From an uncultured Oscillospiraceae bacterium (GTDB lineage: Bacteria; Bacillota; Clostridia; Oscillospirales; Oscillospiraceae), in assembly GCA_905236305.1 (NCBI GenBank), contig CAJOPB010000158.1, positions 1-32,090 on the forward strand: DNA of 32,090 bases. The letters are read 5' to 3'. The notes below the pieces were generated by a model. That model was not told the origin of the DNA, searched no databases, and saw only the letters and a list, made by a program, of their open reading frames with translations. Made by a program: the position numbers and the translations under genes. This document shows, one piece after another, positions 1 through 32,090 of the stretch (position 1 is the stretch's first letter; every line of letters begins with the position of its first letter).

Positions 1-104
1 GCGTTGCAAAATCTTGAAATCCGACAGGATTCCTGCGATTTTGCGCCTTGATTGGCACTGAATTTCCGCGCCAATCCGCACACGTTGATTTAATCAGCGT
101 TTCC
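1..104. repeat. Right half of a MITE-like element (element A), cut by the window start
   Basis: No gene is present. The stretch aligns by eye, at nearly constant spacing, with the right half of the complete element at 4950-5113. Shared blocks are TTGAAAT, ATTCCTGC, TTTT, CCTT and AATCC-CA-ACGT. Its last bases (AATCAGCGTTTCC) differ from the tip of the other element, so the two look like subfamilies sharing a backbone but with different terminal repeats. The left end lies outside the window. The mobile nature is inferred from the complete copy. Confidence 0.6.
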
Positions 105-121
105 TTAGGGAAACGCTGATT
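92..121. repeat. Perfect 13-bp palindrome at the tip of element A
   Basis: AATCAGCGTTTCC (92-104) is followed by TTAG and its exact reverse complement (109-121). It can be read as a hairpin, or as the tip of element A facing a second inverted tip across a TTA. No T-run follows on the + strand, so it is not a typical terminator. It lies about 50 bases upstream of cmk. Confidence 0.65.
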
Positions 122-171
122 CATCCGCCTTCGGCAGCTGCCGGCGAGCGGAAAAGAGGAGGAAACCGGAT

Positions 172-861
172 ATGAAGGAAAAAACAAAAACCATTGCGGT
201 TGCGCTGGACGGCCCTTCCGGCGCGGGGAAAAGCTCTGTCGCAAGGGCAGTTGCCGCAGCGTTTCATTTTATATATGTGGATACCGGGGCAATTTACAGA
301 ACAGTCGGGCTGGCGGTACATAACCGCGGTCTGAGCTCCCGGGACGCGGCGGGAATTGCGGCGCTTCTGCCGTCGCTGGAGATCGACCTGCGATATGATC
401 CGGCGGGAAACCAGAGAATGCTTTTGAACGGGAACGACGTTTCTGAAGCGATTCGGACGCCGGAGATTTCACTGTATGCCTCGGATGTTTCCGCGCTGCC
501 GGCGGTTCGGGAATTTCTTCTGAACAGGCAGCGCGCTCTGGCGGAGACGCAAAATGTGGTTATGGACGGCAGGGACATCGGAACCGTGGTCCTGCCGGAG
601 GCGGAGGTCAAAATATTCCTGACCGCGAGCGCCCAGGCACGCGCGCAGCGCCGGTGGAAGGAATTGGAGGAGAAGGGCGTTGACACCACCTTCGATGCGG
701 TGCTGCGGGATATTATGTATCGGGACGAGCAGGATATGACCCGTTCCGCTGCACCCTTGAAGGCGGCGGAGGACGCCGTGCAGGTGGATACCAGCGAATT
801 GAGCTTCGACGAGAGCGTTGCCGCGGTAAGCGCAATTATCCGGGAAAAGACCGGACTATGA
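172..861 (+). CDS. cmk: Cytidylate kinase
   Basis: Transfers phosphate from ATP to CMP or dCMP in the cytosol, for nucleotide and CDP-lipid synthesis. The 229-aa length is normal for the family. The P-loop is GPSGAGKS (residues 13-20), followed by VDTGAIYR in the CMP-binding region and a DGRDIGTVVLPEA motif typical of Cmk. The ATG at 172 follows a strong GAGGAGG about 8 bases upstream. The stop overlaps the next start as ATGA, so the two genes are translationally coupled. Many Clostridia have plsC between cmk and ispH; it is absent here. No clear sigma-A promoter was found in 1-171, so transcription may start outside the window or within the repeat DNA just upstream. Confidence 0.97.
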   Translation: MKEKTKTIAVALDGPSGAGKSSVARAVAAAFHFIYVDTGAIYRTVGLAVHNRGLSSRDAAGIAALLPSLEIDLRYDPAGNQRMLLNGNDVSEAIRTPEISLYASDVSALPAVREFLLNRQRALAETQNVVMDGRDIGTVVLPEAEVKIFLTASAQARAQRRWKELEEKGVDTTFDAVLRDIMYRDEQDMTRSAAPLKAAEDAVQVDTSELSFDESVAAVSAIIREKTGL

Positions 862-2963
862 AGGCGTTTCGCATTGCCAAAAGCGCCGGCTTCTGCGCCG
901 GCGTCGCCCGGTCGGTCGCGATGGCCGAACGGGCATTGCAGAGATATGGCCGGGTTTACTGCCTGGGAGAGCTGGTGCACAACCGGGATGAGGTTGCAAG
1001 GCTGGCGGCGCTGGGAATGATACAGGTTGACCGGGCGGAGGAGATTCCCCCGGGGGCCGCGGTTTTGCTGCGCGCCCACGGAGAGGGCAGGGAGGTATAT
1101 GAGCACCTGCGCGCCAGACAGGCGGTAATTGTTGACACCACCTGCAAAAAAGTGGAGCGGATTCATAAAATTGCCGCAGAGGAGCGGGAGAAGGGGCGCA
1201 GCGTGATCATTTTCGGTGATCCGGAGCACCCCGAGGTGCGGGGAATCCTGGGCTGGAGCGGTCCTGCCGCGGTGGTAAAAAGTCCTGCGGAGCTGGAAAA
1301 ATATCTGTCAGACCCCCAAAAAATCTCAGAAAACGGCGTTTCAATTGTCTTTCAGAGCACCCAGACGCAAAATAATTTTAAATTTTCTGAAAAAATCGCA
1401 AAAAAATGGTGTACAAACGGGGAATTATTTGATACAATATGTCTTGCTACCCAAATCAGACAGGCGGAGGCGAGTGACCTTGCCGAAACGTGCGACGCCG
1501 TTGTGGTGATCGGCGGACGGCACAGTGCCAACAGCAGGCATCTGGCTGACATTTGCGCGGAAAAATGCGGAGCAGTCTTTTTCATCGAAAATGCGATGTC
1601 ACTGGACACTTCCGTTTTGGTGGCTTATGATACCATTGGTATCACCGCAGGTGCTTCCGTGCCGCCGCGGATCATGAAGGAGGTAATACAAAAGATGAGC
1701 GACGAATTGAAAGAAAAAGTGGATGCCGGCACTCCGGCGGCAGAGACCGCGCCTGCAGACGAGGCGGAAAAGAGTTTTGCGGAGTTGTTGGAGGATTCCA
1801 TAAAAACCATATATAACGGAGATGTTGTCAAAGGTATCGTTGCAGCCATTACCCCGACAGAAGTGACAGTTGACCTGGGGACCAAGCATTCGGGCTATAT
1901 TCCCGTTGAGGAATTTGAGGACGACAACGGCACCAGGATTGAGGATCTGATCCATGTTGGAGACACGGTAGAGGCCAGCGTTGTTCGCGTGAATGATGTC
2001 GAGGGCACCGTGATGCTCTCCAAGAGACGTCTTGACGCAGTAAAGAACTGGGACGACATTGAGGCTGCCTGTGAAAATGAGACGATCGTCGAGGGCGTTG
2101 TCACTGAGGAGAACAAGGGCGGTATCGTAGTAAAGGTAAAGGGCCTGCGGGTGTTTGTACCTGCTTCTCAGTCCGGCCTGCCCCGCGATGCAGAGATGAG
2201 CCAGCTGCTCAAGCAGAAGGTTCAGCTGTATATCACCGAGGTCAACAAGGCGCGCAAGAGAATCGTGGGCTCCATTCGCCTGGTGGCGGCCAAGGCCCGT
2301 CGGGAGAACATCGCCCGCATTTGGGACGAGATCGAGATCGGCAAGCGGTATCATGGTACCGTCAAGTCCCTCACCAGCTACGGCGCATTTGTGGACATCG
2401 GCGGTGTGGACGGCATGGTGCATGTCTCCGAGCTGAGCTGGAAGCGGATTACGAAGCCTGCGGATGTGGTCTCGGTTGGAGACGAGATCGAGGTTTATGT
2501 GATCAACTTCGACAAGGAGACGCGCAAGATCTCCTTGGGCTACAAGGACCCCAATGCCAATCCCTGGGAGCAGTTTATGTCCCAGTACAAGGTGGGCGAT
2601 GTCGCCTCCGTGCGCGTCGTCAAGCTGATGACCTTCGGCGCGTTTGCAGAGATCGTACCGGGTGTTGACGGCTTGATCCATATTTCCCAGATTGCCAATC
2701 GCCGGATCGGCAAGCCTGACGAGGTCCTCGCTGTGGATGATGTAGTGGATGTGAAGATCACTGCCATCGACGAGGAAAAGCGCAAGGTGTCTCTGAGTAT
2801 TCGTGCGCTGAGCGAGCCCGCTCCCGCGCCTGCCCGGTCCTTTGCCCGCGACGAGGAGGATGAGCCCGAGGAGCGCCCGGTTGTCGCGGAAAGCGACGCG
2901 CTGGTTTATGAGGTCTCCGAGACCGGCGAAACCAAGGGTATTGCGCCTGAAGTGGAAGAATAA
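858..2963 (+). CDS. ispH-rpsA: Fusion of IspH (HMBPP reductase) with ribosomal protein S1
   Basis: A 701-aa two-part protein. Residues 1-285 are 4-hydroxy-3-methylbut-2-enyl diphosphate reductase, the last MEP-pathway step, making IPP and DMAPP with a 4Fe-4S cluster. The three cluster cysteines are C13, C96 and C195. Substrate-binding H41, H74, H124 and E126 are present, and the SxN and SxP motifs fall near residues 223-225 and 267-269. After an Ala/Glu linker (about 286-312) come four S1 OB-fold repeats at roughly 315-392, 407-475, 494-562 and 578-648, then an acidic tail. The S1 part resembles the short four-repeat S1 of Gram-positives, which helps mRNA bind the 30S subunit. This fusion is known in Clostridia. 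The frame is continuous through the join. Start overlaps the cmk stop. Confidence 0.96.
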   Translation: MKAFRIAKSAGFCAGVARSVAMAERALQRYGRVYCLGELVHNRDEVARLAALGMIQVDRAEEIPPGAAVLLRAHGEGREVYEHLRARQAVIVDTTCKKVERIHKIAAEEREKGRSVIIFGDPEHPEVRGILGWSGPAAVVKSPAELEKYLSDPQKISENGVSIVFQSTQTQNNFKFSEKIAKKWCTNGELFDTICLATQIRQAEASDLAETCDAVVVIGGRHSANSRHLADICAEKCGAVFFIENAMSLDTSVLVAYDTIGITAGASVPPRIMKEVIQKMSDELKEKVDAGTPAAETAPADEAEKSFAELLEDSIKTIYNGDVVKGIVAAITPTEVTVDLGTKHSGYIPVEEFEDDNGTRIEDLIHVGDTVEASVVRVNDVEGTVMLSKRRLDAVKNWDDIEAACENETIVEGVVTEENKGGIVVKVKGLRVFVPASQSGLPRDAEMSQLLKQKVQLYITEVNKARKRIVGSIRLVAAKARRENIARIWDEIEIGKRYHGTVKSLTSYGAFVDIGGVDGMVHVSELSWKRITKPADVVSVGDEIEVYVINFDKETRKISLGYKDPNANPWEQFMSQYKVGDVASVRVVKLMTFGAFAEIVPGVDGLIHISQIANRRIGKPDEVLAVDDVVDVKITAIDEEKRKVSLSIRALSEPAPAPARSFARDEEDEPEERPVVAESDALVYEVSETGETKGIAPEVEE

Positions 2964-2970
2964 GGAACTG

Positions 2971-3009
2971 AACAGGGGGACGCCTCCGACGGGGCGTCCC
3001 CTGTTTTTT
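2971..3009 (+). terminator. Rho-independent terminator after ispH-rpsA
   Basis: GGGGACGCC (2976-2984) pairs with GGCGTCCCC (2993-3001), extended by AACA/TGTT with one bulged G. A T6 run follows. It ends the cmk-ispH-rpsA unit. Confidence 0.93.
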
Positions 3010-3105
3010 CAACGAGAGCCGTTCCCTTCCCCTCCCGGAATGGCCCCCACCATCGTGCGATTTTTAACATTTTGTAAATTTGTGAAAGTATTGTCGAAAA
3101 ATTCC

Positions 3106-3134
3106 TTGCGAATGGATATTTTTTCAGATATAAT
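3106..3134 (+). promoter_or_regulatory. Sigma-A type promoter for carD-ispD-ispF
   Basis: TTGCGA at 3106-3111 and a perfect TATAAT at 3129-3134 are separated by 17 bases. It lies between the preceding terminator and carD, leaving a leader of about 70 bases. Confidence 0.85.
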
Positions 3135-3210
3135 CATAATAGGTAAGTATATGTAAGTATGTAAGGAAGTGGTTGACGGAAAACAGCGTCCGGAAGGAGG
3201 GGAGGGACGC

Positions 3211-3696
3211 ATGACATACCAGATTGGCGACAAGATTGCGCACCCACTGCACGGTGCGGGTTCTATATGTGAAATTGAACATAAGCGTGTAGACGGAAAA
3301 ACCAGAAGTTATTATGTCCTCATGATTCCAAAGGGGGATATGCGCGTCATGATTCCGGTGGATTCCTGTGAGCAGATCGGGATTCGGCCAATCATAGACG
3401 GAAATGAGTTTGCGAGGATTCTGGCAGAGATACCAAAGCTTCCTGTTTTGGACGACAGTAATTGGAATAAGCGCTATCGTGAAAATATGCTTCGTCTGAA
3501 AAGCGGAAAGCTGTTGGAGGTGGCAGGTGTCGTGAAATCATTGGTATGGAGAGAAGTGCGCTTTGGACTCTCCAACGGAGAGCGTAAAATGCTTCACAGC
3601 GCCAAGCAAATTTTAATCAGTGAAATGATGCTCAGTCAAAGCCTGGAATACGAGGCAGCGGAGCGTCGGCTTTATGATTCATTGTATGAGGCGTGA
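3211..3696 (+). CDS. carD: CarD/CdnL-family RNA polymerase-binding regulator
   Basis: CarD/CdnL proteins bind the RNA polymerase beta subunit and stabilise open promoter complexes, affecting rRNA and housekeeping transcription. The N-terminal part (about 1-60) has the family look: YQIGDKIAHPLHGAG followed by beta strands ending PVDSCEQIGIRPI. The C-terminal half is helical, with ERKMLHSAKQILISEM near 122-137, typical of the DNA-contacting domain. Length is 161 aa, as expected. The ATG at 3211 was chosen because a strong GGAAGGAGGGGAGG precedes it and the family starts near this YxxGD motif; an in-frame GTG at 3169 would add an unrelated 14-residue lead. It has its own promoter and is followed by ispD, an adjacency common in Firmicutes. 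Confidence 0.92.
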   Translation: MTYQIGDKIAHPLHGAGSICEIEHKRVDGKTRSYYVLMIPKGDMRVMIPVDSCEQIGIRPIIDGNEFARILAEIPKLPVLDDSNWNKRYRENMLRLKSGKLLEVAGVVKSLVWREVRFGLSNGERKMLHSAKQILISEMMLSQSLEYEAAERRLYDSLYEA

Positions 3697-3710
3697 AAAT
3701 GCGGCCTCAT
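3686..3710 (+). promoter_or_regulatory. Small hairpin across the carD stop codon
   Basis: ATGAGGC (3686-3692) pairs with GCCTCAT (3704-3710). No T-run follows, and the ispD ribosome binding site AAAGGAG comes right after. It could be a weak attenuator or a coupling structure, or simply chance. Confidence 0.3.
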
Positions 3711-3732
3711 TCTCAATAAAGGAGCCATTCGC

Positions 3733-4458
3733 ATGTCAAAGGTCGCGGAAAAAATTCGCAGATTACACCACAGCTTTTGCAGCGTCGTGGTGGTTGCTGC
3801 CGGCGCCTCATCTCGAATGGGTGAGGACAAGCTTTTTCTGGATTTGGGCGGAAAACCGGTTCTTGCGGTAACACTATCCAATTTAAATAAATGCGAGGCA
3901 GTGGACGAGATCGTTGTCGTCACCCGTCCGGAGGCGGCGGATGCCGTAGGGGCTCTCAGGAGCGAATGGCTGCTGGATAAGATTACCAAGGTGGTCTTTG
4001 GCGGGAAAACCCGCACGGAATCCGCGCTTGCCGGCGCGATGGCCGTGTCAAAAAGAGCGAAAATCATCTGCATTCATGACGGAGCCCGCCCGTTTGTGAC
4101 AAACCGGCTGGTTGCGGAGGCGGTGCATTGTGCTGTGCTGCACGATGCCGCTGCGCCTGCAATTCCGGTCAAGGACACAGTCAAAACCGCGGACAAGGGT
4201 ATCGTTACGGGAACCCCGGACCGCAGCAAGCTGTATGCTGTGCAAACCCCCCAGGCTTTTCACGCGAGCATTATCAAATCCGCGCTGACGCGCGCGGTGC
4301 AAAGCAAGCTGGAATATACCGATGACTGTGCGGCGGCAGAAGCGATGGGATGCCCTGTGTTTTTAACGCAGGGCGATGAGAATAACATTAAGATCACAAC
4401 GCCGCAGGACCTGTCTCACGCGCGGTTTATTCAGGAAAGTCACAGGGAAGGGGATTAA
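3733..4458 (+). CDS. ispD: 2-C-methyl-D-erythritol 4-phosphate cytidylyltransferase
   Basis: Third step of the MEP isoprenoid pathway: CTP plus MEP gives CDP-ME. The 241-aa protein has the nucleotidyltransferase signature AAGASSRMGEDK (residues 22-33), the following GGKPVLAVTL, HDGARPFV (near 115) for CTP/Mg binding, and a C-terminal KITTPQDL motif. All fit IspD. It carries about 15 more residues before the first strand than many homologues. The ATG at 3733 has AAAGGAG at good spacing. It is co-transcribed with carD upstream and ispF six bases downstream, so two consecutive cytosolic MEP enzymes are paired, and ispH lies in the neighbouring unit. Confidence 0.96.
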   Translation: MSKVAEKIRRLHHSFCSVVVVAAGASSRMGEDKLFLDLGGKPVLAVTLSNLNKCEAVDEIVVVTRPEAADAVGALRSEWLLDKITKVVFGGKTRTESALAGAMAVSKRAKIICIHDGARPFVTNRLVAEAVHCAVLHDAAAPAIPVKDTVKTADKGIVTGTPDRSKLYAVQTPQAFHASIIKSALTRAVQSKLEYTDDCAAAEAMGCPVFLTQGDENNIKITTPQDLSHARFIQESHREGD

Positions 4459-4464
4459 AGTATC

Positions 4465-4941
4465 ATGTTCCGCATTGGCCACGGATACGATGTACATCGG
4501 CTTGTGCCGGACCGCAGGCTGATTCTCGGTGGGGTGACGATTCCCTGGGATATGGGGCTGCTGGGACATTCGGATGCGGATGTGCTGTGCCACGCGCTGA
4601 TGGACGCGCTTTTGGGCGCCGCTGCGCTGGGCGATATAGGCGGGATGTTTCCTGACAGCGATCCGGCTTATGCCGGGGCCGACAGCCTGAAGCTGCTGCA
4701 GCTTGTCTGCAGCAGGCTTAAGGGCGAAGGCTTCCGGATTGTGAATGTAGATTGTACCGTGATTGCGCAGGCTCCGAAGCTTTCCCCCTTTATTGCGCAA
4801 ATGCGCTGCCGGCTTGCGGAGGCCATGGGAATCGACAGTGGCTTTGTCAGTGTAAAGGCCACGACAGAGGAGCACCTGGGCTTTACCGGCAGGGGGGAGG
4901 GGATTGCCGCACACGCTGTGTGCCTGCTCGAATCCGTATAA
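4465..4941 (+). CDS. ispF: 2-C-methyl-D-erythritol 2,4-cyclodiphosphate synthase
   Basis: Fifth step of the MEP pathway: cyclises CDP-ME 2-phosphate to MEcPP with loss of CMP, as a trimer. At 158 aa it is the usual length. The metal-binding residues are D9 and H11 in GHGYDVH and H43 in [11 protein letters not shown]. The substrate motif GHSDADV (34-40), [10 protein letters not shown] (57-66) and the C-terminal [22 protein letters not shown] signature are all present. The spacing from ispD indicates a coupled pair. Its native terminator appears to be at 5130-5166, now separated from the stop by the inserted element at 4950-5113. Confidence 0.97.
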
Positions 4942-4949
4942 ACATAAAA

Positions 4950-5113
4950 TAGGGCACCTCTAAAAACTCCCGCCCGGCGCTTCACCGGAGCTTTTACCCC
5001 AGCTTTTTGTGAAAAAGTTTGAAATACACAAAGTATTCCTGCACTTTTTTCCCTTTAATCTGGGGCAAAATCTTTCGGCGAATCCCCAGACGTGAGTTTT
5101 TAGAGGTACCCTA
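4950..5113. mobile_element. Miniature inverted-repeat transposable element (element B), IS630/Tc1-mariner-like
   Basis: A 164-base non-coding segment. Its ends are TAGGGCACCTCTAAAAACTC (4950-4969) and the inverted GAGTTTTTAGAGGTACCCTA (5094-5113), with one mismatch in 20. Both ends carry TA, the target duplication typical of IS630/mariner elements. No reading frame encodes a transposase, so it must be moved in trans. It begins nine bases after the ispF stop. The right half resembles 1-104. The family assignment is inferred from the TA and length only. Confidence 0.82.
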
Positions 5114-5129
5114 TAAGAATTTGCCCGGG

Positions 5130-5166
5130 ACGTATCCTGCGGTTCGATCCGCGGGGTACGTTTTTT
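5130..5166 (+). terminator. Rho-independent terminator, probably of carD-ispD-ispF
   Basis: ACGTA (5130-5134) pairs with TACGT (5157-5161), continuing through CC/GG and GCGG (5139-5142)/CCGC (5149-5152) with two G-U pairs and loop TTCGAT. A T6 run follows. It sits about 190 bases past the ispF stop because element B lies between them. Confidence 0.88.
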
Positions 5167-5400
5167 GTGTGACGTGCATAGGATGAAACAGCGGGTGGGC
5201 TCAATGATTGATACCAGTCTTCCATAAAATGCTGTGAAGCGTTTATCGCGCCGAAGGCGCGTCGAAGCTTGTACGAGACGGGTTTTCAGCACACTTTGCG
5301 CTGAAAACGCCGCGTGTTATGCGGCGTTTCTGATTAAAGAATTGAATCAGAAAACAGTATCAGAGATCAAATTGAGTTAAGCTGCCCGCCGGAAGGAGTT
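5167..5400 (+). promoter_or_regulatory. Hairpin-rich leader upstream of the DUF3343 gene
   Basis: No gene was seen in these 234 bases. CGCGCC-GAA-GGCGCG forms a short hairpin at 5247-5261. Three 9-bp stems then overlap in series: GTTTTCAGC/GCTGAAAAC (5282-5308), AAACGCCGC/GCGGCGTTT (5305-5329) and TTTCTGATT/AATCAGAAA (5327-5353). Each shares three or four bases with the next, so neighbours cannot be fully paired together. No T-run follows. No convincing promoter was found, and no known riboswitch was recognised. It could be a switching leader or remnant repeat DNA. Confidence 0.5.
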
Positions 5401-5409
5401 TATTTGCGA

Positions 5410-5661
5410 ATGCATTATCTGATTCTGAGCAAATCTCTTACGCACGCTCAGCGTACTGCCCGCCTGCTCCAGCGCGAGGGCGTGTTCGCATCGGTTACCA
5501 AGGCTCCGCAGAGTGCAAATCCGGGGGGATGCACCTACGGAGTGAAGATCGGAGCACGCAATTTGGAGCGGGCACAGTCAATTCTGCAGGAAGCGGGGCT
5601 CGCGGCGGAAAAGCTGTTTTCCGTGGATGCCCATGGCAGGATAAATGAGGTGGAGCAATGA
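5410..5661 (+). CDS. DUF3343 (putative Se/S carrier-like) small protein
   Basis: An 83-aa protein of the DUF3343 type, which Pfam describes as putative Se/S carrier-like. Seen here: an N-terminal MHYLILSKSLTHAQRTARLL strand-helix, then PGGCTYGVKI with a single conserved-looking cysteine at residue 37, then a helix RAQSILQEAGL. This matches the family pattern of a ferredoxin-like fold with a Cys after a Gly-rich turn. The ATG at 5410 fits the family start; GGAAGGAG lies 11 bases before it and 5 bases before an in-frame TTG at 5404, so the start is not certain. The stop overlaps the desulfurase start as ATGA. The tight pairing suggests the cysteine receives sulfur or selenium from the next protein; this is inference. 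Confidence 0.8.
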   Translation: MHYLILSKSLTHAQRTARLLQREGVFASVTKAPQSANPGGCTYGVKIGARNLERAQSILQEAGLAAEKLFSVDAHGRINEVEQ

Positions 5662-6779
5662 TCTACCTGGACAGCGCGGCAACCAGCCTTTATAAGCCGG
5701 AAACCGTTCCGGCGGCAATGGTGCAGGCGCTGCAGCAGATGACTTCCCCCGGCCGCGGTACCCACGAGAGTGCAATGGCCGCTGCGGAATGCTGCTACCA
5801 GTGCCGGGAACGGCTGGCAAAGCTGTTCCACGTACCGGGGCCGGAAAACGTCGTATTCACCATGAATGCCACCCATGGTTTGAATATTGCGATACATTCC
5901 CTGATTCACCGGGGGAGCCGGGTGCTGATCTCGGGATATGAGCACAACGCGGTGACGAGACCCCTGCATGCCTATGGCGCGGAGCCGGTGATCATCTCTG
6001 CGCCGCTGTTTGCCCCGGAGCAGTTTTTGCGGGAGGCGGAGCGCTTGATCGGCACCGTGGATGCTGTGATCAGCACCCATGCTTCCAACGTGTTCGGCTA
6101 TATTCTGCCAGTCGAACAGCTGGCGGAGCTATGCAGAAGGTATCGGAAACCGCTGATTTTGGATGCATCTCAGTCCGCAGGTGTGCTGGAAGTGGATTTT
6201 ACAGCGCTGGGTGCGGAATTCATTGCGATGCCGGGACACAAGGGGCTGATGGGCCCCCAGGGCACCGGAGTGCTGTTATGTAAAAATGATACAACGCCGC
6301 TGTTATATGGCGGAAGCGGCTCGGAGAGCCGTTCTCAGACCATGCCGGACTTTTTGCCGGACCGTCTTGAGGCAGGGACACACAATGTGACGGGAATTGC
6401 CGGCCTCTCCGCCGGCGTAAAATATATCCTGGAGCAGGGCTGCGGGGCAATCCGTCAGAGGGAGTTGCGTCTGATGGAGCGCTTTGCAGAGCAATTACAG
6501 GATTGCGGGGAGCTGCAGCTGTTTCTGTCCTCCAAAAAAGAGCTGCAGTGCGGCGTGCTTTCTCTGCTTCCGCGCGATATGGACTGCAATGCGTTTGCCG
6601 AAGCGATGGGTGCGGAAAACGTCGCCGTCCGTGCAGGACTGCACTGTGCGCCTCTGGCGCATCAAACCGCAGGTACAATCGGGACGGGAACGGTCCGATT
6701 CAGCTTTTCTCCATTCAATACCGCGGCCCAGGTGGAGAAGGCTGCGGCAATCTGCAAAAAAATTTTGAAAAAAAACTGA
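5658..6779 (+). CDS. Cysteine desulfurase, class V aminotransferase family
   Basis: A 373-aa PLP enzyme expected to remove sulfur (or selenium) from cysteine as an enzyme-bound persulfide. It begins MIYLDSAATS, as class V desulfurases do. PLP contacts: H96, D169 with SQSAG after it, and the Schiff-base lysine K195 in MPGHKGLMGPQGTG. The likely persulfide cysteine is C330 in RAGLHCAPLAH. It belongs to the EGH-type subfamily seen in Clostridia rather than IscS, and no scaffold protein (IscU/SufU) is next to it. It overlaps the DUF3343 gene by four bases, suggesting a dedicated donor-acceptor pair. A typical terminator is not evident after it; the next promoter starts 18 bases past the stop. Confidence 0.9.
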   Translation: MIYLDSAATSLYKPETVPAAMVQALQQMTSPGRGTHESAMAAAECCYQCRERLAKLFHVPGPENVVFTMNATHGLNIAIHSLIHRGSRVLISGYEHNAVTRPLHAYGAEPVIISAPLFAPEQFLREAERLIGTVDAVISTHASNVFGYILPVEQLAELCRRYRKPLILDASQSAGVLEVDFTALGAEFIAMPGHKGLMGPQGTGVLLCKNDTTPLLYGGSGSESRSQTMPDFLPDRLEAGTHNVTGIAGLSAGVKYILEQGCGAIRQRELRLMERFAEQLQDCGELQLFLSSKKELQCGVLSLLPRDMDCNAFAEAMGAENVAVRAGLHCAPLAHQTAGTIGTGTVRFSFSPFNTAAQVEKAAAICKKILKKN

Positions 6780-6796
6780 TTTTCCCTAAACTTTAT

Positions 6797-6825
6797 TTGC
6801 CTTGCCCGGGGAATTGTAGTATAAT
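6797..6825 (+). promoter_or_regulatory. Sigma-A type promoter for the cdaA gene cluster
   Basis: TTGCCT at 6797-6802 and a perfect TATAAT at 6820-6825 with a 17-base spacer. It is the only strong + strand promoter noticed before the long cdaA-to-rsgA gene run. Confidence 0.82.
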
Positions 6826-7049
6826 ACAGAATTATACTGATATACTGAGCGGCAGAATGTTCTGCCATGGTACGATTTGCGTGCCTGCGCTGCGGCGCTG
6901 TCAAAATAGGGTGCAGAGATGCGCCCGCGGCGGCCGGGCGGCCGCCGCAGACGTGATTTACCCTTCCCCCGGGCAGGGATTTGCTTCAATCGCTGTGAAA
7001 GCCATGCATTTGATTGCTGTGCGGATGTTTTTTGAGGAAAAGGCATAAT
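6826..7049 (+). promoter_or_regulatory. Long structured 5' leader of cdaA
   Basis: About 220 bases lie between the promoter and cdaA, with no convincing gene. They contain GGCAGAA/TTCTGCC (6851-6866) and a very stable GC-only hairpin, GCGGCGGCC-GGGC-GGCCGCCGC (6927-6948). Neither is followed by a T-run. No known riboswitch class was recognised. A regulatory role is a guess based on length and structure. Confidence 0.4.
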
Positions 7050-7910
7050 ATGAATACCTTCCTGGATACCATTGCAGATGGAGTAAAATACATAAAAACC
7101 ATCGGAATTGCGGATGCGCTTGATATTCTGATCGTAGCGTTTCTGATTTATGAATTGCTGCGGCTGCTGCAGCGGACAAATATCATTCGCGTTGCCCGCG
7201 GGATTATTGTGCTGCTGATGGTTTTGTGGCTTTCCGGCGTGCTTCGGCTGACGATGATCAATTTTTTGCTGCGCAAGGCCGTGGAGCTGGGCTTGATTGC
7301 CCTGGTGATTCTCTTTCAGCCTGAGCTGCGGCGGCTGCTGGAGAAAATGGGCAGCCGGCGCAGGCTTGCCGGCCTCTTTGGCAATGAATTTCAGTCGCTG
7401 CATCTGGAAAGCGCCATCACGCAGACGGTTCTTGCCTGCAGCGAAATGAGTGCCGCCAGAACCGGCGCGCTGATTGTCTTTGTCCGGGATAACCAGCTTG
7501 GCGACCCGGTCAGTACAGGCACGCTGATCGACGCTTCGGTGACCTCCGAGCTGTTGAAGAATCTGTTTTTTAAGAATTCACCCTTACATGACGGCGCCGT
7601 AATCATCCGGGACGGACGGATTGCTGCGGCAGGCTGTATTCTGCCGGTGTCCAAAAACATGAATCTCAGCAAAGAGCTGGGGACCAGACATCGGGCGGGC
7701 ATCGGCATTTCCGAGCAGTCCGACGCCGTGGTCGTAATTGTGTCGGAGGAGACGGGAGCGATCTCCGTTGCCGAGGACGGGATGCTCAAACGGCATCTCT
7801 CTCCGGAGACGATGGAAATTTTGCTTCGAAATGAACTGCTGACAGAGGATACGGCAGCCCCCAGGAAGAAAAACGTGCTGGATTTTTTCAGAGGCAAACG
7901 ACATGATTAA
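7050..7910 (+). CDS. cdaA: Diadenylate cyclase CdaA (c-di-AMP synthase)
   Basis: Makes the essential second messenger c-di-AMP from two ATP; it controls K+ uptake, osmolyte transport and cell-wall balance. Three N-terminal membrane helices lie near residues 22-40, 48-65 and 73-92. The cytosolic DAC domain follows, with the catalytic DGA at 181-183 (PLHDGAVII) and RHR at 213-215 (GTRHRAGIG). At 286 aa it has the usual length. The ATG at 7050 has GAGGAAAAGG seven bases upstream and begins at the family start; an in-frame ATG at 7014 would add 12 unlikely residues. It overlaps cdaR by eight bases, matching the conserved cdaA-cdaR pair. glmM, the usual third gene, is not here. Confidence 0.95.
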   Translation: MNTFLDTIADGVKYIKTIGIADALDILIVAFLIYELLRLLQRTNIIRVARGIIVLLMVLWLSGVLRLTMINFLLRKAVELGLIALVILFQPELRRLLEKMGSRRRLAGLFGNEFQSLHLESAITQTVLACSEMSAARTGALIVFVRDNQLGDPVSTGTLIDASVTSELLKNLFFKNSPLHDGAVIIRDGRIAAAGCILPVSKNMNLSKELGTRHRAGIGISEQSDAVVVIVSEETGAISVAEDGMLKRHLSPETMEILLRNELLTEDTAAPRKKNVLDFFRGKRHD

Positions 7911-9180
7911 AACGCAGCGTTCCAACAACTCAACATTGCGGTCCATTTTGCTCATTGCCTTTTCGCTTCTCTGCTCACTGCTGCTCTGGGTCTATGTCAC
8001 CGATACGGAGGGGAAGACCATAACGGAACCGTTTCCCGGCGTCGCGGTGCGTCTCGATGGCGTGGATACCATGCGGGAAAGCCGGGGCCTCATTGTGACC
8101 GACATCAGCGCCACCTCTGCCCGCGTCATGCTGACCGGGAGCCGAAGGACGATTTCCGCCCTCAACGCAAAGGATCTCAGTGTCTCGGTTGACGTCAGCA
8201 CCATCACCCGCACAGGCTATTATTCCTTCGCGCCCGATGTCAATTATCCGACGCGGGTCGATTCAAACGCGCTTTCCGCCGAGATTGTTCCCGAGACGAT
8301 CCGGTTTTATGTGGACATGCTGGACAAAAAAACCATTCCGGTTGAGGGTGCGTTCAATGGCAGCGCGGAGGAGGGCTTTGTTGCAGAGCCCCTGGAATTC
8401 AATCCCTCAACCATCATCATCTATGGACCGGAGCAGGTCCTGTCGCAGGTTCGCTGTGCATTCGTAGATGTCACCCGTTCAGATGTGGACCGCACCTTGA
8501 CCTTTGACAGCACGTTTGTTCTTTTGGACAATGAGGGGAATCCCTTTGAAAGTGAAGAAATCACCTTTGACACAGAGACTGTGAGTGTTACCCTGCCCAT
8601 CAGCGCGGTCAAGGAGGTCTCTCTTGCCGTGGATCTGGTTCCCGGCGGCGGCGCAACCGACGCAAATGTACACTGGTCTGTCGAGCCCGCCTCGATCACC
8701 CTGACAGGACCCTCTGAGGTGCTGGAGGGAGTCAACAATATCACGGTCGCCCGGATCGAGCTTGCACAGATCACGGAGGAGAGCTTCTCCGAAACCTACC
8801 GTATTGTAATCCCCAACGATACCGAGATAACCAGCGGCGCCCGTGAGGCCGTTGTGAAGCTGGAGCTGGCGGGTCTGTCGAAACAGACATTTTCCGTTGA
8901 GAAAAGCAATATCAGCTGTATTAATATCAGCGAGGGCTATGACTGGGAAATTCTGAATGACAGCCTGGACGATGTCGTGATTCGCGGTCCTGCGGAAGCG
9001 CTCAGCCGCGTCACCGGGCTGAACATCCGCGCCGTCGCCGATCTCACGGAATACGGCAACGTGACAGGATACGTTACCGTGCCGGTAAAAATCTCCGTGG
9101 ACGGCAATACAGAGGTCGGCGCGATTGGGGAATATAAGGTCTATGTGAATATCACCCGGACGGGCGAGGAGACAGGCTGA
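7903..9180 (+). CDS. cdaR: YbbR-domain protein CdaR, regulator of diadenylate cyclase
   Basis: A membrane-anchored extracytoplasmic protein that modulates CdaA. At 425 aa it has one N-terminal transmembrane segment (about residues 14-33, SILLIAFSLLCSLLLWVYV). About four YbbR-type beta-rich repeats follow; recognisable repeat elements are EGKTITEPFPGVAVRLDGV near 36, KTIPVEGAFNGSAEEGF near 143, KEVSLAVDLVPGGG near 236 and a last repeat ending near 415. It has no catalytic motif, as expected. The start lies inside the cdaA end, so translation is coupled, and yicC starts two bases after its stop. The segment is rich in Thr/Val/Asp codons typical of exported beta proteins. Confidence 0.92.
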   Translation: MIKTQRSNNSTLRSILLIAFSLLCSLLLWVYVTDTEGKTITEPFPGVAVRLDGVDTMRESRGLIVTDISATSARVMLTGSRRTISALNAKDLSVSVDVSTITRTGYYSFAPDVNYPTRVDSNALSAEIVPETIRFYVDMLDKKTIPVEGAFNGSAEEGFVAEPLEFNPSTIIIYGPEQVLSQVRCAFVDVTRSDVDRTLTFDSTFVLLDNEGNPFESEEITFDTETVSVTLPISAVKEVSLAVDLVPGGGATDANVHWSVEPASITLTGPSEVLEGVNNITVARIELAQITEESFSETYRIVIPNDTEITSGAREAVVKLELAGLSKQTFSVEKSNISCINISEGYDWEILNDSLDDVVIRGPAEALSRVTGLNIRAVADLTEYGNVTGYVTVPVKISVDGNTEVGAIGEYKVYVNITRTGEETG

Positions 9181-9181
9181 T

Positions 9182-10063
9182 ATGAGTATTACGAGCATGA
9201 CAGGCTATGGAAGCGCGAAAGGGGACTGTGCCGGTCTTACGCTGCGCGTGGATATCAAAAGCGTAAACAATCGTTATCTGGACTGCTCTGTCCGTCTGCC
9301 CAGAAATCTGCTGTTTGCGGAGGAACTGGTGAAGAATTGTGTGCAGCGGCATATTTCCCGCGGAAAGACGGATGTTTTTCTGACGGTGGAAAGCGTTGAC
9401 GGAGAAGATGTGGCAGTCCGGGTCAACACTGCGTTGGCAATAAGCTATGCAAACGCGATCCGGGCGACCGCGGAGGCCCTTAATATAGACGGCAGAGTGT
9501 CAGCGCTTGAGCTCTGCCGCCTGCCGGACGTTCTGAGTATTGAGAAAAAAGATGTTGACCACGATGCGGCCGGACAGGCGATTGCCGCCCTGATGGAAAG
9601 CGCCCTGACCGAGTTTGATGAAATGCGGCTGGCCGAAGGGGAAAAGCTGTACCGCGACATCTCAAACCGCCTCGATTGCATAGAAGCGCTTGTTGCCGAC
9701 GTGGAGCGCCGCTCGCCGGAAACCGTATCGGAGTATCGGGAGAAGCTGTATAAAAAAATGTGTGAGGTGCTGGAGCGGTCCGCGGTAGACGAACAACGCA
9801 TTTTGTTGGAGGCAGCTGTATTTTCGGACAAGATTGCGGTGGACGAGGAGACGGTGCGCCTGCGCAGTCATATTGTTCAGATGCGCGAAATGCTGAAGGC
9901 AGGCTCTCCGATCGGCCGCAAAATGGATTTTCTGATTCAGGAATTTAACCGCGAGGCCAATACCATCGGCTCGAAATGCTCTGACAGCAAAATTACCAAG
10001 GTTGTGATAGAACTAAAGAGCGAAATCGAAAAAATTCGGGAGCAGGTACAGAATATCGAGTGA
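9182..10063 (+). CDS. yicC: YicC-family endoribonuclease
   Basis: YicC/YloC proteins are now regarded as endoribonucleases acting on small RNA and mRNA; the substrate here is unknown. The 293-aa protein starts MSITSMTGYGSAKG, the hallmark YicC N-terminus, continues with VDIKSVNNRYLD, and ends with the C-terminal (DUF1732) signature: RKMDFLIQEFNREANTIGSKCSD and KSEIEKIREQVQNIE. Length is normal. It starts two bases after cdaR and precedes remA and gmk, the standard Firmicutes arrangement. It therefore joins the c-di-AMP pair to the gmk-rpoZ-priA group. Confidence 0.95.
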   Translation: MSITSMTGYGSAKGDCAGLTLRVDIKSVNNRYLDCSVRLPRNLLFAEELVKNCVQRHISRGKTDVFLTVESVDGEDVAVRVNTALAISYANAIRATAEALNIDGRVSALELCRLPDVLSIEKKDVDHDAAGQAIAALMESALTEFDEMRLAEGEKLYRDISNRLDCIEALVADVERRSPETVSEYREKLYKKMCEVLERSAVDEQRILLEAAVFSDKIAVDEETVRLRSHIVQMREMLKAGSPIGRKMDFLIQEFNREANTIGSKCSDSKITKVVIELKSEIEKIREQVQNIE

Positions 10064-10078
10064 CAGGGGACGCGAGGG

Positions 10079-10366
10079 ATGATGGAGAATATCAAATTGA
10101 TCAATATCGGGTTCGGAAATCTGGTATCCTCCGCCAGGCTGCTTGCGATCCTGAGCCCTGAATCCGCCCCCATAAAGCGAATGATTCAGGACACCCGGGA
10201 CAGGGGACTCCTGATTGATGCAACCTTTGGCCGGCGTACCCGGGCCGTTCTCATTATGGACAGCGGCCATGTCATTCTTTCCGCCATTCAGCCGGAGACT
10301 GTGGCAGGCCGCGTTGGCGGACGAACGGATAAGACAGTATCGGAGGAGGAAGCAAATGAAACATAA
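10079..10366 (+). CDS. remA: RemA-family small DNA-binding regulator (DUF370)
   Basis: A 95-aa protein of the RemA/DUF370 family. In Bacillus subtilis RemA forms ring-like oligomers that bind DNA and activate biofilm-matrix and osmoprotection genes; in Clostridia the target genes are mostly unknown. The sequence [27 protein letters not shown] and the central [35 protein letters not shown] match the family throughout. The ATG at 10079 (Met-Met-Glu) follows GCGAGGG; the second Met is equally possible. Its last 11 bases overlap gmk. Position between yicC and gmk is conserved in Firmicutes. Confidence 0.93.
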
Positions 10367-10922
10367 GGGTGCGCTCATCGTGGTGTCCGCTCCGTCGGGA
10401 ACAGGAAAAAGTACGGTTTTGCATCAGCTGATGGAACAGCGCAAAACCCTTCGGTTCTCTGTTTCCGCCACAACGCGCCAGCCCCGGGCCGGGGAGAGAG
10501 ACGGCGTGGATTATTTCTTTATTTCCCGGGAAAAATTTCAGGAGATGGTCCGGGATAATGCGTTTCTGGAATATGCAGAATACGTGGGCAACTGTTACGG
10601 GACACCAAAGGAACCGGTTGACGCCCTGCTGGAACAGGGGTATGATGTCTATCTTGATATCGACGTGAAGGGCGCAATGCAGGTCAGGCAGCAGCGTCCG
10701 GACGCTCTGCTGATTTTTCTCGCGCCGCCCAGCTTCGAGGAACTGGAACGCAGGCTTGTTGCGCGCGGGCTCGACCGGCCTGAGGTGATCCGGCAGCGCC
10801 TCAATGAGGCGGAACGGGAATATGCGCAGCGCGGCAGCTATGATTACCTGGTGGTCAATGATGAGCTGGAGCGCGCTGTGTGTGAGATTTCCGGCATTAT
10901 CGACAGGTATAAGGACGCCTGA
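10356..10922 (+). CDS. gmk: Guanylate kinase
   Basis: Phosphorylates GMP to GDP with ATP in the cytosol, supplying GTP and (p)ppGpp precursors. The 188-aa protein starts [20 protein letters not shown]; the P-loop is SAPSGTGKS (11-19). GMP-binding elements are [19 protein letters not shown] and [14 protein letters not shown], and IFLAPPS follows, all typical. The ATG at 10356 has GGAGGAGG directly upstream and gives the family length. The frame stays open back to 10215, but that lead only overlaps remA. Omega (rpoZ) follows, the usual partner. Confidence 0.97.
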
Positions 10923-10966
10923 TTATGCACAGTTCCTTAATTTCAAAAATTGCGAGGTAATGATCT

Positions 10967-11212
10967 ATGCTTTTATATCCCCCTGTAGCAGAATTGGCTG
11001 ACAAGGTTGGCAGCCGGTATCAGTTGGTAAATGTGATTGCGCAGCGCGCGAGAAAGATCTCCGCGGAATACGAGGCAGAGGGCGAGCCGCTGGATGAAAA
11101 ACCGGTCTCCATTGCCATTAACGAGGTGTATGCAGGCAAGCTGACCCTGAACAGGCAGAAGCATGTGGAGGAGGAAGCCGCCGCTCCGGCAGAAAGTGCA
11201 GCCAATACGTAA
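10967..11212 (+). CDS. rpoZ: RNA polymerase omega subunit
   Basis: Small RNA polymerase subunit that helps beta-prime fold and assemble. At 81 aa it shows the family core: PPVAELADKVGSRYQLVNVIAQRARKI (5-31), then KPVSIAINEVYAGKLTL (46-62). The tail is Ala/Glu-rich. The ATG at 10967 has GAGGT nine bases upstream. It follows gmk as in most bacteria. In Bacillus and many Clostridia coaBC sits between rpoZ and priA; here priA follows after only 32 bases. Confidence 0.95.
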   Translation: MLLYPPVAELADKVGSRYQLVNVIAQRARKISAEYEAEGEPLDEKPVSIAINEVYAGKLTLNRQKHVEEEAAAPAESAANT

Positions 11213-11244
11213 CGCAAAGCCGGGCGGGAAGGAGGGAAGCGGGT

Positions 11245-13494
11245 ATGGCGGAGAGATATGCAAAGGTTGCTGTCTCTGACGTGTCCTATTGGATCGACAG
11301 ACCCTATGACTACCTTGTCCCTTCTCCCATGGCGGAGCTTGCAGCCCCCGGAATGCGGGTGTATGTCCCTTTTTCCCGGGGCAACCGTAAGGCCGAAGGC
11401 GTGATACTGAGCGTATCCGGCCACAGTGATTTTTCCGCTCCCAAAAGTGTGATTGCCCTCCTGGACAGCGCGCCGATTCTGACCAAAGAGCAATTACAGC
11501 TTGCCCTTTGGATGCGCGAACGGTTTTTCTGCACGGTCTATGATGCCGTAAAAGCCATGCTTCCGGCGGGCCTGTGGTTCCAAAGCAATGGCGCCCGGAG
11601 GGTAAAGGACAAATACACCCAATGGGTGCGGCTGACCCTGCCGCCGGAGGATGCACTGGACCTGGCCGAACGAAAGGGGCAGCGGGCAAAGACCCAGGCA
11701 TCTGTACTGCGCCTTCTCTCAGCAGTTGGAGAGGGCGCATTGACTGACATCCGGGCATTGACGGGGGCCGGGAAAGCAAGCATTGATGCGCTGGTCAAGC
11801 TGAATGCCGTGGAGTATTTTTATCAGGAGAGCTTTCGCCGTCCAGACTTTCGTCACGGGCAGGAAAGGGAGCTGCCGGTGCTCACGGAGGAACAGCAGCG
11901 CGTTTTTTCTGCGCTGCGCGATATGCTTGGCGCAGGAAAAGGCAGCGTCGCCCTCTTGCAGGGGGTAACCGGAAGCGGAAAAACGTCAGTCTACATTCGT
12001 TTGATTGCCCGGGCCCTTCAGCTCGGCGGCGGCGCATTACTTCTGGTTCCTGAGATCGCGCTGACACCGCAGATGCTGGAAACATTTTCTTCCTATTTCG
12101 GCGACAGCATTGCGGTGCTCCACTCATCCCTTTCCGTGGCGGAGCGGTATGACGAGTGGAAACGGATTCGCCAGGGGAAATGCCGCCTTGTAATCGGTAC
12201 GCGCAGCGCTGTGTTTGCTCCGATAGAAAAGCTCAGCCTTATCATCATAGATGAAGAACAGGAAATTACATATAAGTCAGAAAGCACCCCGCGGTACCAT
12301 GCCAGAGATGTGGCAAAGTATCGCTGTGCGCAAGCCAATGCGCTGCTTGTGTTGGGCAGCGCCACGCCCGACGTGCGTACCCGTTATGAGGCGGAGCTCG
12401 GCCGCTGCGCCTTTCTGGAGCTGAAAACCCGTTATAACCGGCGCGCCCTCCCGGAGGTGCAGATCGTGGATATGAAGCGAGAGCTCCGGAATGGGAACGG
12501 CACCAGCATCAGCGCCCTGCTTCGCGAGGAACTCAGTAAAAATATTGCTGCCGGGGAACAGAGTATTCTGTTCTTAAATCGTCGGGGAACCGCAAAGCTG
12601 ATCAGCTGTACAGATTGCGGTTTTACTTTTCGATGCCCCAATTGCTCCATGAATCTCACCTGGCATTCCGGAAACAGAAGGCTGATGTGCCATGCCTGCG
12701 GCTGGTTTCAAAAGGTCACAGCGCAGTGCCCTTCCTGCGGGGGAGCGCTTCGCTACTCCGGAGACGGTACGGAAAAAGTAGAGGCCCAGTTGGCGGAGCT
12801 TTTTCCGGAGACGGAAGTTCTGCGGGTGGACACAGACACGGTGCTTGCGGCCGGAGGGCACGATGCGCTCTTTCGAAGGTTTCGGGAAAATAACATTCCG
12901 ATCATGGTGGGCACGCAAATGGTCACCAAGGGACTGAATTTTGAACGGGTTACGCTGGTTGGCGTGCTGCTGGCGGACCAAAGCCTGTATGCCGGAGATT
13001 ATCGGGCCAGCGAGCGGACCTTTTCCCTGCTGACCCAGGTGATTGGCCGGGGAGGCCGCGCGGAACGGCCCGGCAGAGCGGTGATTCAGACCTTCACACC
13101 GGAAAATCAGGTGATCCGGTTCGCGGCAAGACAGGATTATGACTCCTTTTATCACGCTGAGATCGAGTTGCGGCGGCTGCAGCGCTGCCCTCCGTTTTTA
13201 CAGCTCATCTCCCTCACGGTGACGGGAATTGATGAATATCAGGTTTTGCGCTGCTGCGGTGACGCGAAAAAATTGCTTCTGCACGGCCTGAACGGGAAGC
13301 CCGGAACGGACGTGCTCGGCCCCGCGCCTTATCCCGTGGTCAAGGTCTTAAACCGCTTTCGATACAAGCTGACCCTGCGTTGTGTGCCGGATCGGGAGAT
13401 TCGGGAACTGATCGGGAAGATGCTGATTCACTGCAATACAGACAAAGCGTTTCGCGGGGTTTCGGTGTTTGCGGACATTGATCCGGCGGAATAG
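11245..13494 (+). CDS. priA: Primosomal protein N' (replication restart helicase PriA)
   Basis: A 749-aa 3'-to-5' DNA helicase that reloads the replisome at collapsed forks. Order seen: N-terminal 3'-DNA binding and winged-helix regions (1-200); Walker A GVTGSGKT (240-247); Walker B IIIDEEQ (333-339); a Zn-binding insert with cysteines 455, 458, 464, 467, 482, 485, 495 and 498; then the C-terminal helicase lobe with GTQMVTKGLNFERVTLVGVL and QVIGRGGRAERPG. The motif II reads DEEQ, where PriA usually has DEEH. GRGGRAERPG also differs slightly from the common GRAGR form. Other motifs look intact, so activity is expected. The ATG at 11245 has GGAAGGAGGG upstream. Confidence 0.95.
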   Translation: MAERYAKVAVSDVSYWIDRPYDYLVPSPMAELAAPGMRVYVPFSRGNRKAEGVILSVSGHSDFSAPKSVIALLDSAPILTKEQLQLALWMRERFFCTVYDAVKAMLPAGLWFQSNGARRVKDKYTQWVRLTLPPEDALDLAERKGQRAKTQASVLRLLSAVGEGALTDIRALTGAGKASIDALVKLNAVEYFYQESFRRPDFRHGQERELPVLTEEQQRVFSALRDMLGAGKGSVALLQGVTGSGKTSVYIRLIARALQLGGGALLLVPEIALTPQMLETFSSYFGDSIAVLHSSLSVAERYDEWKRIRQGKCRLVIGTRSAVFAPIEKLSLIIIDEEQEITYKSESTPRYHARDVAKYRCAQANALLVLGSATPDVRTRYEAELGRCAFLELKTRYNRRALPEVQIVDMKRELRNGNGTSISALLREELSKNIAAGEQSILFLNRRGTAKLISCTDCGFTFRCPNCSMNLTWHSGNRRLMCHACGWFQKVTAQCPSCGGALRYSGDGTEKVEAQLAELFPETEVLRVDTDTVLAAGGHDALFRRFRENNIPIMVGTQMVTKGLNFERVTLVGVLLADQSLYAGDYRASERTFSLLTQVIGRGGRAERPGRAVIQTFTPENQVIRFAARQDYDSFYHAEIELRRLQRCPPFLQLISLTVTGIDEYQVLRCCGDAKKLLLHGLNGKPGTDVLGPAPYPVVKVLNRFRYKLTLRCVPDREIRELIGKMLIHCNTDKAFRGVSVFADIDPAE

Positions 13495-13570
13495 CGCACG
13501 GTGCAGTTGCAAAATAGAGATGGACGGAACATTATCCCCGCATTTCTGCGGAATAATAAAAGGAGAAACT

Positions 13571-14137
13571 ATGGCATTACGGAATATTGTAGAAAAAGGC
13601 GACAAGGTTCTGGAAAAGCACTGCCGCCCGGTGACGGAGTTTAATGAAAAGCTGCATCTCCTTTTGGATGATATGGCGGAGACACTGGAAAAGTCGGACG
13701 GGGTTGGACTTGCCGCTCCGCAGGTTGGAATTCTTCGCCGTATTGTCCTGGTATTGGAGACCAATGTGGCGGAGGATGAGGAAGAATATATTATCGAGCT
13801 GATCAATCCCGAGATCATCGCGGAGCGTGGAGAGCAGGAGGGGCCGGAGGGCTGTCTGAGCCTGCCTGGGGTTTACGGCTGGGTCGAACGGCCGGAGCAT
13901 GTGGTCGTCCGGGCACAGGATCGGGATGGAGACTGGTTTGAGGTGGAGGGCGATGGCCTTACGGCGCGCGCCTTCTGCCACGAGCTGGATCATCTGGAAG
14001 GAATTATGTTCGACGATATTGCGGATCATATTATGAGCGATGAAGAATTGGATGCCTTCTATGGGAAAAATCGGGAGGAACAGGAGCGCCGCTCCAGACC
14101 GCGGGGCAGGGAAAGGATAAGGGAAAGAAAAGCATAA
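13571..14137 (+). CDS. def: Peptide deformylase
   Basis: Removes the formyl group from the N-terminal Met of new proteins, using a bound divalent metal. The 188-aa protein has all three motifs: GVGLAAPQVG (44-53), EGCLSLPG with metal ligand C95, and HELDHLEG with H137, catalytic E138 and H141. The tail (about 160-188) is Arg/Glu-rich. The ATG at 13571 follows AAAAGGAGAA; upstream in-frame sequence back to 13469 overlaps the priA end and is not expected to be translated. It overlaps fmt by one base, and the two act at opposite ends of the same formyl-Met cycle. Confidence 0.97.
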   Translation: MALRNIVEKGDKVLEKHCRPVTEFNEKLHLLLDDMAETLEKSDGVGLAAPQVGILRRIVLVLETNVAEDEEEYIIELINPEIIAERGEQEGPEGCLSLPGVYGWVERPEHVVVRAQDRDGDWFEVEGDGLTARAFCHELDHLEGIMFDDIADHIMSDEELDAFYGKNREEQERRSRPRGRERIRERKA

Positions 14138-15057
14138 TGCGGATTGTATTTATGGGAACACCGGAATTCGCGGCTGCCTCTCTGAAAAAACTGATTCAGC
14201 ATGGCTATGAAATTGCCGGTGTTTTCACGCAGCCGGACAGATACAGAGGCCGGGGCGTAGGCGTTTCCGCATCTCCGGTCAAGGAGGTTGCGGTTGAAAA
14301 CGCGCTGCCGGTGTTTCAGCCGGAAAAGCTCCGGGACGGGACCGCGCTCGCGCTGCTCCGGGAGCTGCGGCCGGATGTCATTGTCGTGGTTGCGTATGGG
14401 CGCATATTGCCGGACGATATTCTGGCCGTGCCGCCGCTGGGCTGTATCAATGTCCACGGTTCGCTTCTTCCCAAATACCGGGGAAGCGCTCCCATTCAGT
14501 GGGCCGTGCTGAACGGAGAAACCAAAACCGGCGTCTCGACCATGTATCTTGCTTCGGAGATGGACGCCGGAGACGTCATAGAAATGGCGGAGACGGAGAT
14601 CGGAGAATTTGAGACCAGCGGGGAGCTGTTTGACCGTCTGAAAGAGATGGGCGCAGAGCTTTTGGTCAGCACGCTGCGGGCAGTGTCCGCCGGCACCGCA
14701 GTCCGGCATCCGCAAAACCACGGGGAAGCTACCTATACCCGGCAGCTGGACAAGTCCCTCTGTCCCATCGACTGGACACGCTCTCCCCGTGAGATCATAA
14801 AGCATATTTGCGGGCTGCAGCCCTGGCCGGTTGCAACCATGGAGCTGGACGGAGCCGTATTGAAGGTATTTCGCGCGGAGTATACGGAAACGGCTGCGGC
14901 CCAGCCTGCCGGTACTGTGATCGCAGCCGGAGCTGCCGGAATCGAGATTGCCTGTGCCGGCGGCAGAACTGTGCGTATCACAGAATTGCAGGCTCCCGGG
15001 AAAAAACGTATGAAAGCGGCGGATTGGCTGCGCGGTCATCCGCTGCATATCGGCTGA
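14137..15057 (+). CDS. fmt: Methionyl-tRNA formyltransferase
   Basis: Formylates Met-tRNA(fMet) with 10-formyl-THF to start translation. The 306-aa length is standard. The N-terminal Rossmann domain contains the catalytic residues N105, H107 and D143 within INVHGSLLPKYRGSAPIQWAVLNGE and EMDAGDVI. A smaller OB-like C-terminal domain follows from about 205, ending PGKKRMKAADWLRGH. It starts on the last base of the def stop, and rsmB begins one base past its stop. This is the conserved def-fmt-rsmB order. A short zinc-protease gene found here in some Clostridia is absent. Confidence 0.97.
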   Translation: MRIVFMGTPEFAAASLKKLIQHGYEIAGVFTQPDRYRGRGVGVSASPVKEVAVENALPVFQPEKLRDGTALALLRELRPDVIVVVAYGRILPDDILAVPPLGCINVHGSLLPKYRGSAPIQWAVLNGETKTGVSTMYLASEMDAGDVIEMAETEIGEFETSGELFDRLKEMGAELLVSTLRAVSAGTAVRHPQNHGEATYTRQLDKSLCPIDWTRSPREIIKHICGLQPWPVATMELDGAVLKVFRAEYTETAAAQPAGTVIAAGAAGIEIACAGGRTVRITELQAPGKKRMKAADWLRGHPLHIG

Positions 15058-15058
15058 G

Positions 15059-16381
15059 ATGGGCGACGCCAGGAAAGCCGCGCTGACCGTGCTGGAACGG
15101 TGCCGCCGCTCCGGGGCGTGGTCTGATGCAGTTCTGGGCAATGTGATGGACAGCGCAGGGCTGGAGGAACGGGACCGGGCCCTGGCAACGGCGATCTGCT
15201 ATGGGACGCTGCAAAACAGAATGCTGCTGGACCATATTCTCCAGGCTGCATCGACGGCAGCGCTGAACAAGGTGGAGCCGAAGGTTCTGGATATTCTCCG
15301 AATTTCCGCGTATCAGCTCCTGTTTATGGAGAAAATTCCAGCCTCCGCAGCGGTAAATGAGGGCGTAAAGCTGTGCCGCGCTCTCGGTTTTTCGAGGGCT
15401 GCCGGATATGTTAATGCTGTGCTGCGAAGGCTTTCACGACAGCACACGCCGCCGGAGCTTCCGAAAGCTTTGGCCAGCCGGCTGTCCATCCAATACAGCC
15501 ACCCCAAGTGGCTGGTGGAAGCGCTCTTGCAGCGGCTGGGGGAGGAGGAGGCCTCCTGCTTTTTGGCCCTGGACAATCAGGCCACCGGCATTGCAGTGCA
15601 GGTCAATACACAAAAAACCACGGCAGAGGAATTGATGGATTCCCTGCGGGCTGACGGTCTCGTGTGTGCCCGGCATCCGGTGCTGGCGAACTGCCTTTCC
15701 GTGCAGGCCTCCGGAGATCTCAAGCGCTGTGCCGCTTTTCAAAAGGGGTGGTTCTATGTTCAGGACGCCGCCGCATTTTTCGCAGTATCCGCCGCCGGAA
15801 TTCAGAAGGGACAGCGCATTTTGGATACCTGCGCCGCGCCGGGCGGAAAAACCTTTGCCGCGGTGATCTGCGCGGGCGGAGACTGCGGCATTACATCCTG
15901 CGACATTCACCCGAATAAGCTGAAACGAATTCAGGAGGGTGCAGAGCGTCTGGGGTTCGGGAGACAGATTCACACATTTCAGGTGGATGCCCGAAATAAC
16001 CGTGCGGAATGGAATGGCCAATATGATCTGGTCATCACGGATGTCCCCTGCTCCGGCCTGGGCGTAATCCGGAAAAAGCCGGATATTCGATATAAGAATC
16101 CGGAGGATTTTCAGGCGCTCCCGGCGCTGCAGCTGCAAATTCTCCGCAATGCCGCTCAATATGTGAAGCCGGGAGGCACGCTTTTGTATTCCACCTGTAC
16201 AATTCGGACAGAGGAAAACGAGGCGGTTGTCACGCATTTTCTAAATGAAAGCAATTCTTTTCATCTGGAGCGGTTTTATGATCCCTGGGAAAAAGCTTAC
16301 ACCCGGGGGACGCTGCAGCTTTGGCCGCAGCGCCATGGGACGGATGGTTTTTTTATCGCGAAGCTGAGGAAAGAACTGTGA
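15059..16381 (+). CDS. rsmB: 16S rRNA (cytosine-967 C5) methyltransferase RsmB
   Basis: SAM-dependent enzyme making m5C967 in 16S rRNA. The 440-aa protein has an N-terminal NusB-like helical domain (about 1-130) and a C-terminal methyltransferase domain. SAM-binding motif I is DTCAAPGGKT (256-265). The two conserved cysteines are C331 in DVPCSGLG and the nucleophile C380 in LLYSTCTI. No clear ribosome binding site precedes the ATG; it starts two bases after the fmt stop, so re-initiation is likely. Its stop overlaps the rlmN start. Confidence 0.95.
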   Translation: MGDARKAALTVLERCRRSGAWSDAVLGNVMDSAGLEERDRALATAICYGTLQNRMLLDHILQAASTAALNKVEPKVLDILRISAYQLLFMEKIPASAAVNEGVKLCRALGFSRAAGYVNAVLRRLSRQHTPPELPKALASRLSIQYSHPKWLVEALLQRLGEEEASCFLALDNQATGIAVQVNTQKTTAEELMDSLRADGLVCARHPVLANCLSVQASGDLKRCAAFQKGWFYVQDAAAFFAVSAAGIQKGQRILDTCAAPGGKTFAAVICAGGDCGITSCDIHPNKLKRIQEGAERLGFGRQIHTFQVDARNNRAEWNGQYDLVITDVPCSGLGVIRKKPDIRYKNPEDFQALPALQLQILRNAAQYVKPGGTLLYSTCTIRTEENEAVVTHFLNESNSFHLERFYDPWEKAYTRGTLQLWPQRHGTDGFFIAKLRKEL

Positions 16382-17445
16382 AGGATATCAAATCACTGCT
16401 CCCGGAGGAATTGGAAGCCCTGGTGCGCGCTATGGGAGAGAGCGCCTTCCGCTCCAGACAGATCTTCTCCTGGCTGTCCAAGGGCGTGCAGGATTTTTCC
16501 GAGATGAGCAATCTGCCAAAAACCCTGCGGGAACGCCTGGCAGCCGAGGCGTATATCAATCGTCTGGTGTGTCTGAAAAAGCAGGTCAGTCAGTTGGACG
16601 GCACGGTAAAATATCTGTGGGAATTGCGGGACGGAAGCGCAGTGGAGACCGTGGTAATGCGTTACGCCCACGGCGCCACGGTTTGCATCTCCTCCCAGGT
16701 GGGCTGCCGGATGGGCTGCGCCTTCTGCGCATCCACCATCGGCGGGCTGGTAAGAAACCTGACTGCCTCTGAAATGCTGGACGAGGTCATATATTCGCAG
16801 CAGGATTTTGGAGAGCCGGTCTCGAATATTGTAATTATGGGGATCGGCGAGCCTTTGGATAACTATGACAATGTTATGCGGTTTCTCCGCCTGGTGAACC
16901 ATCCGGCAGGGATGAATATCGGAATGCGGCATATTACGCTCTCCACCTGCGGGTTGACAGAGCGCATTCCGGAGCTGATCCATGAAAACCTGCAGCTGAC
17001 CCTGGCAATATCATTGCACGCGCCGGATGACAAAACCCGCAGCCTCCTGATGCCGGTGAACCGCGACAGGGGCGTGGAAGCGCTGGTCCGGTGCTGCGAG
17101 GACTATTTTGCTGCGACAGGGCGCCGGATCACATTGGAATACGCGATGATTGACGGCGTAAATGACACGCCGGAGCAGGCAAGACAGCTGGCAGGTCTGG
17201 CCAGGAGAGCAAAGGCACATATCAATCTGATACCACTGAATCACGTGGAGGAGCGCGCCTTTTCCCCCTCCGGGCCGGAGAGGATCAGAACGTTCTGCGG
17301 GGTTTTGGAGCGCAGCGGCGCGAATTATACCATACGCCGCTCCTTGGGTGGGGATGTTGATGCCTCCTGCGGACAGCTGCGCAGAAAAAGAGAAAGGGAG
17401 CAGGCGGGATTTCGGAGAGAGAATACTTCACCTCAGGACCCGTAA
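16378..17445 (+). CDS. rlmN: 23S rRNA A2503 C2-methyltransferase RlmN (radical SAM)
   Basis: Methylates A2503 of 23S rRNA and A37 of some tRNAs through a methyl-cysteine intermediate. The 4Fe-4S radical SAM motif is C110-x3-C114-x2-C117 in GCRMGCAFCAST. GEPLDNYDNV (157-166) and the methyl-carrying C331 in SLGGDVDASCGQL are present. The GTG at 16378 is chosen: GAGGAAAG lies just upstream, it gives 355 aa as usual, and it overlaps the rsmB stop. An upstream in-frame TTG at 16321 would add 19 residues inside rsmB. Confidence 0.95.
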   Translation: MKDIKSLLPEELEALVRAMGESAFRSRQIFSWLSKGVQDFSEMSNLPKTLRERLAAEAYINRLVCLKKQVSQLDGTVKYLWELRDGSAVETVVMRYAHGATVCISSQVGCRMGCAFCASTIGGLVRNLTASEMLDEVIYSQQDFGEPVSNIVIMGIGEPLDNYDNVMRFLRLVNHPAGMNIGMRHITLSTCGLTERIPELIHENLQLTLAISLHAPDDKTRSLLMPVNRDRGVEALVRCCEDYFAATGRRITLEYAMIDGVNDTPEQARQLAGLARRAKAHINLIPLNHVEERAFSPSGPERIRTFCGVLERSGANYTIRRSLGGDVDASCGQLRRKREREQAGFRRENTSPQDP

Positions 17446-17478
17446 GCTTTTGCAGAGGAAAGGAACGAACGCAAGGGA

Positions 17479-18213
17479 ATGAAGGCTTTTGGCATTACGC
17501 ACCGCGGCTCGGTGCGAAAGGAAAATCAGGATACCTTCCGCTTTGCAATTACAACCGGGGCAGAACTGTTGACGGCCGTATTGTGCGATGGGATGGGAGG
17601 CGCCCGTGCCGGCAGCCTGGCCAGTACAATCGCTGCGGACAGCTTCATGTCCCATGCCGCAAATTCGCTGGACGAGAGCTCCAATGCATCTGATATGCGT
17701 TCTATTATGACGGAGGCAGTGGATTTTGCCAATACTTCGGTTTATGACCGCTCATTCTCCGACTTTGATTGTATGGGAATGGGCACCACCCTCGTGGCCC
17801 TGCTGATTTCGGGGAAGCGGGTGTTGATCGGAAATGTCGGCGACAGCCGTGCATATATGCTTTTTAAGGACCAGCTAAGCCAGGTTACCCGGGATCACTC
17901 TTTGGTTGAGGATATGGTGGCACGCGGAAAGCTGGCCAGGGAGGAGGCCCGTTTCCATCCCAAAAAAAATATTATTACCAGGGCAGTGGGCGTTGAGGCC
18001 TCTGTAAAAGCGGACCTGACAGAGTTGAAATTCTCATCGGACATGCGGTTTTTGCTCTGCTCGGATGGACTGTCCAATATCATTGGAGAGGATGAGCTCA
18101 GGGGTGTGCTGCTGGAAAACACGGAACCCGAACCTGCTTGTGATGCGTTGCTGTCACTTGCTTTGGAACGCGGTGCACCGGACAACGTAACTGTGCTCAT
18201 TGCACAGCATTGA
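17479..18213 (+). CDS. prpC: PP2C-family Ser/Thr protein phosphatase
   Basis: Mn/Mg-dependent phosphatase that reverses the neighbouring PASTA kinase. The 244-aa protein shows ENQD (15-18), LCDGMGGARAG with the metal ligand D37, GNVGDSRAYM and RDHSLVEDMV in the middle, and CSDGLSN and PDNVTVL at the end, covering the main PP2C motifs. It is a minimal catalytic domain with no membrane segment, as in B. subtilis PrpC. The ATG at 17479 is 33 bases after rlmN with an AAGG-type site upstream. The kinase begins 17 bases downstream. Confidence 0.95.
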   Translation: MKAFGITHRGSVRKENQDTFRFAITTGAELLTAVLCDGMGGARAGSLASTIAADSFMSHAANSLDESSNASDMRSIMTEAVDFANTSVYDRSFSDFDCMGMGTTLVALLISGKRVLIGNVGDSRAYMLFKDQLSQVTRDHSLVEDMVARGKLAREEARFHPKKNIITRAVGVEASVKADLTELKFSSDMRFLLCSDGLSNIIGEDELRGVLLENTEPEPACDALLSLALERGAPDNVTVLIAQH

Positions 18214-18230
18214 GGTATTGGAGGTGACTT

Positions 18231-20138
18231 ATGGATAGCTCCAACATGGATCGGTATATCGGCCGGATGTTCGACGGCCGGTATGAGATCCTGGAAGTGA
18301 TTGGCCGCGGCGGTATGGCAGTGGTATTCAAAGCGCGTGACCATCTGCTCAACCGCAATGTCGCCATTAAAATGCTGCGGGATGATATGGCAGCCGATTC
18401 AGAATTCCGCCTGCATTTCAAGAAGGAGGCACAGGCGGTCGCAAAGCTCTCTCATGCCAATATCGTGTCGATCTATGATGTCAGCCGGGACCCCAAGCTG
18501 GATTACATCGTCATGGAACTGATTGAAGGTATTACACTCAAGCAGTACATGAAAACAAAGGGGCATTTGAGCTGTAAGGAGAGCGCCCACTTCGCCGCGC
18601 AGATTGCGAAAGCGCTGTCCCACGCGCATGAGAAGGGGATCATACACCGGGATATTAAGCCGCAGAATATTATGATCGGCCTTGACGGCAGGATTAAAGT
18701 GGCTGATTTTGGAATTGCCTATCTGGAATCCGCTCTGGGGGAGAGCAAGGATACCGGACTGGGCAGCGTACACTATATTTCTCCGGAGCAGGCCAGGGGC
18801 CTGCCGGCGGATGCCCGTTCGGATATCTATTCGCTGGGTGTTGTTCTCTACGAGATGCTCAGCGGTCAGCTTCCCTTTACCGGCGACAACCCGGATGAGG
18901 TGACAAAAAAGCATCTCAGCGGGACGGCCGCGCCGCTGCGGACCCTGGACCAGGACATCCCCTGGGAGCTGGAAAACATCGTGAGCCGGGCCATGGCTAC
19001 GGACATCAACCAGCGTTACCAGACCGCGGAGGAGATGCTGGATGCGCTGGAAGCGTATCTGGCAACCAATACCCTGACCTCCGGCGGAGAAGCTCTGCCG
19101 GAGAACGTGGTCCTTCCTCCGGAGCCGGAACCGATCAGCCGCTCCGGTGAGCTGAGCAAGGAGGGGTATCAGCGCCGGCGCAGGCGCGCGTCCAAGGTCA
19201 GCCTGCTGAGCGGATTTTTGCTCTTGCTTGTATTTGCGGGCGCGCTGTTTGTCTTCCTCTGGAATTACTGGCTGAAGGATATTTTTTCCGAACCCGTGAA
19301 AATCAGCGTGCCCAATTTTGTGGGAAGCAACTATGATGATCTGGAAAATGATGCCAGTCTCAAAAAGATTTATAACTTCACTGTGACCACCAATGTGAGC
19401 TCGGATGCCGACGCCGGCACCATCATCGGTCAAAATCCCTCGGCCGGCAGTCTCCGCACCCAGGACAGCGACGGAATTGATGTGAACCTGACGGTCAGCG
19501 CCGGCGCCCAGATGATTCCCGTGCCCAATGTGATAAACCTGAAATACACGGATGCAGGCAGCGAGCTGCAGCGAAACGGCTTCCATGTGGAATATGAGTT
19601 TGCTGTGGATGAAAATGTCACAATGGACTATGTCATCTCAACAAACCCGGAGGCGGAGGATAAGATTCCCATTGGTGCTACAGTCTATGTTACCGTGTCA
19701 GTCGGCCCGGAGATCAAGACCACACAGATGCCCAATCTGAAGGGCCTCAACCAATCGGTTGCCAAGGAGCGTATTGAGAGCGCAAATCTCTCTTTTGGAA
19801 GTATCACCTTTGTTGACAGCGATCTTCCGACCGGCACGGTGACCTGGCAGAGCGTGGAGCCCTACACCACGGTCAATGAGCACACGCGGATCTATCTGCA
19901 GATTTCCCGCGGACCAAGTGATCCGCTCACCACGGCAACGCCGTTCCCGGCGGCCCCGGTCACGTCAAATCCTGCGGACAGCGCTGAGCCAACCGCGGCG
20001 CCCCCGGTTGTGCAGTCAACTGCCGCGCCGGCATTGGATACGGAATTGCCTGCAGCCTCGCAGAGCGTGGAGGAGGAAGACAATTCTACCGTCCCGTTTG
20101 ACCTCACGGCACCTGCTGCGGCGCCCGGAAGCAGGTAA
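18231..20138 (+). CDS. prkC: PASTA-domain Ser/Thr protein kinase (PrkC/Stk type)
   Basis: Membrane kinase that senses peptidoglycan fragments or lipid II and controls cell-wall growth, and in spore-formers germination. The 635 aa comprise a kinase domain (about 18-275; G-rich loop GRGGMA, K47, HRD 139-141, DFG 159-161, SPEQARG), a basic juxtamembrane stretch RRRRRASK, and one TM helix (324-347). Three extracellular PASTA repeats follow at about 357-427, 430-497 and 500-566, then a 70-residue Pro/Ala/Thr-rich tail ending the protein. The tail is probably unstructured wall-spanning sequence. GGAGGTGAC precedes the ATG. It is paired with the phosphatase upstream and rsgA downstream. Confidence 0.96.
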   Translation: MDSSNMDRYIGRMFDGRYEILEVIGRGGMAVVFKARDHLLNRNVAIKMLRDDMAADSEFRLHFKKEAQAVAKLSHANIVSIYDVSRDPKLDYIVMELIEGITLKQYMKTKGHLSCKESAHFAAQIAKALSHAHEKGIIHRDIKPQNIMIGLDGRIKVADFGIAYLESALGESKDTGLGSVHYISPEQARGLPADARSDIYSLGVVLYEMLSGQLPFTGDNPDEVTKKHLSGTAAPLRTLDQDIPWELENIVSRAMATDINQRYQTAEEMLDALEAYLATNTLTSGGEALPENVVLPPEPEPISRSGELSKEGYQRRRRRASKVSLLSGFLLLLVFAGALFVFLWNYWLKDIFSEPVKISVPNFVGSNYDDLENDASLKKIYNFTVTTNVSSDADAGTIIGQNPSAGSLRTQDSDGIDVNLTVSAGAQMIPVPNVINLKYTDAGSELQRNGFHVEYEFAVDENVTMDYVISTNPEAEDKIPIGATVYVTVSVGPEIKTTQMPNLKGLNQSVAKERIESANLSFGSITFVDSDLPTGTVTWQSVEPYTTVNEHTRIYLQISRGPSDPLTTATPFPAAPVTSNPADSAEPTAAPPVVQSTAAPALDTELPAASQSVEEEDNSTVPFDLTAPAAAPGSR

Positions 20139-20143
20139 ACCAT

Positions 20144-21028
20144 ATGTCTCAGGGTATCATCTTGAAGGCGCTCAGCGGCTTCTACTATGTTCGCACGGGC
20201 ACTGCACTCCTGGAGTGCCGTGCCCGTGGAAAGTTCCGGATGGACGGCAAATCCCCTCTGGTAGGGGATGCGGTGGAATTGGAGGAGACAGAGCCGGGGA
20301 AGGGCGTAATACGGGACATTCTCCCGAGAAAAAACTGGTTTGTACGCCCGTCTGTTGCAAATGTTGATGCGCTTGTGCTCCTGGCTGCCAATGTCAATCC
20401 GGTAACGGACCCTTTTTTGATAGATCGCGTGAGCGTGATTGCCGAGAGCGTAAAAAGCGATGTGGTTATCTGCATTAACAAATGCGACCTCGATCCGGGG
20501 GATGCGCTTTTCGCTGCCTTTTCCTGCAACACGCAGTACCCTGTATTGCGAACAAGCGCGGTTACCGGAGAGGGCGTGGAAGACCTGCTGTCGCTGATTC
20601 GGGGAAAGACGGTGGCCTTTACCGGTAATTCCGGGGTCGGAAAATCCAGCCTTCTGAACTGTCTGGCCCCCGGATTGCAGCTGGCGGTCGGGACGGTCAG
20701 CGAGCGGCTGGGACGCGGAAAGCATACGACACGGCATATTGAGCTCTTTGAATTGCCCGACGGAACCCGGATTGCGGATACGCCCGGCTTTTCGTCCTTC
20801 GATCTTACACAGATGCAGCCGATTCAAAAGGAGGAGCTGCAATTTTATTTCCCGGAATTCCGTCCCTATCTGGGCTCCTGCAGATTCGACAACTGCGCGC
20901 ATTTGAAGGAGCCGGGCTGTGCGGTCCTGAAAGCGCTGCATGCGGGCGAAATTGCCCGCTCCCGGCATGAGAGCTATCAGAGGCTATATGAGATTTCAGC
21001 CCAGTATAAAGCCTGGGACAGCAAATAG
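20144..21028 (+). CDS. rsgA: Ribosome small-subunit GTPase RsgA
   Basis: Circularly permuted GTPase that checks late 30S assembly. The 294-aa protein shows the permuted motif order: NKCD (G4, 112-115), then GNSGVGKS (G1, 161-168), then DTPG (G3, 212-215). An N-terminal OB domain (1-70) precedes. The C-terminal zinc knuckle has C246, C251, H253 and C259. It begins six bases after prkC. In Bacillus rpe and thiN follow; here the run ends and the strand switches after two hairpins. Confidence 0.96.
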   Translation: MSQGIILKALSGFYYVRTGTALLECRARGKFRMDGKSPLVGDAVELEETEPGKGVIRDILPRKNWFVRPSVANVDALVLLAANVNPVTDPFLIDRVSVIAESVKSDVVICINKCDLDPGDALFAAFSCNTQYPVLRTSAVTGEGVEDLLSLIRGKTVAFTGNSGVGKSSLLNCLAPGLQLAVGTVSERLGRGKHTTRHIELFELPDGTRIADTPGFSSFDLTQMQPIQKEELQFYFPEFRPYLGSCRFDNCAHLKEPGCAVLKALHAGEIARSRHESYQRLYEISAQYKAWDSK

Positions 21029-21060
21029 TCCGCTGCCCGGACAATCGTGGGGGCAGCGGA
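21029..21060 (+). terminator. Hairpin directly after rsgA
   Basis: TCCGCTGCCC (21029-21038) pairs perfectly with GGGCAGCGGA (21051-21060) and starts at the base after the rsgA stop. An A-rich rather than T-rich run follows on +, so it would be a weak intrinsic terminator or a 3'-end protecting stem. Confidence 0.5.
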
Positions 21061-21071
21061 AAACGAAGAAA

Positions 21072-21116
21072 GCAGCAGCCCGTCGGAGCTTCAGTGCGAC
21101 TCCGACGGGCTGCTGC
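21072..21116 (-). terminator. Long hairpin terminator between the convergent units
   Basis: A perfect 17-bp stem joins 21072-21088 and 21100-21116 (GCAGCAGCC.../...GGCTGCTGC) with an 11-base loop. Read on the minus strand it is followed by TTTCTTCGTTTTCC, so it fits best as the end of the ABC transporter transcript. It may also block rsgA readthrough. Confidence 0.75.
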
Positions 21117-21177
21117 CTCTTGTACGAGGCTTCCATAAAAAGCAGGAATCTACTTTTTTCTGTAGCGGTTTTGCTTT

Positions 21178-22827
21178 TTATTTTTCAAAGGAATCGAGGC
21201 TGCCGCGGGTGATCAGTCTGCCGTTTCGGCGGCTGAACAGCACAATGCCGTCGCCGCGGAAGCCAAAGCGAATTTTCTGTCCGATGCGGTAGAGAATACC
21301 GCCGAAGACTACGCCGGTCAGCAGAAAGTCCCCGATGCGCACGCGCACGGTGGTCTCCATGCCGGTGGGCATGGCGGAATAGACCTCCCCCTCCAGCGGA
21401 CCGTTGTCAGAAATCTCCAGAAACTCCGGCCGGACACCGAGCACCAGGTCGGCATCCGTCAGCACGGTTTCTTCACCGTAATCCTCCTGCTCGTCCACCC
21501 GGGAGATGTGGTAACGAAACACCGTATCCTTGTTGCCCTTCTCCACATAGCCCTTCTGCTGCGCCCGCAGGGCCTCAGCCTCGGACCGTTTCCGGTCTGC
21601 GGCGTCCTGCGCAGCATACCAGGCGTCGAGCTGCAGCGGCTGAGCCGGGGTAAAGCGGCAGGTGTGATTCCCCAGCAGCTGCAGGGAGATATGACTGCCC
21701 TCCTGTGTGCCGCGGGCCTCGATAAAATTGATGGACGGGCTGCCCACAAAGTCTGCCACAAAGGTATTGGCCGGGCTGCCGTAGACGCGCAAAGGCGCTT
21801 CGTATTGCTGAAGGACCCCGTTGTCAATCAGGCAGATCTTTGTCGCCAGCGTCATGGCCTCCATCTGGTCATGGGTCACATAGACAAAGGTGCTGCCGGT
21901 CTCCAGGTGAAGCCGCTGCAGCTCACTGCGCATTTCCAGCCGCAGCTTCGCATCCAGATTGGACAGGGGCTCATCCATGAACAGGACGCTGGGCTCCGGA
22001 GCCAGGGTGCGGGCAATCGCCACCCGCTGCTGCTGCCCGCCGGAGAGCTCCGCCGGATAGCGATCCATGAACATGCCGATTTTGACAATGCGGGAGACAC
22101 GCCGGACGGCCAGGTCAATCTCCTCCGCACTCAGCTTGCGCACAATCCGCAGCGGTTCGCCATCCTTGAGATAGGTGAAGTCCGGGCTCAGCGCGCAGCC
22201 CTCGGCGCGGGCCCGTTCTGCGGCGGCCCGGACGGCCTTGTCCTTTTCCGCCTTGTGTGCCTTTGCGCTCCCTGCCGGGTCCGCGCTCTCGTGCAGTCCG
22301 AGGCCCATCAGCTCCCTGGCTCCGGTCATGGAGATCTCATACCGGTCAATCAGCTTGATCAGGGCCCGGTTCCGGTCCAGCTTTCCGGTCTTGTCCACAC
22401 AATCGCGGATGGTTTTCACCAGCTCCTCCGGGTGCTCCAGGGCCTTGCTGAGCGCGGCGGCCCGGCGTGCCTCCAGGTCGATTTTCGGAAGCGCTTCCCT
22501 GACATTGCTGAGGCCGAAGGAGATGTTCTGGTAGACGGTCATATTGGGCCACAGAGCGTAGTTCTGGAACAGAAAGCCCACCTTCCGCTTGTTCGGAGGG
22601 ACATTGATGCCGGCCTCGGAGTCAAAGACCACTTTGTCGCCGATGGAAATGCGGCCGGAGGTGGGGGACTCCAGGCCCGCGATCATACGAAGGGTCGTGG
22701 TTTTTCCGCAGCCGGAGGGGCCCAAAAGCGTCACAAAGGCATTATCCTCGATGACCAGGTTCAGGTCCTCCACCGCATAGAATTTATCCCAGCGCTTGTT
22801 GATATGCTCCAATGTGATTTTTGGCAT
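21178..22827 (-). CDS. ABC importer ATPase with a large insertion in the helical subdomain
   Basis: A 549-aa ATPase of the MalK/PotA/FbpC type; those are usually 330-380 aa. Motifs: Walker A GPSGCGKT (36-43), Q-loop Q88, signature LSGGQQQR (261-268), Walker B VLFMDEP (281-287), D-loop SNLDA and switch H319. The Q-loop to signature distance is 173 residues, against about 50 in MalK. The extra 120 residues (roughly 107-229) are charged and Ala/Lys/Arg-rich, then the normal sequence resumes as EIDLAVRRVSRIV. A C-terminal TOBE-like region (from about 365) contains another lengthening near 400-450. It starts four bases after the permease stop with TAGGAGG overlapping the permease end. Substrate unknown; iron, polyamine, thiamine and phosphonate importers have the same layout. 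Confidence 0.9.
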   Translation of the reverse strand: MPKITLEHINKRWDKFYAVEDLNLVIEDNAFVTLLGPSGCGKTTTLRMIAGLESPTSGRISIGDKVVFDSEAGINVPPNKRKVGFLFQNYALWPNMTVYQNISFGLSNVREALPKIDLEARRAAALSKALEHPEELVKTIRDCVDKTGKLDRNRALIKLIDRYEISMTGARELMGLGLHESADPAGSAKAHKAEKDKAVRAAAERARAEGCALSPDFTYLKDGEPLRIVRKLSAEEIDLAVRRVSRIVKIGMFMDRYPAELSGGQQQRVAIARTLAPEPSVLFMDEPLSNLDAKLRLEMRSELQRLHLETGSTFVYVTHDQMEAMTLATKICLIDNGVLQQYEAPLRVYGSPANTFVADFVGSPSINFIEARGTQEGSHISLQLLGNHTCRFTPAQPLQLDAWYAAQDAADRKRSEAEALRAQQKGYVEKGNKDTVFRYHISRVDEQEDYGEETVLTDADLVLGVRPEFLEISDNGPLEGEVYSAMPTGMETTVRVRIGDFLLTGVVFGGILYRIGQKIRFGFRGDGIVLFSRRNGRLITRGSLDSFEK

Positions 22828-22831
22828 AAGT

Positions 22832-24637
22832 TTAGCCTCCTATTCCCTTGTCCAGGCTGGCCCCGGTCACCTTGTTTACGATTGTGTTGGCAATCAGAAT
22901 TGTAAGAATCAGAATCAGATTGATGCCGCTGGAGAAGGCGTACAGGCCCATCTCATCAAAGTAATCCAGGGTGGTGGAAAGGATAAAGCCCTGGACGCAG
23001 AGCAGCATGAACAGGCTCAACTCCCGCAGGCAGGTCATGAAGGGCAGCAGATAACCGCTGATAATGGAAGACTTTTGAATTGGGATGATGATGCGCAGCA
23101 TCCGTTTGATCCAGGGAATGTCCTGGATGATGGCGGCCTCCTCAATCTCGCCGGAGAGCTGGAGCATGGAGTTCAGGGAACTCCGGCTGGCAAAGGGGAT
23201 GTATTTGACCGTTCCGGCAATAATCAGGAGGGTATAACTGTTGTAGAGATTCAGGTACTTGTTGGAAAACAGGATGAAGAAGGCCACACCGACGGCAATG
23301 GACGGCATCAGATAGGGCAGAAAGGCCACGGAGTTGACATAGGCCGCCCAGCGGCTCCGCCGTTGTCGGGCGACTGCATAGCCGATCAGGGTCCCGATGG
23401 TGCCGGCCAGCAGGGCACAGGCCACGCTGGTCAGAAGCGTGCCGCCGAAGGCCCGCCAGATGGTCTGGTTGTAGAGGATGCCCTTCTGTCCGTACATGCC
23501 GTTTTCCGTGACGTTTTCACTGGTGGCCCACCATTTCGTGGTCAGGTTCGAGGGGTCCCCGGTGTAAAGGAAGGAATAGTCTCCGGGGTTCGGCAGAAAT
23601 GTCTCAAAGGCGAAGGAGACAATGGGGAAGATGCTGGTGAAGAACGTCAGGATGACCAGAATCAGGGCGATGATATATTTTCCCGCACCGAGGTTCAGCT
23701 TGGAAATCTGACCGGACTTGCCGGTGACCGTGGTATAATTCTTCCGGCTTTTCAGACTGAACTGGTTCAGCAGCATGATGGCTACGCCGAAGATCATCAT
23801 AATGATGGCCAGGATGCTTGCCTCACCCGCGCGGCTGGAATTCATTGCGATATACTGGGTGGAGAGCGTGTCCAGACCCAGATAGTGCGGCACCGGGTAG
23901 GAGCCCATGGCGCTTCCGAAAACCAGCAGCACCGTGGAGAGAATAGCGGGCTTGATCATGGGCAGGGTGATGCGGAACATGATTTTCCACTTGGGCGTAT
24001 CCAGAATGGTGGCGGCCTCCTCCAGATTGGCGTCCATATTCCGGAAAATGCCGCCGATCAGGATGTAGGCGAAGGGGGCGTAGTGCAGGCCCAGCACCAT
24101 CAGGCTGGGAAACAGGCCCTTGCACCACCACAACGGCATATTGACGCCAAACAGCGAGGCCAGGAGACCGTTGGAGGTGCCGGTGATCGTGTTGGAGTTG
24201 AAAAGATTCTGCCAGACCACGGCCAGGGTCCATTGGGGCATGATGTACGGAAAAATGAAAATGGAGCTGATGTACTGCCGCCAGGCCAGGTTGGTCCGGG
24301 TCACCAGGAAAGCCACTATCCCGCCGAACAGAATTGACACGACGCAGGTGCCGACGGAGAGCAGCAGCGTGTTCCAAAGGGGGGTCCAGAGGAAACGCCG
24401 TGCAACAAACCGGTTGGTGAACAGGTCGATATAATTGGCAAGTGAATAGCCGGAGGACTGGCCGGTCAGGTTGGAGTCCACCGTGCCCGGATGGATTTTT
24501 ATGGTGTCCTGAACAATGGCGATGATCGGCGCCACAGTGGTAAAGGTCAGGACGATGCCCAGCACCAGCAAAATCACGTTGTAGGGCTTGGAAAAGAAGG
24601 TTCGGACGCGGTTGCGCGCGATTGACGAGGGACTCAT
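22832..24637 (-). CDS. ABC importer permease, two fused transmembrane halves
   Basis: A 601-aa integral membrane protein with about 12 TM helices and two copies of the binding-protein-dependent permease domain. Each half has an EAA loop that docks to the ATPase: NLEEAATILDTPKWKIMFRITLP (near 211) and EIEEAAIIQDIPWIKRMLRIIIP (near 500). The first TM is at about 20-42, after a short basic N-terminus. Such fused permeases occur in Fe3+ (FbpB/AfuB), thiamine (ThiP) and aminoethylphosphonate importers. The ATG at 24637 has AAAGGAG eight bases upstream. It lies between the binding protein (126-base gap) and the ATPase (4-base gap), so the three form one importer. Confidence 0.92.
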   Translation of the reverse strand: MSPSSIARNRVRTFFSKPYNVILLVLGIVLTFTTVAPIIAIVQDTIKIHPGTVDSNLTGQSSGYSLANYIDLFTNRFVARRFLWTPLWNTLLLSVGTCVVSILFGGIVAFLVTRTNLAWRQYISSIFIFPYIMPQWTLAVVWQNLFNSNTITGTSNGLLASLFGVNMPLWWCKGLFPSLMVLGLHYAPFAYILIGGIFRNMDANLEEAATILDTPKWKIMFRITLPMIKPAILSTVLLVFGSAMGSYPVPHYLGLDTLSTQYIAMNSSRAGEASILAIIMMIFGVAIMLLNQFSLKSRKNYTTVTGKSGQISKLNLGAGKYIIALILVILTFFTSIFPIVSFAFETFLPNPGDYSFLYTGDPSNLTTKWWATSENVTENGMYGQKGILYNQTIWRAFGGTLLTSVACALLAGTIGTLIGYAVARQRRSRWAAYVNSVAFLPYLMPSIAVGVAFFILFSNKYLNLYNSYTLLIIAGTVKYIPFASRSSLNSMLQLSGEIEEAAIIQDIPWIKRMLRIIIPIQKSSIISGYLLPFMTCLRELSLFMLLCVQGFILSTTLDYFDEMGLYAFSSGINLILILTILIANTIVNKVTGASLDKGIGG

Positions 24638-24763
24638 GGGAGGCGCTCCTTTCCGTCAGAAATGCGCCCGCCCGGGGCGGAATGGGGAACCGATCCGTGT
24701 TGTGGGTCCTCAAAGCGCGGCGGGGGGCGCAATGGTTATTGGTGCTGACAGCGATCAAGCCGG

Positions 24764-26194
24764 TCAGCCGGCGAATTTATCCAGCATCTCAATCCAGCTG
24801 CCCACTGTGAAGGCTACGGAGGCGCAGTATGCCGGGTCCTCCAGGACCAGCTCGCCCTGTCCCTCTGCGGTCCACCAGGCGTAGCCGCGGTCGTTCTTTG
24901 CCGGGAACTCGTCACCGCCGCCGACGGAGTGGTGATAAGTGTCCTCAGTCCCCTGGGCGACCACGGGATTGGAGGAGTAACCGCCCATGTCCTTGCCCCA
25001 GGCGGAGAAGCCGTCTACGGTGCAGGTCATATAGGCGATGAAGGCGCAGGCAGTCCAGGGCAGGGGACTGTTATCCGTCAGGAACAGATAGTGGCAGTAG
25101 CCATACCCTCCGATGCCGGTGTAGCCGTCCTCGTAGGCCGCAACCTTGATGTTATTGACAGAGACAGAAGCGGATTCCTCCACGCTGCGAAGCTTGGAGT
25201 ACACCAGCAGGCCGAACTGGTCGGTGGCGGAGCGGTCCACCAGCACGTTGCAGATGGGGCCGTCGTCGGTCTGGGCGCTGTAGCTCTCCACCCAGAGCTT
25301 GATCCAGGCTAAGGCATAGGCGCCGTTGGGTCCGAGCCCGAGGTCGCTGGCATCCCGCTCCATGGCACTGATGGTGGGCTGGAAATTGGCCTTCTCGTCG
25401 TCACTCAGGGCGTCAAAGGCGCTCTTGAGCCACGCGGCATAGTCGTCGCGGGTCAGCATATACAGGAAGTTCTTGCCGACAATCTCCGAGTCGATGTCCA
25501 TGTAAAGGCCGTGCTCGCCGGGGGCGACGAAGTCCCAGCAGTTATCATAGGTTTTTGTGCCGGTGCAGTTGTACATAAAGACCTTGTTCAGGGTCTGCAG
25601 GGCGAGATAGCTGTTCACCGCCTCCGGCGTGGTGCCGTTTGCCTCGGCCCAGTCCTTTGGAATGAAGGTGTCCAGAATGCCGGTCTGGACCATCTTGCTC
25701 TCGATCTGGTTGCCATCCTGAATCAGAGTCATGGCGAAGGTTCCCACATCCTTCATGGAGTCCGCGGTCAGCTGGTCGAAAATCTTATTGTTCTTCGGCT
25801 GCTGCCACTCATATTCCATGGTATAGCCGGGGTCGATGGTCTGCAGGTACTCGATGAACAGAGGCAGGGCGCTCTTGCCGCGGCTGGAGTTGCCCACGCC
25901 GTAGAAGGTAGCGCCGTTTGACTCCTCAATGGCTTTTTTTGCCAGTTCCTCCAGGCTCATGGTCTGGGCCTCGGCGATAATCTGCTGCGTTTTGCTGAGA
26001 TTTTTGGTCTCTGCCGCAGGAGCCGCGGCCGCCGTGTCCGTGCTGCCGGCTGCGGCGGAACCGCCGGCCGGGGCACTCTGGCCTTGTGTCTCCCCGGGCG
26101 TGCTGCTGCTGCCCTGTGCGGCAGTTCCGCCGCAGCCGGCCAGCAGAGAGAGCGACAGCACGAGTGCCAGAAGCAAAGCAAGAATCTTTTTCAT
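24764..26194 (-). CDS. ABC importer solute-binding lipoprotein
   Basis: A 476-aa exported lipoprotein. The signal peptide is MKKILALLLALVLSLSLLAGC with lipobox LAGC and lipidated C21. A Ser/Ala/Gly-rich linker follows to about residue 65. The mature part begins near EELAKKAIEESNGATFYGVGNSSRG and is a long two-lobed type binding protein; it best resembles AfuA-like families, but the ligand cannot be told from the sequence. It has many aromatic residues and several cysteines beyond C21, such as those in MYNCTGTKTYDNCW. AGGAGG sits seven bases before the ATG. A strong promoter lies about 70 bases upstream, so it is the first gene of the importer operon. Confidence 0.88.
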   Translation of the reverse strand: MKKILALLLALVLSLSLLAGCGGTAAQGSSSTPGETQGQSAPAGGSAAAGSTDTAAAAPAAETKNLSKTQQIIAEAQTMSLEELAKKAIEESNGATFYGVGNSSRGKSALPLFIEYLQTIDPGYTMEYEWQQPKNNKIFDQLTADSMKDVGTFAMTLIQDGNQIESKMVQTGILDTFIPKDWAEANGTTPEAVNSYLALQTLNKVFMYNCTGTKTYDNCWDFVAPGEHGLYMDIDSEIVGKNFLYMLTRDDYAAWLKSAFDALSDDEKANFQPTISAMERDASDLGLGPNGAYALAWIKLWVESYSAQTDDGPICNVLVDRSATDQFGLLVYSKLRSVEESASVSVNNIKVAAYEDGYTGIGGYGYCHYLFLTDNSPLPWTACAFIAYMTCTVDGFSAWGKDMGGYSSNPVVAQGTEDTYHHSVGGGDEFPAKNDRGYAWWTAEGQGELVLEDPAYCASVAFTVGSWIEMLDKFAG

Positions 26195-26263
26195 CGTTCA
26201 TTCCTCCTGTTTTTTTGATGATCCCGGGGGAGGTGTCATTTGCTTTCACCCGAGACTGGGGAG

Positions 26264-26292
26264 ATTATACCATAGACGGATCAAATAATCCA
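26264..26292 (-). promoter_or_regulatory. Extended -10 promoter of the importer operon
   Basis: On the minus strand TATAAT (plus 26264-26269) is directly preceded by TGG, an extended -10. A weak -35, TGGATT, lies 17 bases upstream (26287-26292). A small dyad ATTTG-TC-CAAAT at 26305-26316, just upstream, could be an operator. Confidence 0.75.
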
Positions 26293-26347
26293 GTACTTTG
26301 GTGGATTTGTCCAAATATTTTGCGGATACCGGCCTCCGCAATGGAGA

Positions 26348-27076
26348 TCATGCCTCCCGCAGCCAGGCAACCAGCGCATCCATCAGCGCGTCCTCAAAGC
26401 GGTCGGGAATCAGGCCCTCATCTCCGGAGGACCGCTTTACCGCAGGCACGCCCGCAGTGTCCGGACTGATCACCATATCCGAAAACCGGACGGCCAGCCC
26501 GGCCTTTGCAGCGGCCTGGGAGAGCGCGGACAGCAGTCTGGGCTTTACGTGGTCAGAGCTGAGAAGCGTAATTCCCTGCTTTTCCAGATTTTCCTGTCTG
26601 ATCAGGGACCCCATTTGCAGCGCGAACCTGGCAGCGCCCTGCAACAGGCCGCCGTCGCTGCCCAGACGCCTGACCCCGGAGGTTATCAGTTGGCTGTTCA
26701 GCAGCGCCGCATAGTCGATCTGGACCTGGAGCGCGTGCAGGCTCAGCCGGGAGCCCGGCAGGTCGTCCGCGCGGAGACTGCCGATGTAAACCACCTTGCC
26801 GGGCAGTATTTCCTCAAGATACTGGTTAGCGGCTTTGGTGATGGATTCCGCATGGCTGTCCACCAGCCAGACGATAATCTGATCCTTCAAGTCGTTGTCC
26901 AGATAGCGCAGGAGCTTTTTTGCCACGGGCACGCAATCATTTCCCAGCTTTCCGATCAGCTTTTCCAATTCACTGGGTGCAGGAGCGCTGACGCAGCTGT
27001 CCACTACTCTGGGCAGCAGATTTTCGATGCTTTTTTCATAGTCAATGCTGTCAAGCTTTAATTGTATGCTGACCAT
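26348..27076 (-). CDS. Uncharacterised 242-aa protein upstream of the importer
   Basis: Not recognised. The 242-aa protein is predicted soluble, with no signal peptide or membrane helix. It looks alpha/beta: helical LEKLIGKLGNDCVPVAKKLLRYL (about 38-60), strands such as DQIIVWLVDS (about 65-74) and KVVYIGSL (about 93-101), and a second half rich in short hydrophobic strands and helices (GITLLSSDHVKPRLLSALSQAAAKAGLAVRFSDMVIS). No nucleotide-binding, metal or helix-turn-helix motif was seen. AAAGGAGACGG precedes the ATG. It is read in the same direction as the importer, but the gap of about 150 bases contains the importer promoter, so co-regulation is unproven. A role with the importer is only suggested by position. 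Confidence 0.75.
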   Translation of the reverse strand: MVSIQLKLDSIDYEKSIENLLPRVVDSCVSAPAPSELEKLIGKLGNDCVPVAKKLLRYLDNDLKDQIIVWLVDSHAESITKAANQYLEEILPGKVVYIGSLRADDLPGSRLSLHALQVQIDYAALLNSQLITSGVRRLGSDGGLLQGAARFALQMGSLIRQENLEKQGITLLSSDHVKPRLLSALSQAAAKAGLAVRFSDMVISPDTAGVPAVKRSSGDEGLIPDRFEDALMDALVAWLREA

Positions 27077-27109
27077 AACCGTCTCCTTTGCAGTCTATAT
27101 TGTCTATAC

Positions 27110-27180
27110 TCACAAGAGCAATGAAATTTGCAATTTCATTGCTCTTGTGAAAGGATGCGCTCCGCTCAGCGCATGTCCTT
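27110..27180. repeat. Two tandem hairpins between the editing protein and the 242-aa gene
   Basis: A perfect 19-bp stem joins 27110-27128 and 27132-27150 (TCACAAGAGCAATG.../...CATTGCTCTTGTGA) with a 3-base loop. A second stem, AAGGATGCGCT/AGCGCATGTCCTT with a 2-base bulge, runs 27151-27180. Neither is followed by a T-run on either strand. Possible terminator, small repeat or operator. Confidence 0.6.
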
Positions 27181-27229
27181 GCGGGGGGGCGGGCGCACGT
27201 TCGCACCTTATGCCGTCAACGTCGGGGCG

Positions 27230-27805
27230 TTATTGTGTTTCTGCCGGGAGCGGCTGCTCCGATCCGGTGAGGTGCACCAGCACGGGCGTAACGCCCAGCG
27301 CCGGCAGAATCGTCTCCATCAGACAGCGGACCGGAAAACGAATCGAACTAGTGTTCATGCAGGGGTGACAGCCAAAAAGCGTCTCCTTTGTCACGTCTTC
27401 GTCGATGATCAGCTGAACAAGATGGTCTTTGTCATTCATCAGGGCAAGGACGGAAACGCTGCCGGGATGGACATCCAGCAGCTTCTCCATCCAAACCTCG
27501 TCTGCGAAGGAGAGACGGCTGATCCCCATTTGGGCGGACAGCTCTTTGGTTTTGAAGGGCTTGTCCCCGGGCATGACCAGCAGAAAAAACTTTGTCTTCT
27601 GCCGGTTGCACAGAAAAAGATTCTTGCAGATATGGACGTTCAAAATCGCATCCACCTCTGCGCAGACCTCCATGGTGGTAGCTGGCTGATCCGGGTGATC
27701 CGTGCGGTCATAAGGAACACCCAGACGGTCCAGAAAGGCGTATACACGCATTTCCCGCGCCTCCCGGCCAGTCATATCCGACGGCGCGCCATGAAAAAGC
27801 TCCAT
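27230..27805 (-). CDS. Free-standing prolyl-tRNA editing-domain protein (PrdX/ProX type)
   Basis: A YbaK/PrdX-type protein that hydrolyses mischarged Ala-tRNA(Pro), protecting translation. The 191 aa show the family pattern throughout: RVYAFLDRLGVPYDRTDHP (20-38), KNLFLCNRQKTKFFLLVMPGDKPFKTKEL (with the conserved lysine region near 82-88), RLSFADEVWMEKLLDVHPGSVSVLALMNDK, LIIDEDV and GCHPCMNTSSI. The last segment normally reads HPxxNTAT, so NTSS is a mild change. The ATG at 27805 is chosen, with GAGGTAA upstream; an in-frame start at 27919 would extend it through the promoter region. It appears to be a single-gene unit. Confidence 0.85.
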   Translation of the reverse strand: MELFHGAPSDMTGREAREMRVYAFLDRLGVPYDRTDHPDQPATTMEVCAEVDAILNVHICKNLFLCNRQKTKFFLLVMPGDKPFKTKELSAQMGISRLSFADEVWMEKLLDVHPGSVSVLALMNDKDHLVQLIIDEDVTKETLFGCHPCMNTSSIRFPVRCLMETILPALGVTPVLVHLTGSEQPLPAETQ

Positions 27806-27890
27806 AACGATTACCTCATTGCTTTCAAATCGGCTGATAAGCCGGATAGCTCCCCGTGCCTGGCTGCACACGGATACAGCTTCGGTAAAA

Positions 27891-27919
27891 AGTATATCAC
27901 AACACCGTGCCCGATGCAA
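27891..27919 (-). promoter_or_regulatory. Promoter of the tRNA-editing gene
   Basis: On the minus strand TTGCAT (plus 27914-27919) and TATACT (plus 27891-27896) are 17 bases apart. This puts transcription start about 80 bases before the ATG and directly beside the inverted-repeat element at 27958-28138. Confidence 0.7.
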
Positions 27920-27957
27920 GGCGCGTCGGGCGTCCCCCGCAAACCCAACTTTGAATC

Positions 27958-28138
27958 GCCGCCCGAAAGGACTGGCTTCGCGTCGCAGCGATTCTCGCGC
28001 CTATGCCCTCCGGGGGCCATATTCTTTTTGGCGGCAAAAAGAACTGGGCCCCCGGAGGGACCCAGCTGAGGGCACTGCTGCAAAAAATTGCTTCAAAGAG
28101 AAACCCGCCGGGAGGCACAGCCAGTCCTTTCGGGCGGC
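27958..28138. repeat. 181-base non-coding element with perfect 20-bp terminal inverted repeats
   Basis: The ends 27958-27977 and 28119-28138 are exact inverted copies (GCCGCCCGAAAGG.../...CCTTTCGGGCGGC). Inside sits a nested stem: CCCTCCGGGGGCC (28006-28018) with GGCCCCCGGAGGG (28047-28059), enclosing TTCTTTTTG (28022-28030) with CAAAAAGAA (28035-28043) and a GCGG loop. It fills most of the 363-base gap 27806-28168 and has no convincing gene. No clear target duplication was seen. It could be a miniature mobile element or a conserved palindromic repeat; only copy number would tell. Confidence 0.7.
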
Positions 28139-28168
28139 AGCGTACACGCCGCCTATAATGAATGAATT

Positions 28169-28726
28169 TCAGATTCCGCGCTGCGGCGCGGCAGGGAGCT
28201 GACAGGCATACAGCCACAAGCCCATGGCCAGGGGAAACGGCGTGCGCCGGAGTACCAAAAGCGCGCCCCCGGCCAGGAGCATTGCTGCCGCGGCTGCCTG
28301 AGATACCCCTGCAGTGAAGCGCTCTCCTGTCAGCTCGCACAAAATGCGCCCACCGTCCAGAGGCAGAACCGGCAGCAGATTAAATATGCTCAGGCAAAAG
28401 CTCACTGCCCCGCTGAGCCGCCAGAAGGGGGTTCCCAGACGGCATGCGGCAAGGGAAAAGAGCAGCCCTGCCGCGGGACCGGCCGACAGGCACCACAGCG
28501 CCTTATCCCGCCTGAGCATACCGGCATACGCCAGCTCCACACCGGAGAGATTTAACTGAACCTGCCGAATGGGAGCACCGCACAGGCTCAGCGCCGCGAC
28601 ATGGCCCAGCTCGTGGACCAGCGCGGCCGGCAGCAGTGCGGAGACCACACCTGTACGGTCGAAGAAATAGAGCAGGGCGAACAGCAAAATAGCACTGGGA
28701 GCCACCTGCCAACGGACGGCCTTCAT
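28169..28726 (-). CDS. M50-family intramembrane metalloprotease, SpoIVFB-like
   Basis: A site-2-protease-type membrane peptidase. The 185-aa protein is largely hydrophobic with about 5-6 TM segments. The zinc motif HELGH is at 38-42 (H38, E39, H42) and the second site NLLPVLPLDGGRIL has D124 as third ligand. Length and layout fit the SpoIVFB type, which cleaves pro-sigma-K in the mother cell of sporulating Firmicutes. It overlaps the upstream M23/LytM gene by one base (TGATG), the same order as spoIVFA-spoIVFB. No CBS domain is present, unlike some M50 families. The substrate is unproven. Confidence 0.87.
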   Translation of the reverse strand: MKAVRWQVAPSAILLFALLYFFDRTGVVSALLPAALVHELGHVAALSLCGAPIRQVQLNLSGVELAYAGMLRRDKALWCLSAGPAAGLLFSLAACRLGTPFWRLSGAVSFCLSIFNLLPVLPLDGGRILCELTGERFTAGVSQAAAAAMLLAGGALLVLRRTPFPLAMGLWLYACQLPAAPQRGI

Positions 28727-29598
28727 CAGCCGTTAATGTAGTATTCGGGGTTGAGAAAAATACCGTTGTGCCGCAGCTCAAAGTGCAGATGCGGACCGGT
28801 GACCTGCCCCGTTGCTCCCACAAGCGCAATCTGCTCTCCTGCCTGCACCTTTTGGCCGTTGGTGACCAGGAGCTTGCTGCAATGGGCATATGAGCTGGTC
28901 CAGCCGTCTCCGTGGTCGATGGTAATGTAGTTTCCATAACCGGAGGACTGTCCCGCAAAGATGACGGTTCCGTCGGAAAAGGCCAGAATATCCTCTCCCG
29001 AATTGGCGGCAATATCCGTGCCGTAGTGAAAGCGAACAGCGTTGAGGATGGGGTGCATCCGATAGCCAAAGCCCGAGGACTGATAGCCGCTGACCGGCAC
29101 AACGTAGTCAAACGGAAACTCTGTATAGTCATAATCCACATTCTCCGGCAGAGCGCAGCTGTCCAGAAAGTCCGCCTGACTTTCCAGAAATGCCGCGACC
29201 GCATCCAGAACATGGGGGGCCGGCTCGGGTGTCGGAGAGGGCCTATCCTCCGGTTCCGGTGTCGACGGGGGCTCCGGCGCGGCCGCAGGGGGAAGGGCCG
29301 TGGCGTGCTCGCCGCGGATGCTGCCCTCCTCCATGCGATATTCCAGCGGCTTCGGCTGTGCGGGAACGGGCGTGGGGGACGGCTGCGGCGCGGCAGCGGC
29401 ATCCCGGGAAGCCGGCGCACTCTGGGCGGAGGAGAGGCGGGTGCCGATGGCGTTGAGCGTTTCCATATAGCCTGCTTCCACTCCCAGAGCCTGGGAAGCG
29501 GATTCCTGTACGGCCGCGGTTAAATCAGGAAACAGCAGCTTGAATGCTGTCAAAGCGGTCAGAACAGCGGTTGAGAGCAAAATACCCCTTTTTTTCAT
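28726..29598 (-). CDS. M23/LytM-domain membrane protein, SpoIVFA/SpoIIQ-like
   Basis: A 290-aa protein with one N-terminal hydrophobic segment (about 5-24), a Pro/Ala/Glu-rich spacer (60-130) and a C-terminal LytM domain (about 165-285). The zinc and catalytic residues are present: H191 and D195 in RFHYGTD, H239 in YAHCSK, H270 and H272 in GPHLHFE. It could therefore be an active wall endopeptidase, unlike B. subtilis SpoIVFA, whose LytM domain is regarded as inactive. Coupling to the M50 protease suggests it anchors or regulates that protease during spore formation. GGAG lies eight bases before the ATG, and a nested hairpin sits just upstream. An ordinary cell-wall hydrolase is the alternative. 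Confidence 0.85.
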   Translation of the reverse strand: MKKRGILLSTAVLTALTAFKLLFPDLTAAVQESASQALGVEAGYMETLNAIGTRLSSAQSAPASRDAAAAPQPSPTPVPAQPKPLEYRMEEGSIRGEHATALPPAAAPEPPSTPEPEDRPSPTPEPAPHVLDAVAAFLESQADFLDSCALPENVDYDYTEFPFDYVVPVSGYQSSGFGYRMHPILNAVRFHYGTDIAANSGEDILAFSDGTVIFAGQSSGYGNYITIDHGDGWTSSYAHCSKLLVTNGQKVQAGEQIALVGATGQVTGPHLHFELRHNGIFLNPEYYING

Positions 29599-29611
29599 AG
29601 CATGATCTCCG

Positions 29612-29664
29612 TTCCGGGACCGGAATGCCGCTGCAGGAAACCGCAGCGGAGGTATGTCCCGGAA
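29612..29664 (-). promoter_or_regulatory. Nested hairpin just upstream of the M23 ribosome binding site
   Basis: An outer stem TTCCGGGAC (29612-29620)/GTCCCGGAA (29656-29664) encloses an inner stem CCGCTGC (29628-29634)/GCAGCGG (29643-29649). It ends two bases before CTCC (29607-29610), the M23 Shine-Dalgarno on the minus strand. It could control translation; no clear promoter was seen for this gene. Confidence 0.5.
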
Positions 29665-29721
29665 GAAGTATATGCCGGCAAAGTGAAAACCAGTGCTGAA
29701 AGCTGTCGCAGGAAAAGAGTC

Positions 29722-29750
29722 TTGTGCTGCGGCGGAGCATCTGGTATAAT
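29722..29750 (+). promoter_or_regulatory. Promoter of the NahK-like kinase gene
   Basis: TTGTGC (29722-29727) and a perfect TATAAT (29745-29750) lie 17 bases apart, with TGG before the -10. The leader of about 115 bases to the ATG at 29871 is GC-rich with weak hairpin potential and no recognised riboswitch. Confidence 0.82.
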
Positions 29751-29870
29751 ACTGCCCGGTTTTGATTGCTGTGTCCTCCCCGGCGGAGCGGCACAGCCCG
29801 GAGGGACAGCGGGAGCCATGCGGTATGGCGCGCCTGCCGGCCTCTGTATTCTGAAAACAGGTGAAGATTT

Positions 29871-30947
29871 ATGGAGCAGATACTGTCACATTTTTCCCTT
29901 CTGGGCGCCCCGACACGCTGCCGCGGTCTTGGGGAGGGCCACGTCAACCGCACCTTCTGCGTGGAAACAGACATCGGCCGGCGCTATGTTCTCCAGCGCA
30001 TCAGCCGTGAGGCATTTCACGATATACCCGGCCTGATGGAGAATATTTCTGCCATAACCCATTATATTGCTGCGAGAGTACAGGACCCCCGCGGCTGCCT
30101 CCATCTGGTGCCCACGGTCGAGGGCAGGGACTACCATGTGGACCAGATGGGGGAATACTGGCGGGTGTATCATTATGTGGAGGACAGCATCTGCCTGCAA
30201 AAGGCGGAGAGGCCGGAGGACTTTTATCAAAGCGCAGTCGCCTTTGGACAGTTTCAGTCTCAGCTGCGGGACTTCCCGGCGGCCACACTCCATGAGACGA
30301 TACATAATTTTCACAATACCCCGGACCGTTACCGCATTTTCAGGAAGGCGCTGGCGCGAAATCCCCTGGGACGCGCACGCAATGCCGCGCAGGAAATAGA
30401 GTTTGCCCTCAGCCATGAGAAGGAGGCAGGAACACTGTTGCAGCAGCTGGAGGCCGGGGAGCTTCCGCTGCGGGTTACGCACAATGATACCAAGCTCAAC
30501 AATGTGATGCTGGATGCCCGCACACGGGAGGCCCTGTGCGTGATTGATCTGGACACCGTGATGCCCGGCCTGACGGCCTATGATTTTGGCGATTCCATTC
30601 GGTTCGGAGCCTCCACTGCAGCGGAGGACGAGACGGATCTGAGCAGGGTGGAGGTGGATCTGAACCTGTACCGCTGCTTTGTCAGAGGCTTTCTCTCCGC
30701 CTGCGGAGAGCTCAGCGCGGCGGAGATGGCATCCCTTCCCATGGGCGCTAAGCTGATGACCCTGGAGTGCGGCGTCCGGTTTTTGACGGACTATCTTCTG
30801 GGGGACCGTTATTTTTCCGTCTCGCGCCCGGAGCACAATCTGGACAGGGCAAGAACCCAGTTTCGGCTGGTGGCGGATACGGAGCAAAAGTGGGGCAGAA
30901 TCCAGCGCATACTCCGGGAAGAAGCCCCGCTGCAAAAACCCTGCTGA
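29871..30947 (+). CDS. Phosphotransferase-family kinase, N-acetylhexosamine 1-kinase (NahK)-like
   Basis: An aminoglycoside-phosphotransferase-fold kinase. The 358-aa length matches NahK, which phosphorylates GlcNAc/GalNAc at C1. The N-lobe contains GEGHVNRTFCV (21-31) and RYVLQRIS (38-45). The catalytic loop is HNDTKLNNVML (204-214, D206), and the metal-binding DLDTVMPGLTAYDFGDSIRFGAS (226-248) closely follows the NahK/LnpB pattern. None of the usual partners of the lacto-N-biose pathway (GNB phosphorylase, UDP-sugar enzymes) is in the window, so the substrate is inferred only. AGGTGAAG precedes the ATG. It is transcribed alone, divergent from the M23-M50 pair. Confidence 0.8.
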   Translation: MEQILSHFSLLGAPTRCRGLGEGHVNRTFCVETDIGRRYVLQRISREAFHDIPGLMENISAITHYIAARVQDPRGCLHLVPTVEGRDYHVDQMGEYWRVYHYVEDSICLQKAERPEDFYQSAVAFGQFQSQLRDFPAATLHETIHNFHNTPDRYRIFRKALARNPLGRARNAAQEIEFALSHEKEAGTLLQQLEAGELPLRVTHNDTKLNNVMLDARTREALCVIDLDTVMPGLTAYDFGDSIRFGASTAAEDETDLSRVEVDLNLYRCFVRGFLSACGELSAAEMASLPMGAKLMTLECGVRFLTDYLLGDRYFSVSRPEHNLDRARTQFRLVADTEQKWGRIQRILREEAPLQKPC

Positions 30948-31053
30948 CCGTGTGTCCTTGCCGGAAACGCCGCCGCGAGGCCGGCTCCGGGGGGACGCGA
31001 ATTCCCATAAGCAGCAAAATGCGATATTTTATGAAACTCTCCCGCACTCCTTA

Positions 31054-31082
31054 TTGCCAAGCACAGTATTTTGTGTTAAAAT
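31054..31082 (+). promoter_or_regulatory. Promoter of yebC
   Basis: TTGCCA (31054-31059) and TAAAAT (31077-31082) are 17 bases apart, with TG one base before the -10. It lies about 105 bases after the kinase stop; nothing else was seen in 30948-31053. Confidence 0.78.
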
Positions 31083-31092
31083 AAAAGAGATT

Positions 31093-31119
31093 TCCTGTGA
31101 TTTAATTGCGATCACAGGA
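31093..31119 (+). promoter_or_regulatory. Dyad in the yebC leader, possible operator
   Basis: TCCTGTGAT (31093-31101) and ATCACAGGA (31111-31119) form a perfect 9-bp inverted repeat with a 9-base spacer, beginning about 10 bases past the -10 box. The position fits a repressor site or an RNA hairpin. No regulator is assigned. Confidence 0.5.
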
Positions 31120-31151
31120 CGAAGAAATGAAATACAAGGGGCGAGAAGACT

Positions 31152-31949
31152 ATGTCCGGACATTCCAAATGGCATAACATACAAAAAACCAAGGGCGCCG
31201 CAGATGCCAAGCGTGCGCAGGCATTTACAAAGATCGCGCGGGAAATGATCGTTGCGGTGAAGGAGGGCGGAAGCGGCGACCCCAACAACAATTCCCGCCT
31301 TGCCACCGTCATCGCAAAAGCAAAGGCCGCCAATATGCCCAATGACAACATCAAGCGCACCATAGACAAGGCGCTGGGCTCCGGCAATACGGACAGCTAC
31401 GAGCGCGTGACCTACGAGGGATACGGTCCCAGCGGCGTAGCGCTGATTGTGGAGGCCATGACGGATAACCGCAACCGCACAGCCAGCGAGGTGCGTCATT
31501 ATTTCGACAAATACGGCGGGAATCTGGGTGCTGCCAACTGCGTCTCCTGGTCCTTCGACCGCAAGGGAGTCATCGTAATCGACAATGAGGACGGCGATTT
31601 GGACGAGGACGCCGTGATGATGGATGCCCTGGACTGCGGCGCGGACGACTTTGAGGCGGAGGAGGGCGCTTTCACCGTATATACCGCCACGGATAACATT
31701 GCCGAGGTGAGTGATGCTCTGGGCGCCAAGGGCTATCATGTGATATCCGCCCAGGAGGAGATGATCCCCCAGCAGGGCTATATTAAGCTCAGCAACCCTG
31801 ACGACGCAAAAAATATGCACACAGTGACAATCATCTCCTGCCCGTTCCGAATCAATTTCAACGGTGATATATGTTTCCCCTCCCGCTGCATATTACAACC
31901 GGAGGGGAAAATGATCCCTGCAAAGGGAAAAAGGCTCCCTGGACTGTGA
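31152..31949 (+). CDS. yebC: YebC/PmpR-family protein with a replaced C-terminus
   Basis: YebC proteins act as transcription regulators or, as shown recently for some, as translation factors that relieve ribosome stalling at proline stretches. Residues 1-222 are a standard YebC: MSGHSKWHNIQKTKGAADAKRAQAFTKIAREM, then NMPNDNIKRTIDKALG, YEGYGPSGVALIVEA, NRTASEVRHYFDKYGGNLG and SAQEEMIPQQGYIKLSNPDDAKNM. At that point families normally continue with about 24 residues of the type LKLIDxLEDxDDVQNVWHNWE. Here the frame instead runs 43 unrelated residues (from about 31818) to a stop at 31947-31949. A fragment coding for that kind of ending lies inverted at 32064-32090. Function may be altered or lost. 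AAGGGGCG precedes the ATG. Confidence 0.85.
   Translation: MSGHSKWHNIQKTKGAADAKRAQAFTKIAREMIVAVKEGGSGDPNNNSRLATVIAKAKAANMPNDNIKRTIDKALGSGNTDSYERVTYEGYGPSGVALIVEAMTDNRNRTASEVRHYFDKYGGNLGAANCVSWSFDRKGVIVIDNEDGDLDEDAVMMDALDCGADDFEAEEGAFTVYTATDNIAEVSDALGAKGYHVISAQEEMIPQQGYIKLSNPDDAKNMHTVTIISCPFRINFNGDICFPSRCILQPEGKMIPAKGKRLPGL
31874..31910. repeat. Inverted repeat inside the altered yebC tail
   Basis: TTTCCCCTCC (31874-31883) pairs perfectly with GGAGGGGAAA (31901-31910) around 17 bases. It lies in the 150-base segment between the yebC break and the inverted DUF4160 piece, so it could mark a recombination site; this is only a suggestion from position. Confidence 0.5.
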
Positions 31950-31966
31950 AACAGATCAGGTACCAT

Positions 31967-32056
31967 ATATAAGGCGTGAATATGACTGGGTTCATGTTCT
32001 TTCGGCTTATAGAACATTTTGATAATAAACCGGAATATAACAGACTCCTGGACCAA
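31967..32056 (-). pseudogene. Truncated DUF4160-like N-terminus
   Basis: Read on the minus strand from a TTG at 32056, the first 30 residues (VIFRFIIKMFYKPKEHEPSH then IHALY) match the N-terminal pattern of DUF4160 proteins, which have a PPHxHAxY-like motif. After HALY the similarity stops, where the family continues with a Gly-Glu-Tyr-type strand. The frame runs on open to 31778 only because it reads through the yebC tail region backwards. DUF4160 genes often sit beside DUF2442 genes in presumed toxin-antitoxin pairs. Recognition is from memory of the motif. Confidence 0.55.
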
Positions 32057-32063
32057 TATCCGC

Positions 32064-32090
32064 CTACTCCGCGTCCTCCCAGTTGTGCCA
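32064..32090 (-). pseudogene. Inverted fragment coding for a YebC-type C-terminus (cut by window end)
   Basis: On the minus strand the last 27 bases read Trp-His-Asn-Trp-Glu-Asp-Ala-Glu-stop (stop at 32066-32064). YebC proteins of Clostridia commonly end in a (V)WHNWE-type sequence, the very part missing from the gene at 31152. It ends seven bases before the DUF4160-like start, so in another arrangement yebC would be followed directly by that gene. Confidence 0.7.

Follow-up and report, generated by a model that had tools for sequence, protein, structure and literature searches.

The window, that is the whole stretch of 32,090 nucleotides that was analysed, is contig C158 of a 78%-complete genome in 244 contigs (G000), and position 32090 is the last base of the contig. 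The gene yebC starts at 31152 on the plus strand, and its body (31152–31819) comprises codons 1–222 and two bases that fit the next codon. Residues 1–222 are identical (222/222) to those of an intact YebC protein, P0001, which is found on two contigs of other assemblies, the longest being 95,405 bases, and codon 222 ends at 31817, the point up to which the first-pass annotation had called the gene normal. The best YebC matches, by the names given in the source, are mostly Oscillospiraceae or Ruminococcaceae MAGs, and the same is true for most of the nearest named loci. The N-terminal domain is recognised by Pfam (PF20772, E 1.7e-29, residues 5–76), and the part holding the second and third YebC domains is incomplete, with profile positions 1–141 of 160 covered (PF01709). 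The DNA similarity to five out of six relatives of the same genus stops at 31819, and to the sixth, G002, at 31804. Elsewhere in the window, one open reading frame of 701 residues (858–2960, plus strand) has LytB (IspH) fused to four S1 domains. In an ABC transporter ATPase of 549 residues (21181–22827, minus strand) the Pfam match to ABC_tran falls into two parts, as though interrupted by an insert.

After the body of yebC the frame continues through 43 foreign codons and a stop (31818–31949, plus strand; the stop at 31947–31949), which replace the last 24 residues of YebC. This switch to unrelated residues had been noticed at first pass and is read directly from the frame; the extension is absent from P0001 and from the aligned relatives. 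The resulting chimeric protein has 265 amino acids. In a protein database clustered at 90% identity it was not found among the best 120 of 7567 matches; an exact copy would head this ranking. A stretch of 147 bases (31820–31966, here called segment X) separates the yebC body from the inverted DUF4160 piece described below. It has a G+C content of 48%, as compared to 57% in the yebC body, and a short hairpin (31874–31910) with 15-base arms that are 87% complementary. Segment X had no significant DNA match in 99 relatives (E up to 10), phages, plasmids or Rfam, nor in 468,267 bases of its own genome, being single-copy in the part searched. A 37-residue translation of this region had no significant match in plasmids. 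When a minus-strand open reading frame of 92 residues was compared with 5.8 billion proteins, the DUF4160 piece alone matched, and the longer alignments, to P0241 and P0273, have little identity past the residues HALY.

The last 27 bases of the contig (32064–32090), read on the minus strand, give W H N W E D A E and a stop. These are exactly the last eight residues of P0001, as expected from the first-pass suggestion of an inverted YebC ending, and related YebC proteins also share them. Over the last 26 bases the identity to the yebC ends of G004, G006, G010 and G042 is 96%, and the inverted 3' end with its flank (32045–32090, minus strand) is 85% identical over 46 bases to the yebC tail copy of G005. 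Next to it, also inverted relative to yebC, lies a piece of a DUF4160 gene (31967–32023, minus strand) with 86% identity over 57 bases to the DUF4160 gene behind yebC in G003 (E 1.7e-12). It had been described as a DUF4160-like start in the same inverted sense; the orientation and the kinship hold, but the likeness is weaker than stated, as about 21 residues fit, the Pfam match (profile positions 2–22 of 65, E 0.0074, 16.9 bits) is below the 23-bit cut-off, and the usual start (MPEISRFYG or similar) was not found in the piece. In two genomes of the same genus, G003 and G005, a DUF4160 gene lies directly behind yebC, followed by DUF2442, and G001 retains DUF2442 and a short remnant of DUF4160 downstream of yebC. 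The tail and the DUF4160 piece in the window have the mutual order seen in G003 and G005 and are inverted together. Since DUF4160 directly follows yebC in these two genomes, the comparison suggests that the tail and the piece are likely local DNA. The spacing between them, about 40 bases as compared to about 165 in G003, matches no relative.

It had been proposed to look for the missing yebC codons elsewhere, for a recombinase gene, for flanking inverted repeats and for the same arrangement in related genomes. With up to 3 mismatches neither the missing codons nor a second yebC tail was found in the 78%-complete genome; the one tail in it is the inverted one, and no direct tail copy was found downstream of the window yebC. 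Searches with the tail pattern, the missing codons, DUF4160, DUF2442 and the G005 downstream region recognised no continuation of the locus in this genome, the last of these queries having its best matches on contigs C30 and C5. The one DUF4160–DUF2442 pair found, at the end of contig C37, was considered as the missing partner and rejected because it is of a different subtype. When 29 other open reading frames of the window were scanned with Pfam, no recombinase domain was found, and two of the frames had no match to any family; a recombinase gene may lie past 32090. The genome has no homologue of the tyrosine integrase of G380, described below, at E 1e-60, and there is no arm repeat at the window end. 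Inverted pairs do occur around the visible joint, but they are short, and the one exact pair (I6; 31756–31765 and 31830–31839) is 10 bases, judged by estimate to be within chance, and was dropped as the repeat that made the joint. An inverted match of 8 bases, AATATGCA at the joint and TGCATATT at 31887, was likewise judged within chance by estimate, and was dropped because the bases that follow it do not fit copying. As for related genomes, an inverted yebC tail was found in none of 80 named yebC loci (75 of them with at least 1 kb behind the gene).

We also examined 73 other contig ends of the assembly for terminal fold-backs. Eight were masked, and none of the 65 readable ends folds back, in a test that detects just the folds overlapping their own contig; one inverted pair with separate arms, 21 bases in L214, was not terminal. 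Thus, a fault of this kind is not general in this assembly. A separate observation at the contig ends is that several of them consist of short palindromic repeats (L227, L228 and L229, corresponding to C16–C18, and also L232, L242 and L245). At least the last 79 bases are common to C16 and C17, and at least 31 of them to C18. These repeats resemble small interspersed elements at which the assembly breaks off.

Comparison of family genomes indicates that integrative elements of up to about 10 kb attach at the 3' end of yebC, which is better supported than an inversion in the window. In a draw of 400 family genomes a yebC-tail query of 101 bases matched 286, and 12 had two matches. In eight of these twelve (G005, G081, G174, G195, G201, G216, G224 and G380) a full or partial direct copy of the tail lies behind an intact yebC on the same contig; as to the remaining four, the matches in G245 are on two contigs, G166 has a single yebC in the stretch taken, and G354 and G381 were left out. 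The direct copies at the element ends are up to 75 nt long and 0.8 to 10 kb apart from the gene: 75 nt at 100% identity and 10.1 kb in G174 (L267), 71 nt at 98.6% and 9.9 kb in G195 (L266), 43 nt at 100% and 5.3 kb in G380 (L253), and 42 nt at 100% and 1.3 kb in G201 (L252), with further examples in G081 (L092) and G005 (L032). Among the 80 named loci a direct copy was found downstream in 4, at least three of which are the same contigs as G001, G003 and G216, and no copy was inverted or upstream. In G245 (L120/L121, contigs C43 and C12) an intact yebC lies close to the end of one contig and an orphan tail close to the end of another. Ahead of the orphan tail is a 45-residue fragment, to which Pfam alone assigns no family; by eye, 44 of its residues agree with the C-terminus of the resolvase in G380. 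Similar DNA is found behind the intact yebC and the orphan tail of G245, as if occupied and empty sites had been assembled together. A literature check, which was not exhaustive, found no report linking yebC, an integration site and an integrase. In viral contigs one exact pattern for yebC tails had no match, and for relatives of the integrase 11 stretches matched the pattern, none of them confirmed.

In G380 yebC is followed directly by a tyrosine recombinase (PF00589, E 8.2e-29), and a resolvase (PF00239, E 7.8e-30) is encoded close to the far end of the element. Of repeats resembling TGYGACRTACA (at most 2 mismatches), the left 300 bases of the element contain three and the right 300 one, where about 0.2 are expected each, and the middle contains 4, as compared to 4.0 expected. 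Such repeats are also seen in G201, G081, G005 and at the right end of G245, and none were found in G003, G001 or at the window end. In G174 the integrase and the resolvase are placed as in G380, with an ArsP_1 permease and an SBF-family transporter between them. This stretch (L267, 3568–6839), which also encodes a DUF2703/ferredoxin-like protein, looks like arsenic-resistance cargo. G081 has an N-terminal integrase remnant (Pfam E 1.6e-4, below the cut-off) and a NUMOD4/HNH protein. Searching 250 family genomes with the G380 integrase (E up to 1e-60) found 8 matches, distributed over 7 genomes; three (G195, G251 and G174) are directly behind an intact yebC and five are not, and in G251 (L257) the 4,085 bases that remain before the contig end showed no tail copy. 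In G005 the DUF4160–DUF2442 cassette carries two arm-type repeats on the left and ends on the right with a 52-nt copy of the tail, which suggests that the pair is likely cargo of a decayed integrative element. The yebC tail copies of G003 and G001 are shorter or more decayed. In two ruminal MAGs (L130 and L138) an insert of 1.5–1.6 kb, encoding a putative adenosine-deaminase-like protein, lies behind yebC and is followed by a partial yebC tail copy.

Taken as sequence, the last 271 bases of the contig are probably a fold-back misjoin at the contig end and not a genetic switch. The path would leave yebC after base 31819, jump to the opposite strand at a point about 320 bases downstream, and from there run back in the direction of yebC as far as the contig end. 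It would thereby pass through segment X, which would be native downstream DNA, then a piece of the decayed DUF4160 cassette and then yebC's own last eight codons, stopping about 46 bases short of closing onto the joint. Such a join may have been made in library making or in assembly, for example from one or two fold-back reads at a thinly covered end, and the living cell would have a normal yebC. A misjoin is likelier than a switch because an intact YebC with the same residues as far as the break occurs in other assemblies, so that the normal protein sequence across the joint is known. The joint is also within a few hundred bases of the contig end, as a misjoin predicts, and the chimeric end named as a serious alternative in the first-pass annotation was the right one to keep in mind. 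The truncated PF01709 match, the failure to find the chimera among its best matches, the lack of a recombinase in the other window frames and of inverted tails in the named loci, and the native mutual order of the tail and the DUF4160 piece all point the same way. Against it, no other readable contig end folds back, although such a fault need not recur, segment X has no match, the spacing between tail and DUF4160 piece fits no relative, a run of 271 bases beyond the joint is long for stray reads, and the joint is flanked by the pair I6 of 10 bases, judged to be chance.

A real inversion had been put forward as the simplest reading. It would be local, of at least about 320 bases, running from yebC codon 222 into a decayed DUF4160 element and leaving a YebC that is truncated and extended by 43 foreign residues. 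It now seems unlikely. The joint inversion of the tail and the DUF4160 piece would agree with it, as would the role of the yebC locus as an attachment site in related genera and the fact that the contig stops inside the yebC tail, the stretch that integrative elements duplicate. But an inversion has two joints and just one can be seen, since the contig ends at 32090. The intact allele is present in other assemblies, none of the 80 named loci has the tail inverted, and neither a recombinase in the 29 frames, an integrase relative in the genome at E 1e-60 nor an arm repeat at the window end was found. The break at codon 222 is also upstream of the left edge of the tail copies in G380, G201 and G224 (about codon 229–235), and the copy in G081 begins near codon 219, close to the break. 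The inversion still keeps some of the probability because none of the 65 readable ends folds back, segment X has no match and 271 bases are much for stray reads. If real, it would probably be an accident at a recombination-prone locus and not a switch; nothing was found in support of the suggestion that it is reversible. It is a doubtful proposal that the joint is real in the specific sense of a decayed element inverted at a hotspot of tyrosine-integrase insertion, with the last 24 YebC residues swapped for 43 new ones, but if true, mobile DNA would here rewrite the C-terminus of a conserved translation or transcription factor.

The contig end could also join yebC to DNA of another strain or species that brings its own yebC tail and DUF4160 piece. 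The lower G+C content of segment X, and the fact that neither this segment nor the tail spacing matches any relative, would suit such a chimera, but the ending WHNWEDAE is exactly that of P0001, even if related YebC proteins share it, and we consider this origin improbable. Very improbable is an insertion of mobile DNA at codon 222, with segment X as its end and the inverted tail and DUF4160 piece carried along by chance. It is conceivable in so far as elements sit at the 3' end of yebC in relatives and the G081 copy begins near the break codon, but those elements leave yebC intact, and the 271 bases have neither integrase nor arm repeat, and segment X is single-copy in the part of the genome searched.

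In this family integrative elements duplicate the 3' end of yebC, with cargo such as an ArsP-type permease, an HNH endonuclease or, likely, the DUF4160–DUF2442 pair, and annotators can look for elements directly behind the gene. Being duplicated, the attachment site is also a place where contigs may break or be misjoined. A gene that breaks off less than a read length from the end of a contig should be seen in a second assembly before the break is given a biological reading.

Compared with the YebC/TACO1 family (PF20772 and PF01709; solved relatives 1kon, 1lfp and 4f3q), residues 1–222 in the window are an ordinary YebC, but 43 foreign residues take the place of the last 24. The DUF4160–DUF2442 pair, whose members are named together in three papers, two of them with toxin-antitoxin in the title, follows yebC in G003 and G005, whereas the window has about 20 DUF4160 codons and no DUF2442. 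Fold-back chimeras, which are inverted and palindromic and arise in library making or whole-genome amplification, are described in PMC6218980 and PMC13141652. The window resembles them in that DNA from nearby is attached in inverted sense to the forward strand at the end of a contig, but differs in that the contig ends too early to include the closing arm of the palindrome. SGI1 at trmE is described in PMC8409611 as an integrative element attached to the 3' end of a conserved gene. The window, with an inverted tail only and neither integrase nor direct repeat, is unlike elements of this type. The elements in G380, G195 and G174 use yebC and not trmE, but they are otherwise similar to SGI1: the gene stays intact, a tyrosine integrase lies next to it, and its 3' end is repeated directly at either end of the element.
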